A stretch of 64,000 nt of DNA, from assembly GCF_000477415.1 (NCBI RefSeq), contig NC_022575.1, forward strand, positions 1-64,000, given 5' to 3'. This stretch comes from Mycoplasma parvum str. Indiana (GTDB taxonomy: Bacteria; Bacillota_I; Bacilli_A; Mycoplasmatales; Mycoplasmoidaceae). The translations under genes were made by a program, and so were the position numbers. The notes beneath the pieces were generated by a model. The model did not search any database, had not been told where the DNA came from, and was given only the letters and a program-made list of their open reading frames with translations. This document shows positions 1 to 64,000 of this stretch, piece by piece (within the stretch, counting starts at the first letter, position 1; the number at the start of each line of letters is the position of its first letter).

Positions 1-1041
1 TTGTCGAAAAAAAAATTTTTTAAAAAGTTAGAAAAAGAGTTAATAAATGAATTAGTTAAATTTAAGAGATTTTCTGAAAATGATTTTTATATAGAAAATT
101 TAGAAAATAAATTAATTATCTCGAAAATAAACAGATTATTAAAAGAAGGGTCAGGAAAAACTTATCTTATATTAGGGGAAAAAGGTTCAGGAAAAACTTA
201 TCTTTTTAAATGATTATTAAAAGATTTAGAGAATTTTTTATATATTGATTTAGAGAATTTTCAAAAAAATTTTCTTTATTTATTGAATAATTCAAAATTA
301 TTTATTTCTTTTTTAAAAAAATGAAATATTATATTGTTAGATAATTTTGAATTATTAGATTCAAAAAGTAAGTTTTATAAAGTAATTGAATTACTTAAAA
401 AAGAAAGAGAAGAAGAGGGAAAATTAAATATTTTTATAGAAAGTTCAGATAAAAATTTATTTGAATATCAAAATTCTTTTTTTGATAAAAATAATATTTT
501 TTATTTAAATTCTCCTAATTCTATTTTTTTAATAGAAATAATAAAAAAATTACTTCAAAAATATTTCAATGAATTGAAAATTACTGAAAGTTCTATTTCT
601 TTTTTGTCTTTATATTTAGGTAAAGATTTAAAAATTTTTATTAATAAATTATTTAAATTATTTTTCTTTTTGCAATGTTTTGAATATAATGTCAAAATTT
701 TAGATATTGATAATTTAAAAAAAATATTAAATGAATTATTTAATTTAAAAGAAAAAAAAGAATTAATTAACTATAAAAATAATTCACAAATAGAAATTAT
801 TTGTAAGAAAAAAAATTTTGATTTAAGAAAAATAAAAAGTAAATCTAAAAAGAGAGAGATTGTTTTTGAAAGAGATCAAATTATTTATATTTTGAAGGAA
901 AAATTAAATTTTTCTATTCAAGATATTTCAAAAATTTTATTTAAAAGTGAATCAGGAATAATTTATTCACTTAAAAAAATTTATAAGAGAAGAGAAAGTA
1001 ATTATTTTAGAGAATATTTTGATTTTTTAATACAAATTTAA
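1..1041 (+). CDS. dnaA: Chromosomal replication initiator DnaA (short form)
   Basis: DnaA binds the origin and opens it for replication. The 346-residue product starts at TTG at base 1 and reads through a UGA-Trp at 211-213. Walker A (GEKGSGKT, about residues 59-66) and Walker B (IILLDN, about 114) mark the AAA+ domain. The last ~60 residues hold the helix-turn-helix domain IV (DISKILFKSESGIIYSLKKI). The usual ~100-residue N-terminal domain I and linker are missing, so the protein is about 100 residues shorter than typical. dnaN follows after 76 bp, the classic order at an origin. Identity is firm from motifs and position. Confidence 0.93.
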
Positions 1042-1117
1042 TTAATAAATTAATTTTTATATTTATGTTTTTGTATTATTAATTAATTTATATATATTTA
1101 TTAATTAATAATTAATT
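1042..1117. other. AT-only spacer between dnaA and dnaN, candidate origin element
   Basis: Nearly pure A/T with repeated ttaattaa and attaatta blocks, which would unwind easily. No good DnaA box (TTATCCACA type) is visible here. The dnaA-dnaN spacer is a common oriC location, so calling it a candidate origin is inference from position and composition only. Confidence 0.3.
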
Positions 1118-2269
1118 ATGCATTTTTCAATTAATAATAAAGTTAATTCAAAGATTAGAGATTTTTTGAATATGAATATAAGTACTAATTTTTTAACTCA
1201 AGATAAAGAAGAAATATTAATTAAAGCTCATAAAGATGAATTATTATTTTTTTCTAATAATGGATTTACTGAATGTAAATTAATTTTCAAAAATCAAGAA
1301 ATTAAGTATAAAAAACAAGGAGAATCTGTAATAAATGCAAAAATTCTTTTATCAATATTAGAAAATTTAAAAGCTTCTGAAGAAATATGTTTCAAAAAAA
1401 TAGAAAATTCTCTATTACAAATTTCTTCAAAAAAATTTGAATGTAATCTAATTTGCTTAACTAAAAAAATATTATTTAAGGATATTCATATTGAAGAAGA
1501 TATGAAAAAAATAACTTTTGAATTTGATTTTCTGAATTTAATAAATTCAAAATTTAAAGATTTTTATAAAAGTTCTAGTAGTCAAATGCAGAAAAATTCA
1601 GTTTTTAATACTATAAATTTCAAAAAAGAAAATTTTTCTGAAGAAATCAATATCACTATAACTGATTCTTTTAGAATTCTTTTAGCTATTTTTGAATTAC
1701 CAAAACTAAAAGAATTGAATAATTTTGAATTTAATTTACCCGTAGAAGTATTGGGTAGTATAGTTAATTTATTTAAAAATGAAAATAATTTAAAAGAACT
1801 TGATTTTTATTTAAAAAATGATTATTTATTTATTATTTCAGAAACTTTAAGATTTAAAACCAAACTTTATTCTGGTGGTTATCCTAATTTAATAGTCTTA
1901 TTTTCTCTACAAGAAAAAATTAATTTTTCTGTAAATAAATCTGTTTTAATTTCAGCAATAGATAGAAATCTATTGCTTTCAGAAAAAAATTTAAATATTA
2001 CTCTCTACAAAATAATAGACAATAATTTAGTGCTAGAATTTAGAGACTCTTCTAAAGGTTTTTTAAAAGAAGAAATAGAAATTGATAAAAAGAAAGGAGA
2101 TTTCATTGATTTTTCTTTAAATAGTCTTCATTTAAAACAATTATTGAAGAATATACCTGATTCTGAAATAATTTTTATGATTTCAGAGCCTTTTAAACCA
2201 ATAATTCTTTTCGGGAAAGAAGAAGGTAAAAATTTTAGACAAATAATATTACCTCTGAAATATAGTTAA
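1118..2269 (+). CDS. dnaN: DNA polymerase III sliding clamp (beta subunit)
   Basis: The 383-residue length and the ending (NFRQIILPLKYS, cf. the usual ...L.P.R clamp terminus) fit the beta clamp, which rings DNA and tethers the replicative polymerase. The three-fold repeat architecture shows as repeated blocks such as INITITDSFRILLAIFELPKL in the middle. ATG start; the next gene begins 8 bp after the stop, so the two are probably co-transcribed. Assignment rests on the C-terminal pattern, length and position next to dnaA. Confidence 0.9.
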   Translation: MHFSINNKVNSKIRDFLNMNISTNFLTQDKEEILIKAHKDELLFFSNNGFTECKLIFKNQEIKYKKQGESVINAKILLSILENLKASEEICFKKIENSLLQISSKKFECNLICLTKKILFKDIHIEEDMKKITFEFDFLNLINSKFKDFYKSSSSQMQKNSVFNTINFKKENFSEEINITITDSFRILLAIFELPKLKELNNFEFNLPVEVLGSIVNLFKNENNLKELDFYLKNDYLFIISETLRFKTKLYSGGYPNLIVLFSLQEKINFSVNKSVLISAIDRNLLLSEKNLNITLYKIIDNNLVLEFRDSSKGFLKEEIEIDKKKGDFIDFSLNSLHLKQLLKNIPDSEIIFMISEPFKPIILFGKEEGKNFRQIILPLKYS

Positions 2270-2277
2270 TTAAATAA

Positions 2278-3183
2278 GTGAAAATCCTTAATAATTCGAT
2301 ATTTAATTACGACACTAATTTCAGTACTTTTGTCAGAAAAGAAAAAAATTTCAAAATATTAACACATATTTTTATAACTATTTCTGTAATAGTAATTGCC
2401 ATTCTTACTTCTACAGAAATTAAAAATCTCTTGTATGAATATGTATTTAGATTTTTTATTGTTTTTAGAATGCCTGAATATATTGGAGAATTTTTTAAGA
2501 AATTTGTAATTTCAGATTGAAGTAGTATTTCTGAAGATTTTGAGAATTTATTGACCAACTATAGAAGATATGTTTATGGAATAATTTTGGTTTTCACTAT
2601 GGAAAAAATTAGATTATTTTTTAGATATTTTTATTCCATTAAGAGATGAGATAGATTTGGTTTATCTTATGGAATATATGAAAATAGTAAATTTTTAAAA
2701 GTCAAAAAAGAATTACTTTCAACATTAGGAAATGTTTTTAGTTTTGGAGTTTCTTTAATAGTTTTTTTTGTAATTATTGCTTTTTCTATTTATCAACAAT
2801 TAATTAAAGGAATATCTTTTGAACATAACTTTATGTTTGAAGGAATTATTTTTGCTTGCTTTTTTTGAATAGCAATTGTTGTTTATTTTGCTTTAAATCT
2901 TTATCAAAGAATTCATAACTATTATCGAAATTATTTAAAAAATAATGTAATAAATCAAAAAAAAGATGCATGACAAGCTATTCAAAGCTTGTTATGACAT
3001 TACTTTTTAAATATTTTTGCTTTTGTAATTATTTCTATGAATTTCCCTATAGATCTTTTCTTATTATTTGCTTTCTTTAAATTCATTCCTTGAAAGCTTA
3101 TTTTCTCTTATTTGAGAGAAAAAAGAGCAGAAAAAAAGAATAATAAATTCTTTTATTACACTAATTCTTTTTTAAATTTCTAG
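2278..3183 (+). CDS. Multi-pass membrane protein of unknown function
   Basis: A GTG-started 301-residue protein reading through seven UGA-Trp codons. Hydrophobic stretches near residues 28-45, 155-180, 190-215 and 245-270 suggest four to six membrane helices; the N terminus and loops are basic (RFGLSYGIYENSKFLKVKKE). It lies between dnaN and hrcA with gaps of 8 and 4 bp, so it is part of the origin operon. I do not recognise the family. The internal TGA codons make a standard-code reading fall apart. Confidence 0.75.
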
Positions 3184-3187
3184 GATA

Positions 3188-4258
3188 ATGTCTTTTTATC
3201 CAGTTAAATGTAAAAATTTACCTATTCATGAAAAAGATTCTTTGAATACTAGACAAAAAGAGATTATGAGAATGATAGTAGAGATGTATATAAATGAGAA
3301 AGAAGCTATTAGTAGTTTAAATATCAAATCAAAAAAACTTTTTAAATGATCTTCAGCGACAATAAGAAATGAAATGGTAATTCTAGAAAATAAAGGTTTT
3401 TTAAAGAAAGAACATAAATCTTCTGGTAGAATTCCCACCAGAGAAGGCTATAAATTGTATATAGATTCTTTAATGGGAAAAATAAAAAGTGTAGATGGAG
3501 AAATTAAGACTAAATTAATTGAATTATTTTCTTATAGAAATGAATCAATTGATAATACTTTAAATAAAAGTGCTGAAATTATTTCTAACTTCCTAAATTT
3601 ACCAATAGTTTTATCTGGAAAAACTAATTTAGATTTAGAAATATTAAAGAAAATAGATTTAGTTGAAATTTCTACTCATGAATTTATTATTCTTGCTGTA
3701 ACTTCTTCTGGAGAAATTTATAAAGACAAAATTTGAGTAGAAAGATTTAAAGAAAAAGAAGACTTGAGTACATGTGTTTCACTACTGAATGAAAATTTAG
3801 TAGGATGTCCATTATCAAAAGTGAATATTGAAGTTAATAAATTATTACCTAGAATTAGAAAAAGTGTTCATCACTATGAATTTGTTTATGAAACAATAAT
3901 TGCTAAGATTTGTTCTAATATTGTAAATAAAGAGCAATCTTTTTTCAAAATTTATAACAAGAATGCTATTATTTCTCAACCAGAAGTTAAAAATAATCAA
4001 ATTAGTTTAGAAAGAGTTTTTAATGTTTTGGAAGATTATTCAACTTTTTCTCAATTAAATTTGAATTATTCTAGAACTGGAAAAACTCTAATTAATTTAG
4101 AAGGAGCTATGGATGGAATTTCTGTAGCTACTACTATTTTGGATAGTAAAGCTAAAACTAGAAGTATTTCTATTATAGGTCCTTTACGTATGGATTATTT
4201 ATTAATTAGGAGTTTATTTGAATTTATTAATGATAATTTAGTATTGAATACACAATAA
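3188..4258 (+). CDS. hrcA: Heat-inducible transcription repressor HrcA
   Basis: HrcA represses chaperone genes by binding CIRCE operators and is tuned by GroEL. The 356-residue product carries the winged-helix hallmark (SSATIRNEMVILENKGFL, about residues 57-74, then SSGRIPTREGYKLY) and the C-terminal GAMDGISVATTIL and ISIIGPLRMDY blocks typical of the family. ATG start 4 bp after the previous stop; two UGA-Trp codons (3349, 3734). No CIRCE element was seen in this window, so its targets (dnaK, clpB, lon in other mollicutes) would lie elsewhere. Confidence 0.92.
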
Positions 4259-4305
4259 TAAACAATAAGATCTAAATGTAATGGTTAAGTTTTAATTTAG
4301 TAAGT

Positions 4306-5523
4306 TTGGCAGAGTCTACACGTAAAGGAAAAAAAGAGGGAAAGTTAGGTGAATTATTACAGTTAAAGAAAGAATATAAAGATTTAGAAAAAGAGAGTAA
4401 ACAACTAAAGAGTTATTTAAATCAGAATATATTCAGTGCTTTTGATAGCACTGAAAACTCTTCTGAACTTAAATTAGAAGAATTATTTAAAGCAGAACAA
4501 GGTTCTTTTGCATTCTTTAAGAAATTATCTAAGAGTGGAGTTTTTGACTTTAATTTTCCGGCTTTGGAAGTTAATAATTTAACAAAATATTATGGAAATA
4601 AAAAGCTCTCTTCTTTAACTAATATTTCTTTTAAAGTATTTTTTGGTGATTTTCATGTAATTGTTGGTCCTTATTCTTCTGGTAAAACAACTCTATTTAA
4701 TTGTTTAATTTCCAAAGAAGAATATGAAGGAGAAATACTATTTAATTCCATTGATTATAAAGGAGATATTTCTAAGATAACAAAAGTTTGTGCAAGTATT
4801 AGTTATGAACATGATTTTGATTTATTTAGTAGTCTTGAAGATGTAATTAATACTAAATTGCAAATAGTTGGAGTAGAAGAAAATTGCATGAAGAATTATT
4901 TAGATATTCAATTAAAAGCTTTTGGTTTGGAAGATAAAAGAGGTTCAATGATAATAGATCTTTCATTATTGGAAATAAGAAAAGCTCAATTAGTAATTGC
5001 TTTAATTTTCGATTCTCCTATTATTCTTTTAGATCAACCTCTTTTGGGGTTACAACATTCAGAAAAGATAGAACTTTTGGAAATTCTATTTAAATTGAAA
5101 GCGCAAGAAAGAGCAATTATTTTGACCTCTCATGAACTTTCTGATTTAGCTTCATATGCTAATTCTTGTACTCTTCTATTAGAAGGTAAAACTTATTATT
5201 CTGGTTCTCTAGAAAATTTACTATTAGAAAGTAAAAATAAATATTTTATTTCTACTTCAGATAATGAAACTTGCTTAAAACTTCTTGAAAAATATAGTGA
5301 AAAACACTATATTAATGAATTGAAAAATTCAATTTATTGTGTTTTTGATGGTAAATTAAATTTCTTATTATTTCAAAGAGATTGTTCAGAACAAAATATT
5401 ATTTTCTTTGAAATTAGAAAGGTAAGTCTTGAAATTGAAGATATTTATTCTTCAATTTCTAAATTAGGTAGTAAAACTGCTAGATTAGAACTTAATAAGA
5501 AAAAATATTTTTCAACTAATTAA
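4306..5523 (+). CDS. ABC-type ATPase subunit with non-canonical Walker B
   Basis: The 405-residue product has a charged, probably coiled-coil N-terminal ~85 residues, then an ABC ATPase domain: Walker A GPYSSGKTT (about 121-129), a degenerate signature (DLSLLEIRKAQL, about 218-229), Walker B IILLDQP (about 239-245) and H-loop ILTSHELSD. The catalytic glutamate that normally follows the Walker B aspartate is Gln (about residue 244). TTG start chosen because an upstream ATG (4281) meets a stop within five codons. No permease is adjacent. Substrate unknown; could be a regulatory rather than a transporting ATPase. Confidence 0.8.
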   Translation: MAESTRKGKKEGKLGELLQLKKEYKDLEKESKQLKSYLNQNIFSAFDSTENSSELKLEELFKAEQGSFAFFKKLSKSGVFDFNFPALEVNNLTKYYGNKKLSSLTNISFKVFFGDFHVIVGPYSSGKTTLFNCLISKEEYEGEILFNSIDYKGDISKITKVCASISYEHDFDLFSSLEDVINTKLQIVGVEENCMKNYLDIQLKAFGLEDKRGSMIIDLSLLEIRKAQLVIALIFDSPIILLDQPLLGLQHSEKIELLEILFKLKAQERAIILTSHELSDLASYANSCTLLLEGKTYYSGSLENLLLESKNKYFISTSDNETCLKLLEKYSEKHYINELKNSIYCVFDGKLNFLLFQRDCSEQNIIFFEIRKVSLEIEDIYSSISKLGSKTARLELNKKKYFSTN

Positions 5524-6042
5524 AAATTTTCAATTTAGGGATTTCTCCTTCTCTAAGAATTTCTTTTCTATCGTAATCATAAATAGTAGAAGCAATATTA
5601 GAGACAGGGCAGCCTGAATAAACAATAATAAATTTATCTCTATAAGTTTTAAAGATATATTTGGCCTCTCTTAAATTTTTTATAGGCTTGCAGCCTGAGA
5701 TATTAGCGCTGGTGGAATAAAGTGGTCCTAAATGTTCACATAATTTAAGAATTATGGGATTATTGGGCATTCTATAAGAAATGCCTTTATAAACAATAGT
5801 TAGAGGTCCTGGTCAGAACCTCTTTAGAATTTCCTTTAAATCATCTGGTATTGGATTAGGTAGTTGATCAAATTTACTTACAAAGAAGATTAATTTTTTT
5901 TTAAAGGTCTTTTTTTCATTTCATAAAGTAAATTTTTATTGAGAGAAACTAAAGCAATTTGAGTATCTGTTTCAATTACTAGTGCTTTACCAGTCATTAA
6001 GGTTCTATAAATAGTTACATAATTGCTTAAAAATTTTTTCAT
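5516..6042 (-). pseudogene. tsaC: tRNA threonylcarbamoyladenosine (t6A) synthesis protein TsaC/Sua5, frameshifted
   Basis: The C-terminal half carries the Sua5/YrdC hallmarks WPGPLTIVYKG and LYSTSANISG, and the N-terminal half has ALVIETDTQIALV like the PTDTVYGL region. The family makes threonylcarbamoyl-AMP for t6A37 of ANN-decoding tRNAs. The two halves are in different frames: an A9 run (plus-strand T9 at 5894-5902) needs one more A to join ATG 6042 to the stop at 5516. With that base the protein would be ~175 residues, near normal. As this enzyme is usually essential, either the sequence has an error, or slippage on the A9 run restores the frame. It overlaps the upstream plus-strand gene by 8 bp. 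Confidence 0.8.
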
Positions 6043-6136
6043 AAATTTATTACTAATTGAGTTTTTTCTTTTAATAAAAGAAATATTTAATAGAAATAAT
6101 TTATTTTTTTATTTTAAAGCAGTTAGGGAAATAATA

Positions 6137-6210
6137 TGGAGCAGAATATGAGAATCAAACTCACGACTCAACCTTGGCAAGGTTGTATTTTATCACTAAA
6201 CTAATTCTGC
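6137..6210 (-). tRNA. tRNA-Gly(GCC)
   Basis: On the minus strand an acceptor stem GCAGAAT/ATTCTGC, anticodon stem CAACC/GGTTG with loop TTGCCAA (anticodon GCC) and an encoded CCA end form a complete cloverleaf. Confidence 0.92.
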
Positions 6211-6371
6211 GAATATTTCAAAATTTAATAAGATAGAAAGAAATTCTACCCTTATTAAATTATTTATTTAGAATAAAGTTTATTTTGTAAAAAATAAATA
6301 ATAAATTGGAGGAAAAAGAAAGAACTTTAAATGAATATTCTTGATGACAAGTTCATTGATATTATGGAAAA

Positions 6372-6542
6372 ATGAGAGCAATTACTTTTATTGAAGAATT
6401 TATTAAAAATTTTCAACGAATTCAATGAAGTGATAAAAAAAGAGTAATAAAAGAAACTTGTTTTGTTCTAATTATTACTGGAGTTTTAACAATTTTCTTT
6501 TATTTAGTTTTTTTATTTAAAAATTACATAATTGGTAATTAA
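6372..6542 (+). CDS. secE: Preprotein translocase subunit SecE
   Basis: A 56-residue single-span protein: amphipathic N-terminal helix (IEEFIKNFQRIQWSDKKRVIKET, in pieces matching the WPS.KE..K.T pattern) then one membrane helix VLIITGVLTIFFYLVFLF. SecE clamps SecY in the translocon. It directly precedes nusG, the standard order. ATG 6372 chosen; the frame stays open upstream to TTG 6306, giving a Trp-rich extension I think less likely. A short overlapping ORF (6331-6447) in another frame looks spurious. Confidence 0.82.
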
Positions 6543-6574
6543 TTCTTTAACATTTTTTAAAGTTTTTATTTAGA

Positions 6575-7594
6575 TTGGAAGACAAGTACTATGAAATTCT
6601 CAAAATAAAAAAAAGTGCTACCATAGAAGAAATTGAAGCTTCTTATGAAAAGCTTAGCGAAGAAATAGTTTTAAGTAAATTGACTAAAGCTGATAAGAAT
6701 ATTCATTTAGAGTCATTAAGGCAAGCTTATTCTTCTTTAATAGATCTAAAAATGGAAGAAGAGAGAGAAAATACTGGAATTCCCTTTCAGTGATATGTAG
6801 CTAGAAGTTATATAGCTAATGAAGATAGATTAATAGAGTCATTATGAGATAAATTGAGACAACATAATTTATCAGATTGTGTAAAAGAAATTATTTCTTT
6901 TAAAGAAACAGTAATAGTTGAAAGTGAAGAGATGACTCATGATTCTTCAGAATTACCTAAATTAGCTTTTAAAAATAGTCCTAGTTCTGTTTGAGTTAAG
7001 TTAAAGAATGGTAATTTCAAAAGAATTAAATTAACAGTTAAAAGACCTTATAAATGTTTCATTTTCTTTAATATGTTGAGTGATTTTGATTTATTTACCA
7101 AAATCAATAGTTGATTACTAGGTTTAACTTTTTTAGATTTCCCTAATTTAAAGGTAATTTCGGAAGAGGACATTAAGAAAATGAAAAGTAATGTCAAAGA
7201 AGAAATCCCTAATTTGATGGAATATATAGCTGAAAAAGAATATGAAGTTATTTCAGGTCCGGTAGCTGATCATACTAATGAAAGCTCATATATTTATACA
7301 AAAGATGATGAATATGATGATGAGGAAGGAATCCACTTAATGGACAAAAAAGAGGTATTTGTCAATGAAGTGCAGGAAGAAAAAGAAATATTTAGTGCTT
7401 CATTTGAAGGTAGTAGAGAAAATATCGTAATAGAAAAATTAAGAATAAATGATTTTGTATTTGTTTCCGAAATGGGAACAAAAGGAGTAGTAATAGCAAT
7501 AGATTTAAAAGAAAGAATTGTAACAGTTAATATAAATCTTTTTGGTAGAAATCAAACAATTCAATGTAAACCAGAACAATTAAAAGAGTTTTAA
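6575..7594 (+). CDS. nusG: Transcription factor NusG with J-domain-like N-terminal extension
   Basis: NusG binds RNA polymerase to suppress pausing. The core starts at FQWYVARSYIANEDRL (about residue 71) and ends with a KOW domain (GTKGVVIAIDLKERIVTVNI, then LFGRNQTIQCKPEQL). About residues 1-70 are extra: KYYEILKIKKSATIEEIEASY and later LRQAYSSLIDLK match the helix I/II and helix IV pattern of a DnaJ J-domain, but the HPD tripeptide is absent. The join is one open frame across UGA-Trp at 6791. 339 residues versus ~180-200 usual, also owing to an acidic insert (TKDDEYDDEEG) between NGN and KOW. TTG start. Confidence 0.88.
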
Positions 7595-7610
7595 AATTAA
7601 ATTTTTAGAT

Positions 7611-8228
7611 ATGCTTTGTAGTTTATTATCTACAATAATTCAGAAAGTTAAAAGCTTTCTGAAACCTTGTGGTTGTTCAGAAAAAGTTTTTAAAGTAGTA
7701 AATATTTATTCTCCTATGGACGGAACTATAGTGTCTCAGAGAAGAATTCCTGATGAAGGTTTTTCTGAAGGATATATGGGAGAAGGTCTTGGATTAAAAC
7801 CTAAAGATAATGGGGAAATTCTTTCTCCATTAGGAGGTAAACTAGAGGTAGTATTTAGAACACAACATGCTTATATCATTAGAGAAAGCATTCATAATAT
7901 TGCAGTGATGTTACATTTAGGAATTAATACTGTTAATATTCCTGCTGAGGAAAAAGCTTTTGAAACTATTTGAGCACAAGGACAAGATATTAAAGAGAAA
8001 GAAGTATTGTGTCAAATGAATTTGGAAACAATTAGGAGAATTATGAAAGAAGAAGAGAAAAAAAGATCTTCAGGTGAAATAAGTGAGGAAGAAAAACCAA
8101 CTAGTGATATTTCAGCTTTATTAGTGCAAACAGAAAATATGGAAAATAAAAAAGTTGAAATTCTCAAAAAAGATGGAGATGATGTTGAAAAAGGAGAATT
8201 AATTATGAGAATAATTTCTTCTCAATAA
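7611..8228 (+). CDS. crr: PTS glucose-type enzyme IIA component
   Basis: A 205-residue soluble IIA domain that relays phosphate from HPr to a sugar-specific IIBC. Both active-site histidines of the family are visible: TQHAY and, ~15 residues on, MLHLGINTV. The early SPMDGTIV block is the usual N-terminal family motif. It starts 16 bp after nusG. No IIBC partner lies in the window. The C-terminal ~60 residues repeat the VEILKKDGDDVEKGELIM clasp typical of the fold, with a charged insert (IMKEEEKKRSSGEISEEEK). Confidence 0.9.
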
Positions 8229-8257
8229 GTAAAAATTAATTTGATTTTTTCTTTTCT

Positions 8258-9640
8258 ATCAAAAAGTACGAATCACTCCTTCTAGAAGGTAGACTAGCTA
8301 GTCCCGGATTAATATCCGGTACTTTCTTTTTACATCCTAGAGGTTATTTTATTTGAGAACAAATTCAATCTTTTTTAAATACTGAATTTGCTAAATTAAA
8401 TGTTCAAAATGTTTTATTCCCTAGTTTAATACCTTTCCAAAAATTTAAAGAAGAAAGTGAAAATAGTAAGAATTTAGATTTAGATGAAATTATGAGATTA
8501 CACACAACTAAAGAAAATAGTGTTATAGCTTTAAGACCAACTAGTGAGATATTATTTTCTCACTACTTTAAAGAAAGATTTAAAGAGAGGGAGAGTAAAT
8601 TACCTATTCTCTTAAATCAATGGTCTTCCGTTTATAGGGAAGAAAGAAATACTAAATTATTTTTTAGAAGTAAAGAGTTTTATTGACAAGAATTACACTC
8701 TTTACATGAAAATCAAGAAGATTTAAATAAATATTTAAAAACAATTCATGAAATTTATCAAAAATTATTAGGTGAATTATTATGTATTGATTTCATTTCC
8801 GGAGAGAAGACAATTTTAGAAAGATTTCCTGGAGCTCAAAAAACTTTAACTAATGAATGCATTCTTCCGGATGGTCAATCATTACAATTAACAACTACAC
8901 ATAATCTATCTACTTTCTTTTCTGATTTAATGGGCATTAGATATTGAAATAATCAAAATAAAGAAATGCTTCCCTATCAATTATCTGCAGGTTCATCTAC
9001 TAGATTGCTCGGAGCTGTAGTGGAGATGCACAAAGATGATAAAGGAATTATTCTTCCTTGAGAGCTATCTAAGGAAAATATTGCCGTTTTAATTCTTCAA
9101 GGATATAGTGATGAAGATAAAAATCTTTTATCTGCTATTGAAGAGAGATTGAATAAATATCGAATTTATTGAGATGATTCAGCTGCTTCTTTGGGAAAAA
9201 AACTTATTAAAGTAGAACAACTTGGAATTCCTTTAACCTTAATTATTGGAGTTAATGAATTAAAAAATAAAAAAATTCTATTGAAATCTAGATTAAATTC
9301 TGAAAAATATGAAATTGATCTTTCAAAACTTGAGAGTGAAATTGAAAGCTTTTCGAAAAAATATCAATCAGAGTTATTCGAGAGAAGTAAAAACAAAAAG
9401 TTAAATTTAATAAAAGAAAGTTATAAGATGAATGAACTAATTCATTTCATACAAGAAGGTTATTTGGTTTTAGCACCTTGACTAAATGAGCTAGATAATG
9501 AAAGACAATTTAAAGAATGTAAATACAATTTTTCTCCTAGATGTATTAAAGAAGAGTTAGATTTAAAAAATACAGCTCAAAGTTGTATTTTTAGTGGCAA
9601 AAAAGCTAATTGTTTGGCATACTTCGGTAGAAGTTATTAA
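8258..9640 (+). CDS. proS: Prolyl-tRNA synthetase (short archaeal/eukaryotic-type)
   Basis: Charges tRNA-Pro. Class II motifs are visible: GTFFLHPRGYFIWEQIQ, ALRPTSEILFSHYF (TXE loop), WSSVYREERNT (motif 2) and, later, GSSTRLLGAVVEMHKDD (motif 3 region). Anticodon-binding and C-terminal domains follow, ending NCLAYFGRSY. ~460 residues. No ATG, GTG or TTG exists in frame between the upstream stop (8237) and 8492, which lies inside conserved sequence; ATC at 8258 (then KKYESLLLEGR) is the best start. Alternatively a T6 run at 8245-8250 lost a base after TTG 8241. Confidence 0.88.
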
Positions 9641-9652
9641 TTCTTTTTAAAA

Positions 9653-10939
9653 ATGCCAGTGGGAATGAATTTCAGCTTCATTTCTTCAATCTCTCTAGAT
9701 GAAATGAAAAAGAAATATTCTCATAAATTATTAGAAATATTTAGTAATATACAAACACGAAAAGCTCAAGGAATTGAAATGACAGCTTGGATTCCTTGGG
9801 TTTACGAAGATCATTCAGATATTTTTGATCAAATTCAAAAAATAAAAAATGATTGAGTTGCCGATAAAGTTGAAACTGTTGTGGTGATAGGAACCGGAGG
9901 CTCCTATTTAGGAGCTAAGGCTTTACTTGATTTTGTATTACCTAAATTTCAACCGAGAGAATTGGAAATTTTCTTTCTTCCTTATTTTGCAAATAGATAT
10001 GTGGAAGAAACATTAAATTATTTGAAAAATAAGAAATTTGCAATAGTAATAATTTCTAAATCTGGCAGTACTTTAGAAAGTGCTGTTACTTTTAGAATTC
10101 TTAGAGAGATGTTATTTAATAGAGAAAGAGAAAATCACTCTAAATATATTATTGCAGTAACTGAAGCTGATAGTAAATTATTTAATTTATCTAAAAATCA
10201 TGGATATCATATTTTTGAGATTAAACATGGAATTGGCGGAAGATATGCAACTTTAACTCCTGTGGGTTTAGTTCCGGCTATATTAGCCGGAATTTCAGGA
10301 AATGAATTAATTAGAGGGGCAAGAGATTGCCATAAAGATTGTTATCATATGGAATTCTCTTTTAATCTTCCTTTTCAATATGCTGCATATAGAAATTATT
10401 TTTTTAATGAAAAGAAATTAGCTAATGAATGTTTTGTGTCTTATGAACCTCAATTGAATGGTATTCTTGAAAAGGCAAAACAATTATTTGCTGAATCAGA
10501 AGGTAAAGAAGAAAAAGGATTAATGCCAGTAATTCTAGATAATACTCTAGATTTACATTCTGTAGGACAATTACTGCAAGAAGGAAATGTTTCTTTTTTT
10601 GAAACAGTTATTTGAGTAAGAGATAAAGAAAGAGTTTTTCTAAGAGAAAGTGTATTTAAAAATGATGATCAATTAGATTGATTAAAAGGTATTAGTTTAT
10701 TAGAAATGAATCATGCAGCTATGAAGGGAACTGCTCAAGCTCATCAAGCGAGAATTAATAAAGTTAATACCTTAGTATTAAGTCTTCAAGATTGAACTCC
10801 TTATACTTTTGGATATTTCTATTTCTTTTTATGTTTAAGTGCAATGTTTTCAGCTTATTTATTTGAAGTAAATCCTTTTGATCAACCAGGTGTTGAAGGA
10901 TATAAGAGAAGAATGATTGAATTATTAAAAAGAGAATAA
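9653..10939 (+). CDS. pgi: Glucose-6-phosphate isomerase
   Basis: Interconverts glucose-6-P and fructose-6-P in glycolysis. The 428-residue product has VVVIGTGGSYLGAKALLDF, the serine phosphate-binding loop IISKSGSTLE, HGIGGRYATLTPVGL and the C-terminal catalytic MNHAAMKGTAQAHQARIN with the final FDQPGVEGYK block. ATG start 12 bp after proS. Sits near crr, consistent with a glucose-driven fermentative life. Confidence 0.95.
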
Positions 10940-10957
10940 AATTAATAAAATTACAAA

Positions 10958-12547
10958 ATTAAAAATTACTCTGATAGCTGCAGATCTCTCCGTAATTTTA
11001 AAAAGTTTGGACTTACACTATCCCTCTTATTCTTTAGCGCTTTAATAGCTAGTATCCCCCTCTGGGGGAAACGATATATAGGAATTTCCCTATTTATTTT
11101 AGCTTTAATAGGGAATTATTTATTAACAATATATGCAATTCTGAAATTATATAGTAATTTCAAAAAAAGTAATTTATTATTGCACTTTTATTTCATTGCT
11201 TTTTTATTACTCCCTTTTATTTTTCCATTCTTATATTTCTTAATGTGAATGGATAAATTAAGTGAAGAATTACTTTATAAATATAAAGAAAAAATGGAGA
11301 GAATTCAAAGTTTTGAGAAAAAGATATTATCTCCTACACTTTATACCACTTTATCACCTTATAATACAGATGAATTAGATAATGTTATTAGATACAATTA
11401 TGCTTCTTATCAAAGACCTTTAAGTAGGAATAATTCATTAAGTTTTGTTATTAAATCTTCCGAACACATTACTTGTATTATCAATATGATTAAACGAGCT
11501 AAGCGGTTTATTCATATTGAATACTATATCTTTTCAGAAGGATATATATTTAATTATTTAATACAACTATTTGCTCAAAAAATACAAGAAGGAGTTGCAA
11601 TTAAATTAATTGTTGATGGTTGAGGAAATTACAAAAAGATTTCTAAGAAAATGATTTTTAGATTAAAAAATTTGGGAATTCAATATAAAGTATTTAATCC
11701 ATTATTTAAAAGAAATGGTGATTTTTGATGAAATTTCAGAAATCATAATAAATTGTTTATTGTTGATAATGAATTTGCTTTATTTGGTAGTTGTAACATT
11801 TCAGATGAATATTTCAATATAACTGATAGATTTTTTCCAACCAGTGAATTATCTTTATTTTTGGAAGGAGAAATTGTTAATTCAATGAATTTATTATTTA
11901 CTTATCATTGAGAATTAATTAGAGAAAATAATAAAGAATTTGATGTTCTTTTAGATACTAATTATTATTTCCCGCAAGCCAAAAGAAAGTGTGGAAATGT
12001 TTCTATTCAATTAATTAATTCTTCCCCTTTAATGGAAAATCAACCTATAAAAACTAATATTCTTCAATTAATTTATTCAGCTAAAAAATCAATTAAGATT
12101 TCAACTCCTTATTTTTATCCCCCTCAAGATATTGTGAATGCTTTAAAAACAGCTAGTAAAGCTGGAATAAAAGTACAAATAATTCTACCTAAAGAGGCAG
12201 ATTTAAATGATAGAATTTTGAGAGTTCATAGAGAGATACTATCTAATTTTTTAGATAGTAATATAGAAATTTATGAATATTTTGGTTTTAATCATGAGAA
12301 ATTTACATTAATAGATGAAAATACTATTTATTTTGGAACTTATAACTGAGATTACAGATCTTTCTATTGAAATTTTGAAAGTGCTTTAGTGATTAAAAAT
12401 AAAGAGGCTGGATTAGTAACTAATAAATTATTTGAGGAAATTATGGTTAAAAGCCATAGATTAAGGGATGATGAATTAGTTTTGCCTAAGAGGCTTTTCC
12501 CTAATGTTTATATTGGAATAGCAAGATGATGTCAAGCTCTTTCATAA
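10958..12547 (+). CDS. cls: Cardiolipin synthase (phospholipase D family)
   Basis: Joins two phosphatidylglycerols into cardiolipin at the membrane. Two HKD motifs are readable: HNKLFIVDNEFALFGSCN and HEKFTLIDENTIYFGTYN. Upstream are two or three membrane helices (LTLSLLFFSALIASIPL; YIGISLFILALIGNYLLT; YFIAFLLLPFIFPFLYF). Those helices are in frame from stop 10946 to the first ATG at 11243, with no ATG/GTG before them (only a TTG in mid-helix), so the start is probably ATT 10958. ~529 residues, normal for the family. Confidence 0.85.
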
Positions 12548-12571
12548 AAATAATAATTTAAATTACATTTA

Positions 12572-13570
12572 ATGAATAATTCAGAAAGTCTTTATTTTGC
12601 TATAAATCTTGATGAATCTTTAAAGAAAACTTTAGAGGAAGAATTTAAACTTGAATTTTCTCCCTTAAAGTTATTTGAGTTTCCTGATGGAGAATATTTT
12701 TCCAAGCCTACAGTATCTGTTAGAGGAAAAAAAGTATTCATTTTTCATAGTCTTTCTTCTCCCGTGAATGACAATATTATGAAATTATTAATTACTGTAG
12801 ATGCTTGCAAAAGATCTTCTGCAAGTGAAATTACCTTAATAATTAATTATTTGTCTTATGCTAGACAAGATAGAAAGACTGAGGAAAGATCTCCTATAAC
12901 TTCTAAATTAATTGCTGATTTAATCAGCAATTCAGGGGCCACTAGAATAGTTACAGTAGATTTACATTCAGATCAAATAGAAGGTTTTTTTAATATTCCT
13001 ATAGATCATCTTTATACTACCCCTTTATTTGCGGAATATTTAATTAGTGAATATGGAGAAGATATAAAGAATTTCACTATAGTATCTCCTGATTTTGGAG
13101 CTACTAAAAAAGCAAGGATGTTATCTAATTTACTTTCTATACCTATAGTTATTATGGAAAAATTGAGAGATAAAGAGGGAAGTATTGAGGAACATAATAT
13201 TTATGGAAAGGTAAATTTCAAAAAATGTTTAATTTTAGATGATATTATAGGTACTGGTGGTACTGTTCTAAAAGCTTCTAGAACTTTAAAAAAGTTGGGA
13301 GCAGAAACTGTTTTAGTTTGTGCTACTCACGCTTTATTTAATGGAAATGCTTGAAAAGCTTTTGAAGAAGCTTTTGAAGAAGGAATAATAGAAAAAGTAA
13401 TAATTTCTGATAGCATTCCTGTACCAAAAACTTATAAATTCATTAATATAGTAAGTCTTGCTAGACTATTATTTAATGTCATGAAAATTTATGAAAAAGG
13501 TTGTGGCTCGGTTTCCAAGATTTATGAAGATTGAGCAATAAAAATAATTGAAAATAGAGCCAGAAAATAA
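12572..13570 (+). CDS. prs: Ribose-phosphate pyrophosphokinase
   Basis: Makes PRPP from ribose-5-P and ATP for nucleotide salvage. 332 residues; ISYARQDRK-type motif is INYLSYARQDRKTEERSPI, then IVTVDLHSDQIEGFF, VSPDFGATKKARML and the PRPP loop LILDDIIGTGGTVLKA. ATG start 24 bp after cls. All family motifs intact. Confidence 0.95.
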
Positions 13571-13584
13571 AAAAATCAAATTTT

Positions 13585-14802
13585 ATTAATTTTCTTTATG
13601 AAAGTGGAGTAATTTATAACTCTACCCCTTTATGTAATTTAGCTAATTTAATAGATTCCGGAAGTGGAATCTATTTAGGTTTTGATTTAACCGCCCCTTC
13701 TCTTCATTGAGGGCATTATCTTCTATTATTAGTGCTCAATAAAGCTTCTGAATTTGGCATTCAAACAGTACTAATTTTGGGAGATTTTACTACTAAAATA
13801 GGAGATGCTTCTTGAAGAAAAGAAGATAGAAATATATTAGGAGAAAAAGAAATTAAAGATAATTTGTCGGGAATTAAAGAACAATTACAAAAGCTTTGCC
13901 CTAATTCAGAAATTGTTCTAAATTCTTCTTTTTATGAAGAATTTTCTATAGAAACAATTTCTGAATTACTTAAGCACTTCAAATTATCTACTCTATTATC
14001 CAAAGATTTTTTAAGTTGTAGACTATCACAAGATAGTCTAACATTAAGAGATGTTTTTTATCCAGTATTGCAATCTTATGATTTTTATAACTTAGTAAAA
14101 AATAAGAATATTGCCATTCAAATGGGAGGGCAAGACCAATGAGGCAATATTACTACAGGTATTGAATTTATTAAAAAGAAAGAATCTAATTTATTGGTAG
14201 GGGGTTTTACTATTCCTCTATTAACTGACTCTAATGGAGTTAAATTTGGAAAGAGTGGCAAAAATACACTCTTTTTAAATGAAAAATTAACTTCACCTTA
14301 TAAGGTATATCAATATTTTTGAAATTTATCTGATGATAAATTAAAAGAATTATCCATTTTTTTATTCAATAGTGAATTGAATGTGGGAGAAAAAATAAAT
14401 CAAAAAGAGAAAGAAAAGATAATTGAAAATTTATTTTGTGGGGTTTATTCTAAGGAGAAATTTCAAGTAATTAAAAAAATCTCTTCTTTTTTATTTTCTA
14501 AAGAAGAGATAAAAAATAATAGTTTTACTGAGACTGATTACAAAGAATTATTCAAAATTTTACCTTCTTATCAGTCAAAAGAATTAAATAATATTTCTAA
14601 TATATTAATTAATTTAGGCTTTTCTTCCTCTCATAGTGAGTCTAAAAGATTAATAGAAAAAGAGAGATGTGTTTCTTGTTTTTCTTATTATTTTCAAAAT
14701 CATAAAGAAATGTTAAAACCAGAATTATCCAATTCTTCTTATTTTTTAATTAAGAAAGGTGAAAAAGAATTTGGTATTTTTCACCTTTCTAATAAAAATT
14801 AA
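13585..14802 (+). CDS. tyrS: Tyrosyl-tRNA synthetase
   Basis: Class I synthetase charging tRNA-Tyr. IYLGFDLTAPSLHWGHYL holds the HIGH-type motif (HWGH), MGGQDQWGNITTG is the tyrosine-binding block, VKFGKSGKNTLFLNE is the KMSKS loop (KFGKS), and an S4 domain ends the protein (NILINLGFSSSHSESKRLI). 405 residues. There is no ATG/GTG/TTG before the conserved N terminus; ATT 13585 (then NFLYESGV, cf. M-N-L-L/F in homologues) is the probable start, 14 bp after prs. Confidence 0.92.
14755..14788 (+). terminator. Hairpin at the 3' end of tyrS
   Basis: A perfect 12-bp inverted repeat (AAAGGTGAAAAA / TTTTTCACCTTT) with a 10-nt loop lies within the last codons of tyrS. No clean T-run follows, so termination strength is doubtful. 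Confidence 0.35.
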
Positions 14803-14810
14803 GTAATAAT

Positions 14811-16184
14811 ATGCTACTAGCCAATATAATTCAAAAAATCTTAACTAGAAAAATTAAGCATAATTTTTTGGCTAAAAGAATTACTGAAAAAGATATAGAT
14901 CTTATTTTTGAGGATTTAAAAGAAGAATTTATTAAATCTGATGTTAATTTAAAGGTGGCTACTCAATTCTTTCAAGAATTGAAGGATGTTTTAATGGAAG
15001 AAAAGAAGATTTTTTTAGGAAAAGAAGAAGTTCAAAAAGAGCTCTATTTAAGAATTAGGGATAAATTAATTGAATCATTAGGGGAGAAATCAGAAGTTTT
15101 AAAAATAAAAAGAAAAGGGACTAACAAATATTTATTAGTTGGTGTAAATGGAGTAGGTAAAACTACTACAGTAGGAAAATTAGCTTATTATTTACAGAAA
15201 AAAGAGAAGCTTGAAAATATTGAAGTAGTTAGTTTAGATTACAATAGAGCAGCTGCATTTGAGCAGCTTCAACAATTAGTTACTCCTTGAAATATTCCAT
15301 CTTCTTTTATTCCAGAATTAACTTCTACTGAAGAAGTTAATAAATTTAAGGAATTTTTAAGTTCAAAGACTTCTCAAGCTATTCTTTTTGATAGCGGGGG
15401 TATTCTGCCAAGTTCCCCTGAGAGCTTAGATTATTTAAAAAAGTTATCAAATTTAATAGAGCCTACAGAAACAATTATTGTTATAGATGCCCTATCAGGA
15501 CAAGAATCATTGGATATAGTAAATATTTTTTATAATACTATCCATATAGATAGTATTATTGTTACTAAATCAGATTCATTATCTCCATTAGGGGCAGCTT
15601 TATCTTCTCATTATTTTTTAAAACTTCCTATTAAATTTTTGGGTGAAGGGGAACATATACAAGATTTAATACCTTTTTATCCAGATAGAATTGTTTCTAG
15701 AGTTATAGGAGAAGGAGATTTAGTCAGTTTAGCTGACAAAATTGTTGATAAAGGTGTTAATACTGGAAGTGCAGAAGATATGTTTTTCAAATTTTTGCAA
15801 GGTAAATTTGATTTAGAAGATTTAATTAAACAATTTAAAGAAATTAAAAAGATAGGTTCTTTTAGCGGAGTGCTTAAAATGTTTCCTAAATTAGGAAAAT
15901 TATCTTCTATAACTTCGACTAATTTAGAGGGATTAGAAAATGAATTTATAGCTTGGGAATATTTAGTTCAATCAATGACTGATTATGAAAAAAAAAATCC
16001 TAAAGTCTTTAAAACAGAAAGTAGTAGAAGAGTTAGAGTTATTAAAGGTTCTGGTAGAAAACCAGAAGAATTAAATCAATTATTAGCTAAATGAGCTGCA
16101 AGTAAGAAAAAATCTGAAGAAATGAGTAAAAAATTAGCTGGAAATCAAATGGATTGAAATCATCTTTTTTCATTCATGAAATAA
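14811..16184 (+). CDS. ffh: Signal recognition particle GTPase Ffh (SRP54)
   Basis: Ffh with 4.5S RNA targets membrane proteins to FtsY. 457 residues: N-domain helices, G1 GVNGVGKTTTVGKL (about 110-123), LDYNRAAAFEQLQQL in place of DTFRAAA, G4 TKSD, then an M-domain with RRVRVIKGSGRKPEELNQLL, the RNA-binding helix-turn-helix. The G3 motif, normally DTAGR, reads DSGGI (residues near 197), losing the arginine. FtsY is present at 46183. ATG start, 8 bp after tyrS. Confidence 0.92.
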
Positions 16185-16208
16185 TAATTAACTAGTTATT
16201 ATAAAAAA

Positions 16209-16214
16209 TATAAT
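16209..16214 (+). promoter_or_regulatory. Candidate -10 box for tRNA-Arg(UCU)
   Basis: A consensus TATAAT lies 19 bp upstream of the mature tRNA 5' end, in the gap after ffh. No convincing -35 hexamer is visible. Confidence 0.4.
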
Positions 16215-16233
16215 AATCTCAGGGGTTAGAAGT

Positions 16234-16311
16234 GTAGCAATAGCTCAATTGGGATAGAGCACAAACCTTCTAAGTTTGCGGCTGTAGGTTCGAGTCCTTC
16301 TTGCTACGCCA
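16234..16311 (+). tRNA. tRNA-Arg(UCU)
   Basis: Acceptor GTAGCAA/TTGCTAC, anticodon stem CAAAC/GTTTG, loop CTTCTAA with anticodon TCT, encoded CCA. Reads AGA/AGG, the dominant Arg codons in this AT-rich genome. Confidence 0.93.
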
Positions 16312-16331
16312 TTTTTATTAATTAATTCAAA

Positions 16332-16757
16332 ATGTCTAAGTACGAAATAATGTTTTTAATAGATGCTGAATATGATGAAGAAGGAGCTAATAAAGTTGTT
16401 TCTCCTTTATTAGCTCTCTTCGAAAAAGAAAGTGACTATAAATTAATTATTAATTGAGCTGTTAAATTAGCTTATCCAATTAAAAAAAGAAAGAATGCTC
16501 ATAGATATTTAATTAATTTTGAAACAAATGATATTTCAAAAATAGAGGAATTCAAAAGATTATTTTCTTTAAATCATCAATTTTTAAGATATTTAGTTAT
16601 TAATTTAGAAAAAACTTATGGATATAAAAATAGTATTAATCCTAAAAAAATTGCTAAAGCGCAGAGAAAAGCGCAAAAATATGAAGAATTCAGAAGTAAA
16701 AGACAAAGTAGAAATTATGATAGAGCTCCACAGAAAAATTATTCACAAACAATATAA
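16332..16757 (+). CDS. rpsF: 30S ribosomal protein S6
   Basis: 141 residues; N-terminal MSKYEIMFLIDAEYDEEG and the WAVKLAYPIKKRKNAHRYLINFE block are typical S6, followed by a basic tail (KAQRKAQKYEEFRSKRQS). First gene of the conserved rpsF-ssb-rpsR trio; 20 bp after tRNA-Arg. Confidence 0.92.
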
Positions 16758-16765
16758 ATTAGAAC

Positions 16766-17260
16766 TTGTTACCTAGAGGTTATTTAATAGGAAATTTTAC
16801 TTCCGATCCAGTTCCAGGAATTACTAATTCTTCTTTAGATTACTCTAGATTTTCTGTTGCTTGTAGTGAAAATTATACTAGAATTAATCAAAGTGCAAAA
16901 ACTCATTTTTTTCAATGTATAGCTTGGGGGAAAAGAGCACAATATATTTCCACTTATTTAAAGAAGGGAGATAGTGTTTTTATAGAATTTACTCTTTACA
17001 CTAATAACTACACTAATATGGAAGGTAGAGTAGTTAAAAGAATAGATTTACAAGTGGAGAAAATAGAAATGTTATATCAAAAATTACATAGAAATTTTGA
17101 TTCTGGTACTATCTCTACTGATAGTAATTTAGAAGATAAAGATTTATTGCATAATCAAAGTAAACAAATTATTACTAGTGCAGAAACTTGCAAATCTAAT
17201 GAAGAAATAGAATTAGATTTAAGTGAAATTTATAAATCTAGTGAATCTTCTTCTACATAA
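16766..17260 (+). CDS. ssb: Single-stranded DNA-binding protein
   Basis: Coats ssDNA in replication and repair. 164 residues: OB-fold pattern YLIGNFTSDPVPG, FSVACSENY, FFQCIAWGKRAQYISTYLKKGD and VEKIEMLYQK, then an acidic, Ser-rich tail. The tail lacks the usual DIPF end. TTG start at 16766 because TAG lies two codons upstream in frame. Between rpsF and rpsR as in most bacteria. Confidence 0.9.
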   Translation: MLPRGYLIGNFTSDPVPGITNSSLDYSRFSVACSENYTRINQSAKTHFFQCIAWGKRAQYISTYLKKGDSVFIEFTLYTNNYTNMEGRVVKRIDLQVEKIEMLYQKLHRNFDSGTISTDSNLEDKDLLHNQSKQIITSAETCKSNEEIELDLSEIYKSSESSST

Positions 17261-17277
17261 CATTAAAAATATCTAAT

Positions 17278-17637
17278 TTGAAAGTAGAAGAGAAAGATAA
17301 AACGATAATAGAAGAAAATAATTCTACTCCTATTAATAATCAAGATAATAAACAGGAAGAACAAGTTCAACTTTCTTCTGAAAATAAAACAAACTATTTT
17401 ACTAGAAATCCAAGATTAAGAAGAAATAAAAAATTTAAAAAAGTTTGTTGACTTTGTAGAAGGGGTATTTTAACAGTTGACTATAAAGATACAGAATTTT
17501 TAAAAAATTATTTAAAGAGATATAACAAAATATTGATTCATAAAATTTCAGGTAATTGCCTTAAACATCAACATCAATTATCTCAAGCAATTAAAAGAGC
17601 TAGATATATATCTCTTTTGCCTTTTGTTCCTGAATAA
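17278..17637 (+). CDS. rpsR: 30S ribosomal protein S18 with long N-terminal extension
   Basis: The core (KKVCWLCRRGILTVDYKDTEFLKNYL ... HQHQLSQAIKRARYISLLPF) is standard S18, binding next to S6. From TTG 17278 the protein is 119 residues; ~45 of these are a hydrophilic N-terminal extension (EENNSTPINNQDNKQEEQ) not usual in the ~75-residue family. The start could be further in, but no ATG is available before the core. Confidence 0.88.
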
Positions 17638-17690
17638 TTTTTTAAATAAATTATTAATTAATTTTTTTTAATTAAGTTTTTTCCTCCTCA

Positions 17691-19115
17691 ATGTGAGGGG
17701 AGAAAACTAGAAAAGTTTTAAGTGGAATTGAGATAGAAAAAGCTGAAAAAGCTATTCTTTCCTCTTATATATATAACTATTTGGAAGTTATTAATTTTTC
17801 TGAATTAGAGAATATTCCTCTTGATTTCTTTGAAAAAGAAGAATCAAGAGCAATTTTTAAAGTGCTTTTAGATATGGAAGTTCAAAGTAGAGGTTATGAC
17901 CCTATCTTAATTTATGAAACATTAAAAAAACATAATAATCAAGATATTGAGCTTCTAAATAAGTGTTCTACTTATTTAGAAACATTACCTAGAGAGGCTC
18001 AATATATTAATTTCAGAAAATATTTATCAATATTACGAAATAATTGAGTTAAAAAAGAATTAAATAATTTATCTCAAGAAATACAAAAAACCGAATTAAA
18101 TCAAAATAATATTGATAAAGCAGTACAAGATTGACATGATTTATTTATCAATATTACTACTAAAAATAGCAAATTAAATTATTTATTATCTTCAGAAGTC
18201 TTACAATCTTATGAAGAATTAATAAAAAGAAATCAAAATGATAAAAACAGTTCTTATTTAAGAACTGGTTTTCCCACTTTGGATTCGAAAATCAAAGGTT
18301 TTAAGCCGGGACAATTTGTGGTGATAGCTTCAAGGCCTGGAGTGGGAAAAACTACTTTTGCTATAAATTTAATAGAAAATAATTTATCAAGAATATTGTT
18401 TTCTAAAGAAAGTGATAAAAATTGCGCTATAGGCATTTTTTCTTTAGAAATGACTAATGAAGCTCTTATGGAAAAATTAATTTCTTTAGATTCTAAGACT
18501 GAATTTTCCATTCTTAGTAGAATAATGGAAGGTAAATCTATATCAACGCAAGATTTAGAAGTTATTAATTCTACTAAGCAAAAACTTTCTAAAACTAATT
18601 TATTATTTTGTGATGATGTAAATATTACTTTAAATAAGATAATTGCAACAATTAAATTTTGAAGTCGTAAATATGAACTTAAATTAGTAGTAATTGATTA
18701 TCTTCAATTAATCAATTTGCCTTTAGATAAAGAATTAAATAATATTAGTACTCATCAACGAATAAGTATTATCTCTAGACAATTAAAAATATTGTCTATA
18801 GAACTAGATATATGCATTCTTTCCCTTTCTCAATTGAATAGAAAATTAGAAGAGAGAAAGGGAAATGAAAAAATACCTATGTTATCTGATTTAAGAGATT
18901 CAGGCTCTATAGAACAAGATGCTGATATAGTTATTTTTCTATATCCTGCAATTAAACAGGTTAATGAAGAAGAAGATTTTGAAGAGGATAGCAATGAAAG
19001 AAATAATTCTTTAGAACAAATTGTTCTAAAGATAGGAAAAAATCGACATGGACCTGTCGGTAGCATTCGATTTAAACTAGAGAAAACTCTGGGTAGATTC
19101 TCTTTAAATCGTTAG
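17691..19115 (+). CDS. dnaB: Replicative DNA helicase DnaB
   Basis: Hexameric helicase of the fork. 474 residues: N-terminal domain helices, LRTGFPTLDSKIKGFKPGQF, Walker A ASRPGVGKTTFAINL (about 207-220), IGIFSLEMTNEALMEKLIS, Walker B LVVIDYLQLI, LSQLNRKLEERK and SDLRDSGSIEQDADIVIFL. ATG-TGG start at 17691 is preceded by a 53-bp AT-rich gap. Follows the rpsF-ssb-rpsR trio. Confidence 0.95.
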
Positions 19116-19138
19116 ATATTATATTTCTTCTAGTAAAT

Positions 19139-19226
19139 TGGTGCGTTTAGAGGGGATCGAACCCACACATCTTATTAAGATACTAGCTCCTAAGGCTAGC
19201 GCGTCTGCCAGTTCCGCCATAAACGC
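19139..19226 (-). tRNA. tRNA-Leu(UAG)
   Basis: Minus strand acceptor GCGTTTA/TAAACGC, anticodon stem CTAGC/GCTAG, loop CTTAGGA (TAG), a long variable arm and encoded CCA, all class II features of tRNA-Leu. Confidence 0.93.
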
Positions 19227-19239
19227 ACTGCTTTCAATT

Positions 19240-19265
19240 GTATTCGGCAAACTGGTGCCGAATAC
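19240..19265 (-). repeat. Perfect inverted repeat overlapping the tRNA-Thr 3' end
   Basis: GTATTCGGCA (19240-19249) and TGCCGAATAC (19256-19265) are exact complements separated by six bases. The second arm is the 3' strand of the tRNA-Thr acceptor stem and discriminator; the first lies in the trailer. In the precursor the trailer could displace the 5' acceptor strand. Confidence 0.7.
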
Positions 19266-19327
19266 AGGATTCTAACCCGTCTCATTCGATTACAAGTCGA
19301 ACGCTTTTACTACTAAGCTAATCCGGC
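19253..19327 (-). tRNA. tRNA-Thr(UGU)
   Basis: Acceptor GCCGGAT/ATTCGGC, anticodon stem TTCGA/TCGAA, loop CTTGTAA (TGT), encoded CCA. Its 3' acceptor strand is part of a perfect inverted repeat with the downstream spacer (see 19240-19265). Confidence 0.93.
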
Positions 19328-19329
19328 AA

Positions 19330-19404
19330 TGGTGGAATGTAAGGGATTTGAACCCCTGACCTACTGCTTGTAAGGCAGTTGCTCTCCCGCTGAGCTAACA
19401 TTCC
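19330..19404 (-). tRNA. tRNA-Val(UAC)
   Basis: Acceptor GGAATGT/ACATTCC, anticodon stem ACTGC/GCAGT, loop CTTACAA (TAC), encoded CCA; 2 bp from the tRNA-Thr gene. Confidence 0.93.
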
Positions 19405-19408
19405 AATT

Positions 19409-19484
19409 TGGCGATCTGTATGGGATTCAAACCCATGCATGCATGCGTGAAAGGCATGTGTGTTAATCACTTCACCAACAGACC
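19409..19484 (-). tRNA. tRNA-Glu(UUC)
   Basis: Acceptor GGTCTGT/ACAGATC with one G-U pair, anticodon stem CATGC/GCATG, loop CTTTCAC (TTC), encoded CCA. Confidence 0.92.
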
Positions 19485-19492
19485 TTTAAAAT

Positions 19493-19567
19493 TGGCGGCC
19501 ACAGCAGGGATCGAACCTGCGACCAAACGGTTAACAGCCGTTTGCTCTACCACTGAGCTATATGGCC
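19493..19567 (-). tRNA. tRNA-Asn(GUU)
   Basis: Acceptor GGCCATA/TGTGGCC region, anticodon stem AACGG/CCGTT, loop CTGTTAA (GTT), encoded CCA. First gene of the minus-strand five-tRNA cluster Asn-Glu-Val-Thr-Leu. Confidence 0.92.
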
Positions 19568-19718
19568 ATATTTAAAAATAAATTAAAGATTTAATCTCTA
19601 AACATTGATTTTTAAAAGATAGTTTAGAGAATCTCTAAATCTTTTAAATTTTAGATTTTAAAGTAGGTAAACAATAAGTTAGTAATTCATATTAATTTAA
19701 TAAACTTCTAATTTTTTA

Positions 19719-20945
19719 ATGTCAACTTTTAATACTTCTTATAACAATCAAGAAGCAAAGTTAGATTCTATTGATACTAAACAATTAACTTTCAAAGTTA
19801 CTGGAGGGTTATCTTTTCAGTATTTTTGAACTTTAAAAGACAAAAAGAAAAAAATAATGCTCATTTTACTTCTTTCTTTCTTTTCAGGTACTCTTAACTT
19901 CTTTTTTGTAGAAAAAATAGGTCTTTATAGCCCCGGAATGTTTTCTATCTGACAATCTATAGCTAGATTGTCAAAAAGTCAGATGGGAAATGGTAGTAAA
20001 GCAGTAGATATAGTATATTTACTACTCTTTTGAGTAGTAAATAGTATTATGAATATAGCTTTAGCTATATGTACTTTTAAAGGGATAGGCAAAGAGATGA
20101 CTAAATATAGTGTTATCTTCATTGTTGGGGCTACCATTACTGGTCTAATATGAAGCAATTTAGAAGAAACTTTAAATCTAAAAGATTTTTATCTCTTTTC
20201 CGATCCTTTCAAGAATATTAAAACTTGTCAGCAGAATGGTAGTTATGCAGAAGATAGCATTAATAGTAAATTTCTCATTTGAGAAACTATTAGACCTACA
20301 TACAATAATAGTGTCGCAAAGAAAGCGACAAATAATGGCGTAATTCTATTATTCCTATATTCTATAGTCTATGCAGCTTTAAATTCTTTATTAGCTTCCC
20401 TCCTATATGCTTTAGGAGCATGTGGGGGAGGAATTGATTGAATTATTTTTTACTTATTTAAGACGAAGTCTTACTTCGCAAATAAATTAATTATGTATAC
20501 TGGATTATTTTTTTCATTTATGTCATATACTTTAGGAAGTTATTTACCATGAGCTCTAAAGTGAGATAATAGCAAACATGGAGGAGTTGGTAGCTCTTAT
20601 GTATATAACTTCTTTTCTCCTCTATTTTTTGCTATCCTTGCAGCTAACTTTGTAAAGAAATTTATTTTTAGTGTTTTTTATCCAAGATTTAATTTCATTA
20701 ATGTAAAAATCTTTACTACTATGTGGTTAGAAATAAGAAATGAATTAATTAATAGAAAATTTCCACATAGCTTTACTATAATACCTTCTTATGGTAGTTA
20801 TAGTTTAAGATCACAAACTCAATTAGAGTTTGTGTGCTTACTTATTGAATTACAGGAGTTAGTTAAAATAGTTAGGAAAATAGATAAGAATTGTTTTATT
20901 TGTTCAGTACCTATTAAATCTTTAAATGCCAGAATTGGCATTTAA
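19719..20945 (+). CDS. YitT-family (DUF161/DUF2179-like) integral membrane protein
   Basis: 408 residues. Membrane helices around MLILLLSFFSGTLNFFFV, VYLLLFWVVNSIMNIALAI, YSVIFIVGATITGLIW, VILLFLYSIVYAALNSLLAS and a late FFAILAANF. The segment KIGLYSPGMFSIWQSIAR resembles the ..KLG.YSPG.GG..Q...R signature of YitT-like proteins, with a soluble C-terminal domain (EIRNELINRKFPHSFTIIPS). Function unknown in the family. The gene is exceptionally rich in perfect inverted repeats (19950-19973, 20017-20042, 20053-20070, 20812-20834, 20921-20946). Confidence 0.65.
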
Positions 20946-20946
20946 A
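20921..20946. terminator. Hairpin at the end of the YitT-like gene
   Basis: TTTAAATGCCA / TGGCATTTAAA is an 11-bp perfect stem with loop GAAT spanning the stop codon; flanking T and A runs could let it terminate in either direction. Confidence 0.4.
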
Positions 20947-20953
20947 AAAGATT

Positions 20954-22417
20954 TTGAGTAACTGTATGTATAAGATTAGTGCTTTTATTAATGGAGAGCT
21001 TATTTCTTCAGAAGGTTTGCCAACAATAGAAGTAATTTCTCCATTAAATCAAGAATGTATTGGTCTAATTCCTTGTTTAGATAAAAAAAGAACTAAAGAA
21101 TTATTCGAAAGCTCTAAAGAAGCTTTTGAAAAATGAAGTTCTTTAGATTATGATACTAGAGAGAAATTTCTTTTTCTTTTTAGCTCTAAATTGCAAGAAA
21201 ATTCTAGAGAATTAATTCAAGTAATTAGATTGGAAAGTGGTAAAAGTGAAATAGATGCTAAAAAAGAAATAGATAGAAGTTGTGAATATATTAGTGAAAG
21301 TATTCACTTTTTCAATTCACATATAAGAAATCCTAGAGAATATAATTCTGAAAAATATTCTCTTTTATCGGTTGATATTCAAGCTTTATATTACAGAGTT
21401 CCTCTAGGAGTAGTTCTCTCTATTACTCCATTTAATTATCCATTGAATACTATGATTACTAAAATAGTTCCAGCTCTTTTAATGGGTAATTCAGTAATTC
21501 AGAAATCCTCAATTAATGGATCTATAACGGGATATTTAGTAGCAAAAATATTTAATGAATTGAGCATAGATGGTTATTTAATAACTCCTGGAGTATTAAA
21601 TTACTATGTGGGAAGAGGTTCCTCTCTTGATGATTTCATTAAAGAAGAAAAACCTGTAATTTCTGCTTTATCTTTTACAGGTAGTAGTGAAGCGGGTTTT
21701 TCCATTTCAAAAACTCTTTCGGGAATTCCACAAGCACTTGAATTAAGTGCTTTAAATACAGCTTTATTATTAGATGATGCAGATTTAAAAATTAGTGTTA
21801 AAGAGATAATTAAAGGAGCTTTTAATAGTAGTGGGCAAAGATGCACCTCTATTAAAGCTGTTTTTATACCTAAACAATTGGAGGAAGAATTTTCTTCGTG
21901 TTTATTGGAAAGCTTAAAGAAAGCTAAATTAGATAATATTCCTCTAATTAATATAAAAGCTTTAAAAAAAGTAGAAGAAGCTTATAAAGATGCTTTAAAT
22001 AAAGGAGCATCTTTATTAAGCTCTTCTATTAATTGAGAAAATCAAAAAGATTTATTTATTTCTCCCATAATTTTTTCTAATATAAGTTCAAATATGATAA
22101 TTGCTGCTCAGGAAATATTTGGACCTATTCTAGCAATAATAACTTATGATAAGTTGGAAGATGCTATCTTCCAAATAAATAATTTAGGTTATGGTCTTCA
22201 AGCGTCTATTTTTAGTAAAAATATAAAGTTTGCCGGAGAAATAGCTTTAAAAATAGATGTTGGAAGAGTAAATTTAAATCTAGCTCCAGCTAGATCTCCC
22301 GACTTATTTCCTTTTCCTGCCTCAAAGAAGTCAGGAAATAGTGAACAAGGAATAATTAATTCACTATATTTTTTCTCTAAATTTAGAGGAATAGTTTTTA
22401 AAGAAAAAAATATTTAG
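20954..22417 (+). CDS. gapN: NADP-dependent non-phosphorylating glyceraldehyde-3-P dehydrogenase (GapN-type ALDH)
   Basis: Aldehyde dehydrogenase superfamily, 487 residues. Seen: GVVLSITPFNYPLNTMITKI (GapN-like N-P-L-N), SFTGSSEAGFSIS nucleotide loop, catalytic Glu in ALELSALNTALLLDDAD (ELGG altered to ELSA), catalytic Cys in SSGQRCTSIKAV, and AQEIFGPILAI. In mollicutes GapN converts GA3P to 3-phosphoglycerate, making NADPH and bypassing an ATP step; phosphorylating gap is also present (42916). Substrate is inferred from family resemblance. Start TTG 20954, 8 bp after the previous gene. Confidence 0.85.
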
Positions 22418-22491
22418 TTTTTATTTATTTCATTAAAAAATGCTATTAAAATTTAAAATAGGTTCTTTTGGTTAATTCTAAGAGCTTTTAA

Positions 22492-24462
<1,971 letters not shown>

Positions 24463-24464
24463 CT

Positions 24465-26999
24465 ATGAACGATACGTCTCCCAGCAAGATTAGTAAAATT
24501 CTGGAAATTATTGCTTCCTCAAAGGTTGAGGAAGGGAATATTACTACTACTTGCGATCAATCATTCCTAAATTATTCCTTATCTGTAATTACTTCTAGAG
24601 CCCTTCCCGATTTACGGGATGGGCTAAAACCAGTTCACAGGAGAATATTATATGCTGCTTATGAAGAAAGATTATTTAATGAGGGTAGATTTAAAAAGTC
24701 TGCAACACTTGTGGGTGCAGTAATGGGATCTTATCATCCTCACGGTGATAAGTCCATTTATGATGCTTTAGTTAGATTAAGTCAAGACTTTAAAATGAGA
24801 TATCCTTTACTAGAAGGTCAAGGGAATTTTGGCTCTATAGATGGAGATGCTCCGGCAGCTATGCGTTATACAGAAGTCAAAATGAGTAAATTAGGGCAAA
24901 AATTCCTGGAAGGAATTAAAGAGGAGTGTGTAGAATTTCTAGATAATTATGATGGCTCTAAAAAAGAGCCATCAGTATTACCTATTATAGCGCCTTCAAT
25001 ACTTCTTAATGGTAGCGAAGGAATTGCGGTTGGTATGGCAACTAAAATTCCTTCGCATAATTTAAAAGAAGTATGCGAGGCTGCAATAGCTTTAATCGAT
25101 AATCCTCAACTAGAGGATGAAAGGTTGATTGATTACATTAAAGGTCCTGATTTTGCAACTGGTTGCGAAATTTTAGGTACTGAAGGCATTAAGAAATATC
25201 TTAAAGAGGGAATTGGGAAGATTTGATTACGGGCTAAAGTGGAATTGAATAAAGAGAAAAATCAATTAATAATTAGAGAGATTCCTTTTGGGATTGTTAA
25301 ATCCAAATTGATTAAAAAAATAGCAACTCTTTCTACTATTGAAAAAAAGTCAAAAGAAAGAAAAAATGCTGTTTTACAACGTTTTATTTTAAATATTAGG
25401 GATGAATCTAACTTAAAGGAGGGAATTAGATTAATTATTCAATGTAGGGAGGGATCCGATTTAAATGCTGTTTTGAATAATTTGTATAAATACACAGCTT
25501 TACAAACACAATATACCTTTAACTTAACATTATTGAATAAGGGAAAACCTGAAAGAATGGGGGTTGGGGGTATTTTACGTAACTATTTAATTTATCAGGT
25601 TGAAGTTTTGAAGAGAAAAACCAACTTCAATTTGAGGAAATTGGAAGAAAGAATTCATCTTCTTGAAGGAAGATGAGTTGTTGTGAATGATTTACAAGAA
25701 GTAATACGCATAATTACAGAAGAAGAATCACCTGAAGAAAAAATAAAAAGTTATTTCAATGATTCTAAGAGAGAGAATAGAATTCTGCTTTCTGAAAAGC
25801 AGATTGATGATATTTTTTCTCTGCCTTTAAGGCAGCTGAAAAAAATAGAAAGGAAAAAATTGAAAGATGAATTAGATGAAAAAAAAGAAAGTAAGGAAGA
25901 ATGCTTGAAGATGTTGAGTAATGAAAAGGAACAGTTTTTAAAGATTAAAAAAGACTTGAAACAATTGATTGGTGAATTTGATAAAGATCGAAGAAAAACT
26001 CAAATCAATGATGAACAGTGTTATAAAATTGGAAAAACTGAATTGATTCCAGAAGAAAACTTAATTATTAAATGTACTTCGGATAATTATATTGGTGCTG
26101 TTTTGCTAAATGAGTATAGGGTGTACAAAGGAGTAAGTAAGGGGGAAGAATCAGAACACAGTGAGGACAGGAAATGGGGAGTTAATTCTGCTGTTTTAGT
26201 TGCTAGCTCTAAGGAAAGCTTGTATATGTTTACTAATTATGGACGGGTTTATAAGATTGAAGCTCATTTGGTTAAGGTAGGAGAAAAGAAGAGATGACCA
26301 AAAAATCCGGAGAAATTAGATAAAAGAGTCAATTTAAAGAAAGGAGAAAAAGTTGTGAAAATTATCACATTTGGGGGAGATGTGGACACTAAAAATAGGA
26401 ATTTATTTTTAGTGTCTAAACGAGGCTATATTAAGAGACTAAAGCTCGAGAATTTGAGATGTATTAGAAAGAATGGTAAACTTGTAAAAAGAATGAAAGA
26501 GGGTGATGAATTGGGGGATGTTACCATTGGAAGAGAGGATGGAATTATAATAATAGTTACTAGGAAGGGGAAAATGATTAAATTTGATACTAAGAAAGTT
26601 AAACTTAGAGGACGGTTGAGTGGAGGGATTAGAGGAATTAGACTCAATCAAAGTGTAACAGATGAAGTTGTTGGAGTAAATGTGGGAAGTAGTTACGGAT
26701 GGGATGTTATTGTAACGAAAAGTGGTCAGATTAAAAAAGTGAAAAGCACACTGATTAAAACGAAGAATCGAGGAGGAAAAGGGATTTGTGTGAGTAGAGT
26801 GGGAGAAGAAATTGCTGCTGCGCTTTGAGTTGATGAAGAAGACTGAACAAAATTCATAGTTGGAACAAAGAACGGAAAAATTGTAAGTGTGGAATGAAGT
26901 AATATTCCGGAACGGAAACAAAGGGTATCGCGAGGGAAAGATGTAATTAAATTAGATAAACGTAAAAGAGATTCAATTGATTTTTGTATTAAGACTTAA
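24465..26999 (+). CDS. gyrA: DNA gyrase subunit A
   Basis: 844 residues. Breakage-reunion domain: RALPDLRDGLKPVHRRIL, HPHGDKSIYDALVRLSQDF, GNFGSIDGDAPAAMRYTE with the active-site Tyr. A six-bladed C-terminal propeller follows (blades at LYMFTNYGRVYKI, LFLVSKRGYIKRL, IIIVTRKGKMIKFD, VIVTKSGQIKKV, FIVGTKNGKIVSV). The QRDR serine (E. coli Ser83) is Lys here (codon 24750-24752). From about 25240 on the codon usage turns G-rich (GGG, GTG, AGG, TTG), unlike the first 770 bp. A second complete propeller lies at 28893. Confidence 0.93.
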
Positions 27000-27322
27000 T
27001 ATTAAGTTTTTGAAAAAAGAGAAATAAAATAAAAATCAGAAAGGTCTGGAAGAGAAATCTCTTCCAGACCTTTCTGATTAATTAATCATTTTGAAAGATC
27101 ACAAAGCGGAAATGTGGGTTTCTAGAAGAAGTGTGTGAATTTTTATCAAAAGAAAATGACATTAAAAAAGAAACAGAGGAACCAATTAGTAATGATACAA
27201 AGGCGTTTTTTAATTTGGATTTTGTTATTTGCATTACAATATATATTATAATAATGAATGAAAGATAATCGAAGGGAAATGTATAATAGAAATAAGAAGA
27301 TAAGCGTTAGAAAAGATTAAAA
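27000..27322. other. Gene-free stretch after gyrA
   Basis: 323 bp without a convincing gene. It holds the long hairpin at 27034-27079 and then G/A-rich DNA in which only very short frames are open (for example a 17-codon ATG frame near 27114). It may contain the promoter of the 27323 gene, but no clear box is visible. Confidence 0.5.
27034..27079. terminator. 21-bp perfect hairpin downstream of gyrBA
   Basis: Left arm 27034-27054 and right arm 27059-27079 are exact complements around the loop AAAT (core AAAGGTCTGGAAGAG). No T-run of length follows, so it could be a transcript end-stabiliser as much as a terminator. Confidence 0.6.
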
Positions 27323-28270
27323 ATGTTACTAAAACACGCTCCTAAGATCGTGTGGGTTTTTGTTCCAGGAGCAGTGGGGGCAGGGGGAACACCTACTATG
27401 TATTATTTTTTTGGAGGAAGAGAAATAAAAGAACTGATTAGAAAATATGGGGAAATTGTAAAATTTGGGGATTTAACAACCCAATCGGGGTGACTCTATA
27501 CCACCCCGATTGGGGTTCACTGGGAAGATATCTGTGAATTTTGAAAGAATCAGAAGGAAAGGGATTCTGGTAGTGAATGTGAAGATATAAGAAAAATGTA
27601 TGAGGAGGGTAAAATTGATACGATATGGGTGGATGGAAGTGGTTTTGAAGAAGGTAGAGAAAGGGATGTAAGTGAGGAAAGGATGCGTACGGTACAAGAG
27701 GAAAATTGAGGGAAGGAAATTAGGTTTGATTTAAATGCAAAAGGAGACGAAACGTTGAATGAAAAATGAAATGGTATAAGAGAAAAAATCAGAAAATATT
27801 TGGGAGAACAAAATGGGCATAATCTAAAAAAAGGAAGGAAATGTTACAAAAGAGACAAAAAGGGAATTGTGTTCAATTGGTTTCAAGGATGAATAAATAG
27901 TTGCATCAGAAGAGAATCAAATGGGGGTAACAAAGAGAGAGTGTTGTTTGAAAAAACAGCTTGATTAATAGCAAGTAATGCAATGTCTATTATGGATTCA
28001 GCTCTAAGGATTAGTTTGACTAAAAATGATCTCGCAATTAGGTTTGTGACAAGGGAAGGAAAGATAAAAGAAATTTTTAGGCTTGGATGGAAAAATGGGA
28101 CAGAACGAGAGACTTGGGATGGACTAGTGGTAAGAGGTGAATGAATTAAAGAATTTGGGTATGCACATAAAAAAAATGACAAAAATTTAAGATGAGGAGA
28201 AAAAGTGAAAACGGGTAAATTTGGTTGGAACCCTGAAAGTGAAGAAAAGAGAAAAATAGCATTTGAGTAA
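27323..28270 (+). CDS. Unknown protein with N-terminal membrane anchor, G-rich gene
   Basis: 315 residues, ATG start, nine UGA-Trp codons. An N-terminal hydrophobic, Gly-rich segment (IVWVFVPGAVGAGGTPTMYYFF) suggests a signal anchor; the rest is hydrophilic, charged and Trp-rich (EKTAWLIASNAMSIMDSALRI; ETWDGLVVRGEWIKEFGY). Anchored proteins of unknown role like this are abundant in haemoplasmas. The gene shares the G-rich composition of the second part of gyrA and contains a perfect inverted repeat (CCAATCGGGGT / ACCCCGATTGG, 27480-27512 region). No family recognised. Confidence 0.65.
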
Positions 28271-28351
28271 TAAAAAAGAAAATAAAACAAAGAACCATAA
28301 AAATCATGTTTGATTTATTTTTAAAATTTGATAAAGGGTACTAGTTAAGTT

Positions 28352-28747
28352 ATGATTTTTTTTCAAACAGATAGTTTTTCAAAATTTTTAGTTTTTATAT
28401 CTTTATTGTTTATATTTTCGTTTTCATTGAATTACTGGAAAGATTCAAAAGGAATGACTTGAGAAGAATTTTTTCGATGATTGTTTGATACTCTAAAGAA
28501 TAAATGAATTTTGGCTGTTAGAAATTTAATGAGTATTTCTTTTTGAAAAAATTTATGTTTTAGAGTAAAACGTTACTTTAGACGTAAAAGATTTGGTTTT
28601 GGTAGAAGAGGTTTTTCTACTGAGGGAGAGTTTTGTTTGCCTCCTTGGGTTGAAGATGATCTGGATTGTGAAGATGATGAAAAAGATAATGAAGGAGAAG
28701 AAAAGAGTGAAAAAAATGAAGAGCAAGAGTTGAGTACTGAAGAGTAA
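28352..28747 (+). CDS. Small single-span membrane protein with acidic tail
   Basis: 131 residues. One membrane helix at the N terminus (FLVFISLLFIFSFSLNYW), a basic middle (RVKRYFRRKRFGFGRRGF) and an acidic tail (EDDEKDNEGEEKSEKNEEQE). ATG start, five UGA-Trp codons. Unrecognised; basic-after-helix suggests the C-terminal part faces the cytoplasm. Confidence 0.55.
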
Positions 28748-28892
28748 GTAGTTTTTCCTCTTCTAAATTTTTAGAGAGGATTTTTTGCTAATTTATAAAT
28801 GGGGATAAAATTTTGGTTTTTATGGAAAACCAATAGATGATATTTAAAATTATTTAATGTTTTAGATAAAATAATTGATAAAGGATAAGAGT

Positions 28893-29879
28893 ATGTTAGT
28901 TATTTTTACAAAGCTTGAAAAGATATTTTCTATTCCTGAAGAGAAATTTAATATTGGAGAAAGAAAAGGAGAAGGAATTAATTTAAAAAAATATCTCTCA
29001 CAGGGGGATATAGTAAAGGATATTATTCGCACTTCTGAAGAGAGTGATTTATTAATTTTTACTGCTTTTGGGAGAGTTTATAGAATAAATTCGAATAAGG
29101 TTCAAGTATTAAGAAAAGCAAGTAAAAAAGTTGAATTGCAAGATGTTAGAGAATTATTAGATTTGAAAGAACCAGAATTTCCTAGTATTGATAAAGTAGT
29201 GAGAATTATTTCAGCAGATCAAAAAGATTATCAAAATAATCCCTTTGCATTCCTTGGTACAAAAGAGGGTATGGTTAAAAAGATGTTTTTGGGGGAGTTT
29301 CAAAGTGTTAGAAGGTCTGGAGCAAAAATTATTTCATTGAGAGGAGATGATGATTTACTTGATGTGAAAATAATAGGCAAAGATGATGAAATTTTTTTGA
29401 CTTCAACTTCAGGTCATCTTGTTAGGTTTAAGTCTAGTGAAGTTAGGGAAATGGGAAGGGAAGCTATCGGAGTGGAAGGAATTAATTTAAGTAATAAAAA
29501 GGATCTTCCTAATTTTCAAGTTATATCGATTTCTTGTAGAACAGAAGGTGAGGAGATATTTACTTTAACAAGAAAAGGTAAAAGTAAATATACTAAATTG
29601 GATGAGTATAAGTTAACTGGTAGAGGGCGAAAGGGAATGTACGCTTATAAATTTAAAGAAAAAAATGGAGAATTGCTTACTTGTTTTGCTATTTCTGTCT
29701 TTAATACTTCAGAATTTCTTTTTTTGATAACAAGTAGTGGAAAAGTTGTTAGATTAAGAGCAGATGCAATTTCCAGCAGAAAAAATAGAGCTTCAGCTGG
29801 CGTTGGAATTATTAGATTAGACAAGAAAAAGCAAGAAGAGGTAGTTCATTGTTTTAAATATATGGAATTCAAGAAGTAA
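28893..29879 (+). CDS. Free-standing GyrA/ParC C-terminal beta-propeller
   Basis: 328 residues made only of the DNA-wrapping propeller: blade repeats at MLVIFTKLEKIFSI, LLIFTAFGRVYRI, FAFLGTKEGMVKKM, EIFLTSTSGHLVRF, EIFTLTRKGKSKYTKL and FLFLITSSGKVVRL. There is no breakage-reunion domain, no coiled coil and no catalytic Tyr. It starts at ATG 28893 with AAGGA seven bases upstream; TTG 28875 is an alternative. Composition is AT-rich like the rest of the genome, unlike the propeller part of gyrA. It may be the displaced original end of gyrA or a paralogue acting as a DNA-bending protein. Confidence 0.85.
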   Translation: MLVIFTKLEKIFSIPEEKFNIGERKGEGINLKKYLSQGDIVKDIIRTSEESDLLIFTAFGRVYRINSNKVQVLRKASKKVELQDVRELLDLKEPEFPSIDKVVRIISADQKDYQNNPFAFLGTKEGMVKKMFLGEFQSVRRSGAKIISLRGDDDLLDVKIIGKDDEIFLTSTSGHLVRFKSSEVREMGREAIGVEGINLSNKKDLPNFQVISISCRTEGEEIFTLTRKGKSKYTKLDEYKLTGRGRKGMYAYKFKEKNGELLTCFAISVFNTSEFLFLITSSGKVVRLRADAISSRKNRASAGVGIIRLDKKKQEEVVHCFKYMEFKK

Positions 29880-29923
29880 AATAATTTTGAGGAATTTGAA
29901 TTTTATTTAATTAAAAATTTCTA

Positions 29924-30454
29924 ATGTTTTTTCATGATTGAGCTGCTGCTGGAGGAGTTATGGGAGGTGTTATACCTTTTGTTATTGGTTTAGCTTATTA
30001 TATTTGTCAATTCATAATAAAAGCTAAACACGAGGGTTGAAAAAATGTAAGTGTTGAGGAATGGAAGGAGTTTGGTAGAAATATTGAAGGAGGAATAGAA
30101 GGTATTTTGGGGAGTGCCTCTAAAGTTCCTAAAGTAGATTTACATTGCGAGGAATGTAAAAAAAGGGCGGAAGAAATGAATAACTATATAGAAAGTTTGA
30201 ATCAGAAAGTTGAAGCTTTGAGGAGTAAATTGATGAATCACGTTAGCAGTAGAGTTGAATCTACTTTAAATAGGGGTTTAGATCAAAAAACAATGCGGGA
30301 AGAAGAAAAAGATTTAACAGATACAGTTGTTTCGGCGTCTAACGATGGCGATGATACTCAGGACACCATAAATAGCGAAGAATTAGAACAATCAACTACC
30401 ACCGCTCCAGAGGTTTTAGAAGGAGGGGAAATGGAGTCTTTGGGATTAGATTAA
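29924..30454 (+). CDS. Membrane-anchored protein of unknown function
   Basis: 176 residues. N-terminal Gly-rich hydrophobic anchor (AAAGGVMGGVIPFVIGLAYYI), a Cys pair (CEECKKRAEEM), a probable coiled coil (NNYIESLNQKVEALRSKL) and an acidic, Thr/Ser-rich tail (DGDDTQDTINSEELEQSTTT) suggestive of a surface-exposed or low-complexity end. ATG start. Unrecognised. Confidence 0.6.
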
Positions 30455-30487
30455 TTTTTAAAAAATAAAATTTAATTAATTTTTTAT

Positions 30488-30515
30488 AAAAAAGAGGCTT
30501 TAAAGCCTCTTTTTT
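30488..30515 (+). terminator. Intrinsic terminator after the 29924 gene
   Basis: AAAAGAGGCTTT / AAAGCCTCTTTT palindrome followed by a T-run, a strong rho-independent terminator, readable in both directions. Confidence 0.85.
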
Positions 30516-30677
30516 ATTTAAGAAGAGTGGGATTAAGTTATAAAGCCAAATGAGATAATTCTTAATTAAAGTTATTTATTCAAAAAAATTTTATGCTTTT
30601 TTATAAAAATATGATATTAAATAAATGGAAGTTAATAATAAAAAAGAAAAATTTATTTTTAAATTAGAAAAAGTAAT

Positions 30678-31076
30678 ATGTTTTTAATAAAAGAAATTAT
30701 TAAAGCTATAATTGCGATAATTACTTTGAATGGTTTTATTGGAGGAAAAAACTACGAAAATACAAATTTACAAAATGAAATTCATGACGAACAAAAAGAT
30801 AAGAAAGATTTAGAAATGTCGATAATAGATAAAAAAGAAGAAATAGCGAAAAATATTATTACAAATCATGAAGTTGTTAATAAAGTAGTGGACAAAAAGA
30901 ACGATTTACTAGTAAATTTTTATTTAGTTTTATTAAGGAATTTTTTGTACAAAATGCTAGCTTGAAAGAGAAAAATTAAAAAAAATAATTTTTCAAGAAA
31001 GAAGAAAAAATATTTTAAAAAGAAACTATGGATAAACAAAGAATGAAAGACAAAAGAAAAAGATGATAAGCAATAA
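30678..31076 (+). CDS. Small lysine-rich membrane-anchored protein
   Basis: 132 residues. N-terminal anchor (IIKAIIAIITLNGFIGG), a charged middle, and a very basic C-terminal third (KRKIKKNNFSRKKKKYFKKK). ATG start; two UGA-Trp codons. A short ATG frame overlaps its start (30625). Unrecognised; gene density and composition fit a lineage-specific protein. Confidence 0.5.
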
Positions 31077-31167
31077 TGAAGAGAAATTTAGAGATAATTT
31101 TTTTGTTTTTAATTAAAGCTATTTAGTACTAAATAGCTTAGCACTATTAATAAGAAATTAAATTTTT

Positions 31168-31728
31168 GTGTTAACAAAAACTGTTAAAATTCTAATTTCA
31201 ACTTCAATATTAGGAGGCACATCCTTAATAGTTGGAAATGGGTATTTATATAGAGAAGAAATTAAAGACTGAATAGATAGCTTTGATACTAAAAAAGTAG
31301 AAAGAAAAGAAAAATTAAAGAAAGAAGAAGAGGAGGTATTACTAGAATCTGTCTGAATTTATTGAGATAAAGGGGAGAAGAAAAAAGATTGTAGTTTGCA
31401 AAGAAAAACTTTGCAAGAGAGCGAAGATACCAATCTTATTATTAATAATTCTTCTCATCCATCACACTCCAATGTTTCTTGCGAAACATTATGATCTCAA
31501 GAAAAAGATTCTAAAAAAGAAGGGTTTTGAATAAGAGGTGAAAATAGAAATGTTAAAGAAATTTTAAGCAGAAATTGGCGAGATTTATTAAACGCTCAAT
31601 TTGTAGTGCAAAAAGAAAAAGTAAATTCAGATAATATTTCAGATAAATTTAATGAGTTGAATAAGAACTTTTGTTCAATAAATATGAAAATAAAAGATTG
31701 AGTTGAGATAGAATGTTTAGTTTATTAA
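31168..31728 (+). CDS. Anchored protein of a small local paralogue family (intact member)
   Basis: 186 residues. N-terminal anchor (ILISTSILGGTSLIVGNGYLY), a charged middle, then a C-terminal domain with CETLWSQEKDSKKEGFWIRG, VKEILSRNWRDLLNAQF and the end WVEIECLVY. The same domain appears in broken form at 32220-33061 and 33107-33626, so this looks like the only complete copy here. GTG start; seven UGA-Trp codons, including those in the conserved domain. Function unknown. Confidence 0.65.
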
Positions 31729-32219
31729 TAAATATTTTTAATTAAACCAAACATTTAATTATTAGTTAATTTTTTAAAAAAAGGCTTTTTAAAGCCTTTT
31801 TTAATCGTTAAAACATAAAAAATTTCAACAAAACTAAATAGTCTATTCTGCGAAAGTTTAATTTAATAAAATTGTGTCTTTTTATTTAAAAATGACATTA
31901 AATAAATAGAAGAAATTTTTTAATTTTTAAAATCTCAAGTCCTCATCAATAGGGCACTCTTTGAATATATATATATAGGAAAAAATATTTTATTATTTTT
32001 TATTTCTGAATTGAATAAATATGTTTTAAAAAAAGTTTATTGAGAATTTTTAATTAAAACAACTATTTTAAGTAAATTTGTTTTATTTGAAAAAAGAACA
32101 GCATTTGAGGAAATTAACTCATTGAATAATTCATAATAATTAAAAATAAAAACAATGAATATTACAAATTCCAAAGAAATTAAAAAATAGATATTCAATA
32201 AAATAAATTCTCAGTAAAT
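31729..32219. other. Gene-poor spacer with terminator and AT repeat
   Basis: 491 bp. It holds the terminator at 31776-31802, an alternating AT run (about 31975-31987) and otherwise AT-rich sequence. No frame longer than ~20 codons looks real. The text aaaaatgacattaaataaat near 31890 resembles aaaaatatgatattaaataaat near 30605, upstream of another anchored protein, and may be a shared promoter element. Confidence 0.4.
31776..31802 (+). terminator. Intrinsic terminator after the 31168 gene
   Basis: AAAAGGCTTT TT AAAGCCTTTT with flanking A and T runs, a strong bidirectional rho-independent terminator. Confidence 0.85.
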
Positions 32220-33061
32220 ATGAAATTATCTAATTTAGTTAATAAAGTTATTTCTTTATTAAGTATTTCATTTATAAGTGGAGGGGGAATTTCTTTAATA
32301 ATTGGTTTAACTGAAAAATCACAAAGAAATAAAAATTTATCCAAATTCAAGAAGAATGATGTGGAAGACAATAAAAAATATTTGCCGAAGATATTTCTTC
32401 TTCTACTTCTTCTTTTAAGGAAATTGAGAAAGAACAATTTACAAACTTTAAAGATAATTCTGTTAAAGATAAAGTTGAATTATCTATAAAAATACATGAA
32501 GAAAAGAAAGAAATTATTTTAGAAAAAAATAGTTCCAAAAAAGTTTCATTAAATTCTTAATCAAAAAATATTAATCCTATTCAAAATGACACACAAAAAA
32601 GGAGAATTAGTAAAAGAATAACTGATAGTCAAAAAGAATTGATTGGTAGGGAAAGGTGAAATCAAGAAAGAAAAGAACAAAAAGTACAGCTTGAGAGTAT
32701 TTATAGATATAGTGAAGCTGGTTATTCTGAAGCTAATAAGTCAGGATGTATTTTATATAGAGATGGGGATCGAATATCAGAAGAAACTGATATAGTTGAA
32801 GGTACTGAAAAAGAGGATATGCGAGATCCTTGTGATTGGAGAACTAATTGATCTTTAGAAAAATATAAGGAGGGCAAAAAAGGAGGTTTTTAAATAAAAG
32901 GAAAAAGAAAGAATATTAATAATTTATTTAAATTCAAAGACAATTGAAGTTATTTGTTTGCTGAAGGTTTTATAAAGAATTTAGAGAATTCTAATATAGT
33001 TATTGAAAATGTGGGTAAATTAAATATTGAACTTTGTAAAGTAGAAGTTGATATGAAATAG
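32220..33061 (+). pseudogene. Decayed paralogue of the 31168 anchored protein
   Basis: ATG 32220 opens an anchor (VISLLSISFISGGGISLIIGL), but the frame is lost near the A6 run of 32370-32378: the other frame continues sensibly (EDISSSTSSFKEIEKE). Two further TAA stops interrupt it, at 32566-32568 and 32891-32893. The second replaces the conserved Trp in GFWIRG, giving GF-stop-IKG, a TGA-to-TAA change. The remaining C terminus (NNLFKFKDNWSYLFAEGF, IELCKVEVDMK) matches the family. At least three lesions mark it as a true pseudogene. Confidence 0.7.
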
Positions 33062-33106
33062 ATTGATTAGAAATAGCTTGTGTTAAAAAATAGTTTTTAA
33101 ATTAAT

Positions 33107-33626
33107 ATGCCATCATTTTCAATATTTTCTAAAACATTAGTTATCATTATTTTTACTGGAGGAACTGCAGGGGAAATTTTAGCAGGAACTTTAAAAAAAG
33201 CCTAGAGGAGATAAAAAAATATTATTAGAAACTCTTTGTATTCATAGAGCAAATATTCGTCAAGAAAAAGTGTGCACTTGATTGACGGAGAATAGCACTA
33301 CAAATAGAATGCCCAATATAATTGGCGAAGAAGATCAAATGGAAGAAATAGATGATATATGCGATAGTATTGATACTTTATGATCATCTGACAAACAATT
33401 ATTAAATGAAAAAGAAGGACTATTAATTAGAGGGCATCAAGATAAAGTAAAGGAATTAATTAAGTTTAATTGGGATGATTTATTAAAGTCTCCGAATTAT
33501 AGAAATCAAAATATACAAAATTCCGATTTTATTTTGGATGAATTTAATTTTCTTAGCTTGCAGAATTGTCAAGTTAAAAAAGAGAAAAACAATGATTGAA
33601 TAGAAATAAAATGTCTTTTAACTTAA
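33107..33626 (+). pseudogene. Paralogue of the 31168 protein broken by one base in a poly-A run
   Basis: ATG 33107 gives an anchor (LVIIIFTGGTAGEILAGTL) that hits TAG at 33203. The A7 run at 33192-33198 needs one extra A to join the following frame, which carries the family domain intact to its end: DTLWSSDKQLLNEKEGLLIRG, VKELIKFNWDDLLKSP and DWIEIKCLLT. It is otherwise undamaged, so it could be switched on by slippage or could be a sequencing artefact. Confidence 0.7.
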
Positions 33627-33651
33627 AAAAGTAAAGTAAAAAAGATTTATA

Positions 33652-33672
33652 TTCTCCCATACATAGGGAGAA
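33652..33672 (+). terminator. Hairpin after the 33107 pseudogene
   Basis: TTCTCCC / GGGAGAA with a 7-nt loop, followed by GTTTAAAA; moderate intrinsic terminator. Confidence 0.5.
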
Positions 33673-33740
33673 GTTTAAAAAAGTTTAAAAGATGCTAAAT
33701 TAGTTTATAATTTCTTAAAAAGAATAAATTTTTTTAATTT

Positions 33741-34283
33741 ATGTCTTCTTTAATGACTAAAGCTTTATTGATGATAGGATTGTTGGGCTCAATTGCAGGA
33801 GGTTCATATCTCATATATGAAAATCTTTTTAATGTGATATCAATTAATCATTCTGAGATATTGGCAGAACATTTTAATAATAAAGAGAAAACATTTAAAT
33901 TGATTTCAAAAGATCAAAATGAACATAAAGATTTAGATTATGAATCTTTTTGTGAGTTTTTTAAGAAAAAAGAAGATGAAGGGGAAAAAAGCATAAAAGG
34001 TAAACCTTGCAAGAAATATATGACAAAAATTTTAGGTGATGACCTTAATAATTGACCTTTAATTTGATTAAGAGTAAAAAAAGACAACTTTAATAAAATT
34101 GCTAAAACAATTGGAATAATAGGTGATAATTTTTCTTTTTCTAATGAAACAAAGAATTGAACTTATAGCTTTTATTTATGTTCTATGAAAGGAGAAAGGA
34201 TAAATAATGAGGCAGAAGAAAGATATGTTGTTAGCTGCGAAATTAATCCTGAAAAACAACAATCTTTAGGGAAAAATAAATAA
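33741..34283 (+). CDS. Anchored cysteine-containing protein of unknown function
   Basis: 180 residues. N-terminal anchor (ALLMIGLLGSIAGGSYLIY), then a hydrophilic domain with four cysteines (SFCEFF, KPCKKY, FYLCSMKG, VVSCEI) that could form disulfides outside the cell. ATG start; four UGA-Trp codons. Its C-terminal C-x-x-hydrophobic ending loosely recalls the 31168 family, but I cannot align them securely. Confidence 0.6.
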
Positions 34284-34443
34284 AATTCTTAAAACAGACA
34301 AATCTTTTTAAATAGTAAAAGTATTTATTTTTTTTCAGTTCTATTTTTTAAAAATTTATCAATAATCCCCTTATTAATGAGGTATTTTGTGTATATACAT
34401 TACACATAAAATTTAATTTGCATAAAAATTTTTTCAGTAATTG

Positions 34444-35525
34444 TTGAGGTATAGACATGGAGTTTATTTAGTAGTTCCTTTGGCTGCCGGCGGCAGCACA
34501 ACTTATTATCTTTCTTCTAATAATTGAGATTTAAATTCATCTTTTTCAAATTTTTTTAGTAAATTCCCGTGGGGGGGGCAATCTCAATAATTTCTCGTTA
34601 TGAATCCTTATCTAAAAATAAAGCTTTGCGATTGCAAGATTCAAAAGCTAAATCTTTAGAAGATGAATTAAAAATAGATAATCTTGAGACTCACCTCAAT
34701 AAAATCAATAATTTAAATAATTTGTCAAATGCGATTTTTTCAGAAGCTTTAGAAAGAAAAAGTCCAGTTTTTGATATAAAAAGAAGTATTGAAAAAATTA
34801 CTAAAGAAATAAATAAAGAAAGTGGATTATCCACAATTGATAGTGAATCTAAAATCGAGTTATCAAATTCACAAAGCAAATTAACCAATTTTAAAGAAAA
34901 CTTTAAAAAAGTTTACGATCAAGTAAAAACATGAGAATCTCGGGGAGATTCTAAAAAAATAAGACTTCAAAAAGGTTTTCAACTTCCAGAAAAAATAAAT
35001 CCACCATCTTTAGAGCAGAGAGAAGCTTTATTAAAATACTATGAAATTTTTTCTAATTTAAAAGGAAATGAAAGTGAATTTTTAAAAGGAATAGATAATT
35101 TAAATAAATATTCTGATTATCAAAAAGTTGGTGGTCAAATTCCTAGAAATAATCGAGAAATAATATCAGCTCTTAAAAAAATTGGTTGGAATAAAAATAG
35201 TAAAGTTGGTTTTGGAGAATATTTAAGAATTAAAAATCAAGAAAATGATGATCCTTTTTCTATATTGTTAGATGTCGAATATTTAAATGATTCTAGAGCT
35301 AAAGCTTTGGAATGAGAAGAAAAGATATTAGCGTTTAAAGGCGCAAATCCTTATAGTAAATGTAATTGAAAATGGAGTAATCATTATTGCTCATCGCAAA
35401 TTGAAGCATCAACAAAAAATTTTAGGGAGGTACAAGAAGATATAGAAGCACAAATGACTGTAAAAATAGCTTCTATATTAATAGAAAAAATGACAACAAA
35501 ATTAAATTTAGAAGAATTTAAATAA
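34444..35525 (+). CDS. Anchored coiled-coil protein, family A, poly-G out of frame (OFF)
   Basis: TTG 34444 opens an anchor segment (YRHGVYLVVPLAAGGSTTYYL). At the G8 tract (34571-34578) the frame runs to TAA 34588. One more G would join it to the long downstream frame (from about 34569) and give a ~360-residue protein: helical middle (SIEKITKEINKESGLSTID), NDDPFSILLDVEYL and a Cys-containing end (PYSKCNWKWSNHYCSS). The same architecture occurs at 35533, 56217 and 61781. Such tracts are classic slipped-strand switches of surface proteins. Function unknown. Confidence 0.75.
34571..34578 (+). repeat. G8 homopolymer tract in family A gene
   Basis: Eight consecutive G in coding DNA that is about three quarters A+T. 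The length sets the reading frame: 8 gives a truncated 48-residue product, 9 would give the full protein. Confidence 0.9.
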
Positions 35526-35532
35526 GAATATT

Positions 35533-36607
35533 TTGAGATATAAATATGGAATTTATTTGTTATTTCCATTATTAATTGGTGGCAATTCAATTGTTTTTTT
35601 ATTGCCAAATAATAAAAATATGAAAGGCTTTACTTCCAGTCTTTTAAATCTTGGGGGGGGGCTTTAATAATTTAGATTTTCATAATGTTTCAGGAAATAA
35701 AAGTCTTAAATTAAATAATTCTTCAATTGACAGAACAAAACTTGAGCTAGATAAAGTAGATTTAGAGAAAAAATCTCTGGAAGTCAATCTTCCGGACTAT
35801 TTGGAAAATATTAAGCTTGATTTAAAAGTAACTGGAAATCTTTCAGAAGTTGAAGGAACTCTTTCTTCAATTAATCAAGAAATTAAAAAAGAAAAAGATA
35901 TTGAGGGAGTAGGAGAAGAAAGAGAATCAAGATTAAAAGAATCTAAAAAAGAAGTTGAAAAATTTTCTGGAGATTTTAAAACAGTTTTAGAAAATTTAAA
36001 AGATTCAAAAACACATAGTCAAGCCTCTGGAACAAAATTAGTAAAAAAAAGATCTTTGCCTGATAATAATGAAGAAATAAAACAATTAACAAAAGAGCAA
36101 AGAAATAGTGTTTATCAGTTTTTTAAACAAAAATCAAATTTAGAAGAAAATAAGGAAAAATTATCAAAAAAATTGGAACAAATACAGCTTGGAGCGTTAG
36201 ATGAAAAAAATAAACTCCAACAACTTAGGGAAGTTCAAAATAAAAATGAAAGAGTTTTAAAATCTTTAGAAAAAATAAATTGATTTAGTCAAAAGAATAT
36301 AAAATTCGATGAGTTTACTAAATTTAATTACTGAGACAACAATCCATATTCAGATTTATTAAGTTATGAAGAATGAACAGAAATTAATGAAATTTTTAAG
36401 CAAACAGGCAATAGTCTTGAAGAGATGAGAAAGGATCCTTTAAGAAGAACTTGCTCTCTTTTTTTGATGATCTTTTTTTCTTCTCATGTTTGTTATCGAG
36501 GGGAAAATGATTTAAAAGAATTACAAGAAAAAATAAAAAAGAAAGTTCCTTCAATGGTGGCTTTAAGTTTATTCCAAAAAATGGGAATAAAAGTTAATGA
36601 AGAATAA
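35533..36607 (+). CDS. Anchored coiled-coil protein, family A, poly-G out of frame (OFF)
   Basis: TTG 35533 opens an anchor (RYKYGIYLLFPLLIGGNSIVFLL) closely similar to the preceding gene. At a G9 tract (35653-35661) the frame runs into TAA 35665. Losing one G (or gaining two) joins the downstream frame: TLSSINQEIKKEKDIEG, a long helical region, NNPYSDLLSYEEW and a C-terminal two-Cys segment (RRTCSLFLMIFFSSHVCYRG). Full length would be ~357 residues. It lies 7 bp after the previous copy, an apparent tandem duplication. Confidence 0.75.
35653..35661 (+). repeat. G9 homopolymer tract in family A gene
   Basis: Nine G directly after the anchor-coding part. Eight or eleven G would be in frame with the rest of the gene; nine is not. 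Confidence 0.9.
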
Positions 36608-36650
36608 ACAAGTTAAGAAGATAAAAACCTAACTTTTAGACTTTTAATTT

Positions 36651-36672
36651 TTTTCTCCTAAAAAGGAGAAAA
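36651..36672 (+). terminator. Intrinsic terminator after the family A pair
   Basis: TTTTCTCCT / AGGAGAAAA with a 4-nt loop and A/T-rich flanks, 44 bp after the last stop. The rest of the 36608-36805 gap shows nothing else. Confidence 0.65.
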
Positions 36673-36805
36673 AATATTATTTTTTGAAATATTAAGCAAG
36701 ATTAATAAAACAATTAAAAAATTTAATTCACTAAATTTTTCGAAAAATTATTACTTTTTTAAAAAAAATAGAAATTAATAAATGATAGTAATAATCTATT
36801 AGTAA

Positions 36806-37303
36806 ATGAAAAGAAATTTTGACAAATGATTTTCTAGTTTTAAAGCAAATATTTCAAATTATCAATATTATGTGGATTTTGAAAAAGTATTAAAAAATGT
36901 AAATGATATAAAAATTGAATTAAACATACTTAATTCATTATTAGGGACAAATAATTTTGAAAATGATTTTCAAAAAATTGTTAAAAAATATCCAGAAACT
37001 CTTAAATGTATACCAATATTGTTAGCTACGAGAAGACATGAAATTTATATTTCAGAGGCAGAAGAAACTTATTTATTTTCTTTCGAAACAATGAATTATT
37101 CTGTAGAAAAATATACAAATTTTATGAAACAAACAGGTTTGTCTAATATTTTTCAAAAATGTTTAATCAATAATTTATTAGATTATGTTTTGGGGGTGGA
37201 AGTTGGACTTGATTTTCATAGTAGAAAAAATAGGGCAGGTTTATTAATGGAAAAGCTTGAAAAAATGCAACAATATCTTTGAAAGAAGCTTTTGATAATA
37301 TAG
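36806..37303 (+). pseudogene. DpnII/MboI-family (GATC) restriction endonuclease, truncated
   Basis: 165 residues open from ATG 36806. FMKQTGLSNIFQKCLIN followed by NLLDYVLGVEVGLDFHSRKN and RAGLLMEKLEKM strongly recalls DpnII-type enzymes (GVEVGLD..ARKNRGG..ME), which are ~290 residues. Here the frame ends at 37303; a +1 shift near 37275 would continue only to 37368 (LKEAFDNIDKVFNIHDLEQG). The C-terminal ~90 residues are missing, so the enzyme is probably dead. A methyltransferase follows. Confidence 0.7.
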
Positions 37304-37384
37304 ATAAAGTTTTCAACATTCACGATTTAGAACAAGGAATTTTATTTAATCTTTTTAATAATTGTTAAATAAAAAAATTATTAA

Positions 37385-38135
37385 ATGAGGTCCTTAAAAT
37401 TTTGAATTAGAAACTAATACTTTATGAAATTTCCCCGATAGGGGGAATTGAGCGACTCATGATTCTAAATATAGAGGAAATTGATCTCCTTATATTCCTC
37501 GAAATATTTTATTGAGATATTCCAAAGAAGGAGATTTAGTGTTAGATCAATTTGTAGGAGGCGGAACTACTTTAATTGAGGCTAAATTACTAAATAGAAA
37601 TATCATTGGAATAGATGTAAATGATGAATCTATCAAAAGATGTAAGGAAAAAACATCTTTTGAATATGAAAAATCTAATAGTAAGGTAGAAATATTTAAA
37701 GGAGATGCTAGAAATTTAGATTTCATAAAAGATGAAAGTATTGATTTAATTTGCACTCATCCACCTTATGCCAATATTATTCAATATAGTGAAGGTAAAA
37801 ATATTCTTGAAGATTTATCTAATTTAAAAGTTTCTGAATTTTTAATAGAAATGAAAAAAGTAGCTTCAGAATCTTTTAGAGTGCTCAAAAAGAATAAATA
37901 TTGCGCAATACTTATGGGAGATACAAGAATAAATGGTCATATGATCCCCATGTCTTTTGATGTATTAAAGATTTTTGAAGAAGTTGGTTTTAAATTAAAG
38001 GAATTAATTATTAAAGCTCAGCATAACTGTAAAACTACAGGTTATTGAAAAACTAATAGTTTGAAATACAATTTTTTACTAATAGCACATGAGTATTTAT
38101 TTGTTTTAATAAAATTTAGTGATTTGGTGTCTTAG
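37385..38135 (+). pseudogene. DNA adenine/cytosine-N4 methyltransferase, frameshifted at N terminus
   Basis: The long frame holds SAM motif DQFVGGGTTLIEAKLLNR, catalytic THPPYANIIQY and the terminal LLIAHEYLFVLIK. Conserved N-terminal sequence (LWNFPDRGNWATHDSKYRGN and WSPYIPRNIL) is also in this frame but has no start codon before TAA 37394; ATG 37385 lies one base out of frame across aaaatttt (37395-37402). An internal TTG 37512 would omit conserved sequence. Partner of the DpnII-like gene. Its last 10 bases, including the TAG at 38133, lie inside tRNA-Cys. Confidence 0.72.
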
Positions 38136-38200
38136 CCAAGTTGGTAAGGCATAGAGCTGCAACCTCTAGATCATCAGTTCGAATCTGATAGACACCTCCA
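38126..38200 (+). tRNA. tRNA-Cys(GCA)
   Basis: Acceptor GGTGTCT/AGACACC, anticodon loop CTGCAAC (GCA), encoded CCA. Its 5' end overlaps the tail of the methyltransferase gene. Confidence 0.92.
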
Positions 38201-38204
38201 GAAT

Positions 38205-38280
38205 CTCCTAATAGCTCAACGGATAGAGCACTAGCTTGCGGTGCTAGCGGTTATAAGTTCGATTCTTATTTAGGAGGCCA
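38205..38280 (+). tRNA. tRNA-Arg(GCG)
   Basis: Acceptor CTCCTAA/TTAGGAG, anticodon stem CTAGC/GCTAG, loop TTGCGGT so the anticodon is GCG rather than the usual ACG (inosine) of bacteria. Encoded CCA. Confidence 0.88.
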
Positions 38281-38287
38281 GTTTAAT

Positions 38288-38365
38288 CGGGACATAGCTC
38301 AGTTTGATTAGAGTGCCTGGTTTGGGACCAGGAGGTCGCAGGTTTGAATCCTGTTGTCCCGACCA
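38288..38365 (+). tRNA. tRNA-Pro(UGG)
   Basis: Acceptor CGGGACA/TGTCCCG, anticodon stem CCTGG/CCAGG, loop TTTGGGA (TGG), encoded CCA. Confidence 0.93.
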
Positions 38366-38372
38366 TTTATTT

Positions 38373-38449
38373 GGCAGGATACCTCAGTTGGTTAGAGGGA
38401 TCGGTTCATATCCGATAGGTCGCGGGTTCGAGCCCCGCTCCTGCTACCA
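38373..38449 (+). tRNA. tRNA-Met(CAU), elongator
   Basis: Acceptor GGCAGGA/TCCTGCT, anticodon stem ATCGG/CCGAT without the three G-C pairs of an initiator, loop TTCATAT (CAT), encoded CCA. tRNA-Ile(CAU) is the alternative, but the CGGTTCAT context is that of elongator Met. Confidence 0.85.
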
Positions 38450-38456
38450 ATAATTA

Positions 38457-38546
38457 GGAAGCTTACCCAAGCGGTCGAAGGGATCAGTCTTGAAAACTGA
38501 GAGGCATTAAAAGTGCGCGGGGGTTCGAATCCCTCAGCTTCCGCCA
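38457..38546 (+). tRNA. tRNA-Ser(UGA)
   Basis: Acceptor GGAAGCT/AGCTTCC, anticodon stem TCAGT/ACTGA, loop CTTGAAA (TGA), long variable arm, encoded CCA. Confidence 0.93.
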
Positions 38547-38553
38547 TTTATTG

Positions 38554-38577
38554 ATTTCCAATAATTTTGTTGGAAAT
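38554..38577 (+). terminator. Hairpin between tRNA-Ser and tRNA-fMet
   Basis: ATTTCCAA / TTGGAAAT with an 8-nt loop in the 82-bp gap that splits the tRNA cluster; possible terminator or processing signal for the first five tRNAs. Confidence 0.4.
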
Positions 38578-38628
38578 AATTTGTTTAAATAAAATAAGGG
38601 TTTTTGTCGTAAAGACTTTTCCTTTTGT

Positions 38629-38706
38629 CGCGGGGTGGAGCAGTTTGGTTAGCTCGTCAGGCTCATAATCTGAAGGTCGTAGGTTCGAATCCTACCCCCG
38701 CTACCA
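38629..38706 (+). tRNA. Initiator tRNA-fMet(CAU)
   Basis: CGCGGGG acceptor with the unpaired C1-T72 typical of initiators, the GTGGAGCAG D-arm start, anticodon loop CTCATAA (CAT) and encoded CCA. Confidence 0.92.
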
Positions 38707-38709
38707 TTT

Positions 38710-38786
38710 GGGCTTTTGGTGTAGTGATCTAACATACCACACTGTCACTGTGGAGATCGCGGGTTTGAATCCCGTAAGGCCCGCCA
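38710..38786 (+). tRNA. tRNA-Asp(GUC)
   Basis: Acceptor GGGCTTT/AAGGCCC, anticodon stem CCACA/TGTGG, loop CTGTCAC (GTC), encoded CCA. Confidence 0.93.
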
Positions 38787-38799
38787 TTTAAAATTTTGG

Positions 38800-38875
38800 G
38801 GCTTTGTAGCTCAGTCGGTAGAGCAACGGTCTGAAGCACCGTGTGTCGGCAGTTCGATTCTGCCCGAAGCCACCA
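38800..38875 (+). tRNA. tRNA-Phe(GAA)
   Basis: Acceptor GGCTTTG/CGAAGCC, anticodon stem ACGGT/ACCGT, loop CTGAAGC (GAA), encoded CCA. Confidence 0.93.
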
Positions 38876-38931
38876 AATATGACAATTTAAATCTTTTATT
38901 TAACATTTATATTTAGTATTTATTCCTATTA

Positions 38932-39099
38932 ATGGCATCAAGAATTCCTATACTTTTTAAATGTTTAGTATGTAAACATTTATATTATTTAAGTCAAAAA
39001 AAGATAGATAAAACAGCTAGCAAAAAAAAATTAGAGCTTAAAAAATTTTGCAAAAGATGTAGAAAGCATCAATTACATATAGAAGAAAAAACTGATTAA
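38932..39099 (+). CDS. rpmG: 50S ribosomal protein L33
   Basis: 55 residues with two zinc-type Cys pairs: FKCLVCKHLYYL and LELKKFCKRCRKHQLHIEE. The LELKKFC..C.KH..H.E pattern is diagnostic for L33. ATG start; first gene after the tRNA cluster. Confidence 0.9.
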   Translation: MASRIPILFKCLVCKHLYYLSQKKIDKTASKKKLELKKFCKRCRKHQLHIEEKTD

Positions 39100-39105
39100 C
39101 AAAAG

Positions 39106-39321
39106 ATGATAAAAATTTTTTTAGATGGAGCTACATTTATAAAAGTTTTTTCTACTTCATTTACTTCTTTGGCTGGGCTGACAACAGGAGCTTTTTATTA
39201 TGCAGCTTCTAAGCAAAATAAAGTAGATGAACAAACTTCTTTAGCAATTAGTAGACAAAAAGAAGCTTTAGAAATTCAAAATGAACATTTAGGTAAATTA
39301 AGAAGAATAACTTACCAATAA
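39106..39321 (+). CDS. Small single-span membrane protein, unknown
   Basis: 71 residues: an N-terminal membrane helix (FIKVFSTSFTSLAGLTTGAFYY) and a hydrophilic helical tail (AISRQKEALEIQNEHLGKL). ATG start 6 bp after rpmG, so probably co-transcribed with it and secG. Unrecognised. Confidence 0.6.
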   Translation: MIKIFLDGATFIKVFSTSFTSLAGLTTGAFYYAASKQNKVDEQTSLAISRQKEALEIQNEHLGKLRRITYQ

Positions 39322-39346
39322 TTTTTAAACCTATATTTCTTTAGAA

Positions 39347-39565
39347 ATTGTCATTTACATTGTTTCTTTCTTTCTTCTTCTTTTAGGTCTTTTACTTTCT
39401 TCCTCCGGTTCAACCGGAGGATTTTCAGTTTTATCTGGTTATGATATTGAACTTTTCAAAAAAACTAAAGATTATGGAATTATCAAAATATTGAAATTAT
39501 GTATGTTTTTAGGAATATTATTACTTTTTATTTTATGCATAGCTTATGCAAAACAAAATAAATAA
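39347..39565 (+). CDS. secG: Preprotein translocase subunit SecG
   Basis: 72 residues with two membrane helices (IYIVSFFLLLLGLLLSS and ILKLCMFLGILLLFILCIA) around a Gly/Ser loop (SSSGSTGGFSVLSG), the SecG pattern. It precedes rnr and smpB, the usual secG-rnr-smpB order, which makes the call firm. No ATG/GTG/TTG lies in frame before the first helix; ATT 39347 (or ATT 39335) is the likely start. It contains a near-perfect palindrome (39401-39421). Confidence 0.8.
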   Translation: MVIYIVSFFLLLLGLLLSSSGSTGGFSVLSGYDIELFKKTKDYGIIKILKLCMFLGILLLFILCIAYAKQNK

Positions 39566-39585
39566 TTTTTTTAAAAAAATAAAGT

Positions 39586-41484
39586 TTGCGAAAAAATAAT
39601 AAAAATGATCTTTCTTTTAAAAGAATCAAAATAAATAGATTTAGTGAAACGGGGTTCATACCCCGTTTTGGAATAACCATTAAAAAAGAAAATTTGATGG
39701 GAGCACTTCATAACGATTTAGTAGCTTTTAGAGAATTTCCCTATTCAGGGAAATTAGACTCTCAAAGTAGATTAAAAGAGGGATATGTGGCACAAATTAT
39801 TGAGAGATTTAAAACTAATTTTGTTGTAGAAGTAATAAAAATAGAAAACCCAAATAAGATTTGGGTTTTTTTTGATGATTCTCAATTTTCCGGTTTACAA
39901 GAAATTTCAGGATTTTTTCCTGATATTAAAAAAGGTGAGAAAGTTTTACTTAAATTACATACTTTTCCCCCAAAAAAAATAAGTGGGGAAATCGTAAAAG
40001 TATTGGGAGATTCTAAAAATGGGGAGATTGAATATATATCTTTATTAGAAGATTTAAATTTAAGGTCTTCCTTCAATAATAAAGAGCTTTATAAAGAAAT
40101 TCAAGAATTAGAAGAAAAACAAGAAAAAATATTAAAAAATACCGAACTTTATCAAGATTTAAGAGATAAAAATTTTTTTACTATTGATGGAGATACTGCA
40201 AAAGATTTTGATGATGCTATTTTTGTTGAAAAAATAGATCAAAAATATGGAGTTTACATAGCTATTGCAGATGTATGAGCTTTTTTAGTTAATTGCCCTT
40301 CTATTTTTAAAGAAGCGAGAGAAAGGGGAAACTCTATTTATTTATTAAATAGAGTAATACCTATGCTTCCTTCTATATTATCTGAAAAGCTTTGTTCTCT
40401 AAGAGAAAATGAAGAAAAACATACTATTTGTGTTTATGTAGAAGTTAATCAAGAAGGAAAAATATTATTTAATACCTTTAAAGTTTTTCCCTCAATTATT
40501 ATTTCTAAAAAAAGATTTACTTATAGCTTTTTAAATCAATATTTTGCTGGAAAAAATCAATTAGAAGGAATTGAATTAAAAATTAGAGCAACAATTAAAG
40601 AAGTTTATGAAGTTTTTCAATTAATTGACAAAAGAAGAAAAAAAGAAGGAAAATCTTCTTTAATGATTATGCATTTTCAATTAGAACATCAAATTAATGA
40701 AAATGAAGAAATAATAAATGTTGAAATAGAAAAAAATAATTATCCAAGAATAGCAGAAAAATTAATTGAAGTTTTTATGGTTTTAGCTAATCAATTAATT
40801 GCTAATTTTTTAAATAGTAAAAATATTAAGTCAATTTATAGAGTGCATAAAGTTCCCGATCCGATAAGAGTTCAAGCTTTTTTTAATATTTTTAGAGAAT
40901 TAAATCCTTCTAGTGATATACCCGAAAAAGCAGAAAATACCATTAAAACATTTAATTCTCTATTAGAAAAGAGTAAAAATAATAAATATTTACAAATAAT
41001 TCAATATCATGTTTTACAAGCGTTACCGAAAGCTGAATATAGTTTAGAAAATATTGGTCATTTCGGTTTAAACCTCAATAATTATTTGCATTTTACTTCT
41101 CCTATTAGAAGATTTGCTGATTTAATAATTCATAAGACATTATGAATGTATTTTTTTGATAATAAGGGATATTCAAAAAGAGAAAGAGAAAATCATGAAT
41201 TTGAATTAGAAAAAATTTCTTATCAAGTTAATCTTTTAGAAAAAATAGGAGTAACTGCGGAAAAAAGATTTATTTCTAGAAAATTATTTAAATATTTATG
41301 TCATAAATATCCAAATAGAGAATTTAATGCAGTTATTTTTGCTAAAAATCCCTGAGGTTATTTATTGAAATTGGAAGGTTTTTATGATGGTTTCATGAGA
41401 ACTTCCAAAAATATTAAAGTAGGAACTAATATTTTGGTAAGGCCCGTTAAATATTCTTGAGATGAATTTGAATTTATCAATTAA
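39586..41484 (+). CDS. rnr: Ribonuclease R (RNB-family 3'-5' exoribonuclease)
   Basis: 632 residues. An N-terminal OB region, then the RNB catalytic block: FFTIDGDTAKDFDDAIFVEK with the metal-binding Asp residues, IAIADVWAFL, and HFTSPIRRFADLIIHKTL near the end, followed by an S1-like C terminus. RNase R degrades structured RNA and trims tRNA in mollicutes. TTG start. An intrinsic-terminator-like hairpin with a T-run lies in frame at 39845-39872. Confidence 0.92.
39845..39872 (+). terminator. Terminator-like hairpin inside rnr
   Basis: AAAACCCAAAT / ATTTGGGTTTT, 11 perfect base pairs with a 3-nt loop, then more T. It sits about 260 bases into the coding region and has every sign of an intrinsic terminator. 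Confidence 0.55.
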
Positions 41485-41489
41485 TAAGA

Positions 41490-41882
41490 ATTTATTTACA
41501 AAACAATAAAAAACAACTTTATAAATACAACGTTTTTAGAAGTTATACTGCAGGAATAGTTCTAAATTCTACTGTAGTTGGGCAAATTTTAAAAGGATCT
41601 ATTAATCTTTCCGGAAGTTATGGAAAAATTATTTCTTCAGAAATATTTTTAGTTAATTTTGCCTCTTCAAAATGAAAATTATTACTCAATAAAAAAGAAA
41701 TTAAACAAATTTCAGACTTAGTAAAAAAAGAGAAGTATGTCATAATTCCTGAAAGTCTTTTTTTAAAAAATAGAAAAATTAAAGTGGAATTAAGTCTTTG
41801 TAAATATAATAGGAATTATGAAAAAGAAAGAGATAAAAAATATAAAAGATCGAGGAGAGATAAATATAGTGAAGATTATTAA
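41490..41882 (+). CDS. smpB: SsrA (tmRNA)-binding protein SmpB
   Basis: 130 residues. SYTAGIVLNSTVVGQILKG, INLSGSYGKII and KWKLLLNKKEIKQISDLV follow the SmpB pattern, and the tail is basic (YKRSRRDKYSEDY). Works with tmRNA to free stalled ribosomes; it follows rnr, its functional partner. No ATG/GTG/TTG in frame before the conserved part; ATT 41490 (then YLQNNKKQLYKYNVF, cf. NKKA.F.Y) is the probable start. Confidence 0.88.
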
Positions 41883-41887
41883 TTTTT

Positions 41888-42901
41888 TTGATTTATTTTG
41901 ATAATGCAGCTACTTCTCTAAAATTCCCTTTTTTTTGAGAAGAATGATGCAAAAGTTATAAAAATACTTCTTGAATAGAGAAAAAAAATTACTATAAAAA
42001 TTCTTTAAAAACTAAACTATCTGAATTTTTGGGAGTTAACTCCCAAAATATTTATTTAACTCCTTCTTCTACTTATGCAATAAATGAGATATGAGAAGCT
42101 TTATTAAATAAAAATATTTTTCAAAATATTTATCTTTTTGAAAAAGATCATATTTCTAATATTTCAAGTATTTTGTATAAATTAAAGAAAGATTTCCAAC
42201 AAATTGAATTACATTTTTTGGAACATAATCAAGAGAATTATCAATTACTCCCTAATTCTCTTCTTTTAGTTACAGTTAGGGATAATTTAGGTCTTTTTGA
42301 GATATCCAAAGATATTATTGAAAAAATTAGAGTAAATCATCCTTCAATATATATTATTGGGGATTTCAATCAATATATTTCTTTATCTCGCCCAAAAGAA
42401 GAAATATTTAGTTTATTTGATTGTTTATTTTTTTCTGCTCATAAATGATTTGGCCCTTTTGGATTAGCTGTAATATCTTTTAAAGAGACAGAAAAATTGA
42501 GATTTCAAGATAATGAAAAATATTCATTAGATTGGAGATCTATTTATATTTGAGATAAATTATTTTGAAAAATACAAGAAGAAATAGATAAAAAAAGACA
42601 AAATTTTCATAATTTAAAGGAAGAATGGGAAAAAAATTTTCCAATTCTTCCTAATTTAAGCTATAAAAGTACCAAAAATTCTTTAATTTTTTTAATGAAA
42701 TATAAATCAGAATATTTCCATGATCTTATTTATTGATTAGAGAAGAATAATATCATCTTTCGTTCAGGAGATTTATGTAGTAATGCGCAGGAAAAAGAAT
42801 TGAGTTTTGCTATTAGATTTTCTCTTTCTATTCTAAATAGAATAGAAGAAATTCAAAAATTATTTGAACTTTTAAAAGTTTTCATTTTAAAAATTGGTTA
42901 A
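41888..42901 (+). CDS. Cysteine desulfurase (SufS/NifS-like, PLP-dependent)
   Basis: 337 residues. IYFDNAATSLKFP at the N terminus, the PLP-lysine block FFSAHKWFGPFG, and an active-site cysteine in FRSGDLCSNAQEKE. Provides persulfide sulfur, most likely for tRNA thiolation here. Shorter than the ~400-residue family. TTG start 6 bp after smpB (an ATT start overlapping the smpB stop is possible). Six or more UGA-Trp codons. Confidence 0.85.
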
Positions 42902-42915
42902 AATCTCAATATGGT

Positions 42916-43929
42916 ATGGAAATTTATAGAGTAGCAATTAATGGTTTTGGGAGAATTGGTAGATTATTATTTAGAAATTTATTAGATTCTCAAAGTATTA
43001 AGGTAGTTGCAGTTAATGATGTGGTTGATATTGGAGTGTTAGCGCATCTTCTAAAGTATGATAGTGCGCACGGCACATTAAATGATTGGGAGGTTAGTCA
43101 TGACGCTGAAAATATTCAATTAAGAAATTCAAAAACCGGAGAAATAAAAACTACTAGAGTTTACAATTTCAACCAAGAAAAGATTTATCATTGGGGAGAA
43201 ATGGATGTTGATTGTGTAGTGGAATGTTCAGGGAGATTTCTAACAAGGGATGCTGTTAAATGCCATTTAGATGCTGGCGCTCCTAAAGTTTTAATTTCTG
43301 CTCCAGCTAAAGATGAAAGTATTAAAACTGTTGTTTATAACGTAAACCATAATTTAATTGTTAATTCGGATAATGTAATTTCAGGTGCTTCTTGCACAAC
43401 TAATGCTTTAGCCCCTATAGTAAAAATTATGCATAGAAAATTTGGAATTCAGTCTGGATTTATGACTACTGTTCACGCTTTTACTTCAGATCAAAGATTG
43501 CAAGATTCCCCTCATGTTGATTTAAGAAGAGCTAGAGCTGCAGCAGGTTCAATTATTCCTACAACTACTGGAGCAGCTGCAGCTATAGGTAAGGTTATAC
43601 CAGATTTAAATGGAAAATTAGACGGAATTGCTCATAGAGTTCCTGTATTGACAGGTTCTTTAGTAGATCTTTGTTTGAAGTTAAACAAACCTGCAACTGT
43701 TGAAGAAATTAATTCTGCTATTAAAAGTGGAGAAAATGAAACATTACTATATCTAGAAGATCCTATTGTTTCTTCAGATATTATTGGCGATACACACGGC
43801 TCTATTTTTGACTCTCTATTAACTAAAGTTCTTCCTACTGGAGAGGTGAAACTATATGCTTGATATGATAATGAGTCTTCTTATGTAAATCAACTTTCAA
43901 GAACTCTCCATTACTACGTTTCTCTTTAA
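42916..43929 (+). CDS. gap: Glyceraldehyde-3-phosphate dehydrogenase (phosphorylating)
   Basis: 337 residues. NAD-binding NGFGRIGRLLFRNLL, catalytic Cys in SGASCTTNALAPIVK, TVHAFTSDQRLQDSPH, RRARAAAGSIIPTTTGAA. Glycolysis. Followed by pgk after 16 bp, a standard pair. ATG start. Confidence 0.96.
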
Positions 43930-43945
43930 TTTTTTTCTAAGTTAA

Positions 43946-45184
43946 ATGAGATTTAGTAAGCTCACTTTGCGTGATCTTGCTCTCGATAATAAAAGAGTTG
44001 TGCTTAGATTGGATCTAAATGTTCCTATAAAAGATGGAAAAATATTAAATAACACAAGATTATTGGGAGCAGTTGAAACTATTCAATATTTATTAGATAA
44101 AAAGTGTCAAATAGTTATTTTAAGTCATTTTGACAGAGTTAAAAGTTATGATGATATTACTTCTGGTAAAAAAAGTTTAAAACTTGTTGCTGATGAATTT
44201 AAAAAAATGTTTTCCAATAATAAAGTAGTTTTTGTTGATGATGTTCATTTTGCTGCAGTTAAAAAAATTATTGATAATGAAAAGGCAGATATTTATGTAT
44301 TAGAAAATACTAGATATTATGATGTTGATCATGATTCTAAAGAAATTACTAAATTGGAAAGTGGAAAATCACCTGTTTTATCGCAATTTTATGCTGATTT
44401 AGGAGATGTTTTTGTAAATGATGCTTTTGGAACTTCTCATAGAGCTCACGCTTCAAATGTAGGAGTTGCCGAAAGACTTAAAGATACAGCTATAGGTTTA
44501 TTAGTAGAAAAAGAATTAAAAGCTTTGGATTATGTAAGTGAGTGCAAAGAAGGTAAAAAAGTAATGATTTTAGGAGGAAGTAAAGCATCTGATAAATTGA
44601 AATTAATTAAAGAAATTATTAATCATGTTGATGCTCTAATTATTGGTGGAGGGATGTCCTATACTTTTTTGAAATCACAAGGAAAAAATATCGGTCTTTC
44701 TTTATTGGAGCAAGATCAAATTTCTCAATGTGCTGAGATATTGAATAAATATTCAGATAAAATCTATCTTCCAGTAGATCATATAGTGTCTGATAAGTTT
44801 GAAGATAAACCTGGAAGGCTGGTTGAAGATGATGTAGAAGATTGAGGAACTGGAATGGCTTTAGATATTGGGCCTAAAACTATTCAATTATTTCATAGAG
44901 TTTTGGAAGATGCAAGTATTATTATTTGGAATGGACCTTTAGGGGTTTTTGAAATGTCTAATTATTCTAGAGGAACTTTCGCTATTTTAGATAAATTAGT
45001 TGAATTAACTCAAAATAAAAATGTTTATACCTTGGTTGGAGGAGGAGATTCTGTATCTGCTGTAGAAACAAGGAAGGTTGCAGATAAATTAAGTTTTGTT
45101 TCTACAGGAGGAGGGGCTACTTTAACATTTTTGGAGAAAGGAAATTTACCTGGAATAGAAGTTATTAGGGATAAGTTAAGTTAA
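43946..45184 (+). CDS. pgk: Phosphoglycerate kinase
   Basis: 412 residues. VVLRLDLNVPIKDGKI, VILSHFDRVK, VLENTRYYD, FVNDAFGTSHRAHAS, VMILGGSKASDKL and the nucleotide loop IIWNGPLGVFEM, ending GGGDSVSAVE and STGGGATL. ATP-forming step of glycolysis. ATG start; a terminator follows. Confidence 0.96.
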
Positions 45185-45192
45185 AGAAGTTT

Positions 45193-45217
45193 TTTAGTGG
45201 AGTAAAACTCCACTAAA
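45193..45217 (+). terminator. Intrinsic terminator after gap-pgk
   Basis: TTTAGTGGAGT / ACTCCACTAAA, 11 perfect base pairs around AAA, 9 bp after the pgk stop. Confidence 0.7.
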
Positions 45218-45228
45218 TTAATTTATTC

Positions 45229-46182
45229 ATGCAGCCTTTTGTTTTAGTTTCCTCAATTTATAAGAGATTTGGTGGAAAATTTGTAAACAAAACAAGCTTA
45301 AATAATCAAAGAAGTGTTGTAGAGCCAGCTTTAAGTCGTCTTGGAATGGAATTAAATGGAGCTTTTGCGAATAAAAAAATTAATTCTGTTGTTGTTTGAG
45401 GAGGTATGGAGTGTGAATTTTTATTTAGTTTAGAAGAAGATAAAAGATTAGATGTTTTGAAAAAAATTATTTTGAAAAATCCACCCTTATTTTTATTAAG
45501 TTCAAATTTTTCTGAGGTGAATTTAATTAAAGAATTGAATGAAAAATGAAATGATAATAGTTCTGCAATTATTAAGTTGGATTATTCTACTAAAGAAATT
45601 TTTTCTTCTGTTGGAACTTGATTGTCAAAAACTTTAGCAACTTGAACTACTATTCATGGCTCTGTAGTTAGTGTTTTTGGTGAAGGGGTATTAATTATTG
45701 GTGAGCCTGGAATTGGAAAAACAGAGGTTATTTTAGATCTTTTGAGCTTAAATCACCTCTTTTTGGGGGATGATGCGATAAGAATTACTCGGTTAGGGAA
45801 TGCAGTAATAGCAAGAGCAAATCCCCAATCTAGTGAATTTATTCAGATAAGAGGTATAGGATTCATAAATATTAAGGAAGCTATAGGAAGATCAAAAATT
45901 ATTGATGAATCCAAAATTAATGTAATAATTGAATTAAAAAGTTATAAAAATTTCTCACAAAATATTCCTTTAGAAAATTGAGGAGAAGAAATTAAATATA
46001 AAGAATTATTAAATGTGAAAATACCTTATTATATTCTTCCGGTTCAAGCCGGAAGAAATATTAGTGAATTAATTCAAGCTTGCGTGAATGATCATAAACT
46101 AAAAAAAGCTGGTTATAACTCTGCAGCAGATTTTGATAGAATCACTAAATCTTATTTATTAAAAAATAAGAACAACCAGTAA
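45229..46182 (+). CDS. hprK: HPr kinase/phosphorylase
   Basis: 317 residues. Walker A GEPGIGKTE (about residues 159-167) and the family signature IRGIGFINIKEAIG; the C terminus carries the usual helix (LLKNKNNQ-like end). Phosphorylates HPr on Ser in response to glycolytic state, linking PTS uptake (crr at 7611) to metabolism. ATG start 12 bp after the pgk terminator. Five UGA-Trp codons. Convergent with ftsY, with no gap. Confidence 0.92.
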
Positions 46183-47121
46183 TTAAATTTGTAAAGTTGC
46201 ATCTATTAATTTATTAGTTATTTCAGTAATATTAAAAGTTTGAATATCTTCTTTTTTTTCACCAAAACAAATGAATTTAATAGGGGTTTTGAAATCATTT
46301 CTTAGATTATAAATAACCCCTCCTCTTACAGTATTATCCATTTTGGTGAGTATTATTCCTGTAATAGGCAATACATTAAAAATTTTTTTAACCTCTTCAT
46401 GCGCAAATTTTCCTAATGTTGAATCTAAAACTAATAAAGTTTCTTCAGGATTGCGATTTAACATTTTGTGAACTAATTTAAAGTTTTTTTGTATCTCTGT
46501 AAATAATCTTTGATTATTATATTGTCTTCCAGAACTATCAAAAATTATTAAGTCATATTCTTTAGTATTTTTTAAAGTTCTATAAATTAGGGCATTAACA
46601 GTTTCCCCATATTTTGGGGTAACTATTTCTACATTTAATCTTTTAGCTAATATTGATAATTGCTCAACTGCACCGGCTCTAAAAGTATCTCCAGCAACTA
46701 ATAATATTTTTTTGGAATAATTTTCTTTTTGAAGAAAATAAACTAATTTAGCTATAGAACTAGTTTTACCAACTCCATTGGATCCAACTATAAAAAAAAC
46801 ATTAGTTTGATTGTTTTTTAAATTTAATTTATTGTCATCATGTTCATTTTTTTTGGAATTGTAATAATCAATTAATGCGGAAGATAATTCATTTTTAATT
46901 ATTGAAATATCTATTTTTTTGATTTTTTTTAATTGATAAATAGTATCTTCTGTTAATTTTTTTGCTAATTCTAGTTGAAAATCTAATTTAATTAATACTT
47001 CAAAAATTTCATTTTTGATTTTTTCTTCATCTTCAAGTTGTGAAAGTTTAGTTCATTGAGAAAAATAATTAACAACATTAGAAGTTTTTAATTTTTCAAT
47101 TAATCCGCTAAATAAACTCAA
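46183..47121 (-). CDS. ftsY: SRP receptor GTPase FtsY
   Basis: 312 residues. G1 VGSNGVGKTSSIAKL, VAGDTFRAGAVEQLSIL, G3 IIFDSSGRQYNNQ (DTAGR altered to DSSGR), G4 TKMD. Receives SRP (ffh at 14811) at the membrane. The N-terminal acidic A-domain is short, as in other mollicutes. TTG start; last gene of the minus-strand recA-metG-ftsY operon. Confidence 0.93.
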
Positions 47122-47143
47122 AATTTGTTATAAATTTAGAAGT

Positions 47144-48670
47144 TTATTTATATTTTTCAAAAATATTAGTAGAATCGTTAAATTTAATAATTTCAAAATT
47201 TTTAATATTATTGAAAAAATTTAAATAATTTTCATGATTAATTGAATTTATTGAAAGAGAAGCTTTAATTTCTTCTAATTTTTTTTTAGTAAAAATAGGA
47301 GAAAGTACAAAAAATATTAAAGATAATTGTCTATATAAAAAAACATTTATTTCTTTGAAATTCTTATCATCTAAAGATAATTTTCAAGGCTCCAAATAAT
47401 TAAGTAAATAATTTGCTGAATGCAGCAATTCTTTTATTTGATTAATTAATTCAAAAATTTTTATATTATTTACTAAATTGCCTAACTTATTTAAAATTTC
47501 TGAACCTTTTTGTATCTCTTTTTTTATTTCTTCATTTTCAAAAACAGCATTAATTGAACTTGTTTGATATTCCTGTTTTGAAATAATTCCTTTGAATCTA
47601 TTTATTAAATTGCCTAATAAATTAACTAAATATTTATTGTAGGACTGTTTTAAAAGATCTTCCGAAAAGGGATGATCTTCTTCTCAATTAAGAGAAAGAA
47701 AATATCATTTAATGCTTTCTAAGTTATATTTTTCAATTAAGGAAGCTAAGGAAGGTATTGATTTACTATTAGGATCTGATTTTGAAATTTTTCTATTATC
47801 ATTCAACAGTCATCCGTGAATTAATAATTTATTAGGAGTTTTTAATTTTTGTAGAGAAGTAATTATTGGAAAATAAATAGCATGAAATCTAAATATTTCT
47901 TTTCCTATTATTTGTATTATTTTTGAATTTGATGAATTTAATCAATAGTTTTCTCTAATATTTTGAGAGCTAATATAACCCAATAAAGCTTCAAATCATA
48001 CATATAGAGTAAATGAAGGAAATTCATTTAATTTAATTCCCCAATTTAAATTACTTCTGGTAATAGAAAGATCTTCTAATGAAGGTAAAAAACCTTCATT
48101 TAAATCTTTTAAATATCTAGATGGAAAAATAACATCTTTATTATTTTTGTAATGATTTTTAAGTCATTCAATAAATTCTGTAATTTTAAAAAAGAAACTT
48201 TCTTCTGCTCTTTGAATTAAATCATGCCCTAATTCACATTTAGAATTATTTGAATAATATTTATTCGAATAATTAGTTTCACAATTAATACACTTATAAC
48301 CTGTTCACTCTTTCTTATATATTTTGGATTGTTTTAATAAATTCTTAAAAGTTTCTCTAGCATATTCTTTATGGAGTTCATTAGTGGTTCTAATAAAATA
48401 ATCAGGATTTATTTCTAATGCAGAAGATAAATTTTTAAATTTAAGACTATTTTTTTCTACGAATTCTTCCACTTTTAATCCATTTTCTTTAGCTTTAATT
48501 TCAATTTTTTCTCCATGCTCATCTACTCCTACGAGTAGACTTGCTTTTTTATTTATTAATTCATAATACTTTTTAATTAAATCTCCAATAATGAGAGTAT
48601 AAGCATGTCCAATATGTGGATCTCCTGAAGCATAGAATAAGGGAGTGGTTATTAAAACATTTTCTGACAA
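47144..48670 (-). CDS. metG: Methionyl-tRNA synthetase
   Basis: 508 residues. TTPLFYASGDPHIGHAYT holds the HIGH motif; LVGVDEHGEKIE, and NRKISKSDPNSK is the KMSKS loop. A Cys-type knuckle (KCINCETNYSN ... CELGH) follows the first domain. Charges both fMet and elongator Met tRNAs in this window. TTG start, 10 bp after recA; many UGA-Trp codons. Confidence 0.94.
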
Positions 48671-48680
48671 ATATCCTTTA

Positions 48681-49661
48681 TTACACTCCTAGGGCATTTT
48701 TTAATTTTTCTAATTCTTTTTCCATCTCTTTACTTTCGAATTTTTCCTTAAGAGTCAATAATCCTTGCCCTAAATTTTTATTTTGGTAATATAGTCAAGC
48801 ACCTTTTTTCTCTATCAATTTCTTCTCTATAGCTAAATTTAATAATTCAAAGATTTTATTAAATCCTACATCAAAATATAGCCCTAAAGATACTTGTAAC
48901 ATAGGGTTATTAAATTTATTTTTTACAATAGTAATTTTTGTTTGATAGCCTATAATTTTTTCATTTTGTTTTATAGCTTCTTGTCTTTTTACTTCTACTC
49001 TAATACTTGCAGCATATTTTAAAGCCCTTCCTCCAGTTGTAGTGGTTGAGGGGAAATAAGTTTGTTTTATTTGCTCTCTAATTTGATTAATGAATATTAT
49101 GGTAGGATTGGATTTCAATAAATGAGATTGAATTATTCTCAATCCTTTACTCATTAATCTAGCTTGCAATCCTATTGATTGATCATTTAATGAAGCATCA
49201 AGTTCTGCTTCCGGAACCATTGCCGCCACTGAGTCAACAATAATTAAGTCGGCTTCCTTATCTTGAATTAATGTGCTTATAACTTCAAAAGTTTCTTCCC
49301 CACTAGAAGGGGTGCAGATATATAAACTATCTATTTTGACTCCTATTTTTTCTGCCCAAGGAATATTTAGAGTATTTTCTAAATCTATATAAATACAAAT
49401 TTTTCCTTGTTTTTGGGCTTCAGCTACAGCATGTAAAGCCAAAGTAGATTTTCCTGAAGCATCTGATCCGAAAATCTCAATAATTTTACCTCTAGGTCAA
49501 CCTTTTGTTCCTAAAGCTTGATCTAATTGATAAGAGCCAGAAGGAATTGATTCTTGTAAATCAATATTTATTGTTCTTTCTTTTTGGGAAAGTTCAGATC
49601 ACAAATGAATGCCCAATTTATTCAATTTTTCTTGAATTTCTTTGGTTTTATTTGAAGCCAT
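48681..49661 (-). CDS. recA: Recombinase RecA
   Basis: 326 residues. PSGSYQLDQALGTKGWPRG, Walker A FGSDASGKSTLAL, IYIDLENTLNIPWAEKIG, LIIVDSVAAMVPEAELDA, QARLMSKGLR, IFINQIREQI, and TTTGGRALKYAASIRVEVKR are all present; the acidic C-terminal tail is short. Strand exchange in recombination and repair. ATG start; first gene of the minus-strand operon, divergent from tmk. Confidence 0.96.
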
Positions 49662-49734
49662 ACTCACCCTTTCTATCTTTTCATTCTTTTAATTTCTTTA
49701 AATCAATAAAAAGGCATAATTTTTTTAAAAATAG

Positions 49735-50391
49735 ATGTTCATAGTAATAGAAGGAATTGACAATTCCGGAAAAACTACTTTAATTAATTTTTTAAAAAAT
49801 GTTTTAATTGATAATCCTTTAATTCTTAAAAAATTCTCTAAAGTCTGCTTTACTTCGGAACCTTATGGCCCAAAAGGAGAAACAACAAAATTTATTGAAA
49901 TTTCAAAAGCTATATTTTCCAAAGAATATTCCATTTCTGCGGAAACAGAATCTCTTTTATTTTTGGCGGCAAGAAATGAAAATTTAGAAATTTTTATTAG
50001 ACCTAAATTGAAAGAAAATTCTTTAATAATTTGTGATAGATATTTTCTATCAACTTTGGCTTATCAAGCTTATTTAAAAAAGGTTGACTTTAATTGATTA
50101 AATCTCAATATGAACTTTATTTCAAATCAGTTAACACCTGATTTAATATTTGTTATTGGAATAACTAAAGAAGATTGAAAAAGAAATATTAATAATAAAA
50201 AAAAGCAAAAACAATTAAATAAATTAGACTGTCTTTCCTATTCTTTTGAAGAATTAATAGAGGCTTATGATTGAGCTAGTAAAAAATTACAAGAAGCAGG
50301 TGAAAATATAGTTAGCATACCTAATAGTCTGTCATTATTAGAAAAGAGCAATTTTATTATTTCTAAAATTTTGGATTTAAGCATAAAGTAA
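49735..50391 (+). CDS. tmk: Thymidylate kinase
   Basis: 218 residues. P-loop VIEGIDNSGKTTLINFL, then FTSEPYGPKG and the CDRYFLSTLAYQAYL motif. Phosphorylates dTMP to dTDP. ATG start, 73 bp from the divergent recA start. Three UGA-Trp codons. Confidence 0.92.
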
Positions 50392-50394
50392 ATA

Positions 50395-52248
50395 ATGAAT
50401 AAAAAAGAAATGAAAAATAATTGAAATTTAGAAATTTTATTGGAGAATAAAAGTTTAGAAGAGTGACTTAAAAATTATTTTGAGATGCAGCAAAATATCT
50501 TAGAGCTTTACAAAGGAGGAATTTTTCAAGATCTTGAAAAATTAATTAAATTTCATCATTTAGAAAGAGAATATGATATTCTCTCCAACAGAATAAAAAC
50601 ATATATTAATAATCATCAAAATACTGATCAATTTAATAACAAGTGATTTGCACTTGAACAAGAATTGTTACATAAATCAATTCCTTTTGCTCAACAATTG
50701 ACTGATTTTATGGAAAAGGCTATTAAAAATAAAAAAATAATTCTAACTTATTTAGAAGATCCAAGATTTTTTTGTTTTAAGAGATATTATGAAAACATTT
50801 TTAGATACCAAAAACATAGATTAGCTCCTAAATTAGCTAAATTTGAATTAACTTTTGCTCCGTTATCTTCCTCTTATTATGAAGTTTTTAATATTCTTTC
50901 AGAAAAAGAATTCAAATTAACTGGCGTATTAGACCAAAAAGGGGAAGAAAAAACTATTTCTGTTTATCCAGAATATATTAAGTACATGAGAGAAGAAGAT
51001 AGAGTTTTGAGAAAAAATTTGTATCACAAATATACTGAATTTTCTTTTTCTAGAAGAGATAGTTTTTCTAGATTACTCTATTATCATTTTTTGTCTGCTA
51101 ATATTGAATCTAAAAATATTTCTTTCAAAAAGGGATTTGTAGATAGCGCAATATACAGTGATGAAATTAGTAGAAAATTTTTATCCATTCTGTATAAAAA
51201 TACTAAAAAAATTCAATCAGAGGTATTTAAATTTAGAGAATTGAGAAAAAAAATAATTATGAAAGTTTACAATCTTCCGGATTTTCAAGATTGAGATTCT
51301 TATCTTGAATTAAAAGATGAGGGAGAAAGTAAAAAATATTCTATTGAAGAGGCTAAGCAAATAGTATTAGACTCATTATCTGTTTTAGGAGATAAATATA
51401 TTGAATTTTTAAAAACTATTTTTAAAAATCAATGAATTGATTGATTGCCTAGAAATGGAAAAAATAGCGGAGCTTATTTTTCTGGTGGATCTTATAAATT
51501 GCCAGGAAAATTTATTCTTCTAAATTACAATGAATATTTCGATGATGTCTTAACTTTGGCACATGAATTGGGACATGCCATTCATGAAATGCAAATAGAT
51601 ACTAAAGATACTTTTTATTATTCTCCAACTATATTTACTGCAGAAATTCCTTCTATTTTAAATGAACTTTTAATGAATTATTATTTTTTAAAAATCTTTA
51701 AAAAAGAAGGAAATAAATTTAAGATGCTTCAAATATATGATCATTTATTAAATACTTTTGTAAGTACTGCAGTTATTCAATTAATATATAGTGAATGAGA
51801 GTTTTTAATTAATGAAAAAATAGCTAATAATCAATCAATTGATTCAGAAGTGGAAATGGATTCTTATTCTGAACTTATCAATCTTTATACTGGAAAGAAA
51901 ATCACTAAAAATATTGAAGATTTAAGTTGACAATCTTTATCAAAAATATTTTTAATTCCCCATTTCTATAGTGGGGAATTCTATTTATATAAATATGCAG
52001 TAGGTCTTTTTACCTCTCTAATATTTTCCAAAAAAATATTAGAAGGAGATGAAAATTCTAGAGAAAAATCCAAAAAAGATTATTTTGATTTTTTGGCTTC
52101 AGGAAATTCTCTTTCAAATCTTGATAGCTTGAAATTATTATCCATTTCTCTAGAAAGTCAAGAAAGTTGAAAGATAATTAGTGAAACTTTTAAAACTTGA
52201 TTAAAAGAATATTCTGAATTAGCTAAAGAATTGTATGGAATTTCTTAA
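50395..52248 (+). CDS. pepF: Oligoendopeptidase F (M3 family)
   Basis: 617 residues. Zinc-binding LAHELGHAIHEMQ with a downstream Glu (TAEIPSILNELLMN) marks the M3 family; FSGGSYKLPGKFILLNY precedes it. Digests imported peptides, fitting an organism that lives on host amino acids. ATG start 3 bp after tmk. Eleven or so UGA-Trp codons. Confidence 0.93.
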
Positions 52249-52294
52249 TTAAGTTTTTAATTTCATATTATTTGATTTATTAATAGAAATAATT

Positions 52295-52320
52295 AAGGAG
52301 ACTGAAAGTCTCCTTTTTTT
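52295..52320 (+). terminator. Intrinsic terminator after pepF
   Basis: AAGGAGACT / AGTCTCCTT with GAA loop and a T-run, strong rho-independent terminator. Confidence 0.85.
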
Positions 52321-52334
52321 AAAGACTTTAAAAA

Positions 52335-53612
52335 ATGAGTAATAAAAAAGAAGAAATTTCAAGAGATCATCTTTCTTGTTGTGATCATAGAGCAGTAGGG
52401 AGAGCCAAAAATCTATTTTATTGTGCTGAAGAAGTAGGTTCAGGCTTTTATCTTTGATCTTCTGAAGGTTATAAATTAAGGGAAATAATTAAAAAATATA
52501 TTAATGATTTTCAGAGAGAAATTTGTGAAATCAATTTAGTACAAACTCCTATTTTAGGGAAAGCTGAAATGTACCAAAAAACTGGTCATTTACCTTTGTA
52601 CGACGAAAATATTTTTCCAATTATGGAAAAAGAAGGTAATCAGTGAATTTTGAGGCCAATGACTTGCCCACACCATATATTACTTGCCAAAGAAATAATT
52701 AAAAGTTATAAACAATTACCTTATTTAATGGGAGAAAATTCTTGTTTACATAGATATGAATATTCAGGTGGATTGCTTGGTTTAAAGAGAGTTAGGGCTA
52801 TGGAATTAATTGATACACATGTTTTTGTTTTTAAAGAGCATTGTAATTCAATGCTTTTAAAAACATTAGATTGAGTATGATCTCTTTTAACTAAATTTCA
52901 AATAACAATTAAAGAGATAATTTTGGCAACTAAATCTTCAAGTCAAAAATATTTAAGTTCTGGAGATGAATGACTTGAAGCTGAAGAAATTTTATTTAGA
53001 GCCGCAGAAAATTGAGTTTCTGCAAATAAATTGGAAATTAATTTAGTTAGAAAAGAGGGGGATGCTGCTTTTTATGGCCCAAAAATAGATTTCAATGTAT
53101 TAGATTCATTAAGTCAGGAATTTACTATTTCAACCATTCAATTAGATACTCAAATGTGTAAAAAATTAGATTTCAACATTTTAGATTGCTCACAAAATCC
53201 TGTGAATCCTTGATTGATTCATATAGGATTAATAGGAACTCTTGAGAGATTTATTGCTTATTTACTAGAAGTTTGAAAAGGAAATTTACCTTTTTGACTT
53301 TTACCGACTCAAATAATTTTCCTTTTAGTCAATATTGAGACTCCAACTCAGGAGTTAAAAGATTTAATTAAAAAATTTACAGCTTATGGATTTAGAACAA
53401 AATTGGATTTAAAGCCAGAAAGACTTTCTAAAAAAATTTTGAATGCTATTTCTGATAGAATTCCTTTTCAAGTAATAATAGGTGAAAAAGAATTAAATAA
53501 TTTAGAGCTTATTAATTTCAGAGAAATAGGAAAAGATAATATGCAGCAATTATCTTTTCAAGAATTTATAAAATATCTGAATCAAGAAAGTATATTTAAT
53601 AAAGTTTTTTAA
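52335..53612 (+). CDS. thrS: Threonyl-tRNA synthetase lacking editing domain
   Basis: 425 residues. Class II core: [59 protein letters not shown], and an anticodon-binding domain after it. There is no N-terminal TGS or N2 editing domain; the protein begins a few residues before [18 protein letters not shown], where the core starts in full-length enzymes. Charges tRNA-Thr(UGU), also in the window. ATG start. Confidence 0.92.
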
Positions 53613-53615
53613 ATT

Positions 53616-54743
53616 TTGCTTCCAGAAAAAATAATTGCTTTAGAAGTTGATTTTTTTCATATTAGTCAAACTTTTTCAGCTGAGGAAATTAATAAATTTA
53701 TTCAAATTTTATATGAAATGAGTATTTACAATAATTTATTTTTATTTACTAATGATTCTTATAGTTTTGTACTTCAATTTTTACAAGCTTGAAATTTACC
53801 TATGGGATATATAGTTTTTAATTCTGGAGCTTGCATTTATCATTTAGCTTCTAAAAAAAAGATATTTGAAAAATTTTTATCTAAAAATGCAGTAGTAAAA
53901 ATTGTAAGATTTTGCTTTTTTAGACAATTAAGTGTTATTTTGCATACTTCAAATAATTTGTCCTTTACTTTTGGAATTAATTATTTAGATATTTCCAAAT
54001 ATAGAGGATTGGCTTTTAAATATAAATTATTGATGTTCAGATATATTAGTTTAAAAACTTGAGGAGAAATTAAAGAAGTTTTGGATAATTATTCTATTTA
54101 TAGTATTGAATTACTATTTAATGAAAGTGCAGATAAATCTATAGAAAGAAAAATGGAAATTATTACAAAGTTTTTAACTCATTTTGACTTTAAATTCAAA
54201 GTTTTTATTGTAGATTCCAAAATTTATTTTTTTTCAGAAGAGAACTCCAAGTTAGAAGTGATTAAGAAAATTACTTCAATGTCTTTAGATGAAATCAAAA
54301 GAAATTTAATTTATTTTTCTTTAAGCTTTCCAGATAGTAAATTGGCTTTAAATTCATATTTTTGATTTTCTGATACTAATTTTTCTGAATGAATTAATAA
54401 AAAAAGCGAGTTTAATAAACCAATTTATATGCCCAAAGGAAATATTGCTTGAATTGATTGATGGAGGGAAAATGAATATATTTGAAAAGATAGTTTAATG
54501 AGAATGGATTGGATTTCCAAAAAGTTAAAAAATATTGATTCAGAAAAATTAAAACAACCAATTATTGGGAATAATAATTTTTATGAATTGAATTTAAAAA
54601 CAGGAATTTTGTCTCGTAAAACTTTAGAAGATAAAGAAAAAAGATGAGTTATTAAAAAAGATAATTGAAAAGAAAAATTATCTTTATCTTTATTTTTGTG
54701 ACCAGATCAAATAGATAGTTTTTTAGGGACAGAACAAAAATAA
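53616..54743 (+). CDS. Degenerate HAD/Cof-like protein, uncertain
   Basis: 375 residues. The first half has the layout of a Cof-type HAD phosphatase: IIALEVDFFHI where DLDGT is expected, LFLFTNDSYSFVLQFLQAW, then IVFNSGACIYHL (like the NGA block). Only one of the two motif I aspartates is left and no clear motif III/IV is visible, so activity is doubtful. The second half (IAWIDWWRENEYIW) is Trp-rich and unfamiliar. TTG start 3 bp after thrS. Confidence 0.45.
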
Positions 54744-54796
54744 TATGAGAAAATATATTATGTATTATTATTTGTTATTTTTAAGTTAGTTTAATA

Positions 54797-56137
54797 ATGG
54801 ACGACAGAACTTTTAAATTAGTTGCTGAGTCTTCTAGAGAAAAACATTTAGAGTTTCTTTTAGATTATTCTAAGGCTACTGCAATTTTTTGAATAGACTC
54901 TAGCAAACTTAATCCTACTGCATTTGCAGTAGAGATTAAAAAATGTTTGCAAAAAATTAATTCTTGACAAATAGATTTATCTACATTTATAAAAGCATGC
55001 GAACCCACTTTTACTCCCTATGATATTGAGTTGTATTTAAGAAGTATAGTTAATGCTTGAACTAGAGATCCTGTTTCTTTCAAAAAAAAGAAAGATATTA
55101 ATTTAAAAGCAGTTGAATTTATTGGAGTTGATAAATTAAGTCAAGAAATCAAAAATATTATTGATGGAGAGGAAGAAGTTAAAAAATGAGGAGAAATGCC
55201 TCCAAATATGTTAAGTTCTTCTACATTTGTTTATGAAATTGCAAAAATAGCTGAAAAACAAAACTTAGATTGTGAAGTTTGAGATTGAGAAGAATTAAAT
55301 AGACAACAATTTAATTTAATTTGCTCTGTTGGAAGAAATAAAAAAAGCTCTTATTTAATTATTTTGAAGGAAAAGAATAGTAATATGAAAAATTTGGATA
55401 ATAGAAAAAGAATTGTTTTGATAGGTAAAGGAATTTGTTTTGATACTGGTGGTTTAAGTATTAAAACTGGAAATTATATGAGAAATATGAAATTTGATAT
55501 GACCGGAGCTGCTTTGGTGGCTTCAATTTTTATTACTTTAGCTAAAAATGGTTTCTCTAAAGAAAATGAAATAATTGCACTTTTACCTATTTCCGAAAAT
55601 TTAGTAGGTGCCGATTCTATGAAAGTTGATAGTGTAATTACGTCTTATGGAGGTAAAAGTGTTGAAATTTCCAATACTGATGCTGAAGGAAGGTTAATTT
55701 TGGCTGATTCTATTTCTTATGCTTCTAAAAAATTGAAAGCTTCAGAAATCATTACTGTAGCAACTTTAACAGGGGCAGTTAAATATGCTTTGGGAAGTAA
55801 ATATGCTGGAGTTTGAACTAGTTCTGAAGATTCTTGAAAAAAACTTGAAGAATCTTCTGCCTATTCAGGAGATTATATTTGAAGACTACCTTTGGATGAA
55901 TATTATTTGGAAGAGTTGAAGAGTGAAATCAGTGATTTTAAGAATTCTGCCGCTACCAGTGCGGGAGGCGCTTCAAGGGCAGCAGCTTTTTTAGCAGCTT
56001 TCAAGGATAAAGAAAGCTTTATTCATTTTGATATAGCTAATGTTTCAAATACTGAAGGTAAAAGTAGTTTTGGTTTAGCCCCATTATTTAAAACTATTTA
56101 TTTCTATTTAAATAGAAAGGTAAATCATCTTTCATAA
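54797..56137 (+). CDS. pepA: Leucyl aminopeptidase PepA (M17)
   Basis: 446 residues. VLIGKGICFDTGGLSIK, FDMTGAALV, and the M17 signature SNTDAEGRLILADS, ending with AATSAGGASRAAAFL. Two-zinc exopeptidase releasing N-terminal residues; with PepF it would complete peptide use. ATG start. Confidence 0.95.
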
Positions 56138-56162
56138 AAATTTTTAGTTAATTAAATAGATT

Positions 56163-56190
56163 TTTTTCCTCCCCTTAGGGGGGGGAAGAA
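56163..56190. terminator. C/G-rich hairpin with G8 between convergent genes
   Basis: CCTCCCC then TTA then G8 (56178-56185) can pair with one T-G wobble; T-rich on the left, A-rich on the right, so it can end pepA and the minus-strand 56217 gene alike. Confidence 0.6.
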
Positions 56191-56216
56191 AGACAAAGTT
56201 GAATTGATTTAAAAGT

Positions 56217-57347
56217 TTATTTCCCTTGTTGAGTAAATAAAGATTCAATTTTTATTTCTTCTTCTCCGATCATTTTATTAAGCATTTTTGAACCAATTTT
56301 TAAATTGATTAATTGTTCATTCATTTTTTGAAAATTTTTCTCATCCATTAATGATGTGGAACATTCACCCGAATCATGCATGAGAACACAAACAGCTGAA
56401 AACAATAAATGTTGAAAATTATTTTTTACTTCAATATTTCTTTTAATTCTTGTTTTAGATTCTTTAATTAATTCCCATTCTTTATTATCAATCAGATTTA
56501 AATAAGGATTTTTTTCATCCAATTTTTCTTTTAAAAGTGATTGTATTTTAGTTTTATCTTTTTCTCAATCAATTTTCTTTAAAGAACTAATAATCTGTTT
56601 ATTATCTTCATTATTATTTTTTCCTTGATTATTTTTATTAATATCGGAAGATTTATTGATTTTGGATATTCTATTAGTTAATTTTTCTCTCTCTTCATTT
56701 AAGTTAGAAAATTTTTCAAAATAATTTTGCAATGCTTTTCTGTCATCTACTTTTAAATGTGAATTTTCTAAATTTCGCAATTTTAGATTTTCGTACAAAT
56801 GTTTATTTTTTAAGATGTCAAATTGTTTTATGGCCTCTATATTTTGTTTTCATTCTTGTATATTTTTTCTTGCTTTTTGAAAATTTTCAGAATGAGATTT
56901 TAATTCTTCCATAGCTTTCTTTAATTTTTGTTCTCTTCTATCATTAATTTTTGTTACTTTAGTTTCTTTATTGATTTCTTTATGAATTTTTTTAACCATA
57001 TTTTCTGTATTTTTGTTATTCATTATTTCGGGATTTTCAATTATTTTTAATAAGTTTTCGGATTCTTTTATTTGCTTAAATGCTTCATTTTGAACATAAA
57101 AATCTTTTATATTTTCTAAATTACTATTGTTAGTTTCTGATAATTTATTATTTGAAAAATTCAATGAAGAATTTTGTTTATTATCTTTTGCAAATCAATT
57201 TCTAAAGAAAGAAGAAAATTTATTTCCTAGTTTGAATTTGGATGATGAGTAGTTACTATTTGTGAAATTAGCCGTTAAAGAAGCTACTCCACTAACTCCA
57301 ATTAAAGAAAAAGCGATCAGATAAAGTTTGTGTTTTAGCTGAAACAA
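56217..57347 (-). CDS. Anchored coiled-coil protein, family A (in frame)
   Basis: 376 residues. N-terminal anchor (YLIAFSLIGVSGVASLTANF), then helical, Lys/Glu/Asn-rich segments with the family block MVKKIHKEINKETKVTKIND and ELKSHSENFQKARKNIQEW, and a C-terminal part with KNPYLNLIDNKEWELI and SAVCVLMHDSGECSTS. Homologous in outline to 34444, 35533 and 61781. No poly-G tract in the coding part. TTG start 57347; UGA-Trp codons at 57195-57197 and elsewhere. Function unknown; probably surface-exposed. Confidence 0.7.
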
Positions 57348-57411
57348 TGATTTTTTTCGAAACTAGGGAAATTAGATTATAGACTTTTAATTCATTTGTT
57401 AAAAAATTTTT

Positions 57412-57441
57412 GAAGATAGGGGTAAGAATCCCCTACCCCCC
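57412..57441 (-). terminator. Hairpin plus C7 tract between two family genes
   Basis: TAGGGG TAAGAAT CCCCTA followed by a C7 run (57435-57441). It lies past the stop of 57548 (minus) and ahead of the 57347 start, so it may end one gene; a variable tract here could also alter expression of the next. Confidence 0.45.
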
Positions 57442-57547
57442 CTAAGGTTTAATTTATAGTTGGTTGGATTTTTTTAAAAATATAAGTTTTTTGTATTCAT
57501 ATAATTAAATTTCCATTTTTATTTAAAATTGTGAATTAATTTTTGAA

Positions 57548-58621
57548 TTATTTTTTGTTTTGGAAATTTAATTTACATATATTTGCATTAGTATTTTTAG
57601 TATTGTTACATATAGAATTTTTAAATTTTCCCTCAAAGTATTGCAAATCAATAATATTTTTCTTTAAATTTTGTAATTCTTCATAAACTTTTTCTAATTT
57701 TTGTCTCAAATTATTTAATTTTTCAATCTCTGAATTAGATTTATTTTGTAAATTTTTTATTCTATTGGCAAATTTCTCTGTTAATAAATTTAACTTAAGA
57801 ATTACATCATTATTTATGTTTCTGATAGATATTAAATTAATTTCTTTAGATATCAAATTAGTTCTCAATTGTGCATTTTTATAAAACTCTTCAATTAATT
57901 CTTCTCTTTTCTTTTTTAATTTTTCTTTGATATCATTTAATGTTTTTTTAGCTTCTAAACCACTTGAATTACTTAAGTTTGAAGAAATTTGTTGTCCCCC
58001 CCCATCCGAATTAGAAATTAAACTTGTATTTTTTGGTTCTCAAGCAATTCACGATGGATTTAATTTTTCACAATTTTGTGAATTATTTTTTTCTTTTTGT
58101 TCGCTGTGTTCAATTATGCAAATAAATTTGCTTAAAAGCTCCCCTTGACTTGAAATTAATTTTTTAATTTCCAGCAATAAAGAAACTAAATTTTCTAAAA
58201 GATTCAATTCAATTAACAAATTTATTTTTTCAGTCGTTTGTTTAGATAATTCCTGAGATATTGAATCTAAATCATTTAAAGTTTTTAAATTTTCTTCATA
58301 AAAAGAAATTAATTGTTTTTCTGCTTCAAAGATGGATTGAAATGTTTTTTCAATAATTTCATCTTTAATTTTTTTAAGTTCTTGCGCTTTTTCTTTAGAG
58401 AGTTTTAAGTTTTCAAATAATGGATTTAATAAACTCAATTGTTTATTTTCTTCTTCTGAAAAATGTTCTGTATTTTTATTTTCATAGCTAGAAGAAGATT
58501 TTTGAAAAAATGTATCTAATTTTGTATTAGTCTTTAGAAAATAAGGAATTAAAAAAGTAGATAGGCCACAAGAACTTGAAAGTAAAGTTCCAATCATTAC
58601 TATCTTAGAAAGTAGAAAAAT
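57548..58621 (-). CDS. Anchored coiled-coil protein, family B, poly-G in frame (ON)
   Basis: 357 residues from ATT 58621 (349 from ATG 58597). Anchor (LLSSSCGLSTFLIPYF), long helical halves (LFENLKLSKEKAQELKKIKD; LTEKFANRIKNLQNKSNSEI) and a Cys-containing end (FKNSICNNTKNTNANIC). A G8 tract near residue 206 encodes GGG in GGGQQ and is in frame. Its paralogue at 60626 has the same tract at the same place. The first codons (FLLSK) are conserved between the two, supporting the ATT start. Function unknown. Confidence 0.72.
57996..58003 (-). repeat. G8 tract (plus-strand C8) in family B gene
   Basis: Eight G on the coding strand, encoding glycines before QQ. The present length keeps the frame open; a change of one or two would cut the protein at about residue 210. 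Confidence 0.9.
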
Positions 58622-58839
58622 TGTTGATTAAAAAATGACTTTATTTAGTTTGATTTTTTGTATCTAATAAGTTAAAAATACCTTCAGATTTTAAAAAAAT
58701 ATAAAATTTTACTTCCCTTATATATTTCCCTTAAATAATTTAATTAATCTAAATTGTTTAAAATTTTGTTTTTCAAATATTCCACTTAGTTTACATGCTT
58801 CCAAAATAAACCAGACAAGAATTTTAATTCCTTGAGGTC
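58622..58839. other. Divergent promoter region
   Basis: 218 bp of AT-rich DNA between the minus-strand family B gene and the plus-strand 58840 gene. Both promoters should be here, but I cannot assign boxes with confidence. Confidence 0.35.
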
Positions 58840-60285
58840 TTGCGGGGCAAGCTTTGGATTTCTTTAACTGGTCTTTTTTCTTTATTTGGAATTTCTATTA
58901 CAACTCATGTATTTTCTTGAGGAGGAAATAAATCCTTAAAACCTGCTCAAACAGAAAATAATTATTTTAAAGATGCTTTACATAGCTTAAAACTTGCAGA
59001 TTTTAGAAGTGATAAATTTGTTAGAACTAAAAATAGTAGTTTAGATAAAAATCATTTAGGAACTCTACAGTATGAGAGCGAAGGCTCTCATACTCCTTGA
59101 TATTTTGTAACTAAAGACAATCAAATTATTAAGATAAGTCCTAGTCTTCATGGACAGAAGAAAAGAGTAATGAGAGATGGTATTTTCATTGATAAACAAA
59201 ATGTTTGATTTGGAGTGAGAAATAATAATATAGAGCGGGTTTCGATAGATTCCATTAAGGATGTAAAAATTTATAAAAACTTTTTCAAAAAATTAGATAG
59301 AGAAGAATTAAAAACATTACAAAATTGATGAAATAGTAAAAGTGACAACGATAAATGTGAAATTCTAAATATAGTAATTGGTTGTCAAGAATTTAAAGAA
59401 ATTTTAGGAGATAAAGAACAAAAACAGGAAATAAATAAAATATTAGAGCTTAATATTGAGCAGATTTTAACTTTGTCTCAACAATATAAAGGAAATGAAA
59501 TAGCGCCATTAAAAGAAATTATAGGGCAAGATAAGGTAATGAATTTCCCAAAATTAAGTAATAATGTTGGCTCGCTTATTGGAGATCCTATAGATAAATG
59601 ATTAAAAGAATATTTAAGTGGAGAGGCAAAGAGAAAGGAGGAAAGCGGCGAAATTAATCCTTTTTCTTTATTAGCAAGATTAACTATAGGGGATAATGCT
59701 TATCAAAAATGTCAATACGATAACAATGAATTAATTAAATACATATATCCTGAATGTTTTGCAGAAATAAAACACGTTAAAAATAAACATATCGGAAATC
59801 ATAAAAATGAAAATCAAATCATTCCTCATGTAAAAGAAGTTATTAAGGGTGGGATTGTAAAAAAATGATTGTGATTGCCAAGTATTGTAAAATTTTCTAA
59901 AAAATTTGACAAAAAAGAAAAAAATTCTGAAAAAGAAGCAAAGCCCATTACTTGAAAAGATTTAGGAGATGCTGGAAATTATACAGCAAAAATTATTAAG
60001 GATTGGGAAAAAACAGGAAGAAGTGGAAATTTAATAGATTTAAAATGTCAATATTTAGATTGACAACTTTTAAAACTTTTTAATATATCGGGAGGAGAAT
60101 CACAAGGATGTCAATTGTTATTAAAGGTTATTTTTAGTGGAAATATTGATGATAAAAGATGATGTCTTTTTGAGATAAATGGCGCTAAAAAATATATTAG
60201 AGAATATGAATTTAAATTTTTATCCTCTTTTAATTGATATGATGGCAATAAATTTTGAGCAAAATGCTCATCCTACAATATATAA
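58840..60285 (+). CDS. Large anchored protein of unknown function
   Basis: 481 residues from TTG 58840 (first start after TAA 58825). Anchor (ISLTGLFSLFGISITTHVF), then a hydrophilic body with scattered Cys (DKCEILNIVIGCQEF; YQKCQYDN; LKCQYLDWQLL; GCQLLLKVIF; FWAKCSSYNI). Repeated YLDWQLLKLF and NWYDGNKFW stretches are read with UGA-Trp; more than a dozen in-frame TGA hide it from standard-code ORF finders. A perfect 11-bp hairpin (59069-59094) lies in frame. Unrecognised; surface location is inferred from topology. Confidence 0.65.
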
Positions 60286-60305
60286 ATAATTTTCAATAAA
60301 AAATA

Positions 60306-60328
60306 ATAAAGGGTTTTTAGCCCTTTAT
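60306..60328. terminator. Intrinsic terminator after the 58840 gene
   Basis: ATAAAGGG / CCCTTTAT with a T-rich 7-nt loop, 21 bp after the stop; also positioned to end the minus-strand 60376 gene. Confidence 0.6.
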
Positions 60329-60375
60329 ATCAAAAAAACTTTAAATAGAGTTGTTGATTTTAATTAATTAGTTTG

Positions 60376-60618
60376 CTATTTGATATTATTTTTTATTTTT
60401 TTATTAATTTTTTTAGCATTTTTAGATTTAACTTCCAATTTTAAATCTATTTCTTGTGCATTTACTAATAGCTCTTCAATTTCTTCATCTAATTCTTTAT
60501 TTAATAATTCAATAAAAATATTCATTAAGTCATAATAAAAATTATCAATTTCTTCAAAATCTCATTCACGTCGTTTTTTATTCGAAAAAAACATTTTGAG
60601 CTCTTTTTGTTTTTTCAA
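60376..60618 (-). CDS. Small charged protein downstream of a family B gene
   Basis: 80 residues from TTG 60618 (72 from ATG 60594). Highly charged, helical: FFSNKKRREWDFEEIDNF, then ELDEEIEELLVNAQEIDL and a Lys-rich end. No anchor. Begins 7 bp after the stop of the 60626 gene on the same strand, so the two are probably co-transcribed. Too short for the standard-code ORF track because of UGA-Trp at residue 19 or so. Unrecognised. Confidence 0.5.
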
Positions 60619-60625
60619 TTTTTAA

Positions 60626-61615
60626 TTATTTTATATTTTCAATACAACTGACTTTTTGTTTATTTTCTTGTTTATACATTTCAATATTTTGACATATATT
60701 ATTTTTTAATATTCCTTCGTAATTTTGAAAAATAGGAACTTTATCTTTTAAATTTTGTAATTTTTTGTAAGTTGTTGTAAGCTGTTTTTGAAGTTCATTT
60801 AATTTTTTAATAATTTCATTTATTTCCATTTCTAAAATACGAGATTCTAGCTTAAGAGATGAAAAAAATCTTTCAAAAATACGCATTTTCAACTTTATAT
60901 CATTGATAAAATTGACGATTCTAAATTCTTTTTTTAAAAATTCTTCGCTCAAATAATTTATTTGTAGTAATTTGTTTATAGCTTTAGAATTTTCTTTCAT
61001 AATATTTTGTTTAAAATTTTGTAATTTTTCTTTCGCTCAATTTCCTTTTAAATTATTGTTATTTGATTCTTGTTGCCCCCCCCGAAAAGTTTTATTAGTT
61101 TCTGTTTCCACTATTTTATATAAAGAATCAAAAAAATTACTTCAATTGTTGATAGCTTTGTAAATACTATTTAATAAATTTATAGAATTTCTTATTGCAT
61201 TTAGAGTTGCCTCCAACTCTAAATGTTTTTCTTGGTATTTATTTATATTTTCTAATAATTTAGATAAATTATTTTTAGTTTCTAAATTATTTTTGTATAA
61301 ATCAGAAAGTTCTTTTTCTGACTTTAAAATAGATTCCAAAAATAAATTTATAGATTTATTAATTAAATCTTTAAGTTCTTTAGAATTTTTTAAAGTTTTG
61401 GATAATTCGTCATAAAGATTTAATAATTCCTTAAATTTATTTGCTTCTTGATTTTCGAATATTTGTATATTTTGATTGTTAAATTTAGATTCAATTTTTT
61501 GAAATAACTTTTTTAAACTATTGTTTTCTAGATTATAAGGGATTAAATAAACAGAAGTCCCAACTATCCCTGTAGACAGGGAAGCTAAGGATACTAACTT
61601 AGAAAGTAGAAAAAT
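60626..61615 (-). CDS. Anchored coiled-coil protein, family B, poly-G in frame (ON)
   Basis: 329 residues from ATT 61615, the same first codons as the 57548 paralogue (FLLSK). Anchor (VSLASLSTGIVGTSVYLIPY), helical halves (LESILKSEKELSDLYKNNL; LEMEINEIIKKLNELQKQL) and Cys-containing end (LKNNICQNIEMYKQEN, KVSCIENIK). A G8 tract near residue 178 encodes RGG in RGGQQ and is in frame. No ATG/GTG/TTG before the anchor. Function unknown. Confidence 0.72.
61076..61083 (-). repeat. G8 tract (plus-strand C8) in family B gene
   Basis: Eight G on the coding strand at the same site as in the paralogue (before codons for QQ). Present length is in frame. Confidence 0.9.
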
Positions 61616-61712
61616 TTAAATTCACCTAGTAGTTAAAAAATTTAAATTATCTATTAAAAATTAAAGAAAACTTCCAAAACTCAGGAAAAACAAAGATTTA
61701 AAAAAATAAAAT

Positions 61713-61742
61713 GCGCGGGGGAATTCTTCCTGAATCCCCCGC
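61713..61742 (-). terminator. GC-rich hairpin after the 61781 gene
   Basis: GCGGGGGA / TCCCCCGC with a 12-nt loop region, flanked by A and T runs, 39 bp past the stop of the minus-strand gene. Among the most GC-rich bases of the window. Confidence 0.65.
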
Positions 61743-61780
61743 AAAATTCATTATACACTATTAATTTAAAAAACTAATTT

Positions 61781-62845
61781 CTATCTAGATTCTTCTATTT
61801 TTAATTGACCCATTTTTTTCAACAAATTAGTTGCAATTAGTAAATTCATTTCATAAAAAACATTATTTAAATTATTTTTATTATTTTTTTCTTTTTTCGC
61901 CTCAATTATTCTTCTCATATGTATTTCTCATTCAATCTCAGTATCAAATAATGCATTAAAGGGATTGTCTTCTCATTTTTCTTTCCACCCAAAACTAGAA
62001 GCTAATGATTTATCTTTACCTTTAAACAATGTTTTTTCTTTATCTCAATTAATTTCTTTTAAATTTTTTAATATTTTTTCAATATTTTCTTTTTCCCCTT
62101 TAAATTCATTTTTTTTAACTTCTTCACTATTACTTCTAATACTTTTATTTAATTTATTTTGTAAATTTATCATATTTTCATGTAAATCTATATAACTTTT
62201 TAAAAATTCTTTTAAAGCTATTTTGTGCTCTTTATTTAATTCTGTAACTTTTGAAGATCTATCTCCGTAACATAATTTATATTCCTTTTCTTGAGCAATT
62301 ATACAAATAGATGATTGAGCGCCTTTAATTTTTTCATCATAATATTCTTTTGTTTTTTTGAAAGCTTGTTCATAATGTTGTTTTTTTGTTTCTAATTCTT
62401 TTATCGCTTTTTTAATTATTTCTTCTTGCTTTTCATTAATTTTGCTTATATTATTTTCTCTCTTAACTTCTCTTGTTATTTTTTTTACATTACGTGTAAC
62501 ATCATTGAATTGTTGTTTAATTTCTCGCTCATTACCAGAAGAATCAATTAATAAAACTTCAGAATTATTAACTTGAATATTTATTGTATTTGCAGAAATA
62601 TTTATTTCTTTTGAATCGTTTAATTTCAAATGATCAGAGTTAATTTGTTGAAATTTAAGTTTGTCTTCTTGAGGAGAAGATTTCAATATTTCATTTTCAT
62701 TATTGCTGGTTGTTGAAACATTTTCTTTTAACAATGATCGAAACTCTTCTCCTTTTGATTTTCAAACAAAAGGAACTGCTGTAGAATTAGCTCCTACAAC
62801 GAAAATTGCACTACCCAATAATTTGTACTTCAGGGCCAGAGGCAT
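61781..62845 (-). CDS. Anchored coiled-coil protein, family A (in frame)
   Basis: 354 residues from ATG 62845. Anchor (YKLLGSAIFVVGANSTAVPFVW), then NVKKITREVKRENNISKINE, helical KKAIKELETKKQHYEQAFKK, and the C-terminal block EDNPFNALFDTEIEWEIHM, matching the other family A members. Cys occurs in SSICIIAQEKEYKLCYGD. No poly-G tract. Ends at TAG 61781; several UGA-Trp. Function unknown. Confidence 0.7.
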
Positions 62846-62947
62846 TTTAGTTTTTAAAAATAATTCTTAGTATTAAAAAATTAAATTTTAAACAATTTTA
62901 TTTAATATGGATTATTTAGGATTTATAAATTTCTTTTTCTTAAGAAT

Positions 62948-64000
62948 TTAACCTACTAATAATTTAATAGATACAGGAAGACATATTCCTTTAATTTTTA
63001 AGTAAGACTTAAACATTGAGAAAAAATAAATAACTGCTAATAGAGCAAATACCCCAGTCATTAATCCATTATTTAATGAAAGGGGTAATAGAATAGATTG
63101 ATTATTAAATAGCATATTTACATATTTATTTAATATAGAAGGAACTGCACAAGATCCACCAAAAGATGAAATAAATAGTAAGGCAAATAAATAAATAGTA
63201 ATTGGCATACTATTTTCTCTATTTCCGAAGCCTAATAATTTAGTTGTTACAAAAATACCTTCCAAATCTTTAATTAGAAGATATATAACAGTTATTAGGC
63301 TCACTACTAATAGTGGGAAAACAAGGAAAATGAATAAGTAAGAAATATTATCTGTTAAATTACTTAAATTTTTGAAAATTACATCATTTAACACATTGTT
63401 GTTCATAACTCCAATAATAGATGAATTCATAGGTGTCGCATATTTAGAAAAAGCTTGAAGAAAATAATTTGCCAAATAATTTCTCGCTTCATCTTCTATT
63501 TGACTATCTTCTTGTGCAGTTGATTGCAGTAAATCTTTTTCTTCTACTTGTTCCATGTTTTGATTTTTCAAATCATTTACTTTCGTGTAATCTATATTAT
63601 TGTTTTCAACTAATTCTTGATAGATTTTGTAATTTCTATCACTACCTACTATTCATTTTGGATCTTTTTCTTTACCCTTTTGTTTGCTTGATTTAAGTGG
63701 AGGGGCATAGCTCATAAGATTTCTGAATGCTGTATTTTCTAGTTTTTGTTGTACATTTGTGTAAATACCTGAAACAGAATATGAAGAGAAAGCTAAACTA
63801 ATTTGTTCAGGTAAATTACCAATATCCAAAGTTTTATTTCCAGCAGTAAAGATTCCATTAAAGCCTGTATGTTCATTTAAGCCAATAATCTTGTTTACAT
63901 CTTTTTGTGACATGAAAAAAGCTTCTTTAAAGTAAGAATCAAAAATATCAATTACTTTCAATGTATATTCTTTTATTTCTTTATTTTTTCAATGATATTT
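62948..64000 (-). CDS. ABC-transporter-permease-like (FtsX-type) membrane protein, 5' end outside window
   Basis: At least 351 residues; the frame is open at the window edge. The C-terminal part has three helices spaced as in FtsX/MacB permeases: ISYLFIFLVFPLLVVSLITV, then IFVTTKLLGFGNRENSM (like the K-x-LG-x-s coupling region), ITIYLFALLFISSFGGSCA and GLMTGVFALLAVIYFFSMF. Upstream is a soluble region (LSYAPPLKSSKQKGKEKD-type linker). Such large permease-like proteins are common in mollicutes. Substrate unknown. Confidence 0.55.

Follow-up and report, generated by a model that had tools for sequence, protein, structure and literature searches.

A J-domain-like N-terminal domain without HPD on NusG of Mycoplasma parvum and Mycoplasma suis

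The nusG locus of M. parvum

The window, by which we mean the whole stretch of DNA analysed here, comprises the first 64 kb of the strongly reduced genome of Mycoplasma parvum Indiana, whose length is 564,395 bases according to the available part of its published description (PMC3869333); the accessible text of a further source gives a G+C content of 27% for this genome and a length of 742,431 bases for that of M. suis Illinois (PMC4423628). Within the window, a single open reading frame encodes NusG preceded by a J-domain-like extension, a combination also carried by M. suis, the sister species of M. parvum and likewise a blood-borne mycoplasma of pigs. The frame contains four TGA codons read as tryptophan under genetic code 4, and the features of the locus are as follows, with coordinates counted within the window and residues within the M. 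parvum protein.

6306..6542, + strand: secE, directly 5' of nusG (TIGR00964, 28.2 bits; cut-off 27.55)
6575..7594, + strand: nusG with N-terminal J-like domain (339 aa; TTG start, TAA stop, genetic code 4)
6575..6577, + strand: TTG start codon of nusG, the first usable start after an in-frame stop at 6548
6575..6751, + strand: J-like (pseudo-J) domain, residues 1-59 (PF00226; AlphaFold2 pLDDT 87.6)
6578..6601, + strand: helix I, residues 2-9, EDKYYEIL (AlphaFold2 model)
6623..6670, + strand: helix II, residues 17-32 (AlphaFold2 model)
6668..6676, + strand: position of the HPD motif, residues 32-34, here V-L-S (alignment to J model)
6686..6772, + strand: helix III and its extension, residues 38-66 (AlphaFold2 models)
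6752..6754, + strand: in-frame ATG, residue 60 (residue 62 in M. suis), a possible old or second start
6785..7201, + strand: NGN domain, residues 71-209 (TIGR01956; VIA-align)
7283..7411, + strand: acidic, probably disordered linker, residues 237-279 (pLDDT under 50 in the full-length AlphaFold2 model)
7418..7591, + strand: KOW domain, residues 282-339 (VIA-align)
7611..8228, + strand: glucose PTS IIA-like gene, 3' of nusG (TIGR00830, 94 bits; cut-off 97.5)

The mycoplasma NusG model TIGR01956 (NusG_myco) covers residues 71-339 with 175.4 bits and an E-value of 1.5e-51, and its cut-off of 150 is exceeded in both species (173.2 bits in M. suis), which bears out the preliminary description in placing about 70 residues ahead of the canonical NusG. 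Plain Pfam scarcely detects NusG in haemoplasmas, and the identification of the protein therefore rests on TIGR01956 together with gene order, as the relatives also retain the secE-nusG arrangement, and fold. By VIA-align the NGN domain superimposes on E. coli NusG (6c6u_N) with a Z of 13.6 and an rmsd of 1.8 over 96 residues, and the KOW domain on the E. coli NusG C-terminal domain (2jvv) with a Z of 9.1 and an rmsd of 1.2 over 56 residues. With both folds predicted and a pN/pS of 0.28 between M. parvum and M. suis over residues 71-339, NusG itself is, as modelled, intact in M. parvum. The protein thus shares with other mycoplasma NusG proteins the NGN and KOW domains, the position after secE and a full-length TIGR01956 match that begins at residue 71, and differs from them in the 59-residue J-like domain ahead of that match. 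NGN and KOW are separated by a long, acidic linker whose length and sequence are highly variable among haemoplasmas. A separate observation concerns the heat-shock repressor gene hrcA, for which a match of 196.8 bits against a cut-off of 197.2 lies at 3188-4258 of the window, about 2.3 kb upstream of nusG.

A J-type helical hairpin ahead of NusG

When residues 1-71 of M. parvum are searched alone, the sole Pfam match is the DnaJ family PF00226 (25.0 bits, E 2e-5), with the DnaJ-like stretch spanning residues 4-57. This score, like that of the whole protein (21.2 bits), falls below the Pfam cut-off of 27.8 bits; the M. suis counterpart, whose extension opens with MSINTEYYKILNLSENASIAEIEESYEKLSDQVHAGKG, lies above it both as a whole protein (28.6 bits) and as a fragment (32.4 bits, E 1e-7), and automatic domain tables may for that reason already show the fusion. 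A J model built from 30 mollicute J-domains scores the M. parvum and M. suis segments at 25.3 and 24.9 bits, against a maximum of 15.4 bits among 10,000 composition-preserving shuffles (5,000 per species). Conversely, a profile made from the two J-like segments only finds matches at E ≤0.01 in 91 of the 95 family genomes, a count that includes M. parvum and M. suis, and these matches are mostly DnaJ-sized frames. The DnaJ-helix reading of the preliminary description thus stands as regards J-domain likeness and changes in one assignment: its second motif, LRQAYSSLIDLK, aligns to J-domain helix III (consensus EINEAYEVLSD) and not to helix IV.

Structure prediction, suggested earlier as a check, yields the same result. 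AlphaFold2, run on the isolated 71 residues as a single sequence with no alignment, returns a model with a pLDDT of 87.6 and a pTM of 0.71 (pLDDT 75.8-79.5 in the remaining four models), in which helices at residues 2-9, 17-32 and 38-67 form a J-type hairpin. A Foldseek search against the PDB gives J-domain, DnaJ, Hsp40 or CbpA entries in all of rows 1-17 and in 32 of the best 42 rows; these 42 rows have probabilities of at least 0.96, yet the best E-value is 0.016 and none is under 0.001. With VIA-align, the best row is the Tim16 chain 2guz_B (Z 9.0, rmsd 2.5, 61 residues aligned); J-domain entries come next, beginning at Z 8.8, so that the top rows are tied within about 1 Z, and an unrelated helical design reaches Z 6.8; in a small helical protein a Z of 9.0 may reflect just a common arrangement. 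The hairpin is retained in the full-length AlphaFold2 model, with residues 1-20 less confident (block means of 54 and 71), and helix III ends there four residues short of the first NGN strand, which starts at residue 71. This long helix suggests that the J-like part is joined closely, and perhaps rigidly, to the NGN domain in the predicted structure, in a full-length model whose pTM of 0.46 makes the placement of the domains unreliable. The J-like front domain on NusG of M. parvum and M. suis is real and unusual.

Loss of HPD and reversal of the Hsp70-contacting charge

In the alignment to the J model, the HPD motif is absent from both species and its place at residues 32-34 is taken by VLS in M. 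parvum and by HAG in M. suis, so that the replacement of the loop reported earlier holds in both proteins and the histidine persists in M. suis. Column by column, in a gapless alignment of both J-like segments to 30 true J-domains, the hydrophobic core is hydrophobic in 14 of its 18 columns in each species and identical between them in 16 of 18; identity is 3 of 13 in the HPD-loop columns and 11 of 26 in the further columns. Over the 15 residues that lead up to the HPD position, the net charge is -5 in M. parvum and -4 in M. suis, against +1 to +4 in all 30 true J-domains.

Taking H33 to be the histidine of the E. coli DnaJ HPD and counting back from it, we find Glu at the positions of R22 and K26 and Lys at that of R27, in both species; in the helix III columns that we take as E. 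coli K48 and K51, the probable K48 position holds Glu and that of K51 Arg, again in both. R22, K26, R27, K48 and K51 are named in the accessible portion of PMC8215388 as basic residues that position DnaJ on DnaK. At least two of these five Hsp70-contacting positions are thus acidic in both M. parvum and M. suis.

Compared with the DnaJ J-domain (PF00226), the extension therefore has the same scaffold of helices I, II and III with its retained core, and differs in lacking HPD and in the reversed charge at Hsp70-contact positions; compared with DnaJ as a whole, it has neither the G/F region nor the later parts. Judged from its residues, it looks built for folding and not for the usual docking to DnaK. 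A J fold that lacks HPD and a large part of the basic face would be expected to work through binding and not through activation of DnaK, and the earlier proposal of a fold-only adaptor that should not stimulate DnaK is, on these sequence features, the best reading. By profile, fold and alignment the NusG extension falls under the definition of pseudo-J or type IV J-proteins, a recognisable J-domain in which HPD is non-conservatively replaced (PMC13254874, available text). The loss of HPD is no absolute proof of inactivity, since one designed J-like sequence works without it, as reported in the available text of PMC13254874.

Distribution, origin and possible role

The extension is present in two of the seven genomes of the genus, M. 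parvum and M. suis. An extension in other haemoplasma nusG genes, raised as a question in the preliminary description, is thus found in M. suis, where the gene has an ATG start, and is not general. In the other five (M. ovis, two M. wenyonii, 'Ca. M. haemolamae' and 'Ca. M. haemominutum') the place of the J-like domain is taken by a short and mainly acidic stretch, and NusG of the haemofelis group begins about ten residues before the NusG core. FDEFEDDLI is an example of the acidic stretch in the five haemoplasmas (loci L003, L004, L006, L007 and L054).

Comparison by eye revealed no J-profile match overlapping nusG in the 95 family genomes beyond M. parvum and M. suis. The open frame that precedes NusG does not exceed 51 residues in 41 further family genomes, and where it reaches 20 residues or more, the J model scores it no higher than 1.6 bits; this survey comprised 62 loci, several per genome for some and two without a NusG frame, and the M. 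suis and M. parvum loci (L002, L052, L053) were read separately from it. Across 392 genomes of the phylum, only one of the M. parvum/M. suis pair (G000) spans both parts in one frame among the matches listed. A contig scan with the M. parvum protein as query found no relative, and one with an alignment query found six relatives, none with a J part and M. suis not among them.

A tree built from ten NusG cores supports the M. suis/M. parvum pair at 100/99, and because the other five genus members are without the domain, a single gain on the suis/parvum stem would be the simplest history. A domain ancestral to haemoplasmas and lost elsewhere is less simple, as five other clade members and the haemofelis group are without it. 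An origin as a recent copy of the resident dnaJ is unsupported, the M. suis protein having just 24% identity to M. parvum DnaJ, and no donor stands out in the search with the two-segment J profile, whose best other match (E 6.9e-8) is an ordinary DnaJ-sized frame. As a side observation, some genomes of genus g9 (G046:C21, G085:C8, G074:C27) have a separate J-domain gene about 1-2 kb from nusG, a possible clue to how fusions of this kind might originate; this arrangement is not seen in the haemoplasma genus.

Our literature search, with subscription journals outside its coverage, showed, among the titles listed, none on a fusion of NusG with a J-domain or DnaJ. The main text of the M. parvum genome paper mentions neither nusG nor DnaJ, and the accessible part of the M. 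suis genome paper (PMC3091866) mentions DnaJ, DnaK and GrpE and not nusG.

A J-domain and NusG are fused, the fusion is conserved in two species with similarity at the level of the predicted fold, HPD is lost and the charge is reversed; the reading that we consider probable is an ancestral J-NusG fusion that kept its fold but not HPD or a large part of the basic face, and now most likely serves as a pseudo-J adaptor and not as a co-chaperone. NusG would have acquired a J-domain at its N terminus in an ancestor shared by M. suis and M. parvum, the fold of this J-domain would have been retained while the Hsp70-activating HPD and much of the DnaK-docking basic face were lost, and the domain may now be a rigid protein-binding or stabilising module carried by NusG on elongating RNA polymerase. 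NusG travels on the elongating polymerase, and anything fused to it thus reaches that polymerase. We infer the adaptor role and any particular partner, and would rank the surface of RNA polymerase or of the ribosome first and DnaJ, through a pairing of the Pam16-Pam18 kind, second.

Thermotoga maritima NusG has likewise gained a lineage-specific accessory domain, DII, which is an insertion within the protein, whereas the M. parvum/M. suis addition is a different domain, N-terminal and J-like. According to the available part of PMC7819879, DII contributes to recruitment and makes the NusG:RNA polymerase complex more stable. In M. pneumoniae it is NusA, and not NusG, that appears to couple polymerase and ribosome (PMC8116511, accessible text), and by analogy NusG of the family may be freer for new partners.

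No transcription factor besides NusG is, to our knowledge, conserved universally, and the domains that a lineage adds to it show which machinery is tied there to RNA polymerase. In M. parvum and M. suis, both with strongly reduced genomes, an added chaperone-type fold has been retained without its chaperone-activating parts, a clear-cut natural example of a J fold put to a use besides Hsp70 activation.

Among the alternatives, the one that survives best, and is nonetheless unlikely, is a decaying passenger, a J-domain fused by accident and drifting since because it is harmless. HPD is gone, and drift is to be expected in a strongly reduced genome of 564,395 bp (PMC3869333, in part) with 27% G+C (PMC4423628, in part). 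Between M. parvum and M. suis the J-like part (57 codons, residues 3-59; 52.6% amino-acid identity) has a dN of 0.35, a dS of 1.10 and a pN/pS of 0.49 (bootstrap 0.32-0.77) and is, from these codon comparisons, constrained, though less than NusG; the looser constraint (0.49 against 0.28) is also compatible with a possible slow decay. Against a passenger, however, the 57 codons have acquired neither stop nor indel at a dS of about 1.1, pN/pS is clearly below 1, the hydrophobic core is identical at 16 of 18 columns, and the domain is retained in one of the smallest genomes of the group.

Somewhat less probable again is a docking of the Pam16 kind, in which the pseudo-J domain and the J-domain of DnaJ would form a pair that brings or restrains DnaJ/DnaK at the polymerase during transcription, close to nascent chains. 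The NusG extension shares with Pam16/Tim16 the J fold, the non-conservative replacement of HPD and the best VIA-align row, but is bacterial, is fused to a transcription factor and has an acidic helix II. At E ≤0.001 the DnaJ profile of the Pfam search finds exactly two matches each in M. parvum and M. suis, a DnaJ-sized frame and the NusG extension, which leaves DnaJ as the cell's sole other J-protein; genes for DnaJ, DnaK and GrpE are present in M. suis (PMC3091866, accessible part). Yet the Tim16 row at the top is tied with ordinary J-domains, the best structural rows lying within about 1 Z of them. The phmmer lists do not name Pam16 or Tim16. The more specific proposal of a bacterial Pam16 counterpart on RNA polymerase, with the pseudo-J domain of NusG placing or restraining DnaJ/DnaK at coupled transcription-translation, we hold to be more doubtful still; a link between DnaJ/DnaK and transcription has become directly testable with three small proteins.

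It is very unlikely that the extension is untranslated or only partly translated, with NusG starting at the ATG of codon 60. This codon, the first in-frame ATG of M. parvum nusG, is common to both species (codon 62 in M. suis), TTG is a weaker start codon, and the short leader before TTG 6575 holds no Shine-Dalgarno-like motif. These points argue weakly, because, of 45 mechanically taken, uncurated frames of at least 180 codons in the window, 18 have TTG and 5 have GTG as their first possible start, and a Shine-Dalgarno-like motif lies within 20 bases in just 4, so that the lack of one is hardly telling. Downstream of the in-frame stop at 6548, moreover, no ATG, GTG or TTG other than TTG 6575 occurs before the TTG of residue 36, the M. 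suis gene starts with an ATG two codons earlier, right after an in-frame TAG, and homology to J-domains runs in the same frame with a pN/pS below 1. Conservation thus points to translation from TTG 6575, next to which a second, shorter NusG form starting at codon 60 is possible.

Least credible of all is a working co-chaperone that brings DnaK to RNA polymerase even though HPD is missing, for which the histidine of the M. suis HAG, the two basic contacts left (Lys at the position of R27 and Arg at that taken as K51) and the functional HPD-less design cited above can be adduced, but which faces the loss of HPD in both species, charges of -5 and -4 against the +1 to +4 of all 30 true J-domains, and an HPD loop that is free to vary.

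Follow-up and report, generated by a model that had tools for sequence, protein, structure and literature searches.

We analysed a window of 64,000 nucleotides from Mycoplasma parvum str. Indiana, a blood mycoplasma of pigs (positions 1 to 64,000 of the forward strand of contig NC_022575.1). The genome of this strain is a single contig of 564,395 bp, which is the published size (PMC3869333). In the window, gyrB is followed by gyrA, and 1,893 bp behind gyrA stands a gene for a free-standing GyrA-type C-terminal propeller (Table 1). An earlier note on this DNA had described a separate 328-residue gene of GyrA blades, about 1.9 kb after a gyrA that has its own propeller. Our results bear out each part of this description: the GyrA profile, the PF03989 blades and a six-bladed AlphaFold2 model agree for the free C-terminal domain (free CTD), and profile and Pfam matches are present for the propeller fused to gyrA.

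Table 1. Features of the gyrase locus of M. parvum (positions in the window)
Feature	Position	Strand	Evidence
gyrB, sole type IIA B subunit of the genome	22504..24462	+	genome Pfam search, profile match
gyrA, 844 aa, sole type IIA A subunit of the genome	24465..26999	+	genome Pfam search, profile match
Fused propeller of gyrA, strongly diverged	26055..26996	+	trees, identities, box alignment, profile scores
GyrA-box position of fused propeller, YKGVSKG, lost	26124..26144	+	alignment
Perfect 22-bp inverted repeat, 2-base loop, directly 3' of gyrA	27034..27079	.	terminator score on minus strand only
315-aa ORF between gyrA and free propeller, no Pfam match	27323..28270	+	ORF list, Pfam search
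131-aa ORF between gyrA and free propeller, no Pfam match	28352..28747	+	ORF list, Pfam search
AAAGGA, Shine-Dalgarno-like, 7 nt 5' of ATG	28880..28885	+	sequence
Separate GyrA-type C-terminal propeller of six blades, 328 aa	28893..29879	+	ORF, profile matches, sequence alignment, AlphaFold2 model, structure comparison
GyrA-box position in blade 1 of free propeller, GERKGEG, degenerate	28956..28976	+	alignment
176-aa ORF, hydrophobic N-terminus; relatives adjoin free propeller or gyrA	29924..30454	+	neighbourhood comparison
Perfect 16-bp inverted repeat then T-rich sequence, terminator-like, 3' of 176-aa ORF	30486..30517	+	sequence

Read with genetic code table 4, the frame 28893-29879 is open and contains zero TGA codons. 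It starts with ATG at 28893, and an in-frame TTG at 28875 offers an alternative upstream start. Five PF03989 blades were found in the protein by Pfam search, the NCBIfam GyrA model matched it over model positions 498-791 of 798 (E 3.7e-57), and the Salmonella GyrA CTD matched it by sequence (E 5.5e-31). The PF00521 breakage-reunion domain with its active-site tyrosine is missing. An open frame arising by chance is ruled out by the six intact orthologues.

The 22-bp inverted repeat behind gyrA may form a boundary between gyrBA and the gene for the free propeller. Its terminator score lies on the minus strand, on which no gene was noted to end there. At 27480-27518, within the 315-aa ORF, a putative gene, lies another GC-rich inverted repeat (CAACCCAATCGGGGTG...CACCCCGATTGGGGTT). 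The region 26000-28000, which covers the gyrA propeller and this ORF, has a strong G-over-C skew (0.52) and a higher GC content than the rest of the window, a feature possibly connected with the rapid divergence of that propeller. The small gene behind the free CTD likely encodes a coiled coil, has no convincing Pfam match, and throughout the genus is conserved as a neighbour of either gyrA or the free CTD.

The AlphaFold2 model of the 328-residue protein (pLDDT 87.5, pTM 0.87) has the six-bladed beta-pinwheel of PF03989 repeats that defines a GyrA CTD, with a closing last strand at residues 317-324. The input alignment consisted of 55 bacterial GyrA CTDs collected by a scan with gyrA N-termini, so the fold serves as a consistency check and gives no independent proof of homology. 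The Salmonella CTD, on the other hand, was matched by sequence, independently of the model. The scan of the collection with gyrA N-termini returned zero haemoplasma loci, and the six free CTDs share no conserved segment of sufficient length for a profile-led scan. Compared with known structures, the model gave Z scores of 35.5, 30.9, 28.6 and about 20 with the CTDs of Salmonella GyrA (crystal structure), Borrelia GyrA (1suu), the Aquifex aeolicus type IIA topoisomerase (3no0) and E. coli ParC, respectively. The Aquifex domain, which was compared by structure alone, is GyrA-like. With the GyrA CTDs of E. coli (1zi0), Salmonella (5ztj) and M. tuberculosis (3uc1) the free CTD shares fold, blade number, GyrA profile and most DNA-contact arginines, but it is not attached to a breakage-reunion domain and its GyrA box is degenerate. 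The ParC and GrlA CTDs (1wp5, 1zvt) belong to the same superfamily and have the same pinwheel fold; however, profile scores and structural Z are lower with them, and parC is missing from the genome.

Arginines of Salmonella GyrA have been tested for their role in DNA wrapping (PMC7210945). Five of them can be aligned with the free CTD: R140, R189, R244 and R299 correspond to R667, R716, R766 and R817 of Salmonella, respectively, and R612 is replaced by lysine. With four of the five retained and the fifth changed to another basic residue, DNA binding by the free CTD is plausible. The net charge of +16 is modestly positive.

Gyrase was the only type IIA topoisomerase found in the M. parvum genome. 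PF00521 and PF00204 matched once each, in gyrA and gyrB, respectively, and a search with these two families for parC and parE found none. The gyrA product scored 729 bits with gyrase and 516 bits with topoisomerase IV models, and the gyrB product 694 and 642 bits. A parC split in pieces elsewhere in the genome was also ruled out by the single PF00521 match. In the family search, PF00521 matched once in every genome of the genus (seven) and of the M. haemofelis group (g5, three), and twice in most other genera; PF00204 was counted in the M. parvum genome. This distribution of PF00521 suggests that topoisomerase IV was likely lost before the CTD was duplicated. The free CTD itself scored 193.8 bits with GyrA models and 81.1 bits with ParC models. 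All six free propellers were matched better by GyrA models, by 59-113 bits, whereas three Mollicute ParC CTDs, used as controls, scored higher with ParC models.

Orthologues of the free CTD were found in five of the six other genomes of the genus (G014, G024, G032, G046 and G039). Neither G004 nor the M. haemofelis group has the gene, and no orphan was noticed in 53 other genomes of the family. Short open frames in group g11 were rejected as free CTDs; in the two genomes checked they were table-11 breaks at TGA, and under table 4 they are whole gyrA genes of 844 and 846 residues. The earlier note had proposed a check of synteny in relatives, and this places most free copies directly behind gyrA. 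The order gyrB, gyrA, free CTD, small gene is found in five of the six genomes with a free CTD, including M. parvum, with one to a few additional ORFs in some species; in G014 the free CTD follows gyrA at a distance of 18 bp. Where the free CTD is missing or relocated, the small gene stands directly 3' of gyrA. In G039 the free CTD lies elsewhere in the genome (L083 6918-7967), and its start is uncertain because no upstream ATG, GTG or TTG would take in blade 1. The GyrA box of this relocated copy, the best preserved of those compared, sits in that same blade 1. This relocation, together with the hairpin and the two genes between gyrA and the free CTD in M. parvum, makes production apart from gyrA possible. 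With the gene missing from G004, at least one lineage can do without it.

In a tree without ParC, the six free CTDs formed one clade (95/96), which was nested with the fused CTDs of the genus, both together excluding the M. haemofelis group (99/99). The fused CTD of M. parvum grouped with that of G014 (91/81). When ParC was included, it formed its own clade (100/99). These trees are limited by long branches: constraining the free CTDs with ParC was not rejected (p-AU 0.25), a fused clade of genus and g5 without the free CTDs gave p-AU 0.068, and the clade of free CTDs was not recovered from blades 4-6 only. Behind blade 2, several copies of the genus, free as well as fused, share a short insert (LLxxxxxxFxxxE-like). 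This insert is missing from g5, other Mollicutes and the fused copy of M. parvum. The retention of fused CTDs in place in all seven genomes, the separate clade of the free copies and the joint exclusion of g5 argue for duplication rather than replacement. The best reading of these sequences is thus that the free CTD arose by an old tandem duplication of the gyrA CTD inside the genus, a placement which is supported, though not formally decisive. The phylogeny of both propellers, another check proposed in the earlier note, accordingly gave a GyrA-type domain nested with the fused CTDs of its genus, and left a grouping with ParC unrejected.

Both GyrA boxes of M. parvum are poor when compared with the consensus Q(R/K)RGG(R/K)G (PMC3510516). 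All fused propellers of the genus have an eroded box. The best-preserved boxes are those of the free copies in G039 and G046 (AKRGGKG and TKRGRVG, respectively); the free copies of G024 and G032 have lost it, and there the fused copy is better kept. The free propeller scored higher than the fused one on the GyrA model in M. parvum (194 vs. 139 bits) and in G014 (165 vs. 152.5 bits). Of 52 conserved GyrA-CTD columns, M. parvum keeps 34 in the free and 26 in the fused propeller, the latter being the more degraded of the two; in the other species, except G046, the fused copy keeps at least as many as the free one. In G046, gyrA (L084 4360-7332) encodes blades 1 to part of 4, after which come about 273 residues of unrelated sequence. 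The blades that would complete this propeller form the C-terminus of a different ORF (L084 8169-9200), again behind unrelated sequence, and the free CTD is whole. A tree of the detached blades 4-6 singled out neither fused nor free copies as their source.

Both propellers change faster than the GyrA N-terminus. Between M. parvum and G014, its nearest orthologue for the free CTD, identity is 69% for the gyrA N-terminus, 31% for the fused CTD and 39% for the free CTD; the corresponding values for G024 and G032 are 86, 72 and 45%. Under neutral drift, about 7 stops would be expected in the frame after 0.2 substitutions per site, and 16 after 0.8; none was observed in six species. In four of four pairs of free CTDs pN was lower than pS, a result from which the strength of constraint cannot be stated because synonymous sites are close to saturation.

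Taken as a whole, the product of the free gene is probably a second protein that bends DNA, or one that assists gyrase. Our preferred reading, to which we give a probability of about 0.5, is that it encodes a paralogue of the GyrA CTD, produced by tandem duplication, whose free beta-pinwheel most likely acts on DNA alone, binding it and bending or wrapping it, as the Gac protein of Borrelia does. The 3' third of gyrA would have been duplicated in tandem in an ancestor of this haemoplasma genus that had already parted from the M. haemofelis group and lost topoisomerase IV. The duplicate would have kept an open frame in six species, and its pinwheel would wrap and compact DNA alongside the single gyrase. 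A genus without topoisomerase IV might profit from a GyrA that wraps less, and the free propeller could then return wrapping, alone or with gyrase. We modestly prefer action on DNA alone because the gene is a separate unit in M. parvum, has changed place in G039, does not occur in G004 and, in two species, has lost the box on which wrapping by gyrase depends. Against our preferred reading stand the degenerate box, the fast evolution, the loss in G004, the modest net charge and the open placement tests. Replacement of HU by the free CTD was rejected, since two adjacent HU genes are present in M. parvum (contig 236869-237467); the free CTD thus fills no obvious HU gap. HU was found in all seven genomes of the genus, most of which also have the adjacent HU-type pair.

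The next candidate, possible though clearly less probable, is that the free propeller acts in trans as the wrapping subunit of gyrase. It would join the GyrA/GyrB core or its DNA to give negative supercoiling, and GyrA with its degraded propeller would relax and decatenate, so that one core would do the work of gyrase and topoisomerase IV. The single type IIA enzyme of the genome and the erosion of the fused boxes, complete in M. parvum, are consistent with this mode. In B. subtilis gyrase, loss of the box stopped supercoiling and spared relaxation and decatenation (PMC3510516), and E. coli gyrase with weaker wrapping was a better decatenase by about 10-fold (PMC7038939). The pairs within single genomes point the same way in G046, where the fused propeller is broken inside blade 4 and the free one is complete, and in G039, where a free AKRGGKG stands against a fused RNRGTTG; the 18-bp spacing in G014 also fits. 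Supercoiling by the N-terminal fragment of E. coli GyrA was reportedly regained when the CTD was supplied as a fragment of its own (Reece and Maxwell, 1991). However, the free copies of G024 and G032 have no box beside a better-kept fused one, G004 survives with the fused copy alone, and in M. parvum neither box is good. A split-off wrapping module, in which the fused propeller would drift toward a topoisomerase IV-like state with weak wrapping and decatenation and the free propeller would provide chiral wrapping in trans, the core switching between supercoiling and decatenation, is a more speculative proposal still. The trans-gyrase mode is the more interesting of the two modes.

It is unlikely that the free CTD is a decaying duplicate with no present function. 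Its fast divergence, the loss of the box in two orthologues and of the gene in G004, and the G039 copy with no usual start before blade 1 would fit decay, but the six intact frames, the ordered predicted fold and the lower pN are contrary to it, as is the better conservation of the free copy (34 of 52 columns) than of the propeller of the same-genome gyrA. The suggestion of the earlier note that the gene could be the original gyrA end, stranded when another CTD displaced it, has very little probability: the higher scores of the free propeller on the GyrA model in M. parvum and G014 would agree with it, but it is contradicted by the fused copies standing in place in all species, that of M. parvum grouping with that of G014, and by the separate clade of the free copies. 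The alternative offered in that note, a second DNA-wrapping protein, fits the sequences. Least probable of all is a ParC remnant left by the loss of topoisomerase IV, the origin against which the earlier note had weighed its proposal, since the absence of parC and parE and the unrejected topology are opposed by the GyrA preference of all six copies with its reversal in the ParC controls, by the position next to gyrA, by the separate ParC clade, by the lack of a parC N-terminal gene in the genome, and by our seeing no relative with the same gene as the end of parC.

Gac of Borrelia burgdorferi is a free GyrA CTD which bends DNA by 180-220 degrees, partly complements HU and has been called NAP-like (PMC10127594). 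Like the M. parvum protein, it is a free six-bladed GyrA CTD beside a full-length GyrA, with the same fold and a degenerate GyrA box. Unlike it, Gac is made from an internal promoter within gyrA and therefore has the sequence of the fused CTD, whereas the free CTD of M. parvum is a separate, diverged gene kept across the genus, in which the fused CTD diverges on its own. The activity of Gac has been shown; the M. parvum protein is predicted from its gene, a separate intact one with a ribosome-binding site. The Gac paper leaves open whether a free GyrA propeller is unique to Borrelia (PMC10127594). The M. parvum genome paper and the M. haemofelis paper make no mention of gyrase or topoisomerase, a comparison of haemoplasmas mentions gyrase once, in passing, and we found no haemoplasma proteome in the literature that names the free propeller protein.

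Free GyrA propellers are already known from Borrelia. In M. parvum and its relatives the propeller is encoded by a gene in its own right, which has been retained in a genus of blood parasites with minimal genomes and no topoisomerase IV. The paired free and fused propellers decay in different species, the fused one in M. parvum and G046 and the free one in G024 and G032. Such pairs offer a natural experiment in which the influence of DNA wrapping on the balance of supercoiling and decatenation can be followed. If the idea of a split-off module is true, the same catalytic core could switch between supercoiling and decatenation.

Follow-up and report, generated by a model that had tools for sequence, protein, structure and literature searches.

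Out-of-frame bodies at poly-G tracts in Mycoplasma parvum and related hemoplasmas, and their probable basis in slipped-strand phase variation

In Mycoplasma hominis, the vaa gene is ON with an A8 tract and OFF with A7 or A9, switching at a rate of 1e-3 to 1e-4 (PMC524362). Campylobacter jejuni, which lacks mismatch repair, switches at poly-G tracts at 4e-4 to 4e-3, and G8 is the low end of the hypermutable tract range (PMC4235727). For the gonococcal NgoAV system, the split form of HsdS is itself active (PMC9577141). In hemoplasmas, paralogue families have been suspected in persistence, with no homopolymer switch named (PMC3196708, PMC3146833, PMC4423628). The locus described here resembles vaa, a mollicute surface adhesin gene in which the reading frame depends on an 8-base homopolymer close to the 5' end (PMC524362). 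The window analyzed was the first 64 kb of the single 564,395 bp contig of M. parvum strain Indiana, read with code table 4.

Two adjacent genes with a G tract between anchor and body

Genes 1 and 2 (34444-36607) each carry a hydrophobic anchor of 40-43 residues and a body open for 314 codons, separated by a pure G tract (Table 1). Body and anchor were one frame apart in both genes, with opposite signs (-1 at G8 in gene 1, +1 at G9 in gene 2). The original prediction had located both tracts exactly, and its frame arithmetic for a one-base offset in each gene was right; the opposite direction of the two offsets is added here. Its placement of the tracts precisely at the anchor/body junction also held, and eight further M. 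parvum paralogues elsewhere in the genome carry the tract at the equivalent position. The bodies are homologous (E 1e-12), and the longest open runs in 2,000 first-order Markov shuffles were 155 and 184 codons, vs. the 314 observed. The start and hydrophobic segment of the gene 1 anchor align with nine paralogues, and the gene 2 TTG lies 7 bases 3' of the gene 1 stop.

Table 1. Coordinates of features in the window (strand + or -; basis given where recorded).
Feature	Coordinates	Strand	Basis
Gene 1 anchor (TTG start 34444, short basic N-terminus, hydrophobic segment LRYRHGVYLVVPLAAGGSTTYYL...)	34444..34570	+	translation
Gene 1 G8 tract, anchor/body junction	34571..34578	+	same position in paralogues
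Gene 1 body, -1 frame vs. anchor, intact, helical, no known domain (stop codon 35523-35525)	34579..35525	+	openness, structure, family/fold searches
TAA closing gene 1 anchor frame, three codons 3' of G8	34588..34590	+	
Gene 2 anchor (TTG start 35533, hydrophobic segment LRYKYGIYLLFPLLIGGNSIVFLL...)	35533..35652	+	translation, paralogue alignment
Gene 2 G9 tract, anchor/body junction	35653..35661	+	
Gene 2 body, +1 frame vs. anchor, intact	35662..36607	+	openness; homology to gene 1 body
TAA closing gene 2 anchor frame, one codon 3' of G9	35665..35667	+	
Intact tract-free relative of the body family, permanently in frame	56217..57347	-	
G8, in frame, mid-gene 57548-58597, second tract-bearing family	57996..58003	-	
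G8, in frame, within gene 60626-61339, same second family as gene 57548-58597	61076..61083	-	
Intact tract-free relative	61781..62845	-	

The M. parvum bodies found 3' of G runs represent a dozen or more paralogous families. The family of genes 1 and 2 has 11 tract-bearing members, 5 in frame and 6 out, and in 10 of the 11 the G run comes after an anchor of ~38-44 residues with a common start and hydrophobic segment. Tract-free relatives lie at 153671 and 526254, in addition to the two listed in Table 1; as these are intact, the glycines encoded by the tract are not needed for the protein. A related-loci search of genome contigs returned no relatives.

AlphaFold models of 24 relatives gave a helical body (mean pLDDT 78, pTM 0.69). 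There was no PDB fold match to the body at E below 1e-3, and profile and sequence searches identified no Pfam, NCBIfam or PDB family common to the 24 members. Matches to HAS-barrel, E8, ferritin and cilia proteins were weak, and were rejected as chance similarity on helical sequence. The lipobox cysteine of Vlp/Vsp/Vsa-type surface lipoproteins was missing from the anchors of this family, the hydrophobicity of which was modest by Kyte-Doolittle score, and surface exposure rests on such anchors. Given a hydrophobic N-terminus and no lipobox cysteine, the likeliest role is that of an anchored, outward-facing helical protein, the surface location being inferred. Paralogues with a comparable layout are expressed in M. 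haemofelis, one of them being immunogenic (PMC3146833).

At 36806-38135, a DpnII-like endonuclease ORF is followed by an N6/N4 methyltransferase fragment, with several frame breaks and none at long G runs. This is a decayed type II restriction system.

Poly-G runs, frame breaks and flank phase

Long G runs were far more frequent in the window than chance would give, with 12 G7 words counted vs. 0.46 expected. Across the M. parvum genome, 90 G/C runs reach a length of 7 or more; all of them fall within the 329 kb that was read, for which base composition gives an expectation of 0.49. Run lengths were bimodal (151 of 5, 10 of 6, 15 of 7, 72 of 8 and 3 of 9). Six congeners had 137-197 runs each, vs. 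10 or fewer in most other family members (highest 47). The six species of the frame comparisons below were M. parvum, M. suis Illinois, M. ovis, Ca. M. haemolamae, M. wenyonii and Ca. M. haemominutum. For stretches picked for tract richness or family matches, observed vs. expected runs were 61 vs. 0.39 in M. suis, 51 vs. 1.0 in Ca. M. haemolamae and 57 vs. 0.77 in Ca. M. haemominutum. The original prediction was supported for the two genes and too narrow in scope, the system being genome-wide and genus-wide.

Not every run lies within a gene. The window contains four other runs of at least 7, two intragenic and in frame (Table 1) and two intergenic; the latter (56178-56185 and 57436-57442) are in or near short inverted repeats, and are probably terminators. 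Further intergenic runs in M. parvum were at 272809, 356376, 379439 and 415243-415258. About 20 M. parvum runs were without a long body 3', some resembling terminator hairpins. Near-identical short G8-bearing repeats with no long open body were dispersed on both strands (107530, 152758, 474310 and 110701, 317087). The in-frame G7 runs of dnaK and ptsI were taken as non-switching.

Runs were counted as intragenic with at least 60 bases from start to run and at least 300 open bases 3' of the run. By this rule, M. parvum had 63 intragenic G7+ runs, 44 in frame and 19 out (30%), vs. 3/66 out of frame at A8+/T8+ runs, 2/59 at G5 runs and 4.5% at random positions (Fisher 1e-4). For the other five species, 59/103 were out of frame at G7+ runs vs. 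5/74 at A7+/T7+ runs (p 5e-13). OFF bodies matched ON bodies in length. The M. suis stretches read had 22 of 32 genes OFF, this state being if anything commoner there than in M. parvum.

The direction of the shift followed tract length. Across the six species, the body was at -1 in 45/45 out-of-frame G8 genes (15/15 in M. parvum alone) and at +1 in 18/18 out-of-frame G9 genes (Fisher p 4e-16). Of 155 genes from the six species, 77 had G8-like flanks, 76 G9-like and 2 G7/G10-like (41, 16 and 0 in M. parvum alone). The last class would be expected to hold 41.6 genes if flanks were independent, and its minimum in 20,000 permutations was 22; the 153 genes fitting the G8 or G9 class compare with ~113 expected. 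The family of genes 1 and 2 contains both phases, which makes founder effects unlikely and indicates that flank phase does change. The near-empty third class seems to have been weeded out, from which it may be inferred that genes currently OFF open often enough to be under selection; this inference rests on consensus sequences alone, and on paralogues, which do not count as independent samples. Toggling of genes between the two commonest lengths would give such a pattern, which argues against random decay and against a fixed-direction ribosomal frameshift.

In a tandem array of M. suis, genes with G9 were in frame, and most of those with G8 or G10 were shifted. Homopolymers are a weak point of 454 sequencing. 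As the M. suis genome was sequenced by 454 at 38.6x (PMC3091866), individual tract lengths in that species are less certain. Tract length was identical (G8) in 9/9 close paralogue pairs of M. parvum, and one close pair in Ca. M. haemolamae (G8/G9) and one in Ca. M. haemominutum (G10/G11) differed. Differences in length between near-identical paralogues were dropped as direct proof, the pairs being too few and those of M. parvum showing no difference. In Ca. M. haemominutum, adjacent paralogues 87% alike around the tract (347490/348558) have G11 in frame and G10 out.

Other tract-bearing families included type I specificity subunits (PF01420) and the Mycoplasma peptidase DUF31 (PF01732), to which the mycoplasma Ig protease belongs. 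HsdS genes of M. parvum (110882, 115316, 151722 and 152941) carry G7 or G8 between two specificity halves and are without exception out of frame at -1; an M. suis HsdS gene (519890) is split in the same way at a matching G7. Two M. parvum DUF31 genes (176691 and 323620; Ig-protease-like) have a G8 tract in frame, and immunoglobulin cleavage could be phase-variable too.

Slipped-strand switching weighed against other explanations

The best explanation was considered, with good confidence, to be slipped-strand phase variation that turns surface proteins ON and OFF; neither reads nor a second strain were available, and switching itself was not shown. Genes 1 and 2 would be contingency loci for membrane-anchored surface proteins, each with a hydrophobic N-terminal segment and a helical body of ~315 residues. 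The junction tract would gain or lose single G's by slipped-strand mispairing in replication, and such slippage would go uncorrected because MutS is undetectable; MutS (PF00488) was not detected in 6/6 hemoplasma genomes and was found in 11/14 controls. Tract length would then place the body in or out of the frame of the anchor, with other lengths giving the full protein. In the sequenced population both genes are predicted to be OFF and to yield peptides of ~44-48 residues. The same switch may operate in at least a dozen M. parvum paralogous families and in the relatives examined, so that the cells of one blood population would differ in surface type. Slippage in vivo, like immune evasion, is an inference.

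Three of the criteria of a simple-sequence phase-variable locus were fulfilled, in that intragenic tracts were far above chance, length set the frame, and ON and OFF members both had intact frames. The ON/OFF switching inferred in the original prediction is supported by the G-specific breaks, the intact bodies, the dependence of shift direction on length and the flank phase, and remains an inference. Counter-evidence to high mutability is that 72 of the 90 M. parvum tracts are exactly G8, as are the tracts of all nine close pairs, and the consensus looks stable. G8 may be an equilibrium length with rare excursions.

Recoding, whether the ribosome makes a programmed -1 frameshift on G GGG GGG or RNA polymerase slips, would supply some full-length protein in every cell with the DNA unchanged. 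We regard it as unlikely, although all 15 M. parvum G8-OFF genes share the -1 offset that a -1 slippery heptamer would give, tract length is near-constant at G8 in this species, and RNA-polymerase slippage at frameshift-bearing poly-A tracts is known in Buchnera (PMC2831843). Against FRAMESHIFTING, the identical tract is also borne by in-frame genes, and all 18 out-of-frame G9 genes, gene 2 among them, would need to shift the other way. Downstream RNA structure showed no enrichment at the tracts (mean z -0.41 for OFF and -0.37 for ON vs. -0.12 for random, in models without pseudoknots), and an SD-like stimulator upstream of the tract was found in 0/16. With a shift direction that flips with tract length and no structure or SD enrichment, the criteria of a programmed -1 frameshift were unmet; a fixed -1 ribosomal frameshift was dropped, as G9 genes in M. 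parvum and three other species are at +1 and there were no stimulators. RNA-polymerase slippage is harder to exclude than a ribosomal frameshift, yet symmetric slippage does not predict that the G7/G10 phase class should be almost empty.

That genes 1 and 2 are ordinary pseudogenes, dying paralogues frozen out of frame, is very unlikely. Hemoplasma genomes do carry very large paralogue pools (PMC3196708), and the decayed DpnII system adjoins the two genes; that neighbor, however, has the true pattern of decay, its several breaks falling away from long G runs. The bodies of genes 1 and 2 are open far beyond shuffled sequence, OFF bodies equal ON bodies in length, the breaks do not fall at A/T runs although these are commoner, and a bias among phase classes is unexpected under random decay. 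Least credible, and hardly tenable, is that the frame breaks are homopolymer miscalls of assembly. Length errors between G8 and G9 would yield the same phase classes if the true lengths were G8 and G9, and the M. suis assembly is a 454 one. M. parvum, however, was obtained from pig blood and sequenced by Illumina at ~1000x (PMC4423628), and 63 of its 66 A8+/T8+ runs are in frame. Miscalls would also need frequent overcalls in Ca. M. haemominutum (13 G9 genes), and would leave tract enrichment and placement unexplained.

Extending phase variation by slippage to the group is a more tentative step, which we nonetheless somewhat favor: the poly-G phasome of hemoplasmas would be among the densest known, with about sixty genes in 564 kb covering surface proteins, HsdS and Ig-protease-like proteins, moving in single-G steps and with flanks selected for the G8 and G9 phases.

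Significance and comparison with known systems

It is still not understood how uncultivable hemoplasmas persist in blood and cycle there, and poly-G switches are a likely answer. As each gene has a defined DNA tract, switching can be checked in existing reads or in amplicons from infected blood. Many hemoplasma surface genes have probably been mis-called, which bears on the choice of antigens and diagnostics. Signal peptides were reported for 1.6% (PSORTb) and 0% (SignalP) of the unique paralogues of M. parvum vs. 16.5% and 4.25% in M. suis, a contrast discussed with the low virulence of M. parvum (PMC4423628). Gene calls starting within the body would miss the anchors of OFF genes in both species, and a re-reading of these figures is possible; any contribution to the difference between M. 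parvum and M. suis was not tested.

The kind of mechanism is known, and a genus-wide hemoplasma phasome appears unreported in the literature searched; no report of homopolymer (poly-G) switching in hemoplasmas was found in the open literature, subscription papers being outside the scope. Earlier papers on the paralogues and VNTRs of M. haemofelis, M. suis and M. parvum dealt with the same pool of hypothetical paralogues, and suspected antigenic variation. They sought tandem repeats (TRF) or proposed recombination, and homopolymer switches are unmentioned in the main ones.

Among systems outside the group, vaa differs in being a single gene with a poly-A tract, whereas M. parvum has G tracts in dozens of genes from many families. 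Another likeness is to the phasomes of Campylobacter jejuni and Neisseria (PMC4965091, PMC4235727), in which many genes contain intragenic poly-G, C. jejuni also being without mismatch repair. Poly-G/C of at least 7 occurs at 29 loci in C. jejuni NCTC11168, compared with the 90 tracts in 0.56 Mb of M. parvum, which have a tight G8 mode; unlike in those phasomes, the tract-bearing genes of M. parvum mostly encode anchored helical proteins of unknown family. The HsdS genes of M. parvum follow the layout of the NgoAV hsdS of Neisseria gonorrhoeae (PMC9577141), with a mid-gene G tract between two specificity halves, but in M. parvum these tracts are one class within a wider phasome.

Follow-up and report, generated by a model that had tools for sequence, protein, structure and literature searches.

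The runs of eight guanines (G8) located in the middle of two paralogous genes of Mycoplasma parvum Indiana are very probably mutation-driven on/off switches, with slippage at these runs being well supported but inferred. The genome of this strain consists of a single contig of 564,395 bases, of which the first 64,000 bases were analyzed here as "the window". The two genes do not stand alone: their tract recurs at the same protein site throughout a paralogue family and in four related species, with both in-frame and out-of-frame copies.

A mid-protein G tract in two window genes and their paralogues

With reading frames being called under code 4 (UGA as tryptophan), both genes were found as the original prediction had described them, each being an open frame with an in-frame G8 tract (Table 1). 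The tract of paralogue 1 is preceded by 208 and followed by 151 codons, that of paralogue 2 by 178 and again 151, and BLAST searches run separately with upstream and downstream pieces revealed homology between the two genes in both halves. The lengths of 357 and 329 codons given beforehand hold if ATT is the start, with the 357 codons of paralogue 1 being an alternative length counted from the ATT at 58621, but the start codons of both genes are uncertain. An identical stretch of 18 bases lies at the presumed starts (58604-58621 and 61598-61615, both on the minus strand), where ATT is the likely first codon; the paralogues at 81651 and 85768 have ATG at this position instead. It had also been claimed that the G8 encodes GGQQ in both genes. 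The tract is in place, yet gene 1 reads GGGQQ and gene 2 RGGQQ, and the codon register of the run differs between them.

Table 1. Positions of the tract-bearing genes and their parts in the window
Feature	Coordinates	Strand	Remarks
Anchored N-terminal frame, first 34-36 kb gene	34441..34590	+	closes just past the tract; coordinates computed
G8 tract, first 34-36 kb gene	34571..34578	+	out of frame
Body frame, first 34-36 kb gene	34563..35525	+	out of register with its anchor
Anchored N-terminal frame, second 34-36 kb gene	35512..35667	+	closes just past the tract; coordinates computed
G9 tract, second 34-36 kb gene	35653..35661	+	out of frame
Body frame, second 34-36 kb gene	35648..36607	+	
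Paralogue 1	57548..58627	-	anchored, mainly helical protein; 359 codons plus stop; frame intact over the tract
G8 tract of paralogue 1	57996..58003	-	codons GGG GGG GGA; in predicted linker
Paralogue 2	60626..61615	-	329 codons plus stop, first codon ATT; frame intact over the tract
G8 tract of paralogue 2	61076..61083	-	codons CGG GGG GGG

AlphaFold models of the two window proteins (pLDDT 50.5, pTM 0.23) were too weak for a fold search. The low-confidence model places helices at 46-165 and 210-329 and the G run in the loop or linker at 166-209, which agrees with the expectation that the tract lies, in frame in both genes, between two helical halves. Searches of Pfam and NCBIfam with four family members returned nothing over the cut-off and only weak coiled-coil scores, and an Rfam scan of 56000-62100 matched no RNA element.

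The pair belongs to a family of eight members, as identified by BLAST of upstream and downstream pieces, and a genome search with one member gave the same eight loci. All eight carry the tract at the same site within the same variable linker. Four are in frame (57996, 61076 and 359131, all with G8, and 361323 with G9), and in four others, all with G8, the frame is broken at the tract (81651, 85768, 360217 and 362406, the last of which also has a short upstream half). As had been anticipated for a slip, these out-of-frame members encode an anchored N-terminal half with a short out-of-frame tail, which measures 12-21 codons after the tract.

A second pair of genes at 34-36 kb of the window had been regarded as the OFF counterpart of the same general design. 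It is indeed OFF: in both genes the anchored frame (44 or 47 codons) and the body (317 codons) are out of register at the tract (G8 at 34571 and G9 at 35653). The two genes are part of an N-terminal-tract family with nine members that have a recognisable anchor, three of them in frame (169834, 171020, 172244) and six out of frame (34571, 35653, 168557, 419443, 473390, 529040). The likeness between the two pairs is valid for the design, but not for homology, as they represent different families, between which no kinship was detectable. The mid-protein pair is itself adjoined by an open frame matching the bodies of the 34-36 kb family (56217-57362, minus strand) and by another one matching these bodies weakly (61781-62866, minus strand); no G run of at least 7 is listed on the coding strand inside either.

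Conservation of the run in related species

A search with one family member (P0002) as query yielded matches in five of seven genomes of the genus, M. parvum included. The other four species are M. suis Illinois, Ca. M. haemominutum, Ca. M. haemolamae and M. ovis (names inferred), and all counts for these relatives refer to fetched regions with matches only, not to entire genomes. Across the five species the mid-protein site is occupied by a run, 7-11 bases long, in 42 homologues, 16 being in frame and 26 out of frame, a share that is indistinguishable from one third (binomial p 0.52). Tract-bearing copies, with those in frame given in brackets, number 8 (4) in M. parvum, 11 (2) in M. suis, 9 (3) in haemominutum, 10 (6) in haemolamae and 4 (1) in M. 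ovis. In M. suis both G9 copies are in frame and all nine with G7, G8 or G10 are out of frame, and a within-family example from M. parvum comprises a G7 copy out of frame (159273) and a G8 copy in frame (164486). Tract length alone does not fix the frame, since flanking indels contribute too; the G9 copies of haemominutum are in frame in three cases and out of frame in two. One M. suis member has no run and an intact gene, and in another one the run has moved from the mid-protein site to just after the anchor. The mixed frames within the eight-member family and the lengths of 7-11 over five species support the predicted independent switching by tract slippage, with switching within a population being inferred. 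The extent of the design had been understated, as it involves entire families and a clade rather than two pairs.

The DNA run itself, and not the amino acids, is what is conserved. In five of the ten haemolamae copies, paralogues at genome positions 512687-518098, the run at this protein site is inverted to poly-C, and the bases immediately next to it are reverse-complemented as well ('tg-C-gc' versus 'gc-G-ca'). The same site can thus hold either orientation of the tract and encode either glycine or proline, which is the strongest single argument for the run being kept rather than the residues. Codon usage was also considered, with tract codons being excluded by definition: GGG makes up 13.2% of the other glycine codons, and none of the 273 other Gly-Gly pairs is written GGG-GGG. 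The GG-QQ present in both window genes could raise the suspicion that the peptide GGQQ is selected, and it had been stated in advance that GGQQ kept with varied synonymous codons in relatives would refute a switch. The opposite was seen. QQ directly follows the tract in only two of the eight M. parvum members, the residues beyond the run being unconserved and its codon register varying among the eight; the glycine codons of the tract show no synonymous variation; and the five haemolamae homologues with an inverted tract encode proline. Amino-acid selection for GGQQ was rejected on these grounds and is practically ruled out.

The tract might also be thought of as a recombination joint at which N- and C-terminal halves are shuffled between paralogues, and tandem paralogue arrays with a common run would suit such an exchange. 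However, within species the distances among upstream halves correspond to those among downstream halves (Mantel r 0.55-0.75, p 0.005 or less). With the halves being mostly congruent this explanation is not favored and is very unlikely, although some exchange is not excluded, as the nearest neighbors of the two halves agree in only 19 of 36 cases.

Guanine runs and frame breaks across the genome

The M. parvum genome has a GC content of 27%, according to its report (PMC4423628). In the window, which was not selected for such runs, G/C runs comprise 28 of length 5, none of 6, one of 7, four of 8 and one of 9, and 12 matches to G7 compare with 0.46 expected, a number reached in none of 100 shuffles. 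A larger set of 274,914 bases, consisting of the window and 18 stretches picked for holding G8, contains 14 runs of 7, 72 of 8 and three of 9; for runs of exactly 8 a Markov-1 model expects 0.32, the regions having been chosen for G8. As the whole genome has 78 G8 positions, which equals 72 + 2x3, all 75 of its tracts of at least 8 are covered by this set. For the search of the rest of the genome for intragenic G tracts of at least 7, proposed beforehand as a check, these counts give 75 runs of at least 8 genome-wide and 89 of at least 7 within the 274,914 bases. Exactly 8 is the length of 72 of the 75 tracts, a tighter spread than free slippage suggests, which counts against switching.

Most of the 89 runs (69, the intergenic one at 56178 included) are followed on the same strand by an open frame with 100 codons or more, and these 69 fall into twelve multi-member groups plus singletons. 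Not every G run is a switch, and two runs near the window pair were rejected as candidates: the G8 at 56178 falls between two open frames that converge, with the frame after the run being antisense, and the G7 at 57436 overlaps a terminator-like hairpin (57412-57440, minus strand) downstream of gene 57548 and is not a coding tract. G7 runs at 380189 and 241974 lie in frame at Gly-Gly; the genes concerned are presumably DnaK-like and PtsI-like, as judged by eye from motifs.

Frame breaks in M. parvum, defined by at least 28 codons upstream and at least 100 downstream, were found at 15 of 55 classifiable tracts of at least 8 (27%), with 20 of the 75 remaining unclassified. At random positions the count was 177 of 6,080 classifiable among 20,000 (2.9%), a figure that includes ordinary gene junctions. 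Breaks are hence about nine times as frequent at the tracts (Fisher p 6e-11 versus random, 0.001 versus A/T runs of at least 8). They also occur at three of six G7 runs, compared with one of 39 A runs and one of 12 T runs of at least 8 (together 2/51), none of 50 G5 and two of 151 G4 runs (together 2/201).

These frequencies bear on the possibility that the out-of-frame copies are merely pseudogenes or homopolymer miscalls. The upstream half is short (<100 codons) or interrupted in four of the 42 homologues, all counted as out of frame, and some tract-bearing copies may well be decaying; moreover, the M. suis genome is 454-based at 38.6x, which renders its homopolymer lengths uncertain. Decay or miscalls would, however, not readily account for the excess of breaks at tracts over random positions, nor for the fact that each of the 26 out-of-frame members retains an open downstream half of 132-162 codons, and M. 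parvum Indiana was sequenced by Illumina at about 1000x, as stated in the genome report (PMC4423628). A general explanation by decay or error is therefore quite unlikely. A codon-position selection test on the halves gave third/first-second ratios of 1.0-1.8, which are saturated and weak.

Long G runs are slippery in principle, so that programmed transcriptional or ribosomal slippage could let out-of-frame genes still yield some full-length protein without any heritable switch, and the out-of-frame halves do remain open. Nevertheless, the mixture of in-frame and out-of-frame copies, with about one third in frame, and the different tract lengths among paralogues and species point to a change at the DNA level. 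No stimulatory element was found in the Rfam scan (56000-62100), a search limited to the tract and Rfam. Programmed slippage is thus regarded as unlikely, and slipped-strand mutation remains the preferred explanation.

The runs share a further feature. A cytosine follows 57 of the 75 M. parvum tracts of at least 8, compared with 11-20% of G3-G5 runs (p 1e-27 against 0.18), but just one of 14 G7 runs. In the regions fetched from the four relatives it follows 52 of 54 tracts. Such C-capped G8 runs number 46-127 per genome in all seven members of the genus and only 0-5 in 53 other genomes of the family. A search for MutS gave no match in any of the seven genomes, with 11 of 14 controls being positive.

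Type I specificity genes carry similar tracts. The hsdS genes 110882, 115316, 151722 and 152941 have G7 or G8 past the central conserved region and ahead of the second target domain and are out of frame in all four cases; PF01420 was found in both halves of 115316, the one tested. Five hsdS copies (107530, 110701, 152758, 317087, 474310) have a C8 on the coding strand at a PPxxIQQKIG motif, and in 110701 and 317087 the frame closes a few codons past this run.

A proposed half/full protein switch and its relatives

Taken together, we consider it highly likely that the run is a slipped-strand contingency tract in the central linker which decides between a half and a full protein and contributes to an independent combinatorial repertoire. 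The observed features of a contingency locus are a tract beyond chance, a frame-changing position, both frame states with differing lengths, and selection at the level of the repeat. Inferred and not shown are length changes in living populations, the surface location, and a benefit such as persistence or immune evasion; the anchor-like N-termini were judged by eye only, and a putative link to surface or modification functions rests on these and on the Pfam assignment of hsdS.

According to the proposed mechanism, the window genes would specify mainly helical proteins with a membrane anchor, from a paralogue family particular to the lineage. Replication slippage, in a lineage that apparently lacks MutS, would remove or add one G in the linker run and thereby decide whether the C-terminal half is read in frame. 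A cell would accordingly produce the protein at full length or only its anchored N-terminal half, extended by a short junk tail. Paralogues would toggle independently of one another and, with about a dozen further tract-bearing families, could form a combinatorial repertoire of surface and restriction-modification proteins.

Switching by homopolymer slippage is of a known kind. The closest layout is that of gonococcal NgoAV, where a mid-gene poly-G (lengths 6-9 among strains) has been established to determine, as proposed for the window genes, whether hsdS1/hsdS2 yields an N-terminal half or the fused protein at full length (PMC9577141). A mid-gene poly-G between domains, with a half that is open alone, is found in both the window family and M. 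parvum hsdS; NgoAV is, however, a type I restriction-modification specificity gene tested in culture (PMC9577141), whereas the window genes encode uncharacterised anchored proteins of an uncultivable mycoplasma. The likeness concerns the layout only, no comparison with NgoAV itself being involved, and homology could apply to hsdS alone. In p78 of M. fermentans (PMC3711429) a homopolymer likewise slips inside the coding sequence of a mycoplasma surface protein, but this is a poly-A in one lipoprotein gene, in contrast to poly-G in dozens of genes, often mid-protein, in haemoplasmas. The phasomes of Campylobacter and Neisseria (PMC6321876, PMC5084427) resemble M. parvum in their many repeat-driven contingency loci per genome; M. 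parvum differs by its 27% GC, by tracts mainly in lineage-specific paralogue families and by the dominance of length 8. The VNTRs of M. haemofelis have also been proposed as a path to haemoplasma phase variation (PMC3196708), but they are for the most part tandem repeats in intergenic DNA, with promoter switching as a speculation, and differ from intragenic poly-G. Haemoplasma genome papers speculate on paralogue pools and phase variation and ask for verification (PMC3196708, PMC3496576, PMC4423628). No description of poly-G tracts in haemoplasma genes or of a clade-wide repertoire was found in the literature, with only open-licence papers being searched and long result lists being covered in part.

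A more far-reaching version of the preferred reading is rather doubtful as a whole, though not out of the question. In it, the run would be more than a slippery stretch that is tolerated: a portable DNA motif independent of orientation (8-11 G capped by C, with 'gc-G-ca' in haemolamae), planted in more than ten families of a single clade that show no detectable kinship and kept close to a length typical of the species, serving as a dedicated switchboard that toggles half and full anchored proteins together with restriction-modification specificity.

Haemoplasmas are uncultivable, blood-dwelling bacteria, M. parvum being found in pigs, and the tract-bearing loci named here allow their persistence in blood to be studied without culture, in deep reads already obtained from infected animals. 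If poly-G tracts do form a repertoire throughout the clade, with a half/full switch conserved at mid-protein sites, this would offer a mechanism for such persistence, and it would serve as a warning that many short hypothetical annotations in haemoplasma genomes may be out-of-frame halves.
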